Below are positions 1 to 64,000 of a stretch of DNA of 64,000 nt, piece after piece. A model generated the notes under the pieces. The model did not search any database. It worked only from the letters and a program-made list of their open reading frames with translations, and was not told the DNA's origin. Position 1 is the first letter of the stretch, and every line of letters starts with the position of its first letter. Source of the DNA: Hyphomonas sp. (GTDB taxonomy: Bacteria; Pseudomonadota; Alphaproteobacteria; Caulobacterales; Hyphomonadaceae); the NCBI GenBank assembly GCA_017792365.1, contig CP051229.1, positions 1,054,001-1,118,000 of the forward strand. The letters run 5' to 3'. Position numbers and translations under genes: made by a program.

Positions 1-365
1 GCCGGCCGGATGCCGCCGCGATACGCATTCCAGACAACCGCGCCGAACATGCCGCAGATCACCACGACGCCGCACAGCAACATGATGCCGCGCGCGTTCG
101 AGCCCCCGCTGGCGTAAGCGCCGTCATCATCCGGCAGCTCGGCGTAATCATCGCGCCGACGCCCCCGGCCGCGCCGACGGTCACCGCGCGACCGCTCGAC
201 AAAGCCGATATCCTCGTCATCGACCTCTTCATTGTCCTCATGCGCTTCGGCCTCGTCGGGAAGCGCATCGTAGGCGTCGTCGCTGCGATCGCCGAACACG
301 AGACGATCGAGGTCGCGCCCATCGCTCGGACGACCCGGGATAACGGTGCGGGGATACCGTGGCAT
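1..365 (-). CDS. SPOR-type cell-division protein, N-terminal part (partial)
   Basis: This is the first ~121 codons of a minus-strand gene that runs off the left edge. The start is ATG at 365, preceded by a GGTGG-like site. The protein begins MPRYPRTVIPGRPSDGRD, then has a strongly acidic and then Arg-rich cytoplasmic segment, then one membrane helix (about residues 93-113, around MLLCGVVVICGMFGAVVW). This single-span layout with a charged cytoplasmic N-terminus is typical of alphaproteobacterial SPOR-domain proteins, which bind septal peptidoglycan. Such a gene commonly lies next to argS-dgt. The SPOR domain itself would be outside the window, so the assignment rests on layout and context only. 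Confidence 0.55.
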   Translation of the reverse strand, partial: MPRYPRTVIPGRPSDGRDLDRLVFGDRSDDAYDALPDEAEAHEDNEEVDDEDIGFVERSRGDRRRGRGRRRDDYAELPDDDGAYASGGSNARGIMLLCGVVVICGMFGAVVWNAYRGGIRP

Positions 366-541
366 GGCGAAAATCCACCCTACAGACCGCCGGGACCAGT
401 CAGGGACACCGACAGTCGCGGCGCCCCAACAGCCGGCAAGACAACGGCGCCAACGCAAAAAGGCGCAGGCCCTCTGGCTGCATCAACGCAAGAAATTCTT
501 AAGGAATCGGTAACCGAGCCCGCCGGAGCGCCGTTCAGCCG

Positions 542-1738
542 TCAGATCCAGCGCTCGAGATTGAACAGCTTCCGGTGCTCTTCGATGGCGTAAGTGTCTG
601 TCATTCCAGCGATATAGTCGCACACCACCCGCGCCCGCCCGGACATGTCATCACCCTTGGCGATCGCGCGCTCATTCCACGGGGGCGGCAACGTATTCGG
701 CTCGGTCAGGAACAGTTCGAATAACTCGTGCACGATGCGCTGCGCCTGGCTCATCATCCGGTTCACCTTGTGATGCCGGTACATCCGCTCGAACAGGAAC
801 TTGCGCAGCGGCTTCTGCTCCTCATCGATCTCGGCGGAAAACGCCCCCAGCGGCGCGCCAAGCGCCCGAACCTCCGCCGCCGATTGCGGCGCAGCCGCCT
901 CGGCCCGCCGCCGAAACTCGCCGACAAGATCATGCAGCCACATCGAGATCAGCCGCCGCACCGATTCCGAGATCACCCGCCCGCGCTCCAGATCGGGATA
1001 CTGCTTCATCACCTCGCGCACCTTCGGCCCCGCCAACGGCACGTCCAGAAGGTCCTCAAGCGTGAACAGCCCGGCCCTCAGGCCGTCCTGAATGTCGTGA
1101 TTGTTGTACGCCACATCGTCAGCCAGCGCCGCAACCTGCGCCTCGGGCCCCGCAAACGTGTCCAGCTCCAGCGACTGCAGCGCATCATACTCAAGAAACG
1201 CAGCCGGCAGGTCCTTGATCTCGACCCCGTCCCCGATCAGCGGCCCATTGTGCTTGATCACGCCTTCCAGCGTCTCCCATGTCAGGTTGAGACCGTCGAA
1301 CTCCGGATACTTGTGCTCCAGCTTCGTCAGCACCCGCAGCGCCTGCGCGTTGTGGTCGAAGCCGCCATAGGGCGCCATCGCCTCGTCCAGCGCCGTCTCG
1401 CCCGCATGCCCAAACGGCGGATGGCCAATGTCGTGCGCCAGCGCCAGCGCCTCCGCCAGGTCCTCATCAAGCCCCAGCGAGCGCGCCGCGGACCGCGCAA
1501 TCTGCGACACCTCCAGCGAGTGCGTCAGCCGTGTCCGGTAATGATCACCCTCGTGGGCGATGAACACCTGGGTCTTCTGCTTCAGCCTCCGAAAGGCGTC
1601 CGCATGGATGATCCGGTCCCGGTCCCGCTGGAATTCAGAGCGCGACGGGCTCGCCGGCTCATCATGCAGCCGCCCCCGGGATTGCGCCGGATCGCTTGCA
1701 AATATTGACTTTTTTGCGCTCCCAGGCTGGTCAGCCAT
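542..1738 (-). CDS. dgt: deoxyguanosinetriphosphate triphosphohydrolase-like HD protein
   Basis: The 398-residue HD-domain dNTP triphosphohydrolase hydrolyses dNTPs to nucleoside and triphosphate in the cytoplasm and helps balance dNTP pools. The metal-binding HD signature is visible: H73 in RLTHSLEVSQIAR, then AHDIGHPPFGHAGE (His102-Asp103), with later conserved blocks such as VAYNNHDIQDG. The N-terminus (SRSEFQRDRDRIIHADAFRRL) is the usual one for the dGTPase-like type 2 family, and the length is normal. It is divergent from erpA, an arrangement common in alphaproteobacteria. The argS gene usually found downstream is absent here. I am confident of the family, less so of dGTP specificity. 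Confidence 0.93.
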   Translation of the reverse strand: MADQPGSAKKSIFASDPAQSRGRLHDEPASPSRSEFQRDRDRIIHADAFRRLKQKTQVFIAHEGDHYRTRLTHSLEVSQIARSAARSLGLDEDLAEALALAHDIGHPPFGHAGETALDEAMAPYGGFDHNAQALRVLTKLEHKYPEFDGLNLTWETLEGVIKHNGPLIGDGVEIKDLPAAFLEYDALQSLELDTFAGPEAQVAALADDVAYNNHDIQDGLRAGLFTLEDLLDVPLAGPKVREVMKQYPDLERGRVISESVRRLISMWLHDLVGEFRRRAEAAAPQSAAEVRALGAPLGAFSAEIDEEQKPLRKFLFERMYRHHKVNRMMSQAQRIVHELFELFLTEPNTLPPPWNERAIAKGDDMSGRARVVCDYIAGMTDTYAIEEHRKLFNLERWI

Positions 1739-1812
1739 GGACGGAACCTTTCATTCACCCCATCAAAGTCATATCTGAATCGCAGGAAACTGCGAAAACA
1801 GGATCGCATCCG

Positions 1813-2163
1813 ATGTCAGCTGCCGCCGAAACCGCAGACAAGCCGGTATCGCTTTCGGCCTCCGCCGCAAAGCGCATCTCGAAGATCGTCGCGAAGGAAC
1901 CAGAAGGCACGATGCTCCGCGTCGAGGTCATCGGCGGCGGATGCTCCGGCTTCTCCTATCGTTTCGGCTTCGCAGACACGGTAAACGACGACGATCTGGT
2001 GCTCGAACGCGACGGCGCAAGGTGCGTGATCGACGAAGCCAGCCTCCCCTTTCTCGAAGGCTCCGAGATCGACTACGTGGAGGAGCTGATCGGCGCCTCG
2101 TTCAGGATACACAATCCCAACGCCACCGCCGCATGCGGCTGCGGCACGAGCTTCTCGGTCTAG
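1813..2163 (+). CDS. erpA: A-type iron-sulfur carrier ErpA (HesB/IscA family)
   Basis: The 116-residue A-type carrier delivers Fe-S clusters to apo-proteins in the cytoplasm. All three ligand cysteines are present: C44 in GGGCSGFSY, and C108 and C110 in the C-terminal ACGCGTSF. The frame is open further upstream, but the start MSAAAETADKPVSLS at 1813 fits the family length and places the conserved LSASAAKRI segment near the N-terminus. It is divergent from dgt across 74 bp. In many alphaproteobacteria xthA follows erpA directly; here about 5 kb of other genes lie between them. Confidence 0.93.
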   Translation: MSAAAETADKPVSLSASAAKRISKIVAKEPEGTMLRVEVIGGGCSGFSYRFGFADTVNDDDLVLERDGARCVIDEASLPFLEGSEIDYVEELIGASFRIHNPNATAACGCGTSFSV

Positions 2164-2202
2164 CGACCGCCAACGGCGTAACCGGCGATCAGGGTGGGCG
2201 GC

Positions 2203-3390
2203 ATGCGCAAGTGGATACTGGGCAGCCTCGGCGCGATCGTGCTCGTGCTCGCTGGCGGCGGCTGGTTCGTCTACGACAACTTCCTCAAGCGCGTCGCGCC
2301 CCGCGACGCCCCCGCCTCCCTCGCTGAACTCGTCGACAGCTGGGCCGACCTCGGCGAAGTTCCCGGCGTCATCATGCACATCGAGAAGAACGGCCTCCCC
2401 GTCTTCTCGCGTGCCGCCGGAACCCTCACCCGCGGCGGCGACCTGCCAGCGACCGTCGCATCGCCCTTCCACATCGCCAGCGTCGGCAAGCTCTTCACCG
2501 CCGCAACCGTTCTCCGCCTCGCAGAACGCGGCGAACTCGACCTCGACGCGCCGATCTCCGACCACCTCGATCACAAGACGACCCAGCGCCTGGTCGTCAT
2601 CGACGATGAAGATCTCAGCGCCAGCGTCACGGCGCGCCAGCTGCTCGCCCATCGCGGCGGCCTCGCCAACACCGACGAGGACCTCGCCTTCATCATCAGC
2701 ATCCTTGGCAGCCCCCAGGCCGAGCGCACCCCCCACGACCTGCTCGCCCACGCCCGCAAGGCTGGCGGCGTGGCGCGCCCGGGCGAAATGGAATCCTACG
2801 CATCGCCCGGCTACTTCCTGCTGGGCCTGCTGATCGAAGCCGTCAGCGAAAAGCCCTACCACCAGGCCGTCCGCGACGAGATCTTCACGCCGCTGGAGAT
2901 GAACGAGACCTTCGAAGCCAACCACGAATGGATCCGCGAGCCGACCGAACTCCACCACTATTTCGGCAGCTACGACCTGTGGACCTTCGACCCCAGCTTC
3001 GAGTTTGCGGACGGCGGCTTCGTCACGACCGCAACCGACCTCGCGAAATTCGGCCGCGCCTTCATGCACGGCGAACTCTTCACCGACCCCGACACCTACA
3101 ACCAGATGATCGCCCCGCCCGCCGATGTCGATCCGCTGGAGCCGCACTTCTACCAGGGTCTCGGCCCGCTGGTCTGGCGCGACCAGAACGACGTCGACAT
3201 GCTCATGCACATGGGCTTCTGGGGCGTCGCGTTGCTGATGGCGCCGGAAGAGGATGTCGTGATCGTGTCCACCACGTCGCAGGCGAACTCAAACATCAAT
3301 GCGTGGCTGCAGTCGACGCTGGACCTCACGCGCAGCGAACTCGGCCTGCTGCAGGGCGCAGCGGAACCCGACACGTCCCCAACCCGGTGA
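2203..3390 (+). CDS. membrane-anchored serine hydrolase, class C beta-lactamase/PBP-like family
   Basis: The protein has about 395 residues. The N-terminus MRKWILGSLGAIVLVLAGGG is a signal anchor, so the enzyme probably works in the periplasm or at the membrane. The class C beta-lactamase fold signature SVGK (S93-K96) follows FHIA. A second active-site block occurs as ESYASPGYFLLG, where Tyr takes the YxN/YxS position. These show a serine-acyl hydrolase (esterase, DD-peptidase or beta-lactamase-like); the substrate cannot be told. An upstream GTG at 2194 is in frame, but AGGGTGG at 2191-2197 is a good ribosome site for the ATG at 2203. It follows erpA on the same strand after a short gap. Confidence 0.85.
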   Translation: MRKWILGSLGAIVLVLAGGGWFVYDNFLKRVAPRDAPASLAELVDSWADLGEVPGVIMHIEKNGLPVFSRAAGTLTRGGDLPATVASPFHIASVGKLFTAATVLRLAERGELDLDAPISDHLDHKTTQRLVVIDDEDLSASVTARQLLAHRGGLANTDEDLAFIISILGSPQAERTPHDLLAHARKAGGVARPGEMESYASPGYFLLGLLIEAVSEKPYHQAVRDEIFTPLEMNETFEANHEWIREPTELHHYFGSYDLWTFDPSFEFADGGFVTTATDLAKFGRAFMHGELFTDPDTYNQMIAPPADVDPLEPHFYQGLGPLVWRDQNDVDMLMHMGFWGVALLMAPEEDVVIVSTTSQANSNINAWLQSTLDLTRSELGLLQGAAEPDTSPTR

Positions 3391-3411
3391 TCTCGCGCCC
3401 AGACGCTCTTT

Positions 3412-3567
3412 CTAGGAGCGCCGCTGATCGCCACCCGAACCCGCGTCCGGCGTGGGCAGTTCGGCATAATCAGGCATGGTGATCGAGGAGCGCCGCTTGC
3501 GCATGTGCGCAAAGCCCAGAGCAATCACCAGGACGATTGGCAGGCCGGCGAGTACGACAGTCATCAT
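3412..3567 (-). CDS. small single-span membrane protein (51 aa)
   Basis: This short gene starts with ATG-ATG at 3567. A strong GGAGGAA ribosome site lies a few bases upstream on the minus strand. The product begins MMTVVLAGLPIVLVIALGFA, an N-terminal membrane helix, followed by the basic HMRKRRS stop-transfer and a polar tail ending DAGSGGDQRRS. That topology is typical of small bacterial membrane proteins. It is convergent with the upstream serine hydrolase and divergent from the nitroreductase. No function can be assigned. The ribosome site and helix-plus-basic layout make it more than a chance frame. Confidence 0.6.
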   Translation of the reverse strand: MMTVVLAGLPIVLVIALGFAHMRKRRSSITMPDYAELPTPDAGSGGDQRRS

Positions 3568-3740
3568 GCTGGATTCCTCCGCTGGATTCGCCTGTCGTGC
3601 TAGTTAAGCACAATCGCGCTTGCCCGCGTCAATTGATGAAATCGTTCATGTTCGGGGTTTCCTCCACCCGCATCACACTTACTCTCATCCCGCGCCAACA
3701 AGCGACCGCAGCAGCCTTACGACAGAAAGACGACCCTCGC

Positions 3741-4422
3741 ATGAACGTCACCCAAGCCGTCCGCCAACGCATCTCCACCCGCGCCTTCCTGCCCGACCCG
3801 ATCTCGAAGGACGAACTCACAGAGCTGCTCGAAACGGCCCAGCGCGCGCCCTCCGGCGGCAATCTCCAGCCATGGCGCACAATCGCCGTCACCGGCGCGG
3901 CGAAGGACGAGATCGTCAAACTCGCCGTCGATGTGCTGTCGAAGGACCCGCTCGCCCCGATCGAACTCGAACGCCCCGTCTATCCCGACTTCAAGGAAGT
4001 CGATCCCGTCTACAACGAACGCCGCAAACGGGTCGGCGAAATGATGTACGAGAAGATCGGTATCCCGAAGGAAGACCGCGCCGGCCGCATCCGCTGGTTC
4101 GCCAACAACTACCAGTTCTTCGGCGCGCCGGTCGGCCTCTTCCTCGTCATCGACAAACGCATGGGCCACGGCCAGTGGGCCCACATGGGCATGTACATGC
4201 AGACCATCGCACTTCTCGCCGAAGAGCGCGGACTGGCGACCTGCATGCAGGAATGCTGGGCCCGGCTGCGCGCCGAACTCCACACGCATTTCGGCCTCAA
4301 CGAAAACGAGATGCTCTATGCCGGCATGTCGCTCGGCAAGCCCGACAAGTCCGAGCCCGTCAACGACCTCTACGCCGAACGCGCGCGCGCTCGAAGAGAT
4401 CGTCCAGTTCAAGGGCTTCTGA
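3741..4422 (+). CDS. nitroreductase family protein (apparent frameshift near the C-terminus)
   Basis: This is an FMN-dependent nitroreductase-type oxidoreductase. The N-terminus MNVTQAVRQRISTRAF and the FMN-binding RAPSGGNLQPW block are classic. Later blocks (AHMGMYMQTIALLAEERGL, MSLGKPD) also fit the family. The normal C-terminus of this family, ALEEIVQFKGF followed by stop at 4420-4422, is encoded in the next frame. The switch falls in an alternating GC run at 4381-4390; adding one CG unit restores the frame and gives 227 residues. As it stands, the frame reads on into the next gene to 4985. The substrate is unknown. Confidence 0.85.
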
Positions 4423-4431
4423 CGTCCAACT

Positions 4432-4449
4432 CCTCCCGAACGGGGGAGG
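4432..4449. other. intergenic GC-rich hairpin
   Basis: Six-base arms CCTCCC (4432-4437) and GGGAGG (4444-4449) form a hairpin just after the nitroreductase stop. No T-run follows, so it may be a repeat-type palindrome or a weak processing or attenuation structure rather than an intrinsic terminator. Confidence 0.35.
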
Positions 4450-4504
4450 TGGACGGAAGGGCCGGAGGACCGCCCTCGCCACAAGACAGACCCGCTCTTT
4501 CGCC

Positions 4505-5317
4505 ATGCCTCAAACCCGCCCCTACGACTTTTACGCGCGCCAGTACGAACGCTTCAACGCGCCGCTCGCCGCGGAAATCCGCGCCGAAATCTACGGCGAG
4601 GACATCGGCCAGCAGGGCTGGCGTTCGATGCGCGAGCAGGACGAGATCATCGTGCTCGTCACCAATGCGCCCGGCTTCCACATGGCCGATATCGCCTGCG
4701 GCTCCGCCGGGCCTTCACTGTCGATCGCAGCCAACACCGACATCCACCTCACCGGCATCGACATGGAAAACCACGCCATTGCCGAAGCCGAACGCCGCGC
4801 CGAACAACGCGGCTGCGCCGACCGCACCGACTTCATCGTCGCCGATTGCAGCAAGACCCTGCCGCTCGAAGACGCACGCTTCGACCTCATCACCTGCATC
4901 GACGCCATTCTCCACCTCGGCGACCGCACAGCGCGTCTCAATGATTGGGCGCGCACGCTCAAGCCGGGCGGCACGCTCTTCCTGACCGACGCCGCCATCC
5001 TCACCGGAGCCGTGTCAAAGGCGGAACTCGACATCCGCGCCTCCCAGGGGGGCTTCACCTTCGCCGCGCCCGGCGTCAACGAGATCGCCATCGCCAACGC
5101 CGGCCTGCAGCTCCTCGACACCCGCGACACCACCGAAGAAGCCGCCAACCTCGCCCGCCGCACCCATGCCGCCCGTGCGGCCCGCGCAGACCAGCTGGTC
5201 CCGGACGAAGGCGAGGCCTGGTTCAACGCACGCCAGCAATTTCTCGAAACGACTGCAGACCTAGCCGCCAGCCATCGCCTGTCGAGGTTCCGCTACATCG
5301 CGCGCAAGCACGGCTGA
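4505..5317 (+). CDS. class I SAM-dependent methyltransferase
   Basis: The 270-residue cytosolic methyltransferase has the motif I glycine loop as ADIACGSAGPSLSIA. The acidic ribose-binding residue follows in LTGIDMEN, motif II in DFIVADC, and motif post-II in FDLITCIDAILHLGD, with the LKPGGTLFLTDA strand after that. The N-terminus (PYDFYARQYERFNAPLAAEI) resembles small-molecule or lipid methyltransferases of the UbiE/coclaurine-like type. The frame is open far upstream, but ATG 4505 gives the correct domain boundary. It lies 82 bp after the nitroreductase stop, so the two may be co-transcribed. The substrate is unknown. Confidence 0.82.
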   Translation: MPQTRPYDFYARQYERFNAPLAAEIRAEIYGEDIGQQGWRSMREQDEIIVLVTNAPGFHMADIACGSAGPSLSIAANTDIHLTGIDMENHAIAEAERRAEQRGCADRTDFIVADCSKTLPLEDARFDLITCIDAILHLGDRTARLNDWARTLKPGGTLFLTDAAILTGAVSKAELDIRASQGGFTFAAPGVNEIAIANAGLQLLDTRDTTEEAANLARRTHAARAARADQLVPDEGEAWFNARQQFLETTADLAASHRLSRFRYIARKHG

Positions 5318-5827
5318 AACCGACACGCGCAGGAACGCACACCGCGCGATCAGTGAAGACCGCCGCGGCTCATGTTCCAGGCTTCATGTCAGATGCTGTA
5401 AACGCCGCCCACAACTCAATGGGCCGCCGCCTCAAGAGAGAAGCAACCCAGTTATGTGCACGTGCTTGTGGCGCACGGGCGGGATGGCGCAACTCGCATT
5501 AGCCGGAGCATCAGCTCACTCTCGACCGGCGCGCCGCATGGGCGTGCTCGACCGGTCCCCTTGTCTCACTCCGGGCCTGCGATTGTGTGCGCCAAACCCG
5601 CCTTTCGTTGGCCGGGCGGTTCGGTCCCTGGCCAACGCCACGAGGCGTCGGAGCGTTCAGCGCGCCGAACATCGCTTGGTTCGCTCTACTCGCAGGTGAG
5701 CGTTCCGGCGCCTGTTTTGATACTAGCACCATTCATTCTGTGTACCGAGTACAGAAAACGCTTTCGTCGATCACATTTGATGTCGTGCGGGGAAAGCAGC
5801 CTGTCACGTGCAAGCGCGTAGTGCGCC
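5318..5827. other. 510-bp gap without a convincing gene; strong hairpin
   Basis: No frame here looks like a real protein. A perfect 8+8 hairpin, CGTTGGCC (5606-5613) with GGCCAACG (5630-5637), encloses further GGG/CCC pairing. It is followed at once by a small ACGCC/GGCGT stem-loop. The tract could be a structured RNA, an untranslated leader or degraded sequence. No known RNA family was recognised. Confidence 0.4.
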
Positions 5828-6922
5828 TCAGCGCTTGATCCACGCACACATGTCGGCGCCAAGCTTGCGGCTCAGCATGTCCGCGCCTTCGCCGCGCATA
5901 TGCCCGAAGTCGAACCACAGACCCGGCGCGAGAAACTCGGGATGCGCGACAGGATCGACGTACGCGAACACCGGCATGTCGGGCGCCGCTTCACGCACCG
6001 CCGCCGTCACCGCGAGATCATGCGGAACGTCATTCGGCGCAGGCGAAACGTAATAGCCAACCTCCAGCCCGGCGGCGCGCAGCTTGCCAACGCTGTCCAT
6101 GATCTGCCCGGCCCTGCACATCGCCGCGCCGTCATCCGGCGCCCAGCCTTCGCCGCTCGCAGCGCGCGCAAGGATCTCATCCGTCATCGGCGTCTCATCA
6201 TTGCGCCAGGCGACGTTCGGATCCTCATCCACCGGCCAGTACCCCGCGTGATCGCGATACCGCTCGTCATAGCGCAGCACGCTTTCGTTTTGTCCCGTCG
6301 CCGGAAAGCTCAGCTGCGCCAGCCGCCCCACGCCCAGCTGCTCCTGCATCACCGCCTGCGCATTGTTCACCACCCGCCGCGCCTTGCCGGCCGTCGTGCC
6401 GGTGTAGCAGACCGCATCGCGCACCGTGTCGCCGAGGCGTTCCCACCCACGGAAATACCGCCCGCGATCCGACAGCATGTTCGACAGCTGCCCCTCGGCG
6501 CGCAGCGGATCCTGCACCACCACATAGCGCAACCGCTCCGGCCGCTCCGCCAGCAAGCGCTCGACCATGTAGCGGAACTCAGGCTCCTGCAGCGCCGGCA
6601 CGCCAAAGTTCAGCGTCCTGATATCAAGCCCGCAGGCGGCCAGCTCTTCGTCGACCACCGCCGGATTCACATGGCGGAAGGTCTCGCTCGTCCCGAGGAA
6701 AATCAGATCGTACTGGTCGCCGTTTGCCGCGAGGTCCTCGAACTTCTCGCTCAGCACTTCGATATAAGGCGGCTCGGAAACCTGCCGGTGGAAGAACGAG
6801 ATCGCAGACGCGCAGACGACGAACGCCGCAACGCCGATCGCCGTCACCGCAACCGGCCCCAACGAACCGGTCCGCGCCGTCGCAGTGTCAGTTCCGCGCT
6901 TATCTACCTCGTCCAAAAGCAT
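5828..6922 (-). CDS. membrane-anchored SGNH-hydrolase-like protein
   Basis: The 364-residue protein has one N-terminal membrane helix (about residues 22-45) and a periplasmic domain. The SGNH/GDSL pattern is suggested by the block I-like FLGTSE (Ser79), placed after the first strand, and by the C-terminal block V-like D338-F-G-H341 in WFDFGHMRGEGADML. Similar single-span SGNH proteins act as O-acetyl esterases or transferases with MBOAT partners (DltD/AlgX-like), but no MBOAT gene is adjacent. It stands alone and convergent to the methyltransferase region. The fold assignment is moderate and the function inferred. Confidence 0.6.
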   Translation of the reverse strand: MLLDEVDKRGTDTATARTGSLGPVAVTAIGVAAFVVCASAISFFHRQVSEPPYIEVLSEKFEDLAANGDQYDLIFLGTSETFRHVNPAVVDEELAACGLDIRTLNFGVPALQEPEFRYMVERLLAERPERLRYVVVQDPLRAEGQLSNMLSDRGRYFRGWERLGDTVRDAVCYTGTTAGKARRVVNNAQAVMQEQLGVGRLAQLSFPATGQNESVLRYDERYRDHAGYWPVDEDPNVAWRNDETPMTDEILARAASGEGWAPDDGAAMCRAGQIMDSVGKLRAAGLEVGYYVSPAPNDVPHDLAVTAAVREAAPDMPVFAYVDPVAHPEFLAPGLWFDFGHMRGEGADMLSRKLGADMCAWIKR

Positions 6923-7143
6923 AGAGCCCGTCCGCAGGGTCCGGCTGCAAATGTCCCGCGCAGCCAGCGATCCTCGCGGAAGGATGCAAATTGACTGCCA
7001 GAGACTCAGCGTACAGGCGAACGCTTAACCATTCCGCCCATTGCCTCTCCCGCCTGATCCGCGCTTGAGCCCGCGGCGATGTTCGACCAATCTGCCCGGT
7101 AACCATAACGGGACCGCCAAACGGTCAGGGGGCAGGCCGCCAC

Positions 7144-7923
7144 ATGAAAATCGCCAGCTGGAACGTCAATTCGATCAACGCCCGCCTGCCCACCGTCCTC
7201 GAGGTGCTCAAGGACGCTGATGTGGACGTCTGGTGCCTGCAGGAACTCAAATGCGTCGATGAGAAATTCCCCCGCGAAGCCCTGGAAGACGCCGGCTACA
7301 ATTGCGCCGTCCACGGCCAGAAAACCTATAACGGCGTCGCCATCCTCTCGCGCCACCCCATCTCCGATGAAGTGCGCGGCCTGTCCGGCGAAGACGCCGA
7401 CGATCACGCCCGCTACCTCGAAGTGCTGGTCGAAAGCGAAAACCCTCTCCGCGTCGCCTCGATCTATCTGCCCAACGGCAATCCGCGCCCGGGCGACAAG
7501 TACGATTACAAGCTCCGCTGGATGGACCGGCTGATCGCCCGCGCAAAGGAATTGAGGGCTGGCGAAGAGGCCGTCGTCCTCGCCGGCGACTACAACTGCA
7601 TCCCGCGCGACGATGATTGCTGGGACATAAACGTCTGGGCCGACGACGCGCTCGCCTATCCCGACACCCGCGCCCGCTACCGCCGCCTGCTCAACCTCGG
7701 CTACACCGACGCCTTCATGGCCCGCGACGCCCGCGCTCACCAGTATACCTTCTGGGACTATCAGGCCGGCGCCTGGCAGAAAGACCACGGCATCCGCATC
7801 GACCACCTCGTCTGCTCGCCGCAGGCCGCAGACCGCCTCCAGACCGTCGAAATCCACCGCCTGGCCCGCTCGATGGAAAAACCCTCGGACCACGTCCCGA
7901 TCATCGCCGCCTTCGCGGACTGA
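7144..7923 (+). CDS. xthA: exodeoxyribonuclease III (AP endonuclease)
   Basis: The 259-residue Mg-dependent AP endonuclease/3'-5' exonuclease acts in base-excision repair. Family motifs are complete: MKIASWNVNSINAR (Asn7), CLQELK (metal-binding Glu34), YNGVAILSR, the catalytic AGDYNCIP block, RIDHLVCS, and the C-terminal SDHVPI with its catalytic His. The start and length are as expected. In many alphaproteobacteria this gene directly follows erpA; here they are separated by five genes. Confidence 0.95.
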   Translation: MKIASWNVNSINARLPTVLEVLKDADVDVWCLQELKCVDEKFPREALEDAGYNCAVHGQKTYNGVAILSRHPISDEVRGLSGEDADDHARYLEVLVESENPLRVASIYLPNGNPRPGDKYDYKLRWMDRLIARAKELRAGEEAVVLAGDYNCIPRDDDCWDINVWADDALAYPDTRARYRRLLNLGYTDAFMARDARAHQYTFWDYQAGAWQKDHGIRIDHLVCSPQAADRLQTVEIHRLARSMEKPSDHVPIIAAFAD

Positions 7924-8048
7924 ACCGTAGGGCACGCCCGCCCAATTCCCGCCTTAATCGATCACGGACCGGACAAGTTTGGACCGTTCGACCGCCGCGA
8001 AGCGGCATCAGAACGAACGGACATTCTCTCCCGAATGACACCAACTTC

Positions 8049-8080
8049 AGACCCCGCGGCCCACCGCGGGGTCTTTTTCT
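8049..8080 (+). terminator. Rho-independent terminator after xthA
   Basis: A perfect 11-bp stem (8049-8059 with 8064-8074, core ACCCCGCGG/CCGCGGGGT) has a 4-base loop and runs into TTTTTCT. It lies about 125 bp beyond the xthA stop. The intervening tract has another partial stem (GACCGTTCG with CGAACGGAC), so a short RNA ending here is possible. Confidence 0.85.
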
Positions 8081-8226
8081 TGATGCCCCTGGCTCCAAAA
8101 CGCCTGCACACTCAGTCAACTGACCTTACTGTGACCTGACGTGCGCAATCGTGGGGCTGACCTTGTCCGGCAAATCCCTGTAACAAGTCTTTCGGTTTTT
8201 TTAGATTGTGTCGCGGGGACTTCTGC

Positions 8227-10368
8227 ATGTTGCGCAAACTGGCTGTGGGCTCGGCGATTCTGGGTTCGGTCTTCGTCGCCCCTGCCTACGCGCAGACCCC
8301 CTCCTCAAACGTATTCACAGCGGACTATTTCGCCCGTTTCAATCCGCGGACCGCCGACGACATGGTCCGGCAACTGCCCGGCTTTCAGGTCGAACGCACT
8401 GACGGCGACATTCGTGGCTTTGGCGGCGCTGGCGGCAACGTACTGATCAATGGCGAACGCCCCTCGACGAAGCAGGAAATCAACGACGTCCTGCGCCGCA
8501 TCCCCGCTTCCAACGTCCTCAGGATTGAAATCGTTACGTCAGCGTCCGGCGATCTCGACATGCGCGGTCAGACCAAGATCGCCAACGTCATTGTGCAGGA
8601 CATCGAAGCGCAAAGAACGCCGGTCAACTGGGAGTTCTTCCTGAGGCTCCACCAGCGCGACGCCATCACCAGCCAGCTCCGCGCCAGTACCACGATGAAG
8701 GCGTTTGGCGGAAACCTCACGCTCGACTTCACCGGCGGTCAGCGTCGGTTAGGCGGTCCCGGCAACGGCCCGCGCGACTTCGGCGCGCGCGAATTCTTCG
8801 ACGCCGATGGCGTCCAGTTCGAGGGCCAGTCGGGCATCTATCACAACGAATCAATCGCGGTCGAACCGGCCTTCGCCTTTGAGCGCGATTTCTCCTGGGG
8901 CGCCCTACGGCTCAACGGCGAGTGGGACGGCTGCTGCGGCGATGGCGACAGCTATTTCACACGCTTCGCGCCGGACGTATTCGGCGATCTGATCGGCGTA
9001 CAGACGTCGGGCTATGAATCCGACAGCTCGACCTGGACATTCGGCGGTGACGTTGAGCGCTCGTTCGGCAACGGCGCATCCGCCAAGCTCATCGTTCTCA
9101 ACGAGCGCGGCGATAGCTCGTCCGACAACACCTTCGCAATCTTCGATGCTGCTGGCGCGTTCGGCGGATCACGCCTGTCAGAATCTGAATCAGAGGACGG
9201 CGAAACCATCGTGCGCGGCCAGATCAACATGCCGCTCGGCCAGAACCACTCGCTCGGCTTCGCGCTGGAAGGCGCCTACAACTTCCTCGACAGCACGCGC
9301 ACCGTCGCAGACACCTCAGCTGCCGGGATCGTCAGGGACACGACGCCTGCAGGCTCCGACACAATCGTGGAGGAATTCCGCGGCGAACTCGAGATTTCGG
9401 ACATCTGGAGCGTCTCACCGCGACTGACAATCGAGCCGCTGATCAAGTTCGAGGTTTCGCAGATCCGGCAGGAAATCCGGATCGACACCGGTCCGGTCAA
9501 GGTCGAGCGCGATTTTTCCTACCCAAAGCCCGGCATCTCGGCCACATGGCGACCGAACGAAACCGAACAGGTGCGCCTGTCCTATGTTCGCGACGTCGCC
9601 CAGCTTGATTTCGGCGACTTCGTTTCCTCGGTTGACCTCCGAACAGATTTCGTCACTGGCGGCAACGCGCAGCTCGAGCCAGAGCAGACCTGGGCGGCGT
9701 CGGCCGAGTACGAGCGCCAGTTCTGGGGCGCTGGCGTCTTTGGTCTCAGGGCAGGCTACGATCAGATCGAACAGGTCCAGGATCTCGTCTGCATCATCCC
9801 CGCTGGCGCCGCGCCGGACCCGACAACTCCGTGCGTCCAGCGCGCCGACACATTCGACGCGCCCGGAAACATCGGCGACGGCACGCGCTGGTCGCTCGGC
9901 ACGAACATTACGCTCCCGCTGGCGCGGTTCGGCATAAAAGGCGGCCGGTTCGACTTCGACTATTCCTATTCCCAGACGGCGGTCACCGACCCCGTGACCG
10001 GGCTGGAGCGCCGTTTTTCCAACTCGTTCGAGGGTTACAACTTCACCGCCGAGTTCCGCCAGGATCTCACCGACCTGCAGTTCAGCTGGGGCGTCGAGGT
10101 CCAGAACGGCGGCGACGCCACGGCCTTCCGCCGCCGCGAAACCTTCCGCCGCGAACTGGAGGGGACCAGCGTCGACCTGTTCGTCGAGACCACGCGCTTC
10201 GCCGGCCTGAACATGCGCCTCGGCTACAACAACGCGCTCGACAACGAATTCCAGTCCATTCGCGTCATATACGACGGCCCGCGTTCCACCGGCTCGCCAT
10301 CCATTATCGAGCGCGGCTACAGCCGCAACGGACCGTTCACCTACCTGCGCATTGCCGGCGCGTTCTGA
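8227..10368 (+). CDS. TonB-dependent receptor-like outer membrane protein
   Basis: The 713-residue outer-membrane protein starts with the signal peptide MLRKLAVGSAILGSVFVAP ending AYAQ. A plug domain follows: ADDMVRQLPGF, IRGFGGAGGNVLINGERPS, and IEIVTSASGD in the position of the usual RG(P/A) strand. A long beta-barrel rich in alternating aromatic residues follows and ends in FTYLRIAGAF, with a terminal Phe as expected for BAM-dependent insertion. There is an in-frame GTG at 8206, but ATG 8227 begins the signal peptide. The ligand is unknown. It is not flanked by a transport system; DUF3137 is convergent. Confidence 0.85.
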   Translation: MLRKLAVGSAILGSVFVAPAYAQTPSSNVFTADYFARFNPRTADDMVRQLPGFQVERTDGDIRGFGGAGGNVLINGERPSTKQEINDVLRRIPASNVLRIEIVTSASGDLDMRGQTKIANVIVQDIEAQRTPVNWEFFLRLHQRDAITSQLRASTTMKAFGGNLTLDFTGGQRRLGGPGNGPRDFGAREFFDADGVQFEGQSGIYHNESIAVEPAFAFERDFSWGALRLNGEWDGCCGDGDSYFTRFAPDVFGDLIGVQTSGYESDSSTWTFGGDVERSFGNGASAKLIVLNERGDSSSDNTFAIFDAAGAFGGSRLSESESEDGETIVRGQINMPLGQNHSLGFALEGAYNFLDSTRTVADTSAAGIVRDTTPAGSDTIVEEFRGELEISDIWSVSPRLTIEPLIKFEVSQIRQEIRIDTGPVKVERDFSYPKPGISATWRPNETEQVRLSYVRDVAQLDFGDFVSSVDLRTDFVTGGNAQLEPEQTWAASAEYERQFWGAGVFGLRAGYDQIEQVQDLVCIIPAGAAPDPTTPCVQRADTFDAPGNIGDGTRWSLGTNITLPLARFGIKGGRFDFDYSYSQTAVTDPVTGLERRFSNSFEGYNFTAEFRQDLTDLQFSWGVEVQNGGDATAFRRRETFRRELEGTSVDLFVETTRFAGLNMRLGYNNALDNEFQSIRVIYDGPRSTGSPSIIERGYSRNGPFTYLRIAGAF

Positions 10369-10374
10369 TCCGCA

Positions 10375-11394
10375 CTACGCGCTGGGGCCTCTCAACTGCT
10401 CCGGCGTATAGCGCTCGCCCATCGCATCGATCAGCAGGAAGGTCGCAGCAAAGTCCAGCAGGATCTCCCGCACTCGCGCGAGATCGTCCATCGGCCTGTA
10501 CATCGATCCCGCCTCGAACAGGTTGCCGCCCTCCACCGCAACAAACATCTCGCCGCCGGAAAACCCGCACCGCAGTTTCTTGCCGTGGAACGCCGCCTCA
10601 AGATTAAGCAGCCGCTCCATGAAATCCGGCGTCAGCAGAAAGCGCGCCTCGACCTGATCGGTTGAATAGACCTCGAACGCCCTCTCGAACTTCGGATCCT
10701 CCAGCGCCACTTTCTCGTGCTTCCCGAACGAGTGTCCGAGCTTCACCAGCCCGTTGAAAATCCCGGCGTCGCGATAAACACGCGTCGATCCCTGGAACGG
10801 CTTCGGGAAATGCGCCACCAGGCACTGCCCCCGAAACACCGTCACCCACTTCGTTCTCGACCCATGCTTGCTGCTCGACTGCCGCCGCTGCTTCAGCTCC
10901 GCCTCGAAGAACTCGAAGCCAATCTCGTTGCGGTATCCCGCCAGGCTGTCTTCAAACCGCGCCCGATCCCAGTGCGGCACAAGCCCCATCGACTTGAACC
11001 GGGACATCACGCTCGGCTCGCCAATCTGATGGGCGTAGGTCATGCCGAACTCCCGCGCGACCGGATCGATCAGCATCAGCTTGGCTTCGTCGCGGAGCCC
11101 GTTCAGCTCCTTTTGCCCCCACATCCACACTGCGCTGCCGACAACAAGGCCCAGCACGCCGAGAAACAAGGTCTGGAAAAACACAAAGCCAACGCCGGCG
11201 ACCGCCAGACCAGCGGCAATGGCGTAGATCCGATACCGCCGCGCCCGCTTCGCCGCCTCAACCCGCGCGTCCTCGCGAAACTGCAAGTCCGGCTGGATAT
11301 CCTTCTCCCAGCGCTCCCGGAAGAAGGCGAACTCCGCCGGCATGCCGTCCATCGCCTCATCAAGCGACAGAAAGCTGGCGTCCTTGTCAGGCAT
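10375..11394 (-). CDS. DUF3137-family membrane protein
   Basis: The 339-residue protein has a charged N-terminal domain and two closely spaced membrane helices (about residues 75-110, RIYAIAAGLAVAGVGFVFFQ and the next hydrophobic stretch). A cytoplasmic domain with FRGQCLVAHFPKPFQGSTRV and VYSTDQVEARFLLTPDFMERL follows, blocks characteristic of DUF3137. The biochemical role of this family is not established. It lies directly downstream of another membrane protein gene (11411-11953) on the same strand with a 16-bp gap, and the pair looks like an operon. Confidence 0.8.
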   Translation of the reverse strand: MPDKDASFLSLDEAMDGMPAEFAFFRERWEKDIQPDLQFREDARVEAAKRARRYRIYAIAAGLAVAGVGFVFFQTLFLGVLGLVVGSAVWMWGQKELNGLRDEAKLMLIDPVAREFGMTYAHQIGEPSVMSRFKSMGLVPHWDRARFEDSLAGYRNEIGFEFFEAELKQRRQSSSKHGSRTKWVTVFRGQCLVAHFPKPFQGSTRVYRDAGIFNGLVKLGHSFGKHEKVALEDPKFERAFEVYSTDQVEARFLLTPDFMERLLNLEAAFHGKKLRCGFSGGEMFVAVEGGNLFEAGSMYRPMDDLARVREILLDFAATFLLIDAMGERYTPEQLRGPSA

Positions 11395-11410
11395 CCACGC
11401 GCTCCAACCT

Positions 11411-11953
11411 TCACTTCCCCGGCAAGGCTTGTGCGACAGCTTCCTTGAATTGCCGTGAACGCGGACACCGGAAGGTCAGCGCCCCACCCGGGGTTTCAAC
11501 ATCGATGATCCGCGTCCCCACTCCGAAGCGATCAGAAACCTCGATCACATCCACGAGCATCAATGCGATCGCGCGCAGGTCCTGCGTCACAGCCCTGTTC
11601 ATCGCATTTGGCAGGAAAATGATCCGGTGCGTCGTCAGGATCACACGGCCGCCCACCCACATGCCCCCTGTCAGCTTCTTGATGAGATAGAACGATCCCG
11701 CCGCAGCCACATCGAAATCGAGCGACTTGGCCAAAAGGCCGAAGAAAAGATTGGTCTCGACTTCACGCAGCCGCGCATTCGCCACGCGAAAGTCGACCAC
11801 TGCTTCATCGGCAGCACTCGAAGTGACAAACGCCAGATCCTCACCCTTCGGTCGCGCAATGGCGCCAAGGCCCACGGAGATCAGCGAGAACACGACCAGA
11901 AGCACAACGATCAACACGACCAGGAAGATCGCGATGGATGTCAGCTCCTCCAT
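11411..11953 (-). CDS. N-terminally anchored protein with PH/GRAM-like domain
   Basis: The 180-residue protein starts with a very hydrophobic helix (SIAIFLVVLIVVLLVVFSLI). The soluble remainder includes GRVILTTHRIIFLPNAMNR, a strand-turn pattern like the GRAM/bacterial PH fold, and a C-terminal helix typical of such domains. That points to a membrane-associated scaffold or lipid- or protein-binding role, which is inference. It is upstream of the DUF3137 gene and probably co-transcribed with it; ilvD is upstream on the same strand. Confidence 0.6.
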   Translation of the reverse strand: MEELTSIAIFLVVLIVVLLVVFSLISVGLGAIARPKGEDLAFVTSSAADEAVVDFRVANARLREVETNLFFGLLAKSLDFDVAAAGSFYLIKKLTGGMWVGGRVILTTHRIIFLPNAMNRAVTQDLRAIALMLVDVIEVSDRFGVGTRIIDVETPGGALTFRCPRSRQFKEAVAQALPGK

Positions 11954-11971
11954 ACCGCCCCTCGCTCGACG

Positions 11972-13699
11972 CTAGATGTCCGGATACGCCTTCCGCTCGC
12001 CGCCGAAGCCCGGCTGCGTCACCGCCCCGAGATGCGCCGGACCAACCTGCTGCGCAAACTTCCACAGCGCGCCGGAGCCATAATCCGTCACGCGCGGCTT
12101 CCACGTCTTCTTGCGGTCCGCCAGCTCGGCGTCCGACACCTCAAGGTCGATCGTACCGGCGACCGCATCGATCGAGATCATGTCACCGTCCTTGATCAGG
12201 CCAATCGGCCCGCCCTCCTGCGCCTCAGGCCCGACATGCCCGATGCAGAAGCCGCGCGTCGCGCCCGAGAACCGACCGTCCGTGATCAGCGCAACCTTGT
12301 CGCCCATGTCCTGGCCATAGATCGCCGCCGTCGTCGACAGCATCTCCCGCATGCCTGGGCCGCCCTTCGGCCCTTCATAGCGAATGATCAGGACATCGCC
12401 TTCCTTGTAGTCGCGCTTCTGCACAGCGGCGAAGCACGCTGCTTCCCCGTCGAACACACGGGCCGGTCCGCGGAATTGCTGCTTGCCCAGCCCCGCAACC
12501 TTCACGATCGCCCCATCCGGCGCCAGCGAGCCCTTCAGACCCACCACGCCGCCGGTCGGCGACAGCGGCTTCGACGCGGGACGGATCACCTGCTGGTCAT
12601 CGCGCCACACAACGGTTTCGAGGCTCTCAGCCACCGTCTTACCCGTCACGGTGATGCAATCGCCATGCAGCAGGCCAGCCTCCAGCAGCGTCTTCATCAG
12701 CATCGGCACGCCGCCCGCCTCGCCCATGTCCTTGGCCACGAACTGCCCGCCCGGCTTGAGATCAGCCAGGTAAGGCGTCTTCTTCATAATCTCGCAGAGA
12801 TCATCGAGATCGAACTTCACGCCGCACTCATGCGCCATCGCAGGCAGGTGCAGCCCGGCATTGGTCGACCCGCCCGTCGCCGCCACGATCACCGCAGCAT
12901 TCTCGAACGCCTCGCGCGTACAGATATCGCGCGGCCGCAGATCCATCTCGATCAGCTTCATCACGGCTTCGCCCGAAGCGCGCGCATATTCATCGCGATC
13001 CTTGTACGGCGCAGGCAGCGCGCTCGACAGCGGCAGCGCAAGGCCGATCGCCTCCGACACGCAGGCCATCGTGTTGGCCGTGAACTGGCCGCCGCACGCC
13101 CCGTCGCCCGGACACGCCACCTTCTCAAGCGCATGCAGCCGCTCGCGCGGAAAACGGCCAGCAGCATGGCTGCCAACCGCCTCGAACACGTCCAGAACCG
13201 TCACGTCGCGGTTCTCGAACCGCCCTGGCATGATCGATCCGCCATAAAGGAACACGCTCGGCACGTTCAGGCGCAGCATGGCCATCATCATGCCCGGCAG
13301 CGACTTGTCACAGCCCGCCACGCCAACCAGCGCGTCATAGCAATGCCCGCGCATCGTCAGCTCGACCGAATCCGCAATCACCTCGAGCGACACCAGCGAG
13401 GAGCGCATCCCCTCATGCCCCATCGCGATCCCGTCGGTCACGGTGATGGTGCAGAACTCGCGTGGCGTCCCCTGCGCCGCCTTCACGCCTTCCGAGACCA
13501 CATGCGCCTGCCGCATCAGCGCGGTGTTGCACGGCGCCGCCTCGTTCCAGCACGACGCAACGCCCACAAACGGCTGCTCGATCTCCTTCGTCCCCAGGCC
13601 CATCGCATAATAATACGACCGGTGCGGCGCCCGCTCCGGCCCAACCGTCACATGGCGCGACGGCATCTTCGATTTGTCCCAGGTCTTCTTCTCGGCCAT
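11972..13699 (-). CDS. ilvD: dihydroxy-acid dehydratase
   Basis: The 575-residue IlvD/Edd-family enzyme converts dihydroxy-isovalerate and dihydroxy-methylvalerate to the 2-keto acids of valine and isoleucine synthesis in the cytosol. Cluster cysteines are visible: C57 (APCNTAL), C130 (VGVAGCDKSLPG) and C202 (GACGGQFTANTM). The C-terminal ITDGRFSGATRG block is also present. The length and cysteine pattern fit the shorter [2Fe-2S] type. A sugar-acid dehydratase of the same family is the main alternative. Confidence 0.88.
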   Translation of the reverse strand: MAEKKTWDKSKMPSRHVTVGPERAPHRSYYYAMGLGTKEIEQPFVGVASCWNEAAPCNTALMRQAHVVSEGVKAAQGTPREFCTITVTDGIAMGHEGMRSSLVSLEVIADSVELTMRGHCYDALVGVAGCDKSLPGMMMAMLRLNVPSVFLYGGSIMPGRFENRDVTVLDVFEAVGSHAAGRFPRERLHALEKVACPGDGACGGQFTANTMACVSEAIGLALPLSSALPAPYKDRDEYARASGEAVMKLIEMDLRPRDICTREAFENAAVIVAATGGSTNAGLHLPAMAHECGVKFDLDDLCEIMKKTPYLADLKPGGQFVAKDMGEAGGVPMLMKTLLEAGLLHGDCITVTGKTVAESLETVVWRDDQQVIRPASKPLSPTGGVVGLKGSLAPDGAIVKVAGLGKQQFRGPARVFDGEAACFAAVQKRDYKEGDVLIIRYEGPKGGPGMREMLSTTAAIYGQDMGDKVALITDGRFSGATRGFCIGHVGPEAQEGGPIGLIKDGDMISIDAVAGTIDLEVSDAELADRKKTWKPRVTDYGSGALWKFAQQVGPAHLGAVTQPGFGGERKAYPDI

Positions 13700-13797
13700 G
13701 TGTTCCCGAACTCCCTAATGGTTCGCGGGCTATAGCATGAACGCGACGGGGGCGGGCAAGCATCGATCTCCGGCCGCCCTTGCGCCTCATGCCCCTT

Positions 13798-14907
13798 TCA
13801 GATCACCTCGTCTTCATCGAACATGGGATCGGCGCGCGCCGCTTCGGCGATCTCCTCGACGCGTTCCCTGGCCGTGGAAAACAGCCTGACCTCCGCTATG
13901 TGCATGAGCGCATCGCCCTGATTCACCACCGGCAAGTTCGTCCGCCCGATCACGACACCGTCCACCTTCGATTCCAGCGGAATATCGATGTCGCCGAATG
14001 GGTCAGAGAGATAGCCGAGAACATCCCCCTTCTTCACGCTCGCGCCGGACGCCTTCAGCGCGCGAAACAGCCCGCCCTCCGGCGCCCGCACCCAATGCGT
14101 GCGCTTGGAACGGATCGGTAACGGGGCCTTGCCGCTGCCCTTGCGCGTGCGCATGCCCAGATGCGCCATCACATTCAGGATGCCCTTGACGCCAATGCGA
14201 ATGGCCAGCTCATCGAAACGCAGAGCCTCGCCGGACTCATAGAGGATCACATCCACCCCAGCCGCCGCCGCGGTCTGACGAAGCGACCCTTCCCGAAGCG
14301 GCGCCTGTATGATCGCCGGAGCGCCGAACGCATCTGCCAGCTCCGCCGCCATCGGACGGTCCTCGCTGATCCGTATCTGCGGAAAGTTGGTCCGGTGCAG
14401 CGCCGCGGAATGCAGATCGATGCCATACGCACACCGGCGAATGATCTCTTCCATGAAGACATGCGCGAGCTGCGCCGCAAGCGAGCCCTTGTTCGATCCG
14501 GGGAAGCTCCGATTCAGGTCGCGGCGGTCAGGCAGATAGCGCTGATGCTGTATGAACCCGAACACGTTGACGACCGGAACACAGATCACCGTCCCGGCCA
14601 ATGAGCGAACGGAGAGCTTGCTCAAAAGGCGCCGGATGATCTCCACGCCGATGATCTCATCCCCATGGATGCCCGCGCTGACGAAAATGGCCGGTCCCGG
14701 CTTTGCGCCATGCAGCACACGCACCGGCAAGGTCATTTCCGTGTGCGTCGACAGGCGGCTGATCGGCAGCTGGATCGTCTCGATCCGGCCGCGCGGAACG
14801 GAAACGCCGCCAATTTCGAATGGATCGCCGGGCGCCGCCTCGACGCGATCCTTGCCCCTAACCTTTGCCACGTGTGCGCGTCTTCCCAGCCTTTGCGTGT
14901 TCGGCAA
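13798..14907 (-). CDS. succinylglutamate desuccinylase/aspartoacylase-family protein
   Basis: The 369-residue zinc carboxypeptidase-like protein of the AstE/AspA superfamily has Zn ligands H81 and E84 in GIHGDEIIG and H166 in DLHSAAL. The C-terminal part contains a biotinyl/barrel-like segment ([23 protein letters not shown]...). It follows and overlaps rimK by about 50 bp on the same strand, so the true start may lie downstream, for example GTG 14871. RimK adds glutamates to proteins, and hydrolases of this family are often its neighbours, so a role in trimming or processing RimK products is plausible but inferred. Confidence 0.82.
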
Positions 14908-15768
14908 GAAATTCGATGATCTTTCCCGCCACGTCTATCCCTGTCGCGTTTTCAATACCCTCTAGCCCCGGCGACGAATTCACCTCCATCACCACGGGGC
15001 CATGATTGGCCCTCAACATGTCGACCCCGCAGACATTCAGGCCCATTGCCTTCGCCGCTTTCACCGCTGTCGACCGTTCAATAGCGGTGATCTTCACAGC
15101 TTCCGCCGATCCGCCGCGATGGATATTGGATCGAAACTCCCCCTTTCCGCCCGAACGCTTCATCGCCGCGACGACCTTCCCGCCGACGACCAGTGCGCGA
15201 ATGTCGGAACCGCCAGCCTCCTTGATGAATTCCTGGACGAGGATGTTCACGTTGGCGCCCCGGAACGCCTCGATCACCGATTTCGCCGAACGCGGTGTGT
15301 CCGCGAGAACCACCCCGATGCCCTGCGTGCCTTCCAGCAGCTTGATCACGACCGGCGCGCCGCCAGCCACTTCCAGCACTTCGGCTGTCTGCGCCGGATC
15401 GTGGCAAACGCCGTCACCGGCAGACCAATGCCGTCACGCGCCAGCAATTGCATCGACCGCAGCTTGTCGCGCGAACGTCCGATCCCGACTGACTCGTTGA
15501 GCGGGTAAACCCCCATCATCTCGAACTGCCTCAACACCGCGAGGCCATAGAACGTCACGGAGGCGCCGATGCGCGGGATCACCGCATCGTAATCGCCGGC
15601 CTCAATGACCTCGTCCTTGTAATGGATCGTCGGCCGCAACGAGGTGATTTCCATGAAGCATCGCAGCGTATTGATGATGTCGATCTCGTGTCCGCGCTGT
15701 TCGGCGGCCTCCACCAGGCGCTTGTGGGAATAGAGGCTCGGATTGCGAGCCAGCATTGCGATCTTCAT
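14858..15768 (-). CDS. rimK: RimK-type ATP-grasp glutamate ligase (apparent frameshift)
   Basis: This is an ATP-grasp ligase that adds glutamate residues, in E. coli to the C-terminus of ribosomal protein S6. The N-terminal part ([45 protein letters not shown]) and the C-terminal part ([51 protein letters not shown]) are both intact but in different frames. Restoring one C in the GCC-CAC run at about 15402-15404 joins them as ...[16 protein letters not shown]... and gives 303 residues, the family norm. It is probably a sequencing error. It is co-transcribed with the aspartoacylase-like gene. Confidence 0.87.
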
Positions 15769-15973
15769 GAGGTATCGTCCTTCCTGTGCTCAGGCGCCGA
15801 GCATCGCCCGCGCACCAGATTGCAGCCGCGCTGGTGCACGACCGAAACGACAAGAAAGATCGAACCGTAACGCCCTCGTTCTCCCGCAACGGAAACGGCA
15901 AGTCCTGCCGAAGATTGAGCGTAGCGTCACGATGGCGCGATGTCTGCCCCGCAGGGCAAGAGCCTGCGCGTCT

Positions 15974-17926
15974 TCAGGTGCGCCCGGCAATCGCCTCACC
16001 GGCCATGGCCGGACAGTCCACCGGGACCCGCCGGTCCGAGCAGAAATCCGGCCAGCGCTCATAGCTGCGCCAGAAATCCACCAGACCGATATCATCCACC
16101 ATCCGCCAGAACCGCGGATCCTGACGCACCTCGGCCATCTCCGGATAGAACAGGTGGATCGTGTTGCCGCGCAGCGCCTCAAGGTCATCCGGGTCCAGCG
16201 CCAGCGCGGTGCTCGTCAGCGCGCCATCAATCTGGCCGAGCGCGGCGTGCAACCGCGCACGAAAGCTATGCATGGTGTCGATGCAGACTTCCTCGGACAG
16301 CGCAGCCACAGGATCGATCCGCCCCAGCCGCGCCAGCAGGTAATTGCGCCAGCACGGCAATTGCTCGTCCGCCTTGCCCGGATAGAAGCCCTGCTCCGAC
16401 TGGAACAAGGCCAGCTCCACGCTCTCGGGATCATCGCTCAGCGCCAGAATGTTGAACCGCCGCCAGTACGCGTTGTAATAGTCCGGATAGAGCCGGATGA
16501 CCTCGTCGAGCTGCTGCAACGCCCGCGTCCGCATCCCCGCCGTGGCCATCAGCCACGCTTCCTCGGTCAGGTGCGACGGCCCCGGCAGCCGCGCCGTCAT
16601 CAGCGCCGCCTGCCGCAAGGCCGCATCGAGATACCCGACAGAACGCAGCAGGAAGTAGTGCAGGTCCTCGTCGCCATCCTTCTGCGTCCGGTCAGCGCGC
16701 TCCAGCGCCCGGATCGCCCGCTCCACCGCCACCCAGTCATTCGGGTTCAGCGAAGCTTCCAGCGCTAGCGCGTCGATGCTGTCCGGTTCGACTTCGCGAA
16801 CCGCTTCAATGGCGTCCTCCGTACGCTCCTTCCAGCGACCTGCCAGATCGTCAGACTCCTTCCTGTAATTCCATGACAACGCCTTGGCGTACGCCGTCCG
16901 CGCAGGCGCCTCGTCAGGCGTCAGCGCAAGCAGGCGCTCCGCCGCGTCCAGCGAAATGGCGTGATCGCCCGACCACGCCCCGTCGCAATAGCGCAGCCAC
17001 GCAGGCATCGCCGCCCGCGGCATCGTCCCGGCATATCGCCGCCGCGACGACAGCGCACACTCGGTCACGTTGGCGAAATGAGCCGCCGCGCCCTCAGCCG
17101 TCGAGACCGCCTCGACCCCCTCCTGCGTGCGCTCGACACTCCAAAGCACTTCGCCGCTCGTAAAATCGCTCATTCGCAGGCGGACAACCAGCGCCTCGGC
17201 GCGCATCCGCACATCGCCCGCCACGCGCAGTTCTGCGGCGGGGCGAGCGCCGCCCTCCTGCGGCTGCACGATGATCGACGCCACGCCACGTTCGGCAAAC
17301 GCCGCGCCCAGAGCCGGCGCCCCGGCCCGCGCCACATCCGCCAACGCCGGCAGCGACGCATTCCACGGCTCGACAGCCACACGTCCCGAACCGGCCGGCG
17401 CCGCGACGACCTGGGTCGCCTCCGCATCGCGGTCCCGCATCGTCCACATCGCGCCAAGCGCAAGGCCCGCCACAGCGAACCCGGCCGCGACCGGCGCCCA
17501 GCGCCGCCATCCGCCGAACAGTCCCGCCGGAACACCGCTGCGCCGCCCTGCGCTACGCGTCTCATCAGCCTCAGCATCGCAAACGCTCACCGGCAGATTC
17601 AGCCGATACCCGCGCTTGGAGAACGTCTCGATCGCCCGCCGTCCGCCCGGCGCATCCGTGAAGACCTTGCGCAGGATCGAGATCGACCGCGTCAGGCTCT
17701 CATCGCCGCCGTGCTGCATCCCCCACACGGTCTCCAGCAGCGCCTCGCGCGAGACCACCTCGCCAGACCGCTCACACAGCGCCAGCAGCACATCCATGAT
17801 CTTGGGCTCGACGCTGACCGCTCCCTCAGGTCCCGTGATCGTGTTCGCGCGTGCGTCAACTTCATAGCCGCCAACCAGCAGCTTCTCATCTCGATTCACG
17901 GAGTGTCCCAGCTCGCTGTCGTTCAT
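15974..17926 (-). CDS. CadC-like membrane transcription regulator with TPR-like sensor domain
   Basis: The 650-residue protein has an N-terminal OmpR/PhoB-type winged helix (residues ~18-112; VEPKIMDVLLALCERSGEVVSREALLETVW, ESLTRSISILRKVF, IETFSKRGYRL). A single membrane span follows (about 143-163), then a large C-terminal periplasmic region with repeated helical pairs rich in Ala/Leu/Arg, resembling TPR-like repeats. This is the ToxR/CadC one-component architecture, in which a periplasmic signal controls a membrane-bound DNA-binding domain. Its target is unknown; the divergent small secreted protein at 18215 is a candidate. Confidence 0.8.
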   Translation of the reverse strand: MNDSELGHSVNRDEKLLVGGYEVDARANTITGPEGAVSVEPKIMDVLLALCERSGEVVSREALLETVWGMQHGGDESLTRSISILRKVFTDAPGGRRAIETFSKRGYRLNLPVSVCDAEADETRSAGRRSGVPAGLFGGWRRWAPVAAGFAVAGLALGAMWTMRDRDAEATQVVAAPAGSGRVAVEPWNASLPALADVARAGAPALGAAFAERGVASIIVQPQEGGARPAAELRVAGDVRMRAEALVVRLRMSDFTSGEVLWSVERTQEGVEAVSTAEGAAAHFANVTECALSSRRRYAGTMPRAAMPAWLRYCDGAWSGDHAISLDAAERLLALTPDEAPARTAYAKALSWNYRKESDDLAGRWKERTEDAIEAVREVEPDSIDALALEASLNPNDWVAVERAIRALERADRTQKDGDEDLHYFLLRSVGYLDAALRQAALMTARLPGPSHLTEEAWLMATAGMRTRALQQLDEVIRLYPDYYNAYWRRFNILALSDDPESVELALFQSEQGFYPGKADEQLPCWRNYLLARLGRIDPVAALSEEVCIDTMHSFRARLHAALGQIDGALTSTALALDPDDLEALRGNTIHLFYPEMAEVRQDPRFWRMVDDIGLVDFWRSYERWPDFCSDRRVPVDCPAMAGEAIAGRT

Positions 17927-18214
17927 GCCCGTACCGGACCCTCAATCCGCCATCCCACAAGCGGGATCAACCTGAACCGGAATTGAGACAAGAAAGTGGA
18001 AGATCTCACCAGCCGCCCGAAAGCACGCCCCGATTTTCCCATTGGCAATCAAGGGCCTCGGATTCCTCATGAAATCTTCAGCGCAAAATCCGCCCCGCAT
18101 CAGGCATTCGGCAGGATCATCATGAAGGATCGCTCCAGCTTCAACGGCGTCGCGGCGAGTCGAAAACGGCCGCTGCTGCGAAACAGAGAAACGCCAGACA
18201 CAATGGAGCCGAAC

Positions 18215-18544
18215 ATGATCAGAACCGCCACCGCCGCCGCCATCTTCCTCGCGACCGGCGCAGGCGCCGCCGCCGAAAGCTACAAGGTGAAGTTCAGCTA
18301 CGCGCCGGACGCCAGCGCCGAGCAGATCTACGCCAGCTTCCAGGCCAGCGCCGATCGCACCTGCGCCCGCGAAATGCGCCGCGATGGCCGCACCTCACTC
18401 TCGGTCGACCACGAAATGCGGAACTCCTGCAGCGCTGAACTCGTTCAGTCGGCTGTAACTTCGCTCGGCCAACCTCAGGTGACCGCGCTGCACCGCAACA
18501 AGATGTTGGACGGACGCGGCACGGAACTCGCACAGGCCGAGTAG
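18215..18544 (+). CDS. small secreted UrcA-like protein
   Basis: The 109-residue protein begins with the signal peptide MIRTATAAAIFLATGAGAAA. The mature domain has Y-K-V-K-F-S-Y at the start and a C...C pair (DRTCAREMR, MRNSCSAELV), a pattern like the UrcA family of small alphaproteobacterial secreted proteins. ATG 18215 is preceded by GGAG (18205-18208) with good spacing, better than the ATG at 18203. It is divergent from the CadC-like regulator. The family's function is unknown. Confidence 0.6.
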   Translation: MIRTATAAAIFLATGAGAAAESYKVKFSYAPDASAEQIYASFQASADRTCAREMRRDGRTSLSVDHEMRNSCSAELVQSAVTSLGQPQVTALHRNKMLDGRGTELAQAE

Positions 18545-18595
18545 AAGCCTGACAGCGAGACGGTAGGGACCTTGCGACCTCTTGGCCCCAACCCG

Positions 18596-18624
18596 AAAGG
18601 CGGCGCCCCCACAGCGCCGCCTTT
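18596..18624. terminator. hairpin terminator between convergent genes
   Basis: A perfect 11-bp stem, AAAGGCGGCGC (18596-18606) with GCGCCGCCTTT (18614-18624), has a 7-base loop. The A/T-ended stem lets it serve both strands, lying between the UrcA-like gene and the convergent M28 peptidase gene. Confidence 0.7.
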
Positions 18625-18661
18625 CCTCGTCGGGGGGCGCTGGATAACCTGGCCAGACGGC

Positions 18662-20334
18662 CTACTCAGCCATCAGCCCGTTGAACGTCGTCCCGAAGAA
18701 ATCGCCCTTCACCCAGACCGGACGCTCGTCCATGTCCGCCACATTGCGCGCAATCTGGGCGTTGACCTCGGTGAAGGCCGCCAGCGCGCCAAAGTCCACC
18801 AGGTCGATCTCGTCAGACACGCGGTGATAATGCTTCAGCCGGAACGTGTTCTGCGCCTCGCCGCCATTGGCGAATCCCGGCCGCACGAAGATCGACGGCA
18901 CCCCTGCTTCACGAAGGAATAATGGTCAGACCGCGTGAAGAAGTTCTGCTCAGGCTGCGGATCGGGCGACAGCGCCAGCCCCCGCGCATTCGCAGCCGCC
19001 TCAACCGCCGAGAACATCGTAGACCGCTCCGCGCCAAAGGCGATCAGGTCGGTGAACTCATAAGTCACGATCGGCATGTCGAGGTTGATGTTCGCAACGA
19101 CAGCCTCCTTCGCCACGGTCGGATCGCGCGCAAAATAGTCTGACCCGATCAGCCCCTTCTCTTCAGCCGTCAGCGCAATGAACATCACCGACCGGCGCGG
19201 CGGATCAGCCGCCAGCACCCGCGCCGCCTCCAGCATCGACGCAATCCCCGACGCGTTGTCCATCGCACCGTTGAAGATCTGGTCGTCATCCTCCAGCACG
19301 CTCTGCCGCACCCCGACATGGTCAAGGTGCGCCGTCAGCACCACATACTCGCCCTTCAGTTCCGGATCTCTGCCCTCCACCACGCCGATGACATTGTGGC
19401 TGTCGATACGCTGGTGACGGCTCTCGATCGCGATCCGCGCCGTCACCCCATCCAGCGCGAACCCCGGCACATCCCCCTGCTCGCTATCCGCCAGCGCCGA
19501 GATCTCCGCCCACTCCATCTCCTGACCGGCAAACAGAGCCGCCGCGCCTTCATCCCCCATTGAGGCCGCCGCCTGGATATTGCCATAGGTCGTGAAGGCC
19601 TGCCCGCCATCCTCCAGCCAGCGCATCGACACCGACCGGCTCGCAGCCGCCTGCTCCACCCTCGACTCCCACGACCGCACCCGCTCGCGATCCGGCGTCG
19701 TCAGCGTGATGATCCCCACGGCGCCGCGCTCCGATGCGCGGTCGCGCTGCGTATTCCCGTAGTGCGCGCGCTCCTCGCTGTTCAGGAATTTCGGCGCGCC
19801 CGGCAGCAGCGCCACGATCTTCCCGTCCACGTCCAGCCCGGCATAATCGTCTCGCCCATGAGCCGGCGAAACAAACCCGAAACCGGCGAACACGACCTCC
19901 TCATCGACGACCACATTCTCGCCGAACGACGATGCGCCCACCATGTAGCTCTCGCCCCGCGTGAACGCGCCCGGCTCCGGCACGCCGCGCACCTCTAGCG
20001 TTCCGCCGCCATTGCTGTCCTGGGAATACGCCAGCAGCGGCACGTCCTGCATGTAGGTCCCATTGTCGCCGCCCGGCGATAGTCCGATCTCCGCCATCCG
20101 GCCGGCGACGTATTCCGCCGCCGCATCAAAGCCCGGCGTTCCCGCCTCGCGCCCCTCGCGGGCGTCATCCGCCAGCCACGCCACATCCGCCCGCAAACGC
20201 TGCCGCGCGCCCCGCGCCGTCTCGCCGCCCGCAGCCTCGACGCCTGCCGGCCCCGCGCCGCCCGGTGCGCTCGCACACCCCGCCGCCGCCAGCGCCATCA
20301 GGGCTGCACTCGCCAGACCAGTCTTCAACGCCAT
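18662..20334 (-). CDS. M28-family aminopeptidase lipoprotein (apparent frameshift)
   Basis: The 557-residue (corrected) secreted metallopeptidase starts MALKTGLASAALMALAAAGC, a lipoprotein signal with the lipobox Cys at 20. A PA-type insert follows, then the M28 catalytic core: TAHLDHVG (Zn His), NGAMDNASG (bridging Asp), TAEEKGLIGS (Glu pair), NINLDMP (Zn Asp) and SDHYSF (Zn His). After FVKQG the frame is lost. Restoring one G (C run at 18901-18904 on the plus strand) continues as VPSIFVRPGFANGG to the stop at 18662. It likely degrades peptides in the periplasm or at the outer membrane. Confidence 0.88.
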
Positions 20335-20511
20335 ACTGCGGCTCCGCTCATCCTCACCCGGAATTTCTAGATTGCAGCCAACATGAGCCGCGTCCGCCGG
20401 TAAAGCCCACCAGCGCGCCGAACACACTGAAATGACTGACTCAATTGTCGCGCTGGCAGAACACCAGGCGCCCGCTCCCCCTCATGGCTTCTTCGCCTCG
20501 CCTCTAGGCAA

Positions 20512-20949
20512 TCACGACGTCTCAACCGCCAGCGAATAACGGCAGGCCTGCGCATGCGAGGGTCGACCGCGCCAGGCATACTCGAAACTGCCGACCTGAT
20601 CGGCCATGACCCGGATCAGCGCCCGGCCGGACTCCGTGTTCAGCGCATTCGCCACGCCGTTATACCGGATGTTGGCCGCCCGCCCGTCCCGCGTCACATC
20701 ATAGACGATCGCCATCTGGTCCAGCGTGCCGACAGACCTTGAATCGTGAAACGCCGGCACCGCCTCCAGCGGCACCACGATCTCCGCTTCGTTCACCAGC
20801 TCGATATCCGCCGTCTCGCACGGCGTCGTCTCGGCGGCGGCGAACGGCCGCTCCACGCCGCCATACTGCGCAACCTTGTCGCTGACGCATCCGCCCAGCG
20901 CCAGCACAAGCGTTGAAGCGGCGCAGCCCAGAACCAGTCCCCTCATCAT
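20512..20949 (-). CDS. small lipoprotein with TonB C-terminal-like domain
   Basis: The 145-residue protein has the lipoprotein signal MMRGLVLGCAASTLVLALGGC. The mature part has the pattern MAIVYDVTRDGRAANIRYNG, then ALIRVMADQVGSFEYAWRGRP, which resembles the energy-transducer TonB C-terminal fold (a beta strand with DGRV/A, then a helix, then FxPA). It lacks the usual Pro-rich spacer, so it is more likely a stand-alone domain than a functional TonB. It is 7 bp downstream of the isoaspartyl peptidase gene, so the two are probably co-transcribed. Confidence 0.6.
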   Translation of the reverse strand: MMRGLVLGCAASTLVLALGGCVSDKVAQYGGVERPFAAAETTPCETADIELVNEAEIVVPLEAVPAFHDSRSVGTLDQMAIVYDVTRDGRAANIRYNGVANALNTESGRALIRVMADQVGSFEYAWRGRPSHAQACRYSLAVETS

Positions 20950-20956
20950 GACCTCC

Positions 20957-21994
20957 TCAGTCTGGATAAACCTTCGTCTCTTTCACTCCACGCGCATCGA
21001 TCTGTCCGCGGTACATGCCCGCCGAATTGAACGCCAGCGACACCGACCCGTCGTGAGAAATCACGATCGCGCCGCCATCGCCGCCAAGGTCCGCAATCTC
21101 TTTCAGTGTGGCCTGCGTCGCCGCTTCGGCGCTCATCCCTTCGGCCACGCGCGCGCACACCATCCGCGCAAAGCTGGTGCGGATGTAGTATTCGCCATGC
21201 CCCGTCGACGACACCGCACAGCTCGCATTGTCCGCATACCCGCCGGCCCCGACGATCGGCGCATCACCAACCCGCCCGGGCATCTTCGCCATCATTCCGC
21301 CGGTCGACGTTGCAGCCGCCAGATTGCCCTCGCGATCCATCGCCACCGCGCCGACCGTCCCGGTGTTCTTCGCTTCCTCAAGCTGGTCCAGCACACGCTG
21401 CAGCGAGTCCAGCCGCTGCTCCGTCACGAAGTAATCCTCTTCCCGCATGTCCAGCCCCGAATGCGCAGCCAGCGCGTCCGCATGGATCCCGGCGAACATC
21501 ACGTGCGGGGTTTGCTCCATCACCAGCCGCGCCGCCGAGATCGGGTTCTTCGTGAACCGCAGCTGCGCCACGGCCCCCGCATTGCGGTCGCGCCCGTCCA
21601 TGATCATTGCGTCCAGCTCGGCCTTGCCGGCCAGCGTCAGCACGGCCCCGCGACCGGCGTTGAAGCTCTCGTCATCTTCAAGAACCCGCACCGCCGCCTC
21701 GACCGCATCCAGCGCCAGCCCGCCCTCGCGCAGCACCGCAGCGCCGGCCTCCATCGCCGCGTCCAGCCCGGCCATCGCCGCCGCCTCGCGCTCGGCCGAA
21801 AGCGATCCAGAGCTCAGCGCCCCCGCCCCGCCATGCACCAGCAGCGTCCATTCGGGCTTTTCCAGAGGCGCCGGGGTGGATGTCTCGCCCTCGCGCGCCT
21901 GCGCCGACCGCGCTTCAACCGGCGCCTCGCGCACCGGCGGCTCGCTCGCACACGCAGCCAGCCCCAAAGCAGCCCCAACAACGAGCAAACGCAT
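20957..21994 (-). CDS. isoaspartyl peptidase/L-asparaginase (Ntn-hydrolase), lipoprotein
   Basis: The Ntn-hydrolase is made as a precursor that self-cleaves before a Thr. The cleavage region KNTGTVGAVAMDREGNLAA contains that Thr, and STGGMMAKMPGRVGDAPIVG and GAGGYADNASCAVSSTGHGE are the substrate-site blocks. The frame is open to 22024, but MRLLVVGAALGLAACAS at 21994 gives a clean lipoprotein signal. A periplasmic location with an M28 peptidase nearby suggests peptide and isoaspartyl-dipeptide catabolism. The family is certain; the in vivo substrate is not. Confidence 0.88.
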   Translation of the reverse strand: MRLLVVGAALGLAACASEPPVREAPVEARSAQAREGETSTPAPLEKPEWTLLVHGGAGALSSGSLSAEREAAAMAGLDAAMEAGAAVLREGGLALDAVEAAVRVLEDDESFNAGRGAVLTLAGKAELDAMIMDGRDRNAGAVAQLRFTKNPISAARLVMEQTPHVMFAGIHADALAAHSGLDMREEDYFVTEQRLDSLQRVLDQLEEAKNTGTVGAVAMDREGNLAAATSTGGMMAKMPGRVGDAPIVGAGGYADNASCAVSSTGHGEYYIRTSFARMVCARVAEGMSAEAATQATLKEIADLGGDGGAIVISHDGSVSLAFNSAGMYRGQIDARGVKETKVYPD

Positions 21995-22082
21995 GCAACC
22001 GGCTCCCTGCGTGAAATGTCGCAAGCAGCCTAGACTGCTTGCAACCTTCAGGGAAAGCCCCGTTGGGGGACCGATGAAACCA

Positions 22083-23147
22083 TCAGTGCCGCGCTTCCAG
22101 AACCATGTTGAACGGCCCTTCCGTCGCCCGCTTCACATGACCGAAACCTCCAGCCTTGATCACCTCGGTCAGCTTCGCCTGCCCGGCCTGCGCGCCCAGC
22201 CCAAGCCCGACCTCCTGATCAAGCGAGGTCGGCACGCAGATCATGGTCGAGGCGTTGTAATAGATCCGCCCCACAGGATTGAGATTGTCTTCCGGCGCAT
22301 CCCCGGCGATCGGCTCGACGATCATCCACGCGCCATCGGGTTTCAGGATGCGCTTCATGTTCCCGGCGCAACCTTCCGGATCGCCCATGTCATGCAGCGC
22401 GTCGAAGGTCGTGATCAGGTCGAACCCGGTCTCGGAAATGTCCTTCGCCGTCACCGCCTCGAAGCGAACCCGATCCGCCACGCCATGCGCCTTCGCGTGC
22501 TTGCGCGCCTTCTCGATCGATGGCTCATGGAAGTCGTAGCCAACGAATGTCGCGTTCGGAAACGCCTCGGCCATCAGCAGCGTCGAAAACCCGACCCCGC
22601 AGCCAATGTCAGCGACCTTGGCGCCCGCATCCAGCCGCTCGCCGATCCCGTCCAGCGCCGGCAACCAGTTCTGCACGATATTGTTCACATAGCCGGGACG
22701 GAAGAAATCGCCGACCGCGCAGAACAGGCATCCCGCGCTGTCGCCCCAGCGCACGCCGCCGCCATTGCGGAAGGCCGCCTCCACCTTCGCCTCGCCCTCG
22801 ATCGTCGCCGCGGCGAGATCGAACGCGCTGACCAGATAGACCGGGCTATCCTTCACCACGAACACCATCGCCTGTTCCGGCGTCATCGAGAACGTCTTGG
22901 CCTTTGCGTCGTACATCACATAGCCGTTCGCCGCCTGCGCCATCAGCCACTCGCGCACATACCGCTCGGCCAGACCGCCGGCGCGCTGCGCCAGTTCCGC
23001 GGGCGTGGCCGGTCCGCCTTCATACAGCGCCTCGAACAATCCCAGCCGCGCGCCCACGCGGACCGTCGCAACACTGTTCGCCGCCCCCAGATCGCCCAGC
23101 ATCTTGCCGACGAACTCGTGCAGCTTGTCCATGTTCACATCGCTCAT
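22083..23147 (-). CDS. SAM-dependent methyltransferase with N-terminal winged helix
   Basis: The ~354-residue protein has an N-terminal dimerisation/winged-helix part (ARLGLFEALYEGGPATPAEL, like O-methyltransferases) and a class I methyltransferase fold: motif I VADIGCGVGFSTLLMAE, FVGYDFHEPSIEKAR, FDLITTFDALHDMGDPEG and LKPDGAWMIVEP. Start ATG 23147 (MSDVNMDKLHEFVG) has the AGGAAAGG-type site upstream; the longer in-frame start at 23198 looks non-coding. The substrate is unknown. Confidence 0.82.
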   Translation of the reverse strand: MSDVNMDKLHEFVGKMLGDLGAANSVATVRVGARLGLFEALYEGGPATPAELAQRAGGLAERYVREWLMAQAANGYVMYDAKAKTFSMTPEQAMVFVVKDSPVYLVSAFDLAAATIEGEAKVEAAFRNGGGVRWGDSAGCLFCAVGDFFRPGYVNNIVQNWLPALDGIGERLDAGAKVADIGCGVGFSTLLMAEAFPNATFVGYDFHEPSIEKARKHAKAHGVADRVRFEAVTAKDISETGFDLITTFDALHDMGDPEGCAGNMKRILKPDGAWMIVEPIAGDAPEDNLNPVGRIYYNASTMICVPTSLDQEVGLGLGAQAGQAKLTEVIKAGGFGHVKRATEGPFNMVLEARH

Positions 23148-23246
23148 TTTGGTCGCACCTTTCCTGTCGCCAGCTTTCGCTGGCCGCTTGGCCCCCAAGA
23201 ACCTGTCTGATTGTGGCGCGTTGAAACCGCGCCGTTGCGCGGCGCC

Positions 23247-23528
23247 CTAGTTGTTGGCCGTCAGCGGATCGATGATCTGCGGGATCTCCGTCAGCCTGGT
23301 CACATGTATGCCGCTCAGTTCGGCATGTTTCATGATCGCTTCCTCACTCGGCGCGAGATAGACGCAGAAGGTCTTCTCCGCCGCGACATAGCTGTGCAGC
23401 CAGTGGACATTCTCCAGCTTCTCGATCGCCTGGTTCGACGCCCGCGCTGCGCCGCACAGCTCCACGATCGACATGCCGCCTACGCCCGGAATGTCCCTTT
23501 CGATGAGGTATCGCTTGAGTGTCGCCAT
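23247..23528 (-). CDS. DUF4242-family small protein
   Basis: The 93-residue cytosolic protein, starting MATLKRYLIERDIPGVGG, fits the DUF4242 pattern (YLIERDIPGVG..., then VHWLHSYVAAEKTFCVYLAPSEEAIMKHAELSG). It is a ferredoxin-like fold family with proposed metal-binding or monooxygenase-like roles that are not settled. It is divergent from a LysR-type regulator across 119 bp that contain a palindrome, so the regulator probably controls it. Confidence 0.78.
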   Translation of the reverse strand: MATLKRYLIERDIPGVGGMSIVELCGAARASNQAIEKLENVHWLHSYVAAEKTFCVYLAPSEEAIMKHAELSGIHVTRLTEIPQIIDPLTANN

Positions 23529-23620
23529 TGTCCGCATCCGTTATCTGCCGTCCGCCTAAGGACCGCACGAACACCCTCGCCGAACCTCCAGATAAAGACA
23601 AACCACAGTTTCTTTGCGCC

Positions 23621-23639
23621 ACTAAAGAAAAGCTTTAGT
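23621..23639. promoter_or_regulatory. candidate LysR-type operator
   Basis: A perfect 7+7 inverted repeat, ACTAAAG - 5 bases - CTTTAGT, ends 8 bp before the start codon of the LysR gene, in the divergent region shared with the DUF4242 gene. The position suits autorepression by the LysR regulator. Confidence 0.55.
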
Positions 23640-23647
23640 ATGCGGAC

Positions 23648-24574
23648 ATGGTCGCGATCACGCACCTCAAGTCCCTGCAGGCGCTCGAAAGCGCCCTGCG
23701 CGCTGGCTCCTTCAAGGCCGCCGCCGACCGCCTTGGCATCACCCCAGCCGCCGTCGGCCAGCGCATCAAGACGCTCGAGGACTATCTGGGTGTCGACCTT
23801 CTCGTGCGCGGCCGCTCAGGCCTGCGCCCCACGCCGGAACTCGACCAGGCCCTGCCGCACCTCTCCGAAGCCTTCAACGCGCTCACCCGCGTCTCCGACA
23901 TCCTCGACTTCCAGCGCACTAACGAGATCCACATCGCCGCCAATTCCGACTTCATCGAGCTGTGGCTCGCCCCGCGCCTGCCCGCCTTCCGCGCCCGCCA
24001 CCCCAACACCCTCTTCTGTCTGAACGGCGAGGGCGACATTCCCATGCGCCTTGGCGCCGCCGACATCGAAATCCGCTTCTCCGCCCCGCGCGAGGATGCC
24101 GACTGCCTGTTCCACGACGCCCTCACGCCAATTTCTTCACCAGAAAACATCTCGCGCACCGACCGCGCCAATATCCCCGACATCCGCAACCGCCTCTCGG
24201 GCTTCCCGCTTCTGCATCTCGACTTCTACAAGGATGACCCCGTCGCACCTGACTGGCCGAAATGGATCGACGCCAACGACTTCAACCGCGACCACCCGGC
24301 CATCGGCGTGCGCTACCAGCGCCTCGCGCCTGCGATCGACGCCATCATCGCCAGCGCCGGCTACATGATCTGCGGCCTCGCCCTGCTCCGCCCGCAGCTA
24401 GAGGCCAACGCCGTCGCGCCTGCCTTCCCGACGATCGCGCCGACCCGCACCACGCACACCTACAACGCCCGCTTCCGCGCCGACGCCCTCAACCGCCCCC
24501 AGGTCCAGCGCTTCCGCTCATGGCTGCTGGAAGAGGCAGTCCGCACCCGCGAGTGGCTTCAGTCCATGGAATGA
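23648..24574 (+). CDS. LysR-family transcriptional regulator (GcvA-like)
   Basis: The 308-residue regulator has an N-terminal winged HTH (HLKSLQALESALRAGSFKAAADRLGITPAAVGQRIKTLEDYLGVDLLVR) and a C-terminal effector domain starting at NEIHIAANSDFIELWLAPRL. The helix SFKAAADRLGITPAAVGQ and the later layout resemble the GcvA group. It is divergent from DUF4242, its likely target, with a palindromic site between them. The effector is unknown. Confidence 0.88.
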   Translation: MVAITHLKSLQALESALRAGSFKAAADRLGITPAAVGQRIKTLEDYLGVDLLVRGRSGLRPTPELDQALPHLSEAFNALTRVSDILDFQRTNEIHIAANSDFIELWLAPRLPAFRARHPNTLFCLNGEGDIPMRLGAADIEIRFSAPREDADCLFHDALTPISSPENISRTDRANIPDIRNRLSGFPLLHLDFYKDDPVAPDWPKWIDANDFNRDHPAIGVRYQRLAPAIDAIIASAGYMICGLALLRPQLEANAVAPAFPTIAPTRTTHTYNARFRADALNRPQVQRFRSWLLEEAVRTREWLQSME

Positions 24575-24596
24575 CTCGACGTGCACGGTCTACCTG

Positions 24597-24920
24597 CTAC
24601 CGCTCCGGCTCCCCGCGCGCCAACTTTTCCGTAAGCGCCACGTACCGATCCTCCGGCGCCAGCGTCCACCAGTTGATGTCGTACGTGCGGCATACCCAAG
24701 TATGAAACACCAGCCCAATGAGTACATCGCCGAAGATGTAGATGAGGCTCCACGGTCCCAAAAAGTATGCCAGCACGCCAGAGATCAGCAGGTAGCGCCC
24801 GATCTTCCAAGGCAGCTTCCATTTTGGCCGTACGACCCGCCCGGTGTGCACGTAACCCAGTGCAGCAAGCGCCGTCGCCAGCGCCACATAAGGCAGCGCG
24901 GCAAGCAGCGCCGACGCCAC
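24597..24920 (-). CDS. small multi-span membrane protein
   Basis: The 107-residue protein has three hydrophobic stretches (LLAALPYVALATALAALGYV, RYLLISGVLAYFLGPW, SLIYIFGDVLIGLVFHTWV) and a polar C-terminus. Its GTG start at 24920 overlaps the valS stop (TAGTG), which suggests translational coupling with valS. No family was recognised. Confidence 0.6.
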   Translation of the reverse strand: MASALLAALPYVALATALAALGYVHTGRVVRPKWKLPWKIGRYLLISGVLAYFLGPWSLIYIFGDVLIGLVFHTWVCRTYDINWWTLAPEDRYVALTEKLARGEPER

Positions 24921-27819
24921 TACCCAGCCGCCTCAAGCTGCTTCAGCGCCGCCGCCAATTTCGCCTTCGTCTCGCCAGCCGAAGCCACGCGCTCCTTCTG
25001 CTCGTCGACGACTTCCGGCGGCGCCTTCTCCACGAATTGCGGATTGCCCAGACGCTTCTCCAGCCCGGTGATCTCGCCGTCCAGCTTGCCGATCTCCTTG
25101 GCCAGCCGCGCCTTCTCGGCGCCAAGGTCGATGAGGTCCGCCACCGACAGGCACGCCGTCGCCTCGTCGACCACCACCTGGATCGTCCCCTTCGGCGCCG
25201 CATCGACGAACGACACGTCCTCGACCCGCGCCAGCCGCTCGATCAGCGCGCGATAGTTCTCCAGCCGCCCTCTCGTCTCGTCCGACGCCCCCACCAGCGC
25301 CAGCGGAACCTTCGCCCCCGCCGGCACATTCACATCCTGCCGCGCCGAACGCACCGAAGAGATCAACCGGATCACCCAGTCCACCTCGGCCTCCGCCGCC
25401 GCATCCGACAACCCGCCCAGCTCCGGCCAGCGCTGCACGATCAGCAGCCTGCGCTCGCCCTCCGCCACGCCCGCATCCGCCTGCAGCGTGTCGAACAATT
25501 CCTCCGTCACGAACGGCATGAACGGATGCAGCATGTGCAGCATCTGCTCGATCACCCACGCCGCCGTTGCGCGCGTCTCGGCCTTCGCCGTCTCGTCCTC
25601 GCCAGAGAACAACGGCTTCACCAGTTCCAGATACCAGTCGCAGAACACGTTCCACGTGAAGCGATAGGCCGAACCCGCCGCCTCATTGAAGCGATACTGC
25701 TCGATCCCCTTCGCCGTCTCCGCCGTCGCCTTCGCGACCTCGGCGATGATCCACTTGTTCAGCGTGTGCTTCACACCCTTCGGATCGAAATCCGCAGTCC
25801 GCACGCACTCGTTCATCTGCGAGAAGCGGAACGCATTCCACAGCTTGGTCGAGAAGTTGCGATAGCCTTCCACCCGCTGCTTCGACAGCTTGATGTCGCG
25901 CCCTGCGCCGCCATCGCCGTCAGCGTCATCCGCAGCGCATCGGCGCCATACTCGTCGACCAGCTCCGTGGGATCGATCACGTTCCCCTTCGACTTCGACA
26001 TCTTCTGGCCCTTCTCGTCGCGGACCAGCGCATGAATGTAGACGTCCTTGAAGGGAACCTCGCCCATGAAGTGCAGCCCCTGCATCATCATCCGCGCCAC
26101 CCAGAAGAAAATGATGTCGAACGCCGTCACCAGCACCGAAGTCGGATAGAATTCCTTCAACGCCGGATCATCATTCCCCGGCCACCCCATCGTCGAAAAC
26201 GGCCACAGGCCAGACGAGAACCACGTGTCGAGAACGTCCGTGTCGCGCATCAACGGGATATTATGGTGCTCGTCTCCAAGGCCGGCCAACATCGCTCGGT
26301 ACTCTTCGGGCGTGTCGACCTCCACAAACTTGGCGCCCGTTACTGAGACCACCGCGCCATATGTTTCTTTCAGCGCATCTGAGATCTCGAAGACCGATTC
26401 ACCGACAAAGAGCTCGCGCTCAGGCGCCTCCGGTCCCGGGAACACCACAATATTCCCATCACTCGCTTTTGCGAGTGTGATCACGGGCCCAAACCACGCC
26501 GGTATCCGATGCCCCCACCACAGCTGCCGCGAGATGCACCACGGCTCGATGTTCCGCATCCACTCGAAGTAGGTCTTCTCCCAGTTCTTCGGCACGAACC
26601 GGGTGCGCCCGTCCTCCACCGCCGCAATCGCCGGTTTCGCCAGCTTCTTCGCGTCGACATACCACTGGTCCGTCAGCATCGGCTCGATCACCGCGTTCGA
26701 ACGATCGCCGAACGGCTGCATGATCTTCTTGTCTTCCACCTCGATCAGAAGCCCCAGCGCGTCGATGTCGGCCACAACGGCCTTGCGCGCCTCGAAGCGA
26801 TCCATACCGCGATACTTCTCCGGCACGTGCTCGGCGTCGGCCATCGCGCCCTTCTCGTCCATCAGGATGTACATCGGCAGGTCGTGACGCTTCGCCACCA
26901 TGTGGTCGTTGAAGTCATGCGCGCCGGTGATCTTCACCGCACCCGAACCGAAGTCCGGATCGGGGTGCTCATCCGCAATGATCGGAATGTAGCGATCCGC
27001 CAGCGGCAGCAGCACGCGCTTGCCGACAATCGGCGCATACCGCTCATCGCTCGGATGCACCGCCACCGCGCCATCGCCCAGCATCGTCTCCGGACGCGTG
27101 GTCGCGATCGAGATGTAGTCGCGCTCCTCCTCGAGAATCACGTTCCCGTCCGCATCCTTCTCGACGTACGTATACGTCTCGCCGTTCTCCAGCGGATACT
27201 TGAAGTGCCAGAAGTGTCCCTTCACTTCCCGGTTCTCCACTTCAAGGTCGGAGATCGCCGTCTGGAAATGCGGATCCCAATTCACCAGCCGCTTGTCGCG
27301 ATAGATGAGCCCGTCATTGTAGAGGTCGACAAACACCTTGGTGACCGCCGCCACCATCTGGTCATCCTCGACGCCCTTCTCGCCCATCGTGAACTTCTCG
27401 CGCGACCAGTCGCACGACGCCCCAAGCCGGCGCAGCTGCTGCATGATCTGCCCGCCGGACTGTTCCTTCCATTCCCACACCCGCTCGATGAACGTCTCGC
27501 GCCCCAGCGACGCCCGGCTCTCATTGCCGCCCGCCTCGGCCAGCTGCCGCTCCACCACCATCTGCGTCGCAATCCCGGCATGGTCCGTGCCCGGCTGCCA
27601 CAAGACGCGCTTGCCCTGCATCCGGTTGAACCGCGCCAGCACGTCCTGCAGCGTGTTGTTCAGCGCATGGCCGATGTGCAGCACGCCCGTCACGTTCGGC
27701 GGCGGAATGACGATCGAGAACGGCTCGCCCTCACCCTGCGGCTTGAACGCGTCCGCGCCCTCCCACTTGGCGTAGATGTCGCCCTCACGGGCGGTCGGAT
27801 CAAAACGATTCTCGATCAT
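24920..27819 (-). CDS. valS: valine--tRNA ligase (apparent frameshift)
   Basis: The class Ia aminoacyl-tRNA synthetase has ~966 residues when corrected. It has the HIGH box at 48-51 ([14 protein letters not shown]), the editing domain, [12 protein letters not shown], the anticodon-binding domain, and the C-terminal coiled-coil arm characteristic of ValS ([23 protein letters not shown]). After LTAMAAQG the frame is lost; inserting one base at about 25900 restores [20 protein letters not shown]. The gene is essential, so a real null frameshift is implausible; a sequencing error is likely. ATG 27819 ([16 protein letters not shown]) was chosen over the longer frame start. Confidence 0.95.
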
Positions 27820-27979
27820 GGACGCGGCCAGACTCTCAACAATCACAACCTGAAAGGAAGGCGAAAACACCTACCCCCAACCCCCGCCCCTGTCATCCCG
27901 TCATTGAACACCCTCAACCCACCTTGCAGACCTCGTCCAATCCGTCCCACATGGCCCGCCTACGAAGGGAGGCATCGTC

Positions 27980-28327
27980 ATGGCCGTCACCAGAATCGTT
28001 GCCAACCTCAAGGCTGAGGACCCGATGGCCCTTGCCGAATTCTACAAACAGGTCTTCGCCCTCAATCTGCCCTTCGATATGGGCTGGATCGCCTTTCTCA
28101 CCCGCGACGCCACCCAGAAGATCGAACTCCACACGGCCTCCCAGGGCGGCAATGACACGGAACTTCCCGTGATCTCCATCGGCGTGGACGACCTCGACGC
28201 CACGGAAGCCGCCGTTCGCGCAACCGGCGCCGAAATCGTTTACGGCCCGACAAGAGAGGAATGGGGCCTCCGCCGCTTCTTCTTCCGCGACCCTGCCGGC
28301 AACCTCATCAACGTCGTCGACAGCTGA
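27980..28327 (+). CDS. VOC-family (glyoxalase-like) protein
   Basis: The 115-residue vicinal-oxygen-chelate protein starts AVTRIVANLKAEDPMALAEFY, which gives the first beta-alpha-beta unit with FYKQVFALNLPFDMGWIAFL. The C-terminal half has ISIGVDDLDATEAAVRATGAEIVYG and FFFRDPAGNLINVVDS. GGGAGG upstream of ATG 27980 is a good ribosome site. Members include glyoxalases and dioxygenases; specificity cannot be inferred. Confidence 0.8.
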   Translation: MAVTRIVANLKAEDPMALAEFYKQVFALNLPFDMGWIAFLTRDATQKIELHTASQGGNDTELPVISIGVDDLDATEAAVRATGAEIVYGPTREEWGLRRFFFRDPAGNLINVVDS

Positions 28328-28401
28328 CAAGCCGGCAACACCCCGCCCTACCGCCCAACGCCGCGCCTATCTCATCCCGCCAACTCACCCGCGCCCCTGA
28401 A

Positions 28402-28546
28402 CCCCAGTCTCCGCTGGGGACGCGTGACTTTCGTCACGCTTCCAATCCAACGCGCCTCAAGGAGACGCATCCCCTGCCCTCATCCTGAGCTTGTCGAAGG
28501 AAGGCTGGGGTCCAGTCCAAGAAGAGAAAGCCGGGCGAAGCCCGAC
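28402..28546. repeat. composite intergenic hairpin/repeat tract
   Basis: Between the VOC gene and 28645 the DNA holds CCCCAG/CTGGGG (28402-28419), then a perfect GCGTGAC-TTTC-GTCACGC hairpin (28422-28439). After these comes CATCCTGAGCTTGTCGAAGG at 28481-28500, a well-known alphaproteobacterial intergenic repeat core, and a small CGGGC-GAA-GCCCG stem. No gene is seen in this stretch. Confidence 0.6.
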
Positions 28547-28644
28547 CATCTGTCCCATCAGAAGAAACAGCGAGACGCCCGCGCATCCGGCCATTCGCGA
28601 AGATCTATCCAACACCTCTCACCCACCCGCATCATGCCCCCCAC

Positions 28645-29133
28645 ATGAACACGGCCTCACCATCAGCAGATCAAAGCAACCCGACGCTCGACCGCGTCCG
28701 GGCGCTGATCGCGTTGATGCTGCAATTCCTCGAAGACCCGGCCCGACACCTCGACCTCGAACGCCTCTTCACCGAAGCCGAGCAGCTCCTCGCCCGCCTC
28801 ACCTTCGAAGCCGCAGCCCGCATCGCCGGACGCCCCGACCTCCTCGACACCCACGAAGCCTACGCCGTTACAACCGGACGCCGCCTCGACATCCGCGTCC
28901 GCCTGAAGCCAAGCGCGCTCCACCCCCACCACCGCATCATCCTCAACCGCCGCCGCACGTCACGCATGGCCCAATACCGCCGCGCCATGGGCCGGCGCAG
29001 CCGCTTCTCCCGCAAACTCACTTACCTCTATTTCCGCAACCAGCGCCGCAGCTATGGGCCGCGTCTCGCACGCGCATCAGCCAGCGCCGCATCACCCGCC
29101 CACACCCCATCCCGCATCGCGGCGCCGCCCTAA
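28645..29133 (+). CDS. hypothetical basic protein
   Basis: The frame encodes 162 residues. The first half is helical and acidic (TLDRVRALIALMLQFLEDPARHLDLERLFTEAEQLLARL), which looks like a genuine protein. The second half is very Arg-rich (RRRTSRMAQYRRAMGRRSR) with a His-Pro segment. No family was recognised. The lack of a clear ribosome site and the repeat-rich surroundings keep confidence moderate. Confidence 0.4.
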   Translation: MNTASPSADQSNPTLDRVRALIALMLQFLEDPARHLDLERLFTEAEQLLARLTFEAAARIAGRPDLLDTHEAYAVTTGRRLDIRVRLKPSALHPHHRIILNRRRTSRMAQYRRAMGRRSRFSRKLTYLYFRNQRRSYGPRLARASASAASPAHTPSRIAAPP

Positions 29134-29140
29134 ACTACCC

Positions 29141-29251
29141 GTCATTCCGGGCGGAGGCGCAAGGCGCCGCAGACCCGGAACCCAGTCCTCGAAGTAACTT
29201 CCTACGGCTGGGTTCCGGATCTGCGCGGCTGCGCCGCTTGTCCGGAATGAC
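29141..29251. repeat. 111-bp imperfect inverted-repeat element
   Basis: GTCATTCCGG at 29141 is matched by CCGGAATGAC ending at 29251. The arms (~45 bp) pair with roughly three-quarters identity around a ~22-bp centre, ending CCGGAACCCAG on the left and its complement on the right. Such GTCATTCCGG palindromes are frequent non-coding repeats in alphaproteobacterial intergenic DNA. Confidence 0.65.
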
Positions 29252-29393
29252 ACAGATGCCTGACAACAGATCGAACACTCCGCCGCCAACACTCCGCCAG
29301 CAAAGCTGCGCGGAGGCGCCGGCGCACGCCCAAACGAAAAATCCCGGGCCATACAGCCCGGGTTCCCCGTACGCCCCGTACATTCCTGAGCGC

Positions 29394-29944
29394 CTAACGC
29401 GCCATCCGCCGGATGCGGTCCAGCTCGCGCGACACTTCCGCCTCCACCAGGCCCGGCAGGTTTGCGTCCAGCCATTCCTTCAGCATCGGCCGCAACAGCT
29501 CGCGCACGACGTCGTCCAGCGTGTTGTTCGACGACACCATCATCGAACCCATCAGCTTGCCCAGCGCGCCGGCCGCTTTCTGGGCAGCCGCATCGTCGAC
29601 AATGCCATCGCCGCGCGACGGCGCCGACATGACTGGAGCAGGCTCCGGAGCCGCCGGCTCCGGTTCGGGTTCAACGAACATCAGGTCAGGCTCAGGTTCC
29701 GGCGCGGGCTCCGGCTCAGGCGCGGCCGCAACCGGCTCGGGCTCGACCGGCTCCTCCAGCATCTCAGGCGCTTCCGGCTCCGGCTCGACCGCGACGATCT
29801 CTTCAACCGCCTCGTCCTCGACAGGCGCAGCGCGCATCCAGCGCCTCTTCGCCGCCGGCATCCTCGTCCTCGGAAATGATTTTGCAGAATCGACGCCGGG
29901 ATCTCTTCCATGGTCGGTTCGCGTTGTGCAAATTCAGCGCTCAT
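29394..29944 (-). CDS. popZ: polar organizing protein PopZ (apparent frameshifts in N-terminal part)
   Basis: PopZ assembles a ribosome-excluding matrix at cell poles and anchors ParB-parS and other clients. The start region [15 protein letters not shown] matches the PopZ N-terminal client-binding helix. The acidic Pro/Glu-rich linker ([14 protein letters not shown]) and the conserved C-terminal oligomerisation region ([28 protein letters not shown]) also match. Three frames must be joined: an extra base at about 29886 breaks the helix (restoring [17 protein letters not shown]), and a further indel is needed at about 29829-29840. These are probably sequencing errors. It lies next to tolC and upstream of valS. 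Confidence 0.88.
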
Positions 29945-30036
29945 GCAGACTCCGAGATCCCAGCTCCAATTTCACGCCGCCCCGTCAGCGATTCTTGATC
30001 TAGAGCAAGCTTGGACCGCGACGGCCAAACAAATGA

Positions 30037-30852
30037 TTAATCCGCCAGCGCCCCGCCATCGACCCGGCCGATCGCGGCCAGCAACCGGTGCGCCGAATGC
30101 CACCCGTTGCGCTTGGCGTCGACCAGCGACAGCCGCGCTTCCAGCAGGTCCTTCTCCAGCGCCAGCACTTCGGGCGTGAACCGCTCGCCGACCGACAGCT
30201 TCATCTGGGCGTTCTCGAGATTCGCCTTGGCGTACGAGACGCGCGTCTGCGTATCGCGGATGTCCATGCGCGATGCGACCATGTCATGCCAGCTATTGGT
30301 GATCGCAGAGGTGATCGAACGCTCGACCGCAATCCGGTCGAATCGCGCCCGGTCCGCCCGCATCTGGGCCGAGGAAATCTTGCCGGACGCCTCGACCATC
30401 GGCATCAGCTCGCCCTTGGCCACACGCAACCGGTGCAGCGCCGCGGCTTCTTCCGCTCGCGCGGCGCCCACATCAAGGTTGCGCTCCAGGCCCTCATCAA
30501 TCGCCGCCTGCAGCGTGCGCGGAATTTCGGCGACCGGCGCATCGTCGCTGGCGGCGCCTGTCGTCTCTGACGAAAACGATTCGCGACGCGGCGCTTCCTT
30601 GCGCGGCGCCTCGCGGCGCGCCTCGTTTCTTGGGCGCACCCCTTCCGCTGCAGCGTCGCGCTCGCCATCTCTCGCAAAGCCCGGCGATCCGGAGCCATGT
30701 GCGTATTCTACAGAGAAGTCCTCAGCAGCATTCGCTTTTGGTTCGGAACGTGACGGCATGCTGACGACCACTTCGTCGTCCGAAACGATCCTGCGTATGG
30801 ACGACAGGATCTCGTCCATCGTCGGTTCTCGTTGCGCTGGGTCCGCAGGCAT
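30037..30852 (-). CDS. PopZ N-terminus fused to a TolC-derived helical domain
   Basis: This is an intact 271-residue frame. Residues 1-31 (MPADPAQREPTMDEILSSIR, RIVSDDE) copy the PopZ client-binding start. Residues ~32-110 are a charged, disordered linker (NEARREAPRKEAPRRES). Residues ~113-271 are homologous to the second half of the adjacent TolC (compare RADRARFDRIAVERSITSAI with NADKARFERMAAERAVVQNV, and LSVGERFTPEVLALEKDLLE with LAVGERITLDVLDQERELLD). About 40 residues covering the TolC beta-strand segment are missing, and there is no signal peptide, so it should be cytoplasmic. The start ATG 30852 has GAGG upstream. It lies between tolC and popZ. The function is unknown; a polar adaptor is a hypothesis. 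Confidence 0.75.
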   Translation of the reverse strand: MPADPAQREPTMDEILSSIRRIVSDDEVVVSMPSRSEPKANAAEDFSVEYAHGSGSPGFARDGERDAAAEGVRPRNEARREAPRKEAPRRESFSSETTGAASDDAPVAEIPRTLQAAIDEGLERNLDVGAARAEEAAALHRLRVAKGELMPMVEASGKISSAQMRADRARFDRIAVERSITSAITNSWHDMVASRMDIRDTQTRVSYAKANLENAQMKLSVGERFTPEVLALEKDLLEARLSLVDAKRNGWHSAHRLLAAIGRVDGGALAD

Positions 30853-30952
30853 AACGGCCTCGTCTGTCCATGCGCTCGCCGGGGACGGTGACGATTCTCC
30901 CACCCCTCGAGCGCCATGTGTCGAGTAGAACGGCGCGTCGCCTAAATAGTGG

Positions 30953-32260
30953 TTAACGCAGGGGGGTCGCACCCGCTAAAGCGCCCGTTGCAGCCAGCAA
31001 TTCGTGCGCGGCGAGGTAGGCGTTTTGCTCTGCATCAATAAGCGCCAGCCGCGCGTCCAGCAACTCGCGCTCCTGGTCCAGCACGTCGAGTGTGATTCGC
31101 TCGCCCACGGCCAGTTCCTGCTGGGTCCCCTCCAACGCCACCTCGGCCGCCTCGACCTGTGCCCGCGATGCATCCACCGCCTCCCGGAACGAGTAAAGCT
31201 CGTGCCAGATCTGGGTGACGTTCTGGACAACCGCCCGCTCGGCCGCCATCCGCTCGAACCGGGCCTTGTCGGCATTCAGCTGGGCGGCGCGTGTCCGTGA
31301 ACGAAGCTCGCCCCCCTTGTAGATCGGCGCGCGCACCTCGGCGACGATTGAGGCGTCGGTGTCGCGCAGCGTCCGGTCCCAGTAATTCTCGCGCCAGCCA
31401 GCGCGGCCGACCAGGTCTACCTGCGGACGCACCTCGCCCTTTGCAGCGCGCGCTTCCGCTTCGGCCACCGCTTCCCTTCCCTGCGCGGCAACAAGGTCAC
31501 GATTACCCTCCATCGACAGAGCGATCGCGGCTTCCAGCGAACCGGGCAATTGCGGTGTCGGCGGCGGCGCAGCCAGCTGCACCGGCTCCCGCCCGACCAG
31601 TTCAACGAACGCCGCCCGCGCGCTCGCAAGATCGGCCCGCGCCTGCAACAGCGCAGCGCGCGACCCCGCCGCGCGGGCCTGCGCCTGCGAAACATCGGTC
31701 CGGGTCACTTCGCCGACGTCGAACCGGTCGCTGGCCGCCTGAACCTGCAGGCTGAGGGCATCGACATTCGCCGCCCTGATCTCCAACGCCTCCTCGGCGC
31801 GGAGCACCCGAGATAAACGCGGATCACTTCGAGAATCAGATCCTGCTCGAACGCAGTCAGCTCCGCCTCCGAAACCTCAACCCCCCTCCGCAGCTTCCCG
31901 GCGCGCAGTCACCGTGCCGCCAGAAAACAGGCTCTGCCGCAGCTCGAGCCCGACCGCTGCACGCGTCGAATCGCCATCCCGCGGAAATCTCACGCCGGTG
32001 GGCGAGGTAAACTGTTCGCCGATCTCATTCTGATAGCCGCCAAACGACCCGAATGCGGAGACAGAGGGCAACGCGCCGGCGCGGGCCTGCACCAGTGTCT
32101 CATCCGCACCGGTGCGCACCCGCCGCTGGGCCATCATCAGCGGATTGCTCTCGAGCGCAGAGGCGACCGCTTCCGGCAACGTCTCCTGGCTCGCCTGCGC
32201 GTGCGCCGATGCAACAAGTCCGGAAACAGAAGCCAAAAGCGCGACGGCGATTCGTTTCAT
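30953..32260 (-). CDS. tolC: TolC-family outer-membrane efflux protein (apparent frameshifts)
   Basis: The protein has about 435 residues after correction. MKRIAVALLASVSGLVASAHAQ is a signal peptide. The first OEP repeat (LPEAVASALESNPLMMAQRR... LELRQSLFSGGTVTARREAA) and the second (LEAAIALSMEGNRDLVAAQG... APIYKGGELRSRTRAAQLN... LAVGERITLDVLDQERELLD) give the duplicated barrel-plus-hairpin structure. Two frame changes are needed: one extra base in the C run at 31881-31886, and one missing base near 31806-31812. It is the outer-membrane exit duct for type I secretion or tripartite efflux. It lies between pcm and the hybrid gene. Confidence 0.88.
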
Positions 32261-32398
32261 CTGCTCAGCCCTCATGTGAGTCAGCGCGCTGCATTGCCTG
32301 TAGCGCGCTGGCCGATTCAACATGCGGGATCATGGGCGGCGCGCCCGTCCCTGCCAAGGCGCTGCATGATCGCACGCCGGGTCGCCAGACGTTTCGCG

Positions 32399-33037
32399 CT
32401 AGAGGCGAAACTCTGCAGGCCGATCAAATCCTGAAAGCATCGGCGGCGTACAGTCAAAGGGGGTGCGAGCGCTCGCGACGCCGCCGCTCTTGAGATAGAT
32501 CCGCGCGCGTCCCACATTTCCCTCGCGGACCGCAACGGCCAGTCTTCCGCCCTCGCCCAACAGCTCCAGCCATCGGTTCGGCACCACTTCCACGGCGCCG
32601 CCGATCAGGATCACATCAAACGTGCCGTCCACGCCGCTCAGCGCCTTCAGATCGCCCTTTGCGACTGTCACATCAGCAGCGCCGGCGAATTGCGACTTGA
32701 GCTTCGCCACCCGCTCTTCGTCGTCCTCCAGCGCAACCACGCGCGCGCCCATGGCCGCAAGCACGGCCGCCGCATATCCGGAGCCTGCCGCCACCACCAG
32801 AACGCGCTCACCCTTCTCGACCTCGGTTTCCTCGATCAGCTTGCCTAGGTCGCGAGCGGCCCACATCCAGCGACCCGGCGAGGTCTGCAGCGGCTTCTCA
32901 GCATATGCGATGGCCTCCAGCTCCTTCGGGAGAAATTTCTCCCGCGGGGTCAGCATCATCGCCGCAATCAGGTTGCGGTCAGTCACATCGTTTGGCCGCA
33001 CCTGGGTGTCGACCATGGCTGTGCGGGCAGCTTCCAT
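32399..33037 (-). CDS. pcm: protein-L-isoaspartate O-methyltransferase family
   Basis: The 212-residue PCMT-family methyltransferase repairs isoaspartyl residues. The N-terminal helix MVDTQVRPNDVTDRNLIAAM and PREKFLP are the family signature. Motif I is modified, VLVVAAGSGYAAAVLAAMG, and is followed by VALEDDEERVAKLK and FDVILIGGAVEVVP. The last differs from the usual I..TAA..xIP, as in the shorter alphaproteobacterial paralogues found upstream of tolC. ATG 33037 was chosen over 33070. Its repair activity is not certain because of the altered motif. Confidence 0.8.
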   Translation of the reverse strand: MEAARTAMVDTQVRPNDVTDRNLIAAMMLTPREKFLPKELEAIAYAEKPLQTSPGRWMWAARDLGKLIEETEVEKGERVLVVAAGSGYAAAVLAAMGARVVALEDDEERVAKLKSQFAGAADVTVAKGDLKALSGVDGTFDVILIGGAVEVVPNRWLELLGEGGRLAVAVREGNVGRARIYLKSGGVASARTPFDCTPPMLSGFDRPAEFRL

Positions 33038-33180
33038 ATCCAAGGGACGACCCCTACATTTGCGACTCAAGGTCTTGTGCGGTTCGGCCTATTAGCATAG
33101 GCAACGCCGCGCGCAACGCGCCTTGCGGTCGCTGTCAAAGCCATCCAGAATTGGCCCAGCTGATCGACCAATGGCAAGAC

Positions 33181-33254
33181 GGCCTCGTGGCGGAGTGGCT
33201 ACGCAGCGGACTGCAAATCCGTGTACCCCGGTTCGAGTCCGGGCGAGGCCTCCA
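33181..33254 (+). tRNA. tRNA-Cys (GCA)
   Basis: The 74-nt cloverleaf includes an encoded CCA. The acceptor stem is GGCCTCG/CGAGGCC, the anticodon loop is CTGCAAA with GCA at 33213-33215, and the T-loop is GGTTCGAGTCC. The discriminator base is T. Confidence 0.96.
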
Positions 33255-33416
33255 GCCTGGCGCCGCACCAGCGCCCTTCAGGCGGTCGCAAAGCAAAGCA
33301 CAACCAGATCAGACAAATTCGGCCGATCTGGTTTACTTTAACGCTCGCTTAACCAAATCCCGCGATCTTGAACCTGTCTTCCCTTGAAGACACCCCACCA
33401 TCACCCAAACGCCTTT

Positions 33417-33448
33417 GCGGGAACCTTTTGGTTCCCGCCTTTTCTTTT
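33417..33448 (+). terminator. Rho-independent terminator
   Basis: A perfect 9-bp stem, GCGGGAACC (33417-33425) with GGTTCCCGC (33430-33438), has a TTTT loop and a downstream CTTTTCTTTT tract. It lies between the two tRNA genes and probably ends the tRNA-Cys transcript. Confidence 0.85.
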
Positions 33449-33544
33449 GGCCCCGATGACCAAGCGGAAACAGATTTTCCCAGAGCGGCCGTCAGGGATT
33501 GCTACCCGCGCGCCCAGTCGTTATACCGCGCCTCCTACCGGCGT

Positions 33545-33620
33545 TCCGCAGTAGCTCAGTTGGTAGAGCAGCCGACTGTTAATCGGCTGGTCGTTGGTTC
33601 GAGTCCAACCTGCGGAGCCA
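33545..33620 (+). tRNA. tRNA-Asn (GTT)
   Basis: The 76-nt cloverleaf includes an encoded CCA. The acceptor stem is TCCGCAG/CTGCGGA, the D-arm is GCTCAGTTGGTAGAGC, the anticodon GTT lies at 33578-33580 in a CTGTTAA loop, and the T-arm is GTTGG/CCAAC around TTCGAGT. Confidence 0.97.
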
Positions 33621-33731
33621 TTTTTCCCTGACAATCGCCGTCTCGCCCCTGACCCGCAGGTAAGGGGCGTAACCGTGCGTGCCGCCCACGCGAAGCCATA
33701 TCCACACGTCCGGTTAATCGGGAGACCTGGG

Positions 33732-34232
33732 ATGGCGACCGCACTGAACCTTGCCCGCAAATGGGCCCCGCAGGCGATCGCCGGCTTCAACGCCCTGATC
33801 TTCCTCGACAGCTTGCGTTACAAGTTCACCGACCACCCCAACACGCAGGAGATCTTTGGCCGGCTCGACGCCTGGGCCTCAACGCTCGGCGCACCGGGCC
33901 TGTTCAGCCATACGGGGATTTTCAGCCAGTACGTCATCGGCGCCGGCGAGCTGACCGCATCCTGCCTGTTCATCACGGGCGCCTTCCTCCCTGGATACCG
34001 GTGGCTGCAGGCGCTCGGCGCCTTGATCGGCCTCGCAATCATGACCGGCGCGATCTCGTTCCACCTCTTCACGCCCCTTGGCGTCGATCCGAACAATGAC
34101 GGCGGCGGACTGTTCCTGGCCGCATGCCTTGTCTGGACCGGCTGCCTCGCCCTGCTGGCCATCCGCTGGAAAGACCTGCAGGTGCTGGCCGGAAAGGTTG
34201 CTGATTTCGCCTCCCCGGCAGCGGCCGCGTAA
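33732..34232 (+). CDS. DoxX-like four-span membrane protein
   Basis: The 166-residue protein starts at ATG 33732 with GGGAG upstream. It has about four hydrophobic segments (QAIAGFNALIFLDSLRY, YVIGAGELTASCLFITGAFL, ALGALIGLAIMTGAISFHLF, GLFLAACLVWTGCLALLAI). The size and layout, including the GELTAS motif in the second helix, resemble DoxX-like quinone-linked membrane proteins. The role is unknown. Confidence 0.6.
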   Translation: MATALNLARKWAPQAIAGFNALIFLDSLRYKFTDHPNTQEIFGRLDAWASTLGAPGLFSHTGIFSQYVIGAGELTASCLFITGAFLPGYRWLQALGALIGLAIMTGAISFHLFTPLGVDPNNDGGGLFLAACLVWTGCLALLAIRWKDLQVLAGKVADFASPAAAA

Positions 34233-34359
34233 CGACGCCCAGCGCGATCGCCTGCTTCCAAACCGTCACTGCCTGACGACTAGGCGGCCGCGACCGGAAA
34301 CATACGCCCACCCCTCGCCCCTTTGTCTTTTGTCACGAGCCGGTGCAAGGTGGGCGCAG

Positions 34360-35787
34360 ATGAGCCAACCACCGGATTGTTTTGACGAAATGTCGGGCGC
34401 AGGCGACGCCACGCGCGCGCCCTATCGCGGTTATTCCGGCTGGCTTGAAGAACAGGACCACAAGCTCCTCAAGAAGAAGGCCAGCGACGCAGAGGCGTTT
34501 TTCCGCCGCACCGGCATTACCTTCAATGTCTATGGGTCGGATGAAGCCACGGAACGACTGATTCCGTTCGACATTGTTCCGCGCATTATCGGCGCCGGCG
34601 AATGGCGCAAGCTCTCCGCTGGCATTGAACAGCGCGTCCGCGCCATCAACGCCTTCCTGCACGACATCTACCACAATCAGGAAATCCTCCGCGCCGGCAA
34701 GATTCCCACCCAGCTGATCACGCAGAACGACGCATTCCTTCCAAAGATGATCGGCGTCTCGCCGCCAGGCGGCGTCTACACACACATCGTCGGCGTTGAC
34801 CTCGTGCGTACCGGAGAAAACGAATTCTTCGTCCTCGAGGACAACGCACGCACACCGTCCGGGGTCTCCTACATGCTGGAGAACCGGGAAACGATGATGC
34901 AGATGTTCCCCGAGCTGTTCACCCGCGTCCGTGTCCGCCCGGTCAGCTCATACCCCGAAGCGCTCCGCCGCTCGCTCACAGCCTGCGCCCCGCCCTGCGC
35001 TGGCGACCGCCCGGTCGCCGCCGTCCTGACGCCCGGCATCTTCAACTCGGCCTACTTCGAGCACGCCTTCCTCGCCGACCAGATGGGCGCCGAGCTCGTG
35101 GAAGGCCGAGACCTTAGGGTCGTCGATGGCCGCATCGCCATGCGGACGACGCGCGGCTACACCCCAATCGACGTACTATATCGCCGCGTCGATGATGATT
35201 TCCTCGATCCCTTGAACTTCAATCCTGAGTCGATGCTGGGCGTCCCCGGAATCTTCGACATCTACCGCGCAGGCGGCATTACCATCGCCAATGCGCCAGG
35301 CGCTGGCATCGCCGACGACAAGGCGATCTATTCCTACATGCCGGACATCGTCGAGTTCTACACCGGCAAGAAACCGCTGCTGAAAAACGTCGACACCTTG
35401 CGCTGCTCGGAGCCCGACAGCCTCAATTACGTGCTGGACCACCTGTCCGAACTGGTCGTGAAGGAAGTCCACGGGTCGGGCGGCTATGGCATGCTCGTAG
35501 GCCCTGCAGCCTCGAAGAAGGAACTCGCCGCCTTCAGGATCAAACTGATGGAGAAGCCCTCCAACTACATCGCGCAGCCTACACTGGCCCTTTCCACCTG
35601 CCCCATCCTGACGCGCACCGGCCTTGCGCCGCGCCACGTCGATCTCCGCCCGTTCGTTCTGGTGTCGCCCGACCGGATCAACATCACGCCGGGCGGCCTC
35701 ACCCGCGTTGCGCTCAAGAAGGGCTCCCTCGTCGTCAACTCATCTCAGGGAGGCGGCACCAAGGACACCTGGGTGCTGGAGGGCTGA
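34360..35787 (+). CDS. circularly permuted ATP-grasp protein of the Anbu operon
   Basis: The 475-residue CP_ATPgrasp (DUF404/407) protein starts MSQPPDCFDEMSG with AAGGTGG upstream of ATG 34360. Conserved blocks include PFDIVPRIIGAGEW, VGVDLVRTGENEFFVLEDNARTPSGVSYMLENR, VKEVHGSGGYGMLVGP, and SSQGGGTKDTWVLEG at the end. Such proteins are predicted peptide-forming ligases. It is the first gene of the conserved set ATP-grasp, alpha-E, transglutaminase-like and Anbu, with a 2-bp gap to the next gene. Comparative genomics predicts synthesis and processing of a peptide tag or small peptide; direct activity here is inference. Confidence 0.9.
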   Translation: MSQPPDCFDEMSGAGDATRAPYRGYSGWLEEQDHKLLKKKASDAEAFFRRTGITFNVYGSDEATERLIPFDIVPRIIGAGEWRKLSAGIEQRVRAINAFLHDIYHNQEILRAGKIPTQLITQNDAFLPKMIGVSPPGGVYTHIVGVDLVRTGENEFFVLEDNARTPSGVSYMLENRETMMQMFPELFTRVRVRPVSSYPEALRRSLTACAPPCAGDRPVAAVLTPGIFNSAYFEHAFLADQMGAELVEGRDLRVVDGRIAMRTTRGYTPIDVLYRRVDDDFLDPLNFNPESMLGVPGIFDIYRAGGITIANAPGAGIADDKAIYSYMPDIVEFYTGKKPLLKNVDTLRCSEPDSLNYVLDHLSELVVKEVHGSGGYGMLVGPAASKKELAAFRIKLMEKPSNYIAQPTLALSTCPILTRTGLAPRHVDLRPFVLVSPDRINITPGGLTRVALKKGSLVVNSSQGGGTKDTWVLEG

Positions 35788-35789
35788 GC

Positions 35790-36728
35790 ATGCTTGGGAA
35801 GACAGCCGGCGGCCTGACCTGGATGTTTCGCTATCTCGAGCGCTCCGAGAACATTGCGCGCCTCGTCGAAGCCGGGTTCCGCATGGGCCTGACCCACAGC
35901 GACGACGCCTCCGAATGGGAATCGATCCTCGCGACCGCCGCCGTTCGCGATGCCTACCTCGAACACAACGAGGCGTACGACGTTCCCGCCATTGTCGACT
36001 TCCTGCTGCGCGACCCCGCAAACCCGACCAGCGTCCTGTCGGTCGTAGAAGCCGCCCGGAACAACGCGCGCCTGGTGCGGACCGCAATCACGCGGGAGGT
36101 GTGGGAAGCCGTCAACGAGTGCTGGATCACACTGCATGATCTGCTCGCGAGGCCCGTGCGGTCTGCCGACCTCCCGGAAACCCTTGGCACGATCCGCCAG
36201 AAGAGCTCGTTGGTGCGCGGCGCTCTTCACGGCACGATGTTGCGCAACGACATCTTCAACTTCTCACGCGCCGGGACCTTTCTCGAGCGCGCCGACAACA
36301 CGTGCCGCATTCTGGATGTGAAATACTATATCCTGCTGCCGTCGGTTTCGTTCGTCGGGTCGACGATCGACAACGTTCAGTGGGAAACGATCCTTCGCTC
36401 GGCATCGGCCCAGCGGGCTTTCCGCTGGCTCTACGGCGGCGAAACCCGACCCAGCGCAATCGCCGATTTCCTGATCTTCGACCGCCGTATGCCGAGGTCG
36501 CTCGCATTCTGCGTTGAAAAACTCTGTTCCAACCTCACCTACCTCGAGGCCGAGTACGATCAGAAGATGCCCTCGCTTGAGATGACGCTCGCCTTCCGCG
36601 AGAAGCTGCAGCGCCTGGACATCGACGAAGTGTTCAAGATCGGGCTGCACGAATTCCTGCAGTCCTGCATTGCCGACAACAACGCGCTCGCTCACCAGAT
36701 CGAGCAGGACTACCGATTTACAGAGTAA
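35790..36728 (+). CDS. alpha-E domain protein of the Anbu operon
   Basis: The 312-residue all-helical alpha-E (DUF403) protein starts MLGKTAGGLTWMFRYLERSENIARLVEAGFR, the family signature. LHGTMLRNDIFNFSRAGTFLERADNTCRILDVKYYI is the second signature block. It nearly always accompanies a circularly permuted ATP-grasp protein and is thought to be its partner. It is 2 bp after the ATP-grasp gene and 19 bp before the transglutaminase-like gene. Confidence 0.92.
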   Translation: MLGKTAGGLTWMFRYLERSENIARLVEAGFRMGLTHSDDASEWESILATAAVRDAYLEHNEAYDVPAIVDFLLRDPANPTSVLSVVEAARNNARLVRTAITREVWEAVNECWITLHDLLARPVRSADLPETLGTIRQKSSLVRGALHGTMLRNDIFNFSRAGTFLERADNTCRILDVKYYILLPSVSFVGSTIDNVQWETILRSASAQRAFRWLYGGETRPSAIADFLIFDRRMPRSLAFCVEKLCSNLTYLEAEYDQKMPSLEMTLAFREKLQRLDIDEVFKIGLHEFLQSCIADNNALAHQIEQDYRFTE

Positions 36729-36747
36729 CGCCAACCAGCTGACACCG

Positions 36748-37548
36748 ATGCGCCTCGCGATTACCCATACGACCCATTACGACTACGACCAGCCCGTGCC
36801 GTACGGCCTGCTGCAGATCCGGCTGACCCCGAAGTCGCGGCAAAGCCAGGTCGTTGAATCGTGGGAAAACACGATTATCGGCGGACAGCGTCAGGCGACC
36901 TTCGACGACGAACACGCCAACACAGTCGAACTGATCAGCTTCGAAGCGGGTTCGACCAGTCTCGAAATCCGCTCGGAAGGCGTGGTCGAGACAACGGATA
37001 CACAAGGCATTGTCGGTCCCCAGGCCGGCTTTGTGCCCCTGTGGTGCTTTCAGCGCCGTACGGACCTGACCCGCCCCGGCCCAAACGTCCGGAAGCTGTT
37101 GAAAAGCTTTGACGATCCGGAAGACGATATTCCAAGGCTGCACGCCCTATCGGCGCTGATACTGGAGAACGTCGCGTACAAGCCAGGTCGGACCGACGCC
37201 AACACCCCTTCGGAGGCCGCAATCGGGGCCGGCGAAGGCGTTTGCCAGGATCACGCCCACATTTTTGTGACCGCCGCCCGTCTGCTGGGTTATCCATCCC
37301 GCTACGTTTCAGGATACCTTTGGATGCCGGATCGAGTCGAACAGGAGGCGGGCCACGCATGGGCCGAAGCCTGGGTCGAAGGGATCGGCTGGATCGGTTT
37401 TGACGTTTCGAATGGCAAATCGCCCGATGACCACTATGTTCGCGTCGCCACCGGTCTCGACTCGGCGGAGGCTGCGCCCATCACCGGCACAAGAGTCGGG
37501 ACGGCGGGCGAAAGCATGAACGTGTCGCTCCACGTGCAGCAGCAATAG
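36748..37548 (+). CDS. transglutaminase-like cysteine protease of the Anbu operon
   Basis: The 266-residue protein has an N-terminal beta domain (MRLAITHTTHYDYDQPVPYGLLQIRLTP) followed by a transglutaminase-like catalytic domain. The triad is visible as Cys in GEGVCQDHAH, His in AGHAWAEAW and Asp in GFDVSNGKS. In Anbu clusters it probably works as a peptidase or amidase on the product of the ATP-grasp protein. The frame is open to 36670, but ATG 36748 matches the family start. Confidence 0.92.
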   Translation: MRLAITHTTHYDYDQPVPYGLLQIRLTPKSRQSQVVESWENTIIGGQRQATFDDEHANTVELISFEAGSTSLEIRSEGVVETTDTQGIVGPQAGFVPLWCFQRRTDLTRPGPNVRKLLKSFDDPEDDIPRLHALSALILENVAYKPGRTDANTPSEAAIGAGEGVCQDHAHIFVTAARLLGYPSRYVSGYLWMPDRVEQEAGHAWAEAWVEGIGWIGFDVSNGKSPDDHYVRVATGLDSAEAAPITGTRVGTAGESMNVSLHVQQQ

Positions 37549-37564
37549 CAGGGCTTGAACACAG

Positions 37565-38299
37565 ATGACGTACTGCGTGGGTTTGCGCCTCAACCGCGGC
37601 CTTGTTTTCATGTCGGATACCCGCACCAATGCGGGCATCGACAATGTCTCGACCTTCCGGAAGATGTTCACCTACGAGAAGCCGGGTGAACGTTCGCTGG
37701 TCATGCTGACGGCTGGCAACCTGGCCACCACGCAATCAGTGATCTCGCTCATCGAAGAGCGGACGAAGGTGCCGGAAGAGCGGTCGCCATCGATCCTAGA
37801 GGCGCCGACCATGTTTCAGGTCGCGCGGATCGTGGGACAGATCCTGCGCGATGCGATCAAACAGCACTCTGGCGAGGGCGAGACCGCCGATACGCCGTTT
37901 TCCTCGACCATGATCCTGGGCGGCCAGATTGCCGGTTCGCCGCCCCGGCTGTTCCTCATCTATCCGGAAGGAAACTTCATCGAAGCCGGCGATGAAACGC
38001 CATTTTTCCAGATTGGCGAAACCAAATACGGCAAGCCCATCCTGGTCCGCGCCTACGACCCGAACATGTCGTTCGAGGACGCGATCAAGCTCCTGATGGT
38101 GTCCTTCGACTCGACGATTAAAGCCAACCTGTCGGTAGGTCTGCCGTTGGACATCCAGACCTACGAGACCGACGCCTGCTCGCTTGGCAGGCACGTTCGC
38201 ATCGAGGCCGACAACGAATACTACAAGTCGGTGTCAGACGGTTGGGGCGCGGCCCTGCAGAACGCGCTCACCAACCTGCCGGACTTCTCCTTCGACTAG
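37565..38299 (+). CDS. Anbu, ancestral-type bacterial proteasome homologue
   Basis: The 244-residue Ntn-hydrolase starts MTYCVGLRLNRGLVFMSDTRTNAGIDNVSTFRKMF, with Thr2 as the predicted nucleophile after Met removal. FSSTMILGGQIAGSPPRLFLIYPEGN and the C-terminal domain match Anbu, the ring-forming proteasome relative. It closes the four-gene operon. Its stop overlaps the convergent DASS gene by 4 bp. Proteolytic activity of Anbu is weak or unproven in studied species. Confidence 0.93.
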   Translation: MTYCVGLRLNRGLVFMSDTRTNAGIDNVSTFRKMFTYEKPGERSLVMLTAGNLATTQSVISLIEERTKVPEERSPSILEAPTMFQVARIVGQILRDAIKQHSGEGETADTPFSSTMILGGQIAGSPPRLFLIYPEGNFIEAGDETPFFQIGETKYGKPILVRAYDPNMSFEDAIKLLMVSFDSTIKANLSVGLPLDIQTYETDACSLGRHVRIEADNEYYKSVSDGWGAALQNALTNLPDFSFD

Positions 38300-39812
38300 G
38301 CCAGATACGGCGCGATGACATAGACAAGCCCTGTCAGCACCGCGATCGAGATGAAGTTCATCCAGAGACCGACCTTCGCAAAGGTCGCGATCGAGAACTC
38401 GCCGGACGAGAACACAATCGCATTGGGTCCAGTCGCCATCGGCAGCATGAAGGCGCAGCTCGCCGCCATCCCGATAGCGGCCGCCATGAAGATCGGGTCC
38501 ATGCCGGTCGCAATGGCCACCGACATGAAGATCGGCATCATGGTCGATGCGGTCGATGTGTTGGACGTCACCTGGGTCGTGAACGTCACAAGGGTTGTGA
38601 CGATGGCGATAACGGCGATCGGATGGAACGAGGCGATGAATTCGAACTCTTCGCCAATCCACTCGCCAAGCTGCGTCTGCTGAATTGCCGAAGCGATCGC
38701 CAGACCGCCGCCGAACAACAGCAGCGCGCCCCACGGAATATCCTCGGCGTTCTTCCAGTCGATCAGCGCCTGTCCCTTGGGGTTGCCGCCCCCGGCAGGC
38801 ACGAGAAACACCAGCAGCACGCCGACAATGGCGATCTGGGCGTCGCTCAGCCCGGCGAACGGCGTGACGCCATTGAATTCCAGCGCACGGATTGGTTCGC
38901 CCAGCACCCACAAGCCGGCGACGACCCCGAAGACGCTCAGAGTGCGCGCCTCAGGCACAGTAATCTTGCCGATCTCCGCCAGGCGCCCGCGCACCGTGGA
39001 ACGCGCAGCTGCAGGATCGCCAGCGTCCAGTTTGAATGCGAACTTGAAAGGTAGAGCCACGCCAGCGGCGTCAGGATGACCACCACGGGCACGCCCAGCA
39101 GCATCCAGCTGGTAAAGGAGATCTCCCGGTCCGTGAAAATCCGCAACTGCTCCTGGACGATCAGGTTCGTTGGAGAGCCGACAAGCGTACCCAGACCGCC
39201 GATATTGGCGGCGAAGCAGACCCCCAGCAGCAGCGCAACCGTAAGGCTGGCCCCCTTCGTTCCCTTCCCGACAACCGCGCGCGCCACGGAAATGGTGATC
39301 GGCATCATCATCAGCGTCGTTGCAGTGTTCGAAATCCACATCGAAATGATCGCCGTGGCCACCATGAAGCCAAGGATCAGCATCGATGGCGACGCACCCA
39401 CAATGTTCACGACGTTCAGCGCAATTCGCTCATGCAATTCCCAGCGCTCGATCGCCTTGGCGAACATCATACCGCCCATGAGCAACACGATGGTCGACGA
39501 CATGTATTGTGCGCCAACACCGCTCACCGGCATGATTTCGAAGAACGGCAGGACAATCAGGGGCAGCAGCGCCGTGGCCGAGATTGCGATCGCTTCGGTA
39601 ACCCACCAGATCGCCATCAGGGATATCAGCGACAGCACAATCCACGCCTTCCGCGCGGCGTCAGCGTCGCCGGTAATCTCAATGAGGCGATCGGGTAACG
39701 GGATCAGCTGGATGCCAAGCGCCACGATCAGGCCGACGGCCAGACCAATATGACGGATCACAACCGCGTCATCTGGCACGCCTTCGTCGATTTCTGCATC
39801 CGGACTAGCCAA
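38296..39812 (-). CDS. DASS/SLC13-family anion:Na+ symporter (apparent frameshift)
   Basis: The ~505-residue multi-span transporter has family blocks SNTATTLMMMPI and the C-terminal SCAFMLPMATGPNAIVFSSG (paired SNT/TGPN-type hairpin motifs that bind Na+ and dicarboxylate or other anions). The N-terminal and C-terminal halves are in different frames, joined by restoring one base in the AAA run (plus strand) at about 39047, which gives WLYLFKFAFKLDAGD. The start is TTG 39812 with GGGAGA upstream. The substrate may be C4-dicarboxylate, sulfate or citrate. Confidence 0.87.
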
Positions 39813-40055
39813 ACTGATCTCCCTTTCACCGCGCGGTCTCGCGACACGGCGATGCGCATCTCGTCTTAATTAGCTTCGCAGAACGGAATTCAGCACGGCG
39901 CGCCGGCCCTGAGGACCGTATACACTCGCCACAAGCGTGAGTGCCTCGCCCATATTTCTCCCCGCTCAGTTCCGGTTCTTTGGCCGGATTCGATCTGCTC
40001 TAGGTCCACCCGGTTTCCAGGCGAACGTCAAGCCCACCCCGACCAGCAACCAGGG

Positions 40056-40832
40056 TTAATCGCCTCGAAAACCAAGCGCGATGAACCTGGACTGCGCTGC
40101 ATCCGAGCGCAGGAACTCAACAAATGCCTCACCGTCTCCGCCAACGATTGCAGCAGCGGGGTAGACGATCGCCGTATGACTTCCAGATGGGAACTCTGCC
40201 AGGATGCTCACGCGCCCACCCGCCGCCAGCGCATCCGTCTTGTAGACAACGCCAGCCGCAGCTTCGCCAATCTCGACCAGACGCAAAGCCGCACGAACAT
40301 CCGGCGCATACACGACGTACGCCTCGATTGACGGCCACATACTCGTCGTCTCCAGGGCCTCCTTGGCATAGCGGCCGGCTGGTACAGAGAGCTCCGCCAG
40401 TACGAGCCGATCACCCTCCTCAAGCTGCAGGAGGTTCTCGGTAACCTCCCTCTCAGGATCGACTGGTTCGCTCTCTCGCGCCGCCACAACGACGAGCGAA
40501 TTACCGGCAATCACATGGCGCGTCTCGCTGACAACGAACCCAGCCGCCTCAACTTCGTCCATCCAGGCCTCATCGGCAGAGACAAAGACGTCCACATCGG
40601 CGCCCTGCCTGATCTGCATCGCCAGTTGCGATGTGGCCGCGAAGTTGAACACTGGCGCGACATTGCCTTGCTTTTCCCAGAGCTCGGCAATCTCGCCCAT
40701 CGCATCTATCAGGCTGGCCGCCGCGAACACACGCACTGGCTGCACATCAGCGTCCGGCGGTGCGCGCTCGCACCCGATCAACCAGCACGCCAAAACCAAG
40801 GCAAACAGCGAACGAGGCGTCCTAAACAGCAT
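40056..40832 (-). CDS. modA: molybdate ABC transporter substrate-binding lipoprotein
   Basis: The 258-residue lipoprotein (lipobox LIGC) of the periplasmic-binding superfamily has the ModA start VRVFAAASLIDAMGEIAELW and NFAATSQLAMQIRQGADVDVFVSADEAWMD, followed by RHVIAGNSLVVV and AALRLVEIGEAAAGVVYKTDAL. It captures molybdate or tungstate and delivers it to ModBC. It overlaps modC by 11 bp and is last in the operon. Confidence 0.93.
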   Translation of the reverse strand: MLFRTPRSLFALVLACWLIGCERAPPDADVQPVRVFAAASLIDAMGEIAELWEKQGNVAPVFNFAATSQLAMQIRQGADVDVFVSADEAWMDEVEAAGFVVSETRHVIAGNSLVVVAARESEPVDPEREVTENLLQLEEGDRLVLAELSVPAGRYAKEALETTSMWPSIEAYVVYAPDVRAALRLVEIGEAAAGVVYKTDALAAGGRVSILAEFPSGSHTAIVYPAAAIVGGDGEAFVEFLRSDAAQSRFIALGFRGD

Positions 40833-41850
40833 GCGTTTTCACCACCGCCCAGATTGGTTGATCCACCTCCAGCTCCAGGTCGCGGACCGCAGCGGCAGTC
40901 ACCCGCGCGAGCACAGTCCCCACATCGCAGGCCAACCTCAGAACGACGGCGCCATCGGGCTCAACCTCCATGCCAGCAAGCTTGCCGGGCCAAACATTCC
41001 TGGCAGAAAGACCTCGTGGCTCCTCTGCCGCCACCAGTACGTTGTCCGCCCGCAGCCACACGCCCTTGCCTGCATGCGGCGAGTCCTCGTCAGCAAGGGC
41101 CCCGGAGGTCAGACGAACGCCATGGTCGCGCCGATCCAGGAGGTCCCCGAACACGCCGCCGGCCATCACCTCGTGCGCACTTCCTGCCGCGACGATCTCG
41201 CCGTCTCTCAATGCAACCACATGATCGGCGAGCTCCACCGCATCGTCGATCAGGTGGGTCACAACGAGCATTGGAATCGCCTGCCGCTTGGCGATCTCCC
41301 CCAGCATCGAAACAAACGAGCGGCGCAGCCGTCCGTCAAGCGCCGCGAACGGCTCATCTAGTAACAGCAGTCTCGGCGCGCTCACTAGCGCCCGCGCCAG
41401 TGCCACACGACCGCGTTCGCCGCCCGACAAGCGCCCCACGGGCCTCTCGAGCAGGTGAGAAATCTCCACCTCCTCAGCGATCGCGCTCACGTCAGGACGC
41501 GTCCGCTCTGCCGGGCAACGTCTCACTGCGTACTCAAGGTTGCCCGAGACCGTCAGGTGCGGAAACAGCCTCGAGTCCTGGAACACCATACCAATGTCCC
41601 GCGCGTGAGGTGGGCGCCGAACACCGGTCGCGACATCTTCCAGCACCTCGTCGCCATACCGAATGACACCGGACGCCGGCCTCTCCAGCCCCGCAACCAC
41701 CCTTAGCAGACTGGACTTCCCCGCTCCGGACGGACCAAAGACGACAGTGACGCCCGGCGCAGGCGCCCGGAACGAGCCCCGCAACTCGAACTTTCCCTGC
41801 AGCAGTCGAAGGTCTTCGACGCAGAGCCCTTCAGGACCAAACTCGCTCAA
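40822..41850 (-). CDS. modC: molybdate ABC transporter ATPase with TOBE domain
   Basis: The 342-residue ATPase has Walker A GPSGAGKSS (39-47), the Q-loop GMVFQDSRLFPHLTV, signature LSGGERGRVALARAL, Walker B LLLLDEPFAAL and the switch His in VVTHLIDDA. The C-terminal ~120 residues form a TOBE (Mo-binding) domain (SARNVWPGKLAGMEVEPDG). It overlaps modB by 4 bp (ATGA) and modA by 11 bp, so the three genes are coupled. Confidence 0.94.
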   Translation of the reverse strand: MSEFGPEGLCVEDLRLLQGKFELRGSFRAPAPGVTVVFGPSGAGKSSLLRVVAGLERPASGVIRYGDEVLEDVATGVRRPPHARDIGMVFQDSRLFPHLTVSGNLEYAVRRCPAERTRPDVSAIAEEVEISHLLERPVGRLSGGERGRVALARALVSAPRLLLLDEPFAALDGRLRRSFVSMLGEIAKRQAIPMLVVTHLIDDAVELADHVVALRDGEIVAAGSAHEVMAGGVFGDLLDRRDHGVRLTSGALADEDSPHAGKGVWLRADNVLVAAEEPRGLSARNVWPGKLAGMEVEPDGAVVLRLACDVGTVLARVTAAAVRDLELEVDQPIWAVVKTHAV

Positions 41851-42533
41851 CCCGCATGCCTCCGGCGCGCCCAGCGCTGGAGCAACTCAGCCGCCGCCAG
41901 TCCGATAATGGCGACTGTGAAGGAAATCGCACCCAGTCTGTAGGCCAGCGCCTCGCCGTCCGGTTGCTGCATCGCGGACCAGATGGCCAGCGGGAGCGTT
42001 TGCGTTTCCCCCGGCACGTTCGAAGCAAAAGCGATAACGGCTCCGAACTCGCCCAGCCCCGCCGCGAACGCAGTCACCGCGCCCGCAAGTATGGCGGGCC
42101 CCGCCAGTGGCAGGGCAACGCTCAGGAACCGATCCCAAGGCCCGGCGCGCAGGACTGCAGCCGCTTCCAGCAAGCCCGGATCCGCCATCTCGAACGCCAG
42201 TCTGATCGAGCGCACCAGGAGAGGGAACGTCATCACGGCCGTCGCAAGCGCGGCCCCCTCGGCCGTAAACGCGAGGGTTATGCCGAACGTTTCGTCGAGC
42301 CAGGCGCCGATGGCTCCTCGCCTCCCGAAGATCATCAGCAGCAGAAAGCCGACAAGCACCGGCGGAAGAACGATGGGAAGATGGACGATGGCGTCGAGCA
42401 GGCTCTTTCCGGGGAGGTTGCTACGCCCCAGCACCCATGCAGCCGCAATCGCGAGAGGCAACGAAAACAGGATCGCCCGGCCCGCTATGCTCAGGCTGGT
42501 GCCTAATATCGTCCACTCTTCTGCGCTCAACAT
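41847..42533 (-). CDS. modB: molybdate ABC transporter permease
   Basis: The 228-residue inner-membrane permease has about five to six spans. The ABC EAA-type loop is present as EAAAVLRAGPWDRFLSVALPLAGPAI, and LGEFGAVIAFASNVPGETQTLPLAIW is typical of ModB/CysT relatives. It is the first gene of modBCA, with a palindrome about 33-49 bp upstream of its start. Confidence 0.93.
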   Translation of the reverse strand: MLSAEEWTILGTSLSIAGRAILFSLPLAIAAAWVLGRSNLPGKSLLDAIVHLPIVLPPVLVGFLLLMIFGRRGAIGAWLDETFGITLAFTAEGAALATAVMTFPLLVRSIRLAFEMADPGLLEAAAVLRAGPWDRFLSVALPLAGPAILAGAVTAFAAGLGEFGAVIAFASNVPGETQTLPLAIWSAMQQPDGEALAYRLGAISFTVAIIGLAAAELLQRWARRRHAG

Positions 42534-42565
42534 CCGTCGATCCCGATCCAGCGTCAGCCGGTCAC

Positions 42566-42582
42566 CTATAGACGACTTATAG
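42566..42582. promoter_or_regulatory. candidate molybdate-responsive operator (Mo-box-like)
   Basis: CTATA - 7 bases - TATAG forms a 5+5 palindrome about 33-49 bp upstream of modB. ModE/MopA-type Mo-boxes are TATA-rich palindromes at this position, so it may be the Mo repression site. The match is short. Confidence 0.4.
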
Positions 42583-42683
42583 TGGGTTCTGCGCCTTCTG
42601 CACCCGTCGGATGTTGCGCGAGAATTCGCCCTGCGAGCTGTTAGAAGCTTGCATTTGTAGGCGCAGAGCCGAGATTGATCAGG

Positions 42684-43385
42684 ATGAGCGCCATACGATC
42701 AACCCGGGTGATTGCCGACGTGCATGGTTGCGTCGACATGTTCCAGGAAGCCATTGCAGGCGCAGACAACCTGATCCTGCTCGGCGATCTGGTCGACAGG
42801 GGCCCCGACAGCCCAGGCTGCCTGCGGCTCGCGCTGGACCTGATTGAGGCCGGTCGCGCGCAGATGGTTCGCTCGAACCATGACGACAAGCTGTTCCGCG
42901 CGCTCAAGGGCGCCAAGGTCGTGATTGGCGCGAAACTCGAGAAAACTCTCGCCGACCTTCGTGCGGCGAGCGACGCAGACGAGCTCACCGAGCGGTTCAT
43001 GAGCACGTTCCCCACCCTCCCTTTCGTCATCCCGATAGACGATTACGTCATGGCTCACGGAGCGATCTCCGCAAGCTACTTTCGGTCAGTCGATCCGGAA
43101 TCCGACGCGCCCCGAATTGCCGAGCACATGGCGCTCTACGGCGAAGTCGACGGAACCGTCGACGACCGTGGGAAGCCAATCCGCCACTACAATTGGGTGG
43201 ATGCATTGCCTGCCGGCAAAACTGCAATTGTCGGCCACGACCGCCGCGACGGCGACCGGGTGTTCGTGCAGACCGGCGCCAGGGGCGGACGCGCGTTCTT
43301 CATGGACACCGGATGCGGCAAGGGCGGCCCGCTCAGCTACATAGACCTCCCGAGCGAACGCATCGGGCAGGTCCCGGCAAACTGA
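42684..43385 (+). CDS. PPP-family metallophosphoesterase
   Basis: The 233-residue dinuclear-metal phosphatase has the PPP motifs DVHGC (GDxHG equivalent), LLGDLVDRGPDS (GDxVDRG) and VRSNHDD in place of the usual GNHD/E. AHGAISASYF and VGHDRRDGD (late His blocks) follow. It could be a Ser/Thr phosphatase or a diadenosine tetraphosphatase. The RSNHD change from GNH is mildly unusual. ATG 42684 was chosen over the in-frame TTG at 42675. Confidence 0.8.
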   Translation: MSAIRSTRVIADVHGCVDMFQEAIAGADNLILLGDLVDRGPDSPGCLRLALDLIEAGRAQMVRSNHDDKLFRALKGAKVVIGAKLEKTLADLRAASDADELTERFMSTFPTLPFVIPIDDYVMAHGAISASYFRSVDPESDAPRIAEHMALYGEVDGTVDDRGKPIRHYNWVDALPAGKTAIVGHDRRDGDRVFVQTGARGGRAFFMDTGCGKGGPLSYIDLPSERIGQVPAN

Positions 43386-43431
43386 CGCCCCCAACTTGCG
43401 CGCCCTTCGATCACACGGCAATTCACGCCGC

Positions 43432-45869
43432 ATGCGCGACGCTGAACCTCTGCCGATAGACGACGTCCTTGAAGACATCGCATCAACCCTCAAGGCAGGG
43501 AACCGATTGGTGGTGTCAGCCCCTCCGGGCGCCGGCAAGACCACCCGCGTTCCCCTGCGATTGTTCAATGAGGACTGGTGCTCCGGAAACCGCCTCATCC
43601 TGATCCAGCCCCGCCGGATCGCGGCGCGCGCGGCAGCTGAACACATGGCGGCGACGCTAGGCGAGAAGGTCGGGGAAACTATCGGTCTCCGCACGCGGCT
43701 CGATGTCCGGATCTCGAACGCGACCCGCATCGAGGTTGTCACCGACGGCGTCTTCACCCGCCAGATCCTCTCAGACCCGGGACTTGAAGGAACAGCCTGC
43801 GTAGTCTTCGACGAGTTCCACGAAAGATCCCTCGATGCGGACGAAGGCATGGCGCTGGCGCTCGATGCGCAGACAATCCTGCGCTCTGACCTTCGGCTCG
43901 TCATCATGTCGGCGACACTGCCGGAGCAGATTGGAACCACCTTCTTCCCTTCACCTATCATCTGCAGCGACGGCCGCATGCATCCGGTCGAGACACGCTA
44001 TCTCGGCTGGTCACGGAACGAGCCGATTGAGCGTCAGGCCGCCTCAGCGATCCGGAAGGCGCTGATAGAAGAAACCGGCTCGATTCTGGCGTTTCTACCC
44101 GGCGCCGCCGAGATCCGTCGAACAATCGAACACCTCGGGGCCCTTCCCGACGACACCGTTGCTGCTCCCTTGTTCGGCGGTCTGACACCCACAGAACAGG
44201 CCGCAGCGATCGCACCTGCACCGCCCGGCACACGGAAAATCGTGATCGCGACGGACATCGCGGAAAGTGCGCTGACGATCGAAGGCGTCCGCGTAGTTGT
44301 CGATGCCGGCTACGCCCGGCGTCCGCGCTTTGATCCGGTGGTAGGCGCAACGCGGTTGGAAACGGTGCGGCTGTCGCGTGCCAACGCGGATCAGCGCCGC
44401 GGGCGTGCGGGGCGGACAGAGCCAGGCGTCTGCTACCGTCTCTGGCGCGAATCAGAGACCGGAGGGTTCGCTGCCGCGCCCGTTCCCGAGATCGAAAATG
44501 CCGACCTGTCCAGTCTGCTGCTGGATACCATTAAATGGGGAGCGCAATCACCGGCCGACCTGCAGTGGCTCACCCCGCCAAAACCATCCGCCCTTTCGAC
44601 TGCCCGAACGAGCCTCGAAAAAGTCGGAGCCATTGGTCCGGACGGAAGCATCACCACGCTAGGCTCCCGCCTATCTAGTTTGCCGCTCTCACCCCATCTG
44701 GCCGCAATGGTTCTCGGAGCGCCAGCCGGTGAGCAGGCATACATCGCTGCACTCACCGCAGCGCTTCTGAGTGAACGAGACCTTGGCGGCCGCTCAACCG
44801 ACTTGCGACAACGACTGGAAGCGCTGAAGAACGCTCGCACACCACGTGAGCGACAGATGTGTCGTCTTGCCGAGCGGTGGGCCAAACAGGCCACGGGGAA
44901 ATCTGGACAATCAGACGACTTGGCGCTGGCGCTGGCGCGGACGATGCCGGGCCGCCTCGCTCGTGCACGTGCTGGCGCGGCGGGACGGTACCTCATGGCC
45001 AACGGTCGCGGCGCCTTCCTAGATCCCTCAGACCCGCTTTGCCGGTACGAATGGCTCGTTGTGGCTGACATTACTGGAGGCGGCGCAGATCTCCGGATTA
45101 CGTTGGCCACGCCCGTGAGTTTCGAGCAGGTGTCCGAACTCGGGCTGATCGAACAATCGGAGACAGCGGAGCTTGACTTGGCGACCGGCAAGGTCCGCGC
45201 TCGTCGCCGAACGAGTATCGGAGCCATCGAAATCGAGAATGCACCGATGCCCTCGCCTCCGCCGAGATTGTTCGCCGAGCCATCGTCGAGGCGGTAGCGG
45301 CTCACGGACTATCAGTTCTGACCAACGCCGAGGCGCTGCTCGAACTCGCCAATCGAGTGCAATGCCTCAGCGAAGTTTTGGCTGACCCATGGCCAGCCGA
45401 GTTCCACACCACGCTGAGAACCGAGGCGGAGGCATGGCTCCCGGAGCCCGATCCCGGACATGTACAAGCTGACTATTCTGCAGCGAAACTCGTCACAGCC
45501 GCATCGACTTTGCTGCCTTGGTCGCTGCACGGCGAACTAGCATCGCAGGCGCCGACGGATTGGACGACGCCAGCAGGATCCCGCGTCGCGATCGATTATG
45601 CGACTCCCGCCGCACCGAAGCTCGCCTGTGCGGTCCAGCACGTGTTCGGCCTGAAAACACACCCTGCCATCGCCGGTGGCCGACTGCCGCTGACCTTCGA
45701 ACTCCTGTCGCCAGCAGGCAGGCCGATTGCCGTCACACGCGACATCGGCGCTTTCTGGCGCGGCGGTTACGTCGATGCGCGTAAGGACATGAAAGCCCGC
45801 TACCCGAAGCATTTCTGGCCAGAAGACCCCGCCAATGAGGCGGCTAAACTCCGCACAACAGGCCGCTAG
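43432..45869 (+). CDS. hrpB: ATP-dependent helicase HrpB (apparent frameshift)
   Basis: The 812-residue (corrected) DEAH-box helicase has motif I APPGAGKTT, Ia QPRRIAARAAAEHMA, II DEFHERS, III MSATLP, V ATDIAESALTI and VI QRRGRAGRTEPG. The HrpB C-terminal domain ends KARYPKHFWPEDPANEAAK. After APMPSPPP the frame is lost; restoring one base at about 45261 continues as EIVRRAIVEAVAAHGLSVL. RNA helicase activity is known for some members; the physiological role is uncertain. Confidence 0.92.
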
Positions 45870-45972
45870 CGCCATCCGGCATCGAGATGCTGGGCCGTCA
45901 GTTAACCAAATACTCAGGTTGTTGGTTCGAGATTGCAAGAAATGACGATCGGGCCTTGCGAGAATCGCGTCG

Positions 45973-46200
45973 ATGACCGCCTACGAAGAATTAGCCAGAC
46001 GATACTGCGCCCTCCTGGGTGAAAAGCCTGATGAAAAGATCGATGGCGTCGAAGTCTGGCGATTGGCGCTTGTCGACCTTGAAGCAGCCATGAACGCACT
46101 CGACACATACGGTCTGGATGTTCGTCGCGCCTTTCACCAGCTTGCAGACCAGTCTGAGCAACACGCTGACAAGCAAGAGGCGTCCCGCAAGGTCGCCTGA
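45973..46200 (+). CDS. small hypothetical protein (75 aa)
   Basis: The protein begins MTAYEELARRYCALLGEKPDEK and is helical and charged, with no membrane segment and no known motif. It is convergent with the RCK-RyR gene and downstream of hrpB. Codon composition and an amphipathic helix (VWRLALVDLEAAMNALDTYGLD) suggest a real gene. Confidence 0.5.
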   Translation: MTAYEELARRYCALLGEKPDEKIDGVEVWRLALVDLEAAMNALDTYGLDVRRAFHQLADQSEQHADKQEASRKVA

Positions 46201-46217
46201 CGAACCAACGGACTGCG

Positions 46218-48040
46218 TTACCCACCCGCAGCCTCCTGCAACAGGCGTCGGGTCATTTCCACAACCGCAGCGTCCTTGCGTTTTTCCGCATCCGGTAGTT
46301 CGTCATACGGTCGGAGCATATTGTGGACCTTGCGGAAATCATTGCGCGGCGTCCCGCTCGTCCATCCGCTCAACAACCGCTCAAGCGTCCAGCGCGTGTG
46401 CTCAAGCCGGGACATTCGGTCAAGCAACTTGTCATTGACGGCATCGAGGCAGTCCGCCGCAGGAGGCAGCTCGTGTGACATGCGACCAGCCTCAGGCGCT
46501 TCCAGCCAACTATTGAGGTCAAAGCCAGCCGCATAAGCCTTGGCGCGAATATGGGCGGCTGCATGTCGGTTCGAGGAACGATACTCGCCGGCCAGTCCGC
46601 TCCAGGGCCGCGCCGCTGGCGATTGGTTCGCTCCATTTCCGGAGCCGGCTTTGATGCCAGCCAGGTAGGTCTCGTGAATCTTGCGCGCTTCGGCGTCTAG
46701 CTTCGGAGCAAACAGACCCGCACCGTCCAGAGCGTCACGCCAGCTTCCGAACGGGACAAGCGCCAATTCGCAAATGCGGTTCTCCAACGCCGCCCGCGCA
46801 ATCAGGGCCGCACGTTCGTGATCACTATCGATCCTCGGACCAACCAGGCCGCACCCGTGACGGATATTGGAAAGAGCGGCGCCGCTGTCGGAAAACCAGA
46901 AGATGGGCGCCCGGAACAGGTTGTGCTGGATCGCCAGCCGGCGCAGCGCCTCGGCCGCGCCAACACGGGCGCCGCCGCGCTCCGGCGCCAGATACACAGC
47001 ACAGAATTCACTCTCGGCCTGTCGTTTACGGATGTCCTCCAACAAGCGCTCATCTGTCCTCCGGAGGTCGCCTTCGAAAACGGCGATATCCAGAGCATCC
47101 GCAAGGCCCGGACACTCACTGGCGAAGTATGCCCGGCAAGCCGCTTCATCTTCCACGACCAAAGTGATCCGCATCTCGTCCGGATCGATCACTGGGCATG
47201 TGATAACGAATTCACGAACGAGTGCGCGCGCGACAGCGCCAAAGCCAAGTATGAGTATGTGTTGGCTTCTGGCCTGCATCGCTCCGGCTAGCAGGTATGG
47301 CGGATGGGCCAGCAGCACTCGGCGAGCGACGCCGGCCGAGTAGGAGATCGACCTCAGCGCCGCCTCCGACACGCTGTGATCGAGCCCTCTCATGACGGCG
47401 ATCACTTCCTGCCTGGCTGGTGTCGCGCCAGCGCGACTGCTGTCTGCCATGTACGCTCGTCATCCTCCTCGATGACAAGCAGACCTCTCGCCTTGCCCGC
47501 GGCCGTCGCTGACGCCTGTTGCGCCAGCGTACCTTCTGCGGGGACGCGCGCGAACTTGCCGGGCGCAAACTCCAGTCCGCCCGCGATCTGTGTGACTTCG
47601 CCGAACCCCTGCACCGTGACGAACTCGCTCGTTGCTGCGCCATCTCCAAAAATCACGACGTGATCCCGCCTCAGAGAAAGCAACCGCTTGCCAACGCTGT
47701 CTCCCAGCGCCTTGAACAACAATCGACCGGCAATCAGCAGGGAACACAACCCTCCGGTAATCCGGCCCACCTGCAGCCAGATCTCGGCGTCTCCCGATAT
47801 GCCGTCGTCGTAGTAGATGTCGGACAGCAGCAGGGCTTGTATTCCGCGTGCTGGCAGATCCAGCCAGTCGAGCAACTCTTCCAGGTTGCGCGGTGCAGCC
47901 AGCCGGCCATCATGCAGCCACCATCCGACTGAGGCGGTGAAGACCGCAAAAGCGCCAAGCGCGATCGCAAGCGCCCAGATTAACGGCGTACCCCTGCTTC
48001 GCCGTGGGCGATTGTCACCGTCCAAATCCGCCCGCCCCAT
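46218..48040 (-). CDS. membrane TrkA-N/RyR-domain protein (apparent frameshift)
   Basis: The protein has ~607 residues after adding one base at about 47407-47410. There are two N-terminal membrane helices (PLIWALAIALGAFAVFTASV; EIWLQVGRITGGLCSLLIAG), as in small K+ channel-like proteins. Two Rossmann nucleotide-binding blocks follow (HVVIFGDGAATSEFV and HILILGFGAVARALVREFV, TrkA-N/RCK type). A C-terminal RyR domain (LEHTRWTLERLLSGWTSG... MLRPYDELPDAEKRKDA) completes it. The start is ATG 48040 with GGGAGA upstream. RyR domains in prokaryotes have been proposed to sense nucleotide-derived ligands; ion-channel function is inferred. It is divergent from a second RyR gene. Confidence 0.75.
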
Positions 48041-48194
48041 TGATCGTCTCCCTGAACAGCCGCCAAACTGCGCCAGGTTGACCGGGAAAAACAACCACTT
48101 CGATTTCCAAACTCGTCACCACCCCTGTAAGCTGGAAGGGGACCGTCTTTCACCCACCCCGACAGCATCCAGTCCCAGGCACAAAGAGGCAGTT

Positions 48195-48587
48195 TTGGCC
48201 AAGCCCGACTCTCGACGCGAAGCAAACCTCACTCACGCCGAGGCCTTGCGCATTGCCCAGGTGGCGCATGAAGCGGTCCGCGCATGGCAGACTGCGAATG
48301 GTCAAAAGCCCGCACCAACGTGGGCGCGAGCGCCGGCATGGATGAAGGCGGCAACCCTTGAAGCCGTCACATGGAAATCGGGAACGCGTTCGCCCTCTCC
48401 CGCTGCGCGCCATCGGCAGTGGATGGACGAGAAATCAAAGGCCGGCTGGAAGCTCGGCCCGACCAAGGACGCGCGCCGCAAGACCCACCCGCTGATGGTT
48501 CCGTACAGCCAGCTTCCCGAGGTCGAGCGCAGGAAAGACGCGCTCGTCTCAGCCGTGGTCAGGGCGCTGGCGGGCAGAATTCAATAG
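48195..48587 (+). CDS. stand-alone RyR-domain protein
   Basis: The 130-residue soluble protein starts at TTG 48195, with AAGAGG (48184-48189) upstream as the ribosome site; no usable ATG exists. It carries one RyR domain: ALRIAQVAHEAVRAWQTANGQ, RHRQWMDEKSKAGWKLGPTKD, THPLMVPYSQLPEVERRKDALV. The HxxW..GW..G....HP...PY..L...K.KD pattern matches the RyR family. It is divergent from the membrane TrkA-N/RyR gene, with 154 bp between start codons. Confidence 0.72.
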   Translation: MAKPDSRREANLTHAEALRIAQVAHEAVRAWQTANGQKPAPTWARAPAWMKAATLEAVTWKSGTRSPSPAARHRQWMDEKSKAGWKLGPTKDARRKTHPLMVPYSQLPEVERRKDALVSAVVRALAGRIQ

Positions 48588-48591
48588 CGTT

Positions 48592-49791
48592 CTATTTGCC
48601 GTCCGGCCCAGTCATCGCGGCGATGTCATCCCTGCTGAAGCCCAGCTCCTGCAACACGTCATCGGTGTGCTGGCCAAGCGTCGGCGGTTCACGCCGGATG
48701 TCAGCCGGCGTCTCCGAGAAGTTCACCGGGTGATGCATCGCATAGTAGGGACCAACATTCGGATGCTCGCGCTTGTGCAGGAAACCGCTGCCGCGCAGGT
48801 GCGGATCATCAATCAGATCCTTCAGCGAATTGCAGCGTACGGCTGGGATATCCGCAGCCTCCAAGAGGCCCAGCCATTCGGCCGTCGACTTCGTCGCCGC
48901 AACCTCGCCCACCAGGGCATACAGCGCTGTGATGTTTTCGGTACGGGCCGCGTAGGTCGCGAAACGCGGATCGGAATTGATCTCACCCCGCCCACCCATC
49001 ACGAAGAACTCGGCCCACTGGCGATCATTGTACGGCATGATGCCGATATACCCGTCCTTGGTTGCATAGGGCCGCCGATTAGCGCTCACCGAGCGCGTGT
49101 AAGCAGGCTCCGCCAGCGGGGGATCGAAAGTGTAGCCGAACAGGTTCTCGACCAGGTTGAAGGAGGTGAATGCCTCAAGCATCGGCACCTCGACGAATTG
49201 GCCCTTCCCGGTCGTCTTGTGCGCATAAAGAGCTGCGATCGTCGCATAGGCGGCGTGCAGCCCGCTCGCCTTGTCGGCCATCAACGCCGGCATGTATTTG
49301 GGCGGTCCGCCCTCCTTGATGGCAAAGAGGTCGGTCACGCCCGACGCGGCCTGAATCAGATCGTCGTAAGCCGGCTTCCCGGCGTCCGGACCGTTGGCGC
49401 CATATCCTGCACAGTGGACATAAATCGTGTCCTGGCGAAGCTTGCGGGCGCTCTCATAGTCGAGGCCGAGCCGCTTCAGGCCCTCCATCCGCACGTTCGA
49501 GAAGAACACATCCGACTTCGCAACCAGTCGACGCATCGCCTCTAGGCCATTTGCCGACTTGAGGTCCAGCACGATCGACCGCTTGTTGCGGTTGCACCCC
49601 ATGTAAATGGCGCCCATGCCCGGATGGGGAGACGGCCCGGCGTGGCGCATGATGTCGCCTGCGCCATTCTCCACCTTGATGACGTCGGCTCCCAAATCGC
49701 CAAGAATCTGTGTCGCATAGGGACCAAAGACCACTGTCGACAGGTCAACCACGGTAACGCCCGTCAGTGGGCCAGTAGACGCGTCGCTCAA
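48592..49791 (-). CDS. CaiB/BaiF-type (class III) CoA-transferase
   Basis: The 399-residue enzyme starts TGVTVVDLSTVVFGPYATQILGDLGADVIKVE, the family hallmark. GCNRNKRSIVLDLKS and the catalytic Asp region PAYDDLIQAASGVTDL follow, with NRRPYATKDGYIGIMPYNDRQW after them. It transfers CoA between acyl-CoA and a carboxylic acid. The substrate is unknown. It lies just outside the left end of the transposon and is convergent with the RyR gene. Confidence 0.9.
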   Translation of the reverse strand: MSDASTGPLTGVTVVDLSTVVFGPYATQILGDLGADVIKVENGAGDIMRHAGPSPHPGMGAIYMGCNRNKRSIVLDLKSANGLEAMRRLVAKSDVFFSNVRMEGLKRLGLDYESARKLRQDTIYVHCAGYGANGPDAGKPAYDDLIQAASGVTDLFAIKEGGPPKYMPALMADKASGLHAAYATIAALYAHKTTGKGQFVEVPMLEAFTSFNLVENLFGYTFDPPLAEPAYTRSVSANRRPYATKDGYIGIMPYNDRQWAEFFVMGGRGEINSDPRFATYAARTENITALYALVGEVAATKSTAEWLGLLEAADIPAVRCNSLKDLIDDPHLRGSGFLHKREHPNVGPYYAMHHPVNFSETPADIRREPPTLGQHTDDVLQELGFSRDDIAAMTGPDGK

Positions 49792-49897
49792 CTTTGATCC
49801 TCCGGCTGAACACCCAATGACAGCTGAATACTGCCTAGCTGGCCGTTTTGCGCTTGCGCAAGTTCAGACCCGAAGCTAGCCGCCTCGCGGACGGGCG

Positions 49898-49905
49898 CCT
49901 ATTGA
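49898..49905. repeat. target-site duplication, left copy
   Basis: CCTATTGA directly abuts the left terminal repeat and is repeated perfectly at 52759-52766. Eight bases is the duplication length of IS1595-family elements. Confidence 0.88.
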
Positions 49906-49930
49906 GGGGTGTATCCCCTATGCATAAGGT
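49906..49930 (+). repeat. left terminal inverted repeat
   Basis: GGGGTGTATCCCCT then 4 variable bases then ATAAGGT. It matches the right end at 22 of 25 positions. The outer 13 bases can themselves pair GGGG with CCCC. Confidence 0.9.
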
Positions 49931-50066
49931 GACAAAGGCCTTATGTTTTCGGGGCTTAAAACGACTTCGCGAATACTTCAGCCGGAAACGGCAACCACGC
50001 CGCGACAATCGAGCGCTAGCCGCTCTTGCTGTCCTGTTCCTGATGGGGAGCGGGGAGGCTTGGGGG

Positions 50067-50993
50067 TCAGTCGGCGTCGGACCCTTTGTAGAATGGCTTC
50101 AGGTTGATCTGACTAACGACAGGGTCAGAACTTGTGGAATCCGGGTCGAATACGAACCCACCTATAAAGCCCCGGTCCTCGGTTGTGACTTGGTGCATGA
50201 ACGTGGTGGTGTGCACCTCCCCGCCATGCGGCGACTCGTACCGAACAACGCCATATATGATCGGGTAGATCGTCATGTGCTGGACCCAGTCTTTGGGGTC
50301 TTGCCCCTCTTGGTCTCGTGCGCGGATTTCGTCCAGTTCGTCCCGCGAGATTTCAAGAGAGCCTTCCTTCGCAAAAAAATCCGTGGGGAAGAGGGCGCTA
50401 GATTCTACGTTGCGATTTGCGCGCAGCCTCTCTCGGAGAGCGGCCTGTTTGCGCATCGGCGCATCCATGTCCTCCCCCTCATTCGCAATCTCGCACTCGC
50501 AAGTCAGATGAACGGCTGGCGTCTGGCCCACATTGTTGAGGACAACGACATAGCTGAACACCCATCCCGCCTCGCGGTCATAGTGCGGGTAATGCAGAAA
50601 CTCGACATGCTCGAACATGACCCACGGGCGTCGTTCGGCGGCGAACTGGGTCTGCTGACCTCTGAAGGTCAAAACAACAAACCACGCGCTGAGGCCAGCA
50701 AACAGGCCGGTGACTACAGCGGCTCCCGCCATAATGCGCTGGGCAAACAGATCCTTCTCGGCGGTGGAGCGGTCGGGCTGGGCCTCTGGATCGCAATGCT
50801 CGGATGGCGCCGCAGCCACGGATGGTTCGCTGCCGGATATTTCGGTGGCGGAGCCATCGCTAGCGCTGGCCTGCTCTACGCAATCTTCTGGATGTAGTCG
50901 CCGTGGCTCAGATAGCACGTACAGCGCGAGCATCATCATCGCCAAGACCACCAGCGTCCCGCCAATCGGATGAAGGAAGTCTCTCCAGTTCAT
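50067..50993 (-). CDS. transposon passenger: two-span membrane protein
   Basis: The 308-residue protein starts MNWRDFLHPIGGTLVVLAMM with GGGGAA upstream of ATG 50993. A membrane helix (~10-30) is followed by an acidic loop and a second helix (IMAGAAVVTGLFAGLSAWFVVLTF). The soluble C-terminal region has a beta-rich pattern (WVFSYVVVLNNVGQTPAVHL). This layout is common among uncharacterised proteins of mobile elements. No family function is known. A 349-residue plus-strand frame over the same DNA is a shadow. Confidence 0.72.
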   Translation of the reverse strand: MNWRDFLHPIGGTLVVLAMMMLALYVLSEPRRLHPEDCVEQASASDGSATEISGSEPSVAAAPSEHCDPEAQPDRSTAEKDLFAQRIMAGAAVVTGLFAGLSAWFVVLTFRGQQTQFAAERRPWVMFEHVEFLHYPHYDREAGWVFSYVVVLNNVGQTPAVHLTCECEIANEGEDMDAPMRKQAALRERLRANRNVESSALFPTDFFAKEGSLEISRDELDEIRARDQEGQDPKDWVQHMTIYPIIYGVVRYESPHGGEVHTTTFMHQVTTEDRGFIGGFVFDPDSTSSDPVVSQINLKPFYKGSDAD

Positions 50994-51104
50994 GCCGTTC
51001 CCCCGCACTTTCTCGCAGGGGAGCGCAATCAGGCCGAGTCTTCAAGCAGACTCCAATGCTAGGGGAATCGGCGCCATCCTGTCGTCTTTGCGCAGGATGG
51101 GAAG

Positions 51105-51665
51105 ATGAAAGCCGCCACTCGGTACATCTCGACTGCAGTGCTCGTTTTGGTCGCTGGACTATGGGTGTTTTCCGGCGAAACGATCGCGGAAGAACTCGGC
51201 TATGCCGAAGCGCTCCGACAGTTCATTCGCGGAGGCGTCACCGCAATGGTTGATTGGGGTTACGCTGACTGGGTGTGGAACCTCCTGGTGCTCTTCGCCG
51301 GAGCTACAGTTGCTCTGTGGATCGAGCATTTTGTTCGCAAGGCAACAACCGTGACCATTCCGAAAGAGGGCCGCATCAGCGAAGAGTTCTCGGGGAAGCA
51401 TTTCAGGAACTGTGAGGTGAAGCTGGATGGCAAGAAATTCGAAGACTGCGAATTTCACAACGTCACATTCGTCTATAACGGCGGCGCAATCTCGATGGAC
51501 AGGATAGTCGTTGAGGGGTGCTTGGTGCGAACAGACATCAAAGAGATGGAGCGCTTCACTAAGCTCATGCACAAACTTGGGATGATCGCGGTCCCAGTAT
51601 ATGATGCGAAGGGAAACAAGCACGTATTCCAAGGTCGTCACCCGCCGCAGACGGCGAACAAGTAA
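51105..51665 (+). CDS. transposon passenger: two-span protein with pentapeptide-like tail
   Basis: The 186-residue protein has two membrane helices (ISTAVLVLVAGLWVFSG; VWNLLVLFAGATVALWI). A cytoplasmic segment FRNCEVKLDGKKFEDCEF followed by HNVTFVYNGGA resembles a short run of pentapeptide (A(D/N)LxX-like) coils. ATG 51105 follows GGGAAG. Its role in the element is unknown. Confidence 0.65.
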   Translation: MKAATRYISTAVLVLVAGLWVFSGETIAEELGYAEALRQFIRGGVTAMVDWGYADWVWNLLVLFAGATVALWIEHFVRKATTVTIPKEGRISEEFSGKHFRNCEVKLDGKKFEDCEFHNVTFVYNGGAISMDRIVVEGCLVRTDIKEMERFTKLMHKLGMIAVPVYDAKGNKHVFQGRHPPQTANK

Positions 51666-51672
51666 TCAAGCC

Positions 51673-51876
51673 ATGCCCAACAAACCCAAGCCCATCGACA
51701 AGACCAAGACGCTGGATCACGCGCGCAAGACGGGTGATCTGGAGAAGTTCATCCGCGAGCACGAGGACGACGAGTGCGGCGACCTCGACAAGCTGGACAA
51801 GGCTATTGCGCGTCCAGCTCAGGAAAACGGGTCAGCAACTCGGAAATCATCCGCGAAGGCGTCATCCGGCGATTGA
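51673..51876 (+). CDS. transposon passenger: small charged protein
   Basis: The 67-residue protein starts MPNKPKPIDKTKTLDHARKT, followed by DLEKFIREHEDDECGDLDKL. It is 7 bp after the previous gene, so the two are probably co-transcribed. Its 3' end overlaps the transposase gene antisense by 74 bp. Small accessory frames like this recur next to IS1595 transposases; the function is unknown. Confidence 0.55.
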   Translation: MPNKPKPIDKTKTLDHARKTGDLEKFIREHEDDECGDLDKLDKAIARPAQENGSATRKSSAKASSGD

Positions 51877-52696
51877 AGCGGTACTCGAACTCTTTCGCGT
51901 ACTGCTGCATGTACTTCTGAGAGACGCTGATATGCGTGCCTTGGATTGAGCACTTGAGGTGGCGCCAGAAGTTCTCGACCGCGTTCACCGTCACGCCCTC
52001 ATGCACGTAGCCCATCGTCTCTTTCGCGATGCGCTTCACGTTGTAGCCGTCACGTTTCAGCTTGTTGTAGCCGGTGTGCATGTCGGCGTGGATTTCAGAA
52101 CCGGGAACGACGTTCTCTGACACGGCGTCGTGCATGGTCTGCTGCTTCGTGTCGGGGATGACCTTCATGATCGACCGGCCTTCATCGCCACGCTCGACCA
52201 TGCCCAGAACGATCGTCTTGTTGCCCGATCCGACACCGCCGCCGCCACGGCCGGTGGACTTGCCGCCGACATAGGCTTCATCGACTTCGACAATCTCACC
52301 GTCGCCGCCGAGGGGTTCGTCGCCATCAATCGCGGCCATGTGCTCGCGGATCTTGTGGCCCATGCGGAACGCCGTCTTGTAGGTCACGCCAAGCTGGCGC
52401 TGGAGTTCCTTGGCGCTCACACCGCGGCGCGTGTTGGTGAACAGGAAGATTGCGTAGAACCAGAGCTGGAGCGGCGTGCGCGACTTCTCGAAAATCGTGC
52501 CCACCATCGGGTGCAGGTGATGGCCGCAATGCTGGCAGGCATAGGCCAGCTCAGCCTCGAATCGGTACCAGCGCGCTGACCTGTCGCACTTCGGGCAAAC
52601 GTGTCCCTGACCAAAGCGCACATCAAAAAGATGTTGAAGGCACGCTTCATCATTTGGGAATTGCGAAAAGAAACTGCGAACTGTTGTAGGTTTCAT
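51803..52696 (-). CDS. IS1595-family (ISXO2-like) transposase
   Basis: The 297-residue DDE-type transposase has an N-terminal zinc ribbon with CPKCDR and CQHCGHH, then an HTH-like region (SAKELQRQLGVTYKTAFRMGHKIRE). The catalytic core includes VDEAYVGGK, EIHADMHTGYN and VTVNAVENFWRHLK. The gene is intact and starts 38 bp inside the right terminal repeat. Confidence 0.95.
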   Translation of the reverse strand: MKPTTVRSFFSQFPNDEACLQHLFDVRFGQGHVCPKCDRSARWYRFEAELAYACQHCGHHLHPMVGTIFEKSRTPLQLWFYAIFLFTNTRRGVSAKELQRQLGVTYKTAFRMGHKIREHMAAIDGDEPLGGDGEIVEVDEAYVGGKSTGRGGGGVGSGNKTIVLGMVERGDEGRSIMKVIPDTKQQTMHDAVSENVVPGSEIHADMHTGYNKLKRDGYNVKRIAKETMGYVHEGVTVNAVENFWRHLKCSIQGTHISVSQKYMQQYAKEFEYRFNRRMTPSRMISELLTRFPELDAQ

Positions 52697-52733
52697 CTGT
52701 CCGTCCTCTGCAACTATACTTAGAGGATCGGAT

Positions 52734-52758
52734 ACCTTATGTCAAGGGGATACACCCC
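52734..52758 (-). repeat. right terminal inverted repeat
   Basis: Read on the minus strand it begins GGGGTGTATCCCCTTGAC and ends ATAAGGT, pairing with the left end. Confidence 0.9.
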
Positions 52759-52766
52759 CCTATTGA
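52759..52766. repeat. target-site duplication, right copy
   Basis: CCTATTGA, the perfect partner of 49898-49905. It ends 7 bp before the palindrome upstream of irr. Confidence 0.88.
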
Positions 52767-52773
52767 CGCAATT

Positions 52774-52791
52774 TATATTCATTCTAATATA
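52774..52791. promoter_or_regulatory. candidate iron-responsive operator of irr
   Basis: TATATT - 6 bases - AATATA is a perfect 6+6 palindrome in an AT-rich stretch 26 bp before the irr start. Its centre CATTCTAAT shares the TTCTAA half of the alphaproteobacterial ICE/Irr box. It may be an Irr or Fur autoregulatory site. Confidence 0.45.
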
Positions 52792-52816
52792 CAGCTTAGT
52801 TGAGCTTGGAAGAATT

Positions 52817-53218
52817 ATGTCCCTGACGAACCGACTTCAGTCAGCCGGCCTGCGCGCGACGCCCAAGCGGATCGCGATCGGCGGCCTGTTGTTTGACGGC
52901 TACGACCGGCACGTTACCGCAGATGATGTGGCTGCGCTTGCGCGGAATGCAGGCATCCGGGTTTCGCTGGCGACGGTATACAACACGCTCAACCAGTTCG
53001 TCACAGCCGGCCTTCTCAAGCGGATTACGCTCGACTCGGATCGGACCTACTTCGACACCAACGTCGATGATCACCATCACCTCTTCTACGAGGAATCTGG
53101 TGAACTGCGTGATATCCCCGGCCACGCCATCCGTGTTGAAGGCCTTCCCGAAGCGTCAAAAGGCGCGTCGGTCCGCGCGGTGGATGTCATCGTACGGATG
53201 AACGGGCGGCCTGATTAA
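52817..53218 (+). CDS. irr: Irr-type Fur-family iron response regulator
   Basis: The 133-residue Fur-superfamily regulator has a winged HTH (QSAGLRATPKRIAIGGLLFDG; RNAGIRVSLATVYNTLNQFVTAGLLKRI) and DRTYFDTNVDDHHHLFYEESGEL. The HHH cluster is the heme- and iron-sensing feature of Irr, and the Fur/Zur C-terminal Cys pairs are absent. Irr senses heme and represses or activates iron genes. ATG 52817 follows GGAAGA. The promoter region was invaded by the adjacent transposon. Confidence 0.9.
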   Translation: MSLTNRLQSAGLRATPKRIAIGGLLFDGYDRHVTADDVAALARNAGIRVSLATVYNTLNQFVTAGLLKRITLDSDRTYFDTNVDDHHHLFYEESGELRDIPGHAIRVEGLPEASKGASVRAVDVIVRMNGRPD

Positions 53219-53298
53219 GCCGCACGCGGGCGCAGCTGGCTTCGGGCACTCAACTCCGATTTCCGTTCTCGAAGCCGCGCACGAAGTATAAGCTCGTG

Positions 53299-53928
53299 CT
53301 AACCGACGACTGTCGCTTCCGTCGCCGCCAAGACCTCGTCCCGCGTGACGCCGTCCGCCAGCTCGACGATCTTGAGCCCGCCCTCGACAACATCAAGCAC
53401 CCCGAGTCCCGTAATGATGCGATCGACAACGCCCTTGCCCGTCAGCGGCAGGGTGCACTTCTTGAGCACCTTGGACTCACCCGCCTTGTTGGCGTGATCC
53501 ATCACGACAACAACCCGCTGCACGCCGGCCACGAGGTCCATCGCTCCGCCCATCCCCTTCACCAGCTTGCCCGGGATCATCCAGTTGGCCAGATCGCCGT
53601 TTTCCGCGACCTCCATGGCCCCGAGGATCGCGAGGTTGATATGCCCGCCGCGGATCATCGCGAACGACTCTGCCGATGAAAAATAGCTGGTGCGATCGAG
53701 CTCGGTGATCGTCTGCTTACCGGCGTTGATCAGGTCCGGATCTTCTTCGCCTTCGTACGGAAACGGCCCCATGCCCAGCATCCCGTTCTCGGACTGCAGG
53801 GTGACGTCCACGCCTTCGGGAATGTAGTTCGCGACAAGCGTCGGGATGCCGATGCCAAGGTTGACGTAGAAGCCGTCCTTGAGCTCCTTGGCGGCGCGCT
53901 CAGCCATCTGCTCACGTGTCCAGGGCAT
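53299..53928 (-). CDS. scoB: 3-oxoacid CoA-transferase subunit B
   Basis: The 209-residue beta subunit has [16 protein letters not shown] and the catalytic Glu in [11 protein letters not shown], followed by [28 protein letters not shown] and [11 protein letters not shown]. Its ATG overlaps the scoA stop by 1 bp. With subunit A it moves CoA from succinyl-CoA to acetoacetate, used in ketone-body or PHB catabolism. Confidence 0.94.
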
Positions 53929-54635
53929 TACACGCTCTCCTTCGCGCGGGTCGTCACTTTCTCGATCCGCTTTTCGAACTTACCTTCCACGATCCGATGC
54001 ACGAAAATCCCGGGCAGATGGATCAGGTCGGGATCGAGCTCTCCGACAGGAACCATTTCTTCCACTTCCGCAACGCACACCTTGCCCGCCATCGCCATCT
54101 CTGGATTGAAGTTCCTCGCGGTCTTCCGGAACACCAGGTTACCCTGCGCATCCCCCTTCCACGCCTTCACGATCGCCAGATCGGCAACGAGCGCCGTTTC
54201 CATTACGTAGGTTTCGCCGCCGAACTCCCGCGTCTCCTTGCCCTCGGCGACGATCGTTCCCACACCCGTCTTGGTGTAGAATGCCGGAATGCCCGCCCCG
54301 CCGGCGCGGCAGCGCTCCGCGAGCGTACCCTGCGGATTGAACTCCAGATCGAGTTCCCCGGAGAGGTACTGCCGCTCGAACTCCTTGTTCTCGCCGACAT
54401 ACGACGAGACCATCTTCTTGACCTGACGCGTATTCAGCAGGACGCCGAGACCGAAACCATCGACCCCCGCATTGTTGGAGATGACGGTCAGCTCTTTGAC
54501 GCCGGACTTCTTGACCGCCTCGATCAGGTTTTCAGGTATGCCGCACAGCCCGAAACCGCCGGCCATGATGGTCATGCCGTCGAACAGCAGCCCGTCCAGC
54601 GCACTATCTGCATCCTTGTAGCTCTTGTTCGCCAT
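53928..54635 (-). CDS. scoA: 3-oxoacid CoA-transferase subunit A
   Basis: The ~235-residue alpha subunit starts [20 protein letters not shown]. It has [41 protein letters not shown]-type contacts and [18 protein letters not shown] at the end. ATG 54635 was chosen within a frame open to 54677. It is co-transcribed with scoB with a 1-bp overlap. Confidence 0.94.
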
Positions 54636-54874
54636 GTTCGGTCTTTCCTGATCCGCAGTGTGGCCTTTGTCCGGCACTTACTATCGCAACCGCCAGAATT
54701 CAACGAGACCGCACGCGCAACCTCCTGACCCGGCGCCTCGTATGCAGGCGCCCGCCAGCCATGGCGGCTGAGGACAAGCGCTCGGCCGATGCACGCAGCG
54801 TTAACGAACTGGGTCCAGCCTTCCATCTGAACCGCTCCGCGGCCCTGTCAGGCCCGCTATTGGAGACTTTGGCA

Positions 54875-54979
54875 ATGCACTTCACGAGAGCCTGTTTTTA
54901 CGCCGCCGTCTGCGCCTACCTGATGCCAATCTCGATCCTCGTGGCCGGTATCAACTATACCCGCGCCACAGCCCGCTAA
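54875..54979 (+). CDS. possible small membrane peptide (34 aa)
   Basis: The frame encodes MHFTRACFYAAVCAYLMPIS followed by ILVAGINYTRATAR, a short single-span peptide. GGAG lies upstream with slightly long spacing. It lies in the otherwise gene-free 54636-54975 stretch and its stop overlaps the convergent ZIP gene. Evidence is weak. Confidence 0.3.
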   Translation: MHFTRACFYAAVCAYLMPISILVAGINYTRATAR

Positions 54980-55677
54980 CGGGGGCTTTCGGAAGCTGTC
55001 TTCGGCTTCGATAGACCGCTGATCAGAAGACGCGCTCCGGAGTACGACAAGAGACCCGCTGATGCGGCGAACAGCATGTCGATCTGTTCGTGCGCAGCCG
55101 CCCCCGCAGCGGTTCCGATCACCCAGCCCACCGGTGTCGTAAGCGACGAAGCGCAAACCGCCGCGGCCACGGCCTGCGCCCGGGTCCACCGTGTCTGCAA
55201 TGCCAGGAAAAGCGCCACGACGCCTTCAGGAGCCTCGTGAAGGATAAGTCCAGGCCCAACCAGCAGCCCGGACGTATGATCGTGCGAGGATGCGACCGCG
55301 TAGATCGCGCCATCAACCGTCGAATGCAGGGCCAGCGCCAACAGGGCGACCTGAGCCACCACGTGGCTACCGGCGGTTCCGCCACGCCGCAGCACGAGGC
55401 GTCCGCCGCCTTCAAGGACGCCGCCGACCAGGAGACCAAGCGCCAGAGCCATTCCTCCAGCCGCGCCATGCTCCAGAGCCTCAGGCACAAGGTGCAACGC
55501 GCAAACCGCGACCAGCACCACACCCGCCAGCAAAACCACGGCACGATGCGCCCGGCGCGCGAAGTCCGCCGCCAGGAGCGCGACGACAATCGCCGCGACC
55601 GATACCCCCACTGCAAATGCGACAATCATGGATGCTTCGGCCCACTCGGAGACAAGGCGCGTCTCCGCGTCCAGCAC
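54976..55677 (-). CDS. ZIP-family metal transporter
   Basis: The 233-residue multi-span protein has ZIP-type metal-site motifs in two helices: LALHSTVDGAIYA (HSxxDG) and ILHEAPEGVVALFLA (HExPEG). CALHLVPEALEHG lies in an earlier helix. It probably imports zinc or a related divalent metal. A Zur-box-like sequence lies just upstream of its start. An internal ATG at 55629 is an alternative start. Confidence 0.82.
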   Translation of the reverse strand: MLDAETRLVSEWAEASMIVAFAVGVSVAAIVVALLAADFARRAHRAVVLLAGVVLVAVCALHLVPEALEHGAAGGMALALGLLVGGVLEGGGRLVLRRGGTAGSHVVAQVALLALALHSTVDGAIYAVASSHDHTSGLLVGPGLILHEAPEGVVALFLALQTRWTRAQAVAAAVCASSLTTPVGWVIGTAAGAAAHEQIDMLFAASAGLLSYSGARLLISGLSKPKTASESPR

Positions 55678-55689
55678 AATCCCATGTCC

Positions 55690-55702
55690 GTTATATTATC
55701 AC
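55690..55702. promoter_or_regulatory. candidate Zur box upstream of the ZIP gene
   Basis: GTTATATTATCAC differs at one position from the alphaproteobacterial Zur core GTTATANTATAAC. It lies in the 47 bp between the cysNC stop and the ZIP start on the same strand, suiting zinc repression of a zinc importer. Confidence 0.5.
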
Positions 55703-55724
55703 AACAACGGTATCAAGGCGGCGG

Positions 55725-57680
55725 TCAGATGCTGTATCCAGCCGTCGCGCCGCCAGAAACGCTGAGTATGCCCTGCTCGCGAAGATAATTGATCACCCGA
55801 TCGACCGAAACCTCCGGGGGCTCGTTGGTCGTCTCAAGAATCAATTCTGGCGATTCCGGCGGTTCGTAAGGCGAATCGATGCCGGTGAAGTTCTTGATCT
55901 CCCCCGCCATCGCTTTCTTGTAGAGCCCCTTGGGATCACGCTGAGCGCAGACCGTGATCGGCGTATCGACAAAGATCTCGATATACTCTCCAGGTTTCAC
56001 CAGCGACCGCACCAGGTCGCGTTCGGACTTGAACGGCGAGATGAAGGACGCGGTCACGATGGTGCCAGCGTCGACAAAGAGCTTCGCAACTTCGCCGACG
56101 CGCCGGATGTTCTCGACCCGATCCGCATCCGAGAACCCGAGGTCCTTGTTCAGGCCCTGCCGCACATTGTCTCCGTCGAGCGAGTACGTATGCGCGCCCA
56201 TCTGCGCCAGGCGCCGCTCGACCAGATTAGCAATCGTCGACTTGCCCGACCCTGACAGCCCCGTGAACCACAGGATCGCCGGCTTGTGCCCATAGGCGCG
56301 CGAGCGGTCATCCTGCGTCACGTCCATCGCATGCTTGTGGACATTCGTCGCCCGCGAGAGCGAATGCGAAATCATGCCCGCAGCGACCGTCTGGTTCGAG
56401 TAGCGGTCGACCAGAATGAATGCGCCGCCTTCCGGGATTGCGTCGTACGGATCGAAGACGATCGGCTGGTTGGATGTCAGCTCGCAAAAACCGATCTCGT
56501 TCAGCGCAAGCTCGTTCGCAGGCGTCTGCTCCATCGTGTTGACGTCGACGCGATGCTTGATCGCCTTCACCGAGGCTTGAACAATCTGCGCGCCGACCTT
56601 CATCAGGTACGACCTACCGGGCGCGAGCTTCTCCTCGTTCATCCAGAGGATGTTGGCGACGAACTGGCTCGAGAGTTCCGGCCTGTCATCAGGTTTCGCG
56701 AGCACATCGCCGCGTGAAATATCCACCTCGTCTTCGAGGACGAGAGTCACCGCATCGCCTGCTGAAGCCGAAGGCAACGGACCATCCGCGGTGCTGATCG
56801 TCTTGACCCGCGTCGTCCGCCCCGACTTCGCGACGACGATTTCATCACCGACAGCGATCTGACCAGAAGACACCTGTCCGGAAAAACCGCGAAAATCGAG
56901 GTTGGGTCGGTTCACCCACTGGACCGGCATCCGGAAGGCCGTCGCAATGTCGGCTTCAGACCCGTCAAGCGCTTCGAGCTGCGCCAGAAGCGGCGGCCCC
57001 GAATACCAGGGCATCCGCTCCGATCTGCCGATGACATTATCCCCGTTGAGCGCCGACATCGGCACGGGCGAGATGCTTTCGAACCCCAGCTTGTCGGCAA
57101 GCGCCATGTACTCTGAAACGATCTCGTCGAAGCGCGCCTGCTCGTAGCCGACCAGGTCCATCTTGTTCACGGCGAGCACAATGTGACGAACGCCGATCAA
57201 GTGGGTGATGAACGTATGTCTGCGCGTCTGCGTCAGGACGCCTTTGCGCGCGTCCACAAGGATCACGGCCGCATCAGCCGTGGATGCGCCAGTCGCCATG
57301 TTGCGCGTGTATTGTTCATGTCCAGGGGTGTCCGCGACAATGAATTTGCGCTTGTCGGTGGCGAAGTACCTGTACGCCACATCGATGGTAATACCCTGCT
57401 CGCGCTCCGCTTCCAGCCCATCCAGCAGTAGCGCGAAATCCATGTTCTTGCCCTGCGTGCCGTGGCGCACGCTGTCGCGCTCAAGCGCAGCAAGCTGGTC
57501 CTCGAACAGCAGTTTGGTGTCATAGAGAAGCCGGCCGATCAGCGTTGACTTGCCGTCATCGACTGAACCGCAGGTGATAAATCTTAGCACGCCCCGCTCG
57601 GCTGCGGACAGTTCGCGAACCGAGAGTTGCGCCGCCGCTTGCGCGGGGGCCGCTTGGGTGGAGGAAGCTGTAGAGGACAC
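55725..57680 (-). CDS. cysNC: bifunctional sulfate adenylyltransferase subunit 1/APS kinase
   Basis: The 651-residue fusion has an N-terminal CysN GTPase ([31 protein letters not shown]) followed by the EF-Tu-like beta barrels. The C-terminal CysC APS kinase has a P-loop GLSGSGKST, then [18 protein letters not shown] and [16 protein letters not shown] 57680 directly follows the cysD stop with a 1-bp gap; the longer frame start at 57731 lies inside cysD. It activates sulfate to APS and PAPS for assimilation. Confidence 0.95.
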
Positions 57681-57681
57681 G

Positions 57682-58644
57682 CTAGAAATACCCCTCGCGC
57701 TTCTTCTTTTCCATCGACCCGCTCTCGTCATGATCGATCAGCCTGCCGGAACGCTCTGACGTGCGCGCGGTGAGCATCTCAGCGACGATCTCTTCAAGGC
57801 TTGCCGCTTCACTCTCGACGGCCGCCGTCAGCGGATAGCAACCAAGCGTCCGGAACCGCACAACCCGATCGACTGGAACCTCTCCCGCCTTCAGCGGCGT
57901 CCGGTCGTCGTCGACCATGAATATCTGACCGTCACGTTCGACCGTCGGGCGCCGGTCGGCGAAGTACAGCGGGACGATGGGGATCTCCTCTTCCGCGATG
58001 TACGTCCAGATGTCGAGTTCGGTCCAATTCGACAGCGGGAACACCCGGATGGATTCTCCAGGCGCCTTCCGCGTGTTGTACAGGTTCCAGAGTTCAGGAC
58101 GCTGGTTCTTCGGATCCCAGCCGTGGCTTTCGTTCCGGAACGAGAATATCCGCTCCTTGGCCCGCGACTTCTCCTCGTCGCGCCGGGCCCCGCCAAATGC
58201 AGCGTCGAACCCGTGCGTATCCAGCGCCTGGCGAAGCGCCTCCGTCTTCATGACTTGCGTGTGCAGCGATGAACCCGAAGCGTACGGATTGATCCCGCGC
58301 TCCACCCCGTCCTGGTTGGTGTGAACAATGAGATCGAGGCCCAGCTTCTGAGCAATGAGATCGCGGAACGCGATCATCTCCCGGAACTTCCGTGTCGTCG
58401 ACGTGCAGAAAGGAAACGGCGGACGCGACGGCCAGAACGCCTTCATCGCAAGGTGCAGCATCACGCTGGAATCCTTGCCAATCGAGTACAGCATGACCGG
58501 ATTTTCGAATGAGGCCGCAACCTCACGCATGATGAAGATGCTTTCGGCCTCAAGCCGCTTCAAATGCGCCGGTAGGGGCCGCGCCCGGGGGCGCGGCTCC
58601 TTGAAGCGTTCGGCATAGTCCGTAAGCAGGCGGTCTAGGGTCAC
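57682..58644 (-). CDS. cysD: sulfate adenylyltransferase subunit 2 (locally garbled motif)
   Basis: The ~320-residue PP-loop ATPase makes APS with Cys[32 protein letters not shown] (PP-loop SxGKDS), [19 protein letters not shown] and [10 protein letters not shown] are typical. Where CysD normally reads LHVDTxWKFRE, this gene reads [10 protein letters not shown]. The other frame still encodes LHVDDT, so two compensating indels near 58391-58409 are likely. The probable start is GTG 58644; the longer frame to 58692 looks non-coding at its N-terminus. Confidence 0.9.
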
Positions 58645-58759
58645 GAAGGATCCAGCAGATAGTGTCCAGAGGAAACAGCCAGTTAGGTTCACCGCTCGAC
58701 GGCGTAAACCTCGCTTCGCTCAACAGTCACCCTACCTCGCCTTAACAGTCAAATTCCGA

Positions 58760-60598
58760 TCAGTTTCTGACCCTTATACCTAGGAAGCCGGAAATCCCCG
58801 GCGTGCCGTAGCCCCCGACCTGCTGGTATTGCTCGTCAAACAGGTTCTCGACCCGGCCATAGATTTCCGTTTGCTCGCTGAGTTTGTAGCTGGCGGCGAG
58901 GTCGGTCCGGACCCACTCGGCGACCGGCGGGCCGAAACCATCCGATTGCTCCCCGTTGTATCGGGCGCTCACGGAGACGCCGAACGGGCCATCCGGCTGG
59001 TAGCGAAGCTCTGCAAATCCAACGTGCTCCGGCACCCGCGGCAACGGATTTCCTGCCCCGTCCTCCGCTTCGATATACGTGTAGGCCGCGTATAGCTGGA
59101 CCGGTCCCGCGAAGGCTGAATCGAACGAGACCTCGGCCCCCTGCTGATTGGCGAACACTATGTTGGCGTAACCTTGGGTGAACGAAAAATCGATCAGGTT
59201 CTCGGTATCCTGGTCGAAAGCGGTGATTGAAACCTCACCGAACCCAACGTCCACATCGGCTCCCACATCGAATGACTCGCTGGTTTCCGCCTTGAGGTCG
59301 CGGTTCGGCGTCGTCAGTCCGCAGAACGTACAAATGTAGTTTGTCTGGAACAGGGTCGGGGCCTTGAACCCCTGTCCCCACGTAGCACGCAGCCTGAGAG
59401 CGCTATTCGCCTGCCAGCTGACTGCCGCACGTCCGGTCGTCTCGGACCCGAACCGGTCGTCGTCGTCGTGTCGAACCCCAGCGATCACCACCAGATCAGG
59501 CGTCACTGCCAGCTCGTAGAAACCGAAAACGCTGTCGGTTGAAGCGTCTTCGCCATCCGCCTCTGTCTCCTCACGCTCCAACCCGAACATCGCGCGATGG
59601 CCGTCGGCAACATCAAGCTCGCCACTGTAACGAAGGTTGGTTCTCTCACCCTCGTTCATCGCCGTGCGCGTATCCCCGTTGAATGAGACGCGCTCGATCT
59701 CGGACAGCGAGACGCTCAGCTCGTTCTGCAACCTGTCAGAGAACGTATTCGCCAGCAGCCGACCGACTACCGTCGCCTCGGTGTTCTCGGCACGATTGTC
59801 GCTGTCGGAAAGCGTGAAGCTCGGCGGCGGGAATCCATCGAGATCGATCTCCGTCGCCGTCCAACGCCCGATCGCCTCAACGCGAACGTTGTCGGTCAGA
59901 TCAACCCCGCCCTGCCCGGAAGCATTGAAGGAAAAAAACGAATCCTCCTCCTGGTTCCCATTGGCTTCGTCAGCCTTCGATATCCCGTCCGACGAGTGCG
60001 CCGCGAGAGAAAGCGAACCGTCGACTCGCTCTACGCCCCCTGCAATCCGCCCCCCGGTCCGCCATGTGCCAAATGAGCCCACCTCACCGAAGCCGCCCCA
60101 GTCCAGGCCGTCGCGCGCCTTTTCCGTGACGATGGAAATCACGCCGCCAATCGCGTCGGACCCCCATAGAGTCGACTGCGGCCCCCGCAGCACCTCTATA
60201 CGAACCACCCCAAACGTCGTGAGCGACGAGAAATCGTAGCCGCCGCCGGGTGATGCCGCGTCATTCACGGGCACCCCATCGATCAGGACAAGGGTTTGCC
60301 CGACGGTGTTGCCGCGCAGGCGGACAGACGCCACACCGCCCAGCGCGCCGGCCTGGCTAACCGCCACGCCTGGAACGGCGGCGACGGCATCCCCGACAAA
60401 AACCTGCCCCCGTCGCTCCATGTCCTCCCGCGAGATGGTGGAGACAGCCGTTCCTGATTCGCTTGAGGTCTGCCCGAACCGGAGGCCAACAACCTCAACA
60501 GTATCCCGGTCACCATCCGCAGCCTGACCCCAGGCCGCCGGCAAGAAACAGGCATGACCGATCGCAACGCAGATCAATGCGTTCGTGTACTTCATCAA
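58760..60598 (-). CDS. btuB: BtuB-type TonB-dependent cobalamin receptor
   Basis: The 612-residue outer-membrane receptor has signal MMKYTNALICVAIGHACFLP, a TonB box-like DTVEVVG, and a plug with DAVAAVPGVAVSQ, SVRLRGNTVGQTLVLIDGVP and VRIEVLRGPQSTLWGSDAIGGVI. The C-terminal beta-barrel ends GISGFLGIRVRN. Assignment to cobalamin uptake rests on the upstream cobalamin riboswitch and on BtuB-like size. No btuCDF is adjacent. Confidence 0.9.
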   Translation of the reverse strand: MMKYTNALICVAIGHACFLPAAWGQAADGDRDTVEVVGLRFGQTSSESGTAVSTISREDMERRGQVFVGDAVAAVPGVAVSQAGALGGVASVRLRGNTVGQTLVLIDGVPVNDAASPGGGYDFSSLTTFGVVRIEVLRGPQSTLWGSDAIGGVISIVTEKARDGLDWGGFGEVGSFGTWRTGGRIAGGVERVDGSLSLAAHSSDGISKADEANGNQEEDSFFSFNASGQGGVDLTDNVRVEAIGRWTATEIDLDGFPPPSFTLSDSDNRAENTEATVVGRLLANTFSDRLQNELSVSLSEIERVSFNGDTRTAMNEGERTNLRYSGELDVADGHRAMFGLEREETEADGEDASTDSVFGFYELAVTPDLVVIAGVRHDDDDRFGSETTGRAAVSWQANSALRLRATWGQGFKAPTLFQTNYICTFCGLTTPNRDLKAETSESFDVGADVDVGFGEVSITAFDQDTENLIDFSFTQGYANIVFANQQGAEVSFDSAFAGPVQLYAAYTYIEAEDGAGNPLPRVPEHVGFAELRYQPDGPFGVSVSARYNGEQSDGFGPPVAEWVRTDLAASYKLSEQTEIYGRVENLFDEQYQQVGGYGTPGISGFLGIRVRN

Positions 60599-60723
60599 TT
60601 CAACTCCCGCGCTTCGCGCAATGCTGATCGCCGCAGCCAGAGGCAGCGGCGCGTTTCGACAATGTCGCTGAAACGGAAAGTCTCCCGCACACCCGCTGGC
60701 TGACCCGGCCGGGGCGAAGCGAC

Positions 60724-60910
60724 GTGACGGCAGGTCTCCTGACTTGCGGATCGCCGCTTCCGACCGCCTTCCCGGGCAAGACCCAGTGGCTTTGATGGCC
60801 GAATGCTAACCGCTCACAGTTGCGGGCACAGTCCCGGATTCGGCCCCACAGGGCCCCACCGGCTTCCCTCTTCGCCTTCCGTCTCCGGAAGGAACCGTCA
60901 CCGTCGAGTT
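60724..60910 (-). ncRNA. cobalamin riboswitch controlling btuB
   Basis: Read on the minus strand, the element ends with the hallmark AGTCAGGAGACCTGCC (60729-60744). Upstream come the GGGAAG and GCCACTG-type junction segments, and at its 5' side GACGGTTCC and GAAGAGGGAAGCCGGTG. It binds adenosyl- or methylcobalamin and lowers btuB expression when B12 is plentiful. The boundaries are approximate. Confidence 0.92.
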
Positions 60911-61042
60911 ACCTGCGAACCCTTGGCGTGGTCAATCGTTTGCGGTTGAGTAGGGAAACTCGTTCGGCAGCCGTCATCTTGGCGCCACACTGTCAGTTTG
61001 ACTCCGATACAATTCGCAATTCGCAACGCGAGGGACTGGGAC

Positions 61043-63591
61043 ATGCGACGCACAGCACTCATCGGCGGCTCCATCCTTGGCGGTCTGCTGCTCCTACTGA
61101 TTGCTGCTGTGCTGATCGTCCCCCAGATGATCCCATCGGACGTCTACCGCACGCGCATCCAGTCAGCAGCAAGTTCAGCGCTGGGACGGGATGTTGAAGT
61201 CACGGGAGACGTCAATGTACGGGTCTTCCCCCGCATCGAAGCACGCGCCGGCGCAACGACAATCGCGAACCCGGATGGGTTCGGCGACGCCCCCTTCGCC
61301 ACCATGGGCGAACTGCGCGCAGCGGTGAAACTCATCCCGCTGCTCTTCCAGCGTGTGGAAGTCGACGAGTTCATCCTGGTTGAACCGAGCATTGCCCTCA
61401 TCGCGCTGGAAGACGGATCGAACAACTGGACGTTCACAAGCACTCAGCCAGCTGAAACCTCCGGCCAGTCGAGTTCGGGAGCGCTCAACGCTTCGCTCGG
61501 CGACGTCAGGATCATCGATGGTCAGGTCAGCTACGAAGACCGCGCAAGCGGACAGGCCCACACGCTGACCGCGCTGAATATGCGCGCCAGAATGGATGCA
61601 CTCGACCGCCCCTTCAACATTACCGCCAGCGGGGTCGCAAATGAGCTGCCCTTCGAAATGGAGGCGCGGCTGGAAAACCCGGAAGCCATGATGGCCGGGC
61701 AGGCTTCAGGGCTGTCGGCTGAGTTGGCGACAAGCTTGATTTCCGCCGACGTGGAAGGAACGGCCACACTAGGTGCCAGCCCGCAGTTTGACCTCTCATT
61801 CGAAGGTGAAGTGCCGGCCGTCACCGACCTGGCGGCCGCCTTCGACATTGCGGGTTTGCCTCCGGCCTCCGTTCTTGGCGCAATCAGCGCCACTGGCCGC
61901 GCCACCGGAACGCCGGACAATATCCGGCTGGACATCGCAAGCGCTCGGCACGCCAGCCAGTTGGTCAGGGCGGATTTGGCCGGCGCCGTGACCCTGGCCG
62001 AAGCGATCGGCTTCGAACTCGACGCGAACGCCGACATTCCAGACTTGTCGCAACTCGCATCAGCCATGAACATCGCCGCGCCTGGCGGCGGGGTGCTGGG
62101 CGAAGCGAAAGCCTCAAGCAGGATTGCCGGCACGGTCGGCGACATCCGGTTCGACAACGTCAACCTCGCCCACGATAGCCGTCTGCTGAAACTCTCCTAT
62201 GCTGGTGGTGCGAGGATGACGGACGCCCTCACCTACAATGGCCGTCTGACGCTGGAAGCGCCCGACCTCAAGCAGCTGGCCAAGGCGACAGGAACCGAAC
62301 TGCCCGCCGGGGACACGTACCGTTCGTTCTCGCTCACCGGAGACACGTCCGGCAGCGCTACGGATGTCATGCTGCGCAACGCAGTCGTCGAATTCGATGA
62401 CATCCGCGGTACAGGCCAGGCCGCTCTTGATTTCGCAGGCAAACCCCGGCTGTCAGGCGCGCTGGAGACCGGTCCAATCGACATCACGCCGTACGCGGCG
62501 GCCTCAGGCGCGCCCAAGTCTCAAGGCGCCGCACAGAAAGGTTGGGGCTCCACCCCGATCGACCTGAGCCCATTACGAATGGCCGACGCCGATATCGCGC
62601 TGAATGCGCAAAGCCTGAAGTTTCGCCAGTTCGATTTCGGACCGTCAAAGCTTCGGGTCGTCCTCGCCGACGGCCTCCTGAACGCAGCGATCGATCAGAC
62701 AACCTTGTTCGGCGGCGCGGGCGGTCTTCAGCTGGTGGCGGACGGATCAAAGTCGGTTCCCGAAGTGGGGCTGAAGGCCAACATCGATGGCCTTGCGATC
62801 CAACCCTTTCTCCAGGCGGCGGCGAACTTTGGAATGGTTGAAGGCACAGGCGATCTTACGATCGACGTCGCCGGCGCCGGCGCGAACCTCGCGAGCTTCA
62901 TGTCCTCCTTGCAGGGCCGGGCGGGGTCGCATTCGATCAGGGCACCCTGAACGGCGTCGATCTCAACGCGCTGGCTGAATCAGCGAAGACGGCGCTCACG
63001 TCAAAGAGCGTCCCAGTCTCGGCCTTTGGCGCTGACGCCCAGACCGCCTTCCGCAATCTCGCCGCCAACTTCTCAATCGAAGACGGGGTCGCAGCTGTCG
63101 CGGATATGCGGCTTCAATCAGGCGAAGTGGCTGTCACCGGCGGCGGATCTCTGGATATCGGCAACCAGTCGCTGAGCTTCACGCTCTTCCCCGAATTCGC
63201 CAACGCATCCTCCGGCGTCAACGGCTATGGATTGCCGGTGAAGTTTGCAGGCGACTGGAACGGGGTCCGTGCATCTTTGGACTTTGACTGGCTGATTGAG
63301 CGAGCCACAGCCGACGCGAGGACACGGGTTCAGGACGAAATCCGAAAGGAGCTGCAGGACCAGTTGGGAGACAACTTCTCCAACCTGTTCGGGTCCCGCG
63401 CGACTCCGCCAGCCCCTGTTTCTGAGATTCCGCCGCCTGATCCGGAGCCAGCAACTGCGGACAGTGTCGAACCCGCGACACCAGACGAGCAGCCAGCGGC
63501 CCCCGAGCCGCAAGCGCCGGAATCGGTCGAGGACCGGCTGCGCCGCGAAGCAGGCCGCGCGCTTGGCGACCTGCTTCGCAACGACAACTAG
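61043..63591 (+). CDS. AsmA-family protein (apparent frameshift)
   Basis: The ~849-residue (corrected) protein has an N-terminal membrane anchor (LIGGSILGGLLLLLIAAVLI), then the AsmA signature ALGRDVEVTGDVNVRVFPRIE and ATTIANPDGFG. Long beta-rich repeats follow, with a Pro/Glu-rich C-terminus. AsmA-like proteins are predicted lipid-transfer bridges between the two membranes. After SLQGRAGS the frame is lost; restoring one base at about 62927 continues AFDQGTLNGVDLNALAESAK to the stop at 63591. GAGGGA precedes ATG 61043. Confidence 0.87.
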
Positions 63592-63592
63592 A

Positions 63593-63940
63593 CTAGGCGA
63601 TGCTCTTCGGCGGTAAATCGACCGCCGCCGATATGCGCGCGCTCGCCGCCTCCATGGCCGAGCGCAGCGCCTCCCACTCGACGTTCGATGCCGGGCGACG
63701 CTCCGCCTTGAGCCTTGCGACCTGTTGCAGGACATCGTCGATATAGTTTGCGATGGAAGCATACGCCTCCGCCGTCAGCTCCGCGGCGTTGAACGCCTTT
63801 TGGATGAGCTCGGCGGCGCGCCGCGCGCTCTTTGCCGCCCCGGAATCGGAGTCGATAGCATCGGCGAGCAGCTCAACAATGTTCAACAGGAACAGAACCT
63901 GTCGACGCACCCGCTGATAAGCGTGGGGATCAATACTCAT
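63593..63940 (-). CDS. hypothetical helical protein
   Basis: The 115-residue, mostly helical protein (RRQVLFLLNIVELLADAID; AAELTAEAYASIANYIDDVL) has no clear signal or known motif. Its ATG overlaps the stop of the upstream partial gene (ATGA), so the two are translationally coupled. It is convergent with the AsmA-like gene. Confidence 0.6.
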   Translation of the reverse strand: MSIDPHAYQRVRRQVLFLLNIVELLADAIDSDSGAAKSARRAAELIQKAFNAAELTAEAYASIANYIDDVLQQVARLKAERRPASNVEWEALRSAMEAASARISAAVDLPPKSIA

Positions 63941-64000
63941 TGGCCCGCGCCCTCCACTCGAATTGCCGCCTGGCTGACTTCGGCGGCATAGTCCGCGATG
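63937..64000 (-). CDS. C-terminal end of an upstream gene (partial)
   Basis: The last ~20 codons (...ADYAAEVSQAAIRVEGAGQ) of a minus-strand gene enter from the right edge and stop at 63937-63939, overlapping the next start by 4 bp. There is too little to identify. Confidence 0.5.
   Translation of the reverse strand, partial: IADYAAEVSQAAIRVEGAGQ

Follow-up and report, generated by a model that had tools for sequence, protein, structure and literature searches.

A genomic chimera of the PopZ client-binding N-terminus and the second TolC repeat between tolC and popZ in Hyphomonas

Results

One gene of a Hyphomonas sp. genome is a genuine chimera, in which the N-terminus of the polar organising protein PopZ is followed by a charged linker and by the helices of the second structural repeat of TolC. 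The gene lies on the minus strand at 30037..30852 of the window, the 64,000-nucleotide stretch of contig CP051229.1 that was analysed and to which all coordinates refer. An initial annotation made from the sequence had described a single unbroken frame of 271 residues here, and reading of the ORF bore this out: the frame runs without interruption from an ATG at 30852 to a stop at 30037 (271 codons plus stop), and is open upstream as far as a GTG at 30972. The PopZ-like opening was recovered by the PopZ_fam model NF052660, which matched residues 9-46 with an E-value of 7.6e-7 (30.5 bits; cut-off 125) and was covered at profile positions 1-38. The C-terminal part, proposed to be TolC-like, does align in a profile search: the OEP family PF02321 matched residues 156-262 with an E-value of 2.3e-14 and 54.1 bits (gathering cut-off 22), and TIGR01844 matched with an E-value of 9.9e-14 and 51.1 bits (cut-off 225.15). 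The same kind of search gave no match in the hybrid to DUF2497 (PF10691), the C-terminal oligomerisation domain of PopZ, and a search of PHROGs for a phage origin also gave no match.

PopZ of Caulobacter binds clients through its N-terminal helix and oligomerises through its C-terminal helices, with a disordered, acidic region between the two (PMC9926476); the ParAB recognition sites lie within the first 26 residues (PMC5182065). The client-binding (helix 1) segment of the hybrid, MPADPAQREPTMDEILSSIRRIVSDDE, occupies residues 1-28 (30769..30852) and is supported by the PopZ_fam match, the dN and dS values and the structural model. It shares the motif EPTM(D/E)EIL(A/S)SIRRI with PopZ, and as in PopZ (DUF2497, NF052660) it is succeeded by a disordered linker and then by helices. 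The linker comprises residues 29-105 (30538..30768) and has the weakest coding signal of the hybrid. It is near neutral, with 12 K/R and 15 D/E, whereas the PopZ linkers of relatives are acidic (5-8 K/R, 16-31 D/E); the acidic, proline-rich linker typical of the PopZ family is therefore not present in the hybrid.

The remaining residues, 106-271 (30040..30537), form an all-helical domain that corresponds to the second TolC repeat by alignment and by model. When aligned with the neighbouring tolC product and the TolC proteins of relatives, this part extends over the entire second repeat, starting with the PVAEIPRTLQAA segment and ending at the C-terminus, bar one clean gap of 36 columns. The gap falls at the β-hairpin, between residues 157 and 158 (30381..30382), and agrees with the loss of about 40 residues of the TolC β region that had been proposed. 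The last 112 residues are 42% identical to the TolC of the same genome and 44-48% identical to that of the nearest relatives, and the tip motif is partly kept (VGERFTPEVL against VGERITLDVL). The hybrid thus shares the second repeat and its helical hairpin with TolC/OEP proteins (PF02321, TIGR01844) but, unlike a complete channel protomer with its two repeats, has repeat 2 only. It contains no membrane β-strands, as judged from the hairpin gap and from a model free of strands. Direct inspection of its N-terminal sequence, MPADPAQREPTMDEIL, revealed no hydrophobic leader, in agreement with the reported lack of a signal peptide; tolC by contrast begins with MKRIAVALLASVSGLVASAHA. The protein is accordingly expected in the cytoplasm, and both this prediction and the chimeric architecture are supported by the profile matches, the alignment gap and the helical model.

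The AlphaFold2 model, computed from a 32-row alignment (pTM 0.59), predicted a helix at residues 12-25, within the PopZ segment, then a disordered stretch of ~85 residues reaching to ~110, and then helices at 112-124, 126-145, 156-221 and 226-261. The pLDDT was 90-98 across most of the C-terminal part. Foldseek returned TolC as the best solved match to the model (E 2e-5). VIA-align gave Z scores of 9-11 but did not discriminate, as F-BAR and other long-helix proteins score likewise; since such values are common for long helices, we base the TolC assignment on the sequence and on Foldseek. In a phylogenetic tree, the TolC part fell inside a 99/98-supported clade with the TolC of its own genome and those of the nearest relatives, on a long branch of 1.67 changes per column, given which the tree neither shows nor excludes the genome's own TolC as its sister.

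Along the minus strand, tolC is followed by the hybrid, then by popZ and valS. All of 20/20 relatives from the family and order have tolC and popZ as separate neighbouring genes with nothing between them, and valS comes after popZ in 19/20. The adjacency of tolC and popZ extends as far as Thalassospira and Azospirillum; the nearest named relatives are metagenome bins of the Hyphomonadaceae such as UBA7672. The hybrid is an added gene and not a replacement, since both tolC and popZ remain beside it. Further fusions were sought in 105 genomes of the family (this one included) and 398 of the order, two overlapping sets, and no second fusion spanning both parts was found in the ~400 distinct relatives, among them the 104 other family genomes examined. 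A PopZ model search detected an N-terminal-only PopZ gene in this genome alone, the remaining split matches falling within one PopZ frame or on broken contigs, and a search of the GTDB-220 contigs with the hybrid yielded no relative. An alignment search with the TolC repeat named 77 loci, and those followed up were ordinary separate tolC and popZ genes. A 127-aa frame encoding a TolC half in one relative (G225) was set aside, as the match sits at a contig end. The hybrid is hence known from one genome. The suggestion that such a fusion is undescribed seems to hold, as a literature search found no report of a PopZ-TolC fusion.

The region upstream of the hybrid looks like a popZ-type leader. 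A GAGG ribosome-binding site directly precedes the hybrid ATG, as it does in the popZ genes of relatives, and a GAATC lies at 30893-30897, 45 nt upstream of the ATG. The distance is that found before popZ itself: GAATC lies 39-50 nt upstream of the popZ ATG in 10/13 near relatives, and in this genome the gap between hybrid and popZ (29945..30036) carries it at 29990-29994, at a distance of 50 nt from the popZ ATG. The gap between tolC and the hybrid (30853..30952) resembled the tolC-popZ gaps of relatives in 4/10 comparisons against shuffles (z 5.4, 4.4, 4.4 and 3.1). Compared over their full length in a shuffle test, the gaps ahead of the hybrid and of popZ showed no significant likeness; the two are alike only in the stop-anchored part (41/2000 shuffles). 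GAATC is a GANTC site, the target of the CcrM methyltransferase. Across the relatives, GANTC occurs in 16/19 tolC-popZ gaps (loci L086-L106 and L134), where ~5 sites in all would be expected, and in the nearest relatives its distance to popZ is fixed. Conserved control of popZ by CcrM/GcrA in the relatives is possible on the basis of these sites. GcrA regulates popZ in C. crescentus and does not do so in Brevundimonas subvibrioides (PMC7987155); as this control differs between species, we take the regulatory meaning of GAATC as a lead only. Terminator-like hairpins were looked for between tolC, the hybrid and popZ and none was found; one with a T run follows popZ (29343..29362, minus strand). 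Also adjoining popZ is a palindromic element (29136-29256) whose single-stranded DNA fold has an energy of -45.1 kcal/mol (z -7.8). It has 69 matches in the genome, many of them one place read on both strands, so that it is present in dozens of copies, like a REP or MITE repeat.

A chimera may be a decaying by-product of duplication, produced by chance and perhaps co-transcribed with popZ, with nothing in it under selection. Its occurrence in a single genome and the long branch of its TolC part would fit this. So would the state of the TolC residues: the last 112 residues keep 28/44 of the conserved TolC positions (0.64), which is no excess over the 0.57-0.67 of neutral simulation, and dN in the TolC part is ~0.5 against a dS of 0.6-1.5. 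Constraint on these residues, if there is any, is relaxed. The coding frame itself tells otherwise. Under simulated neutral decay, ~12-25% of 112-codon pieces stayed free of stops at K 0.2-0.3, whereas the hybrid has 0 stops in 271 codons. G+C by codon position in the TolC part is 0.70/0.47/0.85, and when the tolC genes of relatives were decayed neutrally to equal identity their third-position G+C fell to ~0.73 (sd 0.04), against 0.875 for the hybrid in these columns. The high third-position G+C and the open frame speak against a dead relic. Over the 20 codons of the PopZ core, dN against relatives is 0.14-0.22 with dS from 0.8 to saturated, and the first 19 codons of this helix-1 core show conservative changes only; the leader element and ribosome-binding site are also kept. 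Together, these results suggest that both the frame and the PopZ helix are maintained; by appearance, the hybrid is a duplication product peculiar to this lineage and kept in it. We consider decay unlikely, if still a serious contender.

Discussion

We favour, with confidence a little short of even, a reading in which the hybrid arose at the junction of a tandem duplication that began in mid-tolC and ended just inside popZ, and in which its product acts on polar clients as a soluble decoy or adaptor bearing the PopZ helix. The event would date to an ancestor of this Hyphomonadaceae genus, and the duplicated segment would have taken in the second half of tolC, the popZ leader and the first popZ codons. 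The junction would have set the popZ leader, its ribosome-binding site and the client-binding helix before a duplicate of TolC repeat 2, leaving tolC and popZ whole on both flanks, and subsequent loss of the membrane β-hairpin would have turned the copy into a soluble helical domain. Because tolC and popZ are neighbours in the relatives, one duplication across the pair yields exactly the order tolC, popZ-start::tolC-end, popZ. We infer the duplication event from the clade that holds the TolC part, the likeness of the upstream gap to the tolC-popZ gaps of relatives and the spacing of GAATC. It would be comparatively old, to judge by an identity of only 42% between the TolC part and the TolC of this genome. 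In Drosophila, chimeric genes arising at tandem-duplication junctions have been described (PMC4503668); like the hybrid, genes of this class combine the 5' part of one gene with the 3' part of its neighbour while both parents are kept. The present case differs in being bacterial and in its partners, a polarity protein and an efflux channel.

RcdA is a known PopZ client, and this genome encodes an RcdA homologue. Produced under a popZ-type leader and remaining in the cytoplasm, the hybrid could use its PopZ helix 1 to bind the clients of PopZ (ParA/ParB, RcdA and others). Having no oligomerisation domain, it would be a diffusible decoy or adaptor that tunes the capture of clients by the polar PopZ matrix. 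Expression, client binding and competition are all predictions from the sequence, of which a cytoplasmic client-binding decoy or adaptor appears the most economical. The initial annotation had proposed that the hybrid competes with, caps or extends the PopZ matrix. Capping or extending the lattice through a C-terminal oligomerisation domain is unlikely, as the hybrid has no DUF2497, and competition for helix-1 clients would be the more natural form. The stronger proposal, that the hybrid represents a new kind of PopZ-client adaptor in which a soluble TolC hairpin replaces the oligomerisation domain under a popZ-type leader and which competes for or redistributes ParA and ParB, we regard as rather doubtful.

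The TolC-derived helices might instead self-associate and display many copies of helix 1, making the hybrid a second small hub that offers clients an alternative scaffold of other geometry. The TolC α-barrel is built from the half-repeats of three TolC chains, and the hybrid domain has kept the TolC helical fold; PopZ moreover has the same order of parts, with helix 1, a disordered linker and oligomerising helices. Against self-association of this kind, the conserved TolC residues are partly changed, as counted above for the last 112 residues, and we think it distinctly unlikely, though still in contention. A diffusible decoy or adaptor remains our preferred reading of the function.

The quality of the local sequence bears on whether the two parts are truly one gene. 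The tolC gene (30953..32260, minus strand) is of full length with its signal peptide and shows a brief, compensated frame disturbance near 31.8-31.9 kb. In popZ (29394..29944, minus strand) the C-terminal DUF2497 is intact, and the helix-1/linker region is frameshifted as sequenced, within 29850-29944. The gene valS (24920-27870) is broken in two by a frameshift at about 25.9 kb; as this is the only valS of the genome, the break is almost surely an assembly error. A glyoxalase-family gene (27980-28327) lies on the plus strand between valS and popZ, opposite to both. Lying within 8 kb of one another, the frameshifts of valS, popZ and tolC are probably local assembly errors, and by the same token an indel in the linker of the hybrid is conceivable. 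A popZ remnant and a tolC remnant joined in frame by such errors would fit these frameshifts and the weak codon signal at residues 30-75, but this is highly improbable given that rpoB of the same genome is intact, that the codon score of frame 0 exceeds those of the other two forward frames in each 45-codon window, the linker included, and that nothing like a popZ leader stands directly before the TolC part. Should the popZ frameshift prove real, PopZ would lack its client-binding helix, and no gene of this genome other than the hybrid would carry helix 1 intact.

What is new here is the chimeric variant, whose component parts were already known: it departs from PopZ in its linker, in the missing DUF2497 and in helices derived from TolC, and from TolC in its single repeat, its lack of β-strands and signal peptide and its expected place in the cytoplasm. 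If the hybrid is functional, the client-binding helix of PopZ would be a portable module, open to transfer to a scaffold unrelated to its own, and the loss of a β-hairpin would have made one half of a membrane channel soluble. Such a protein would amount to a natural experiment that uncouples the binding of clients from the assembly of the matrix at the bacterial pole.
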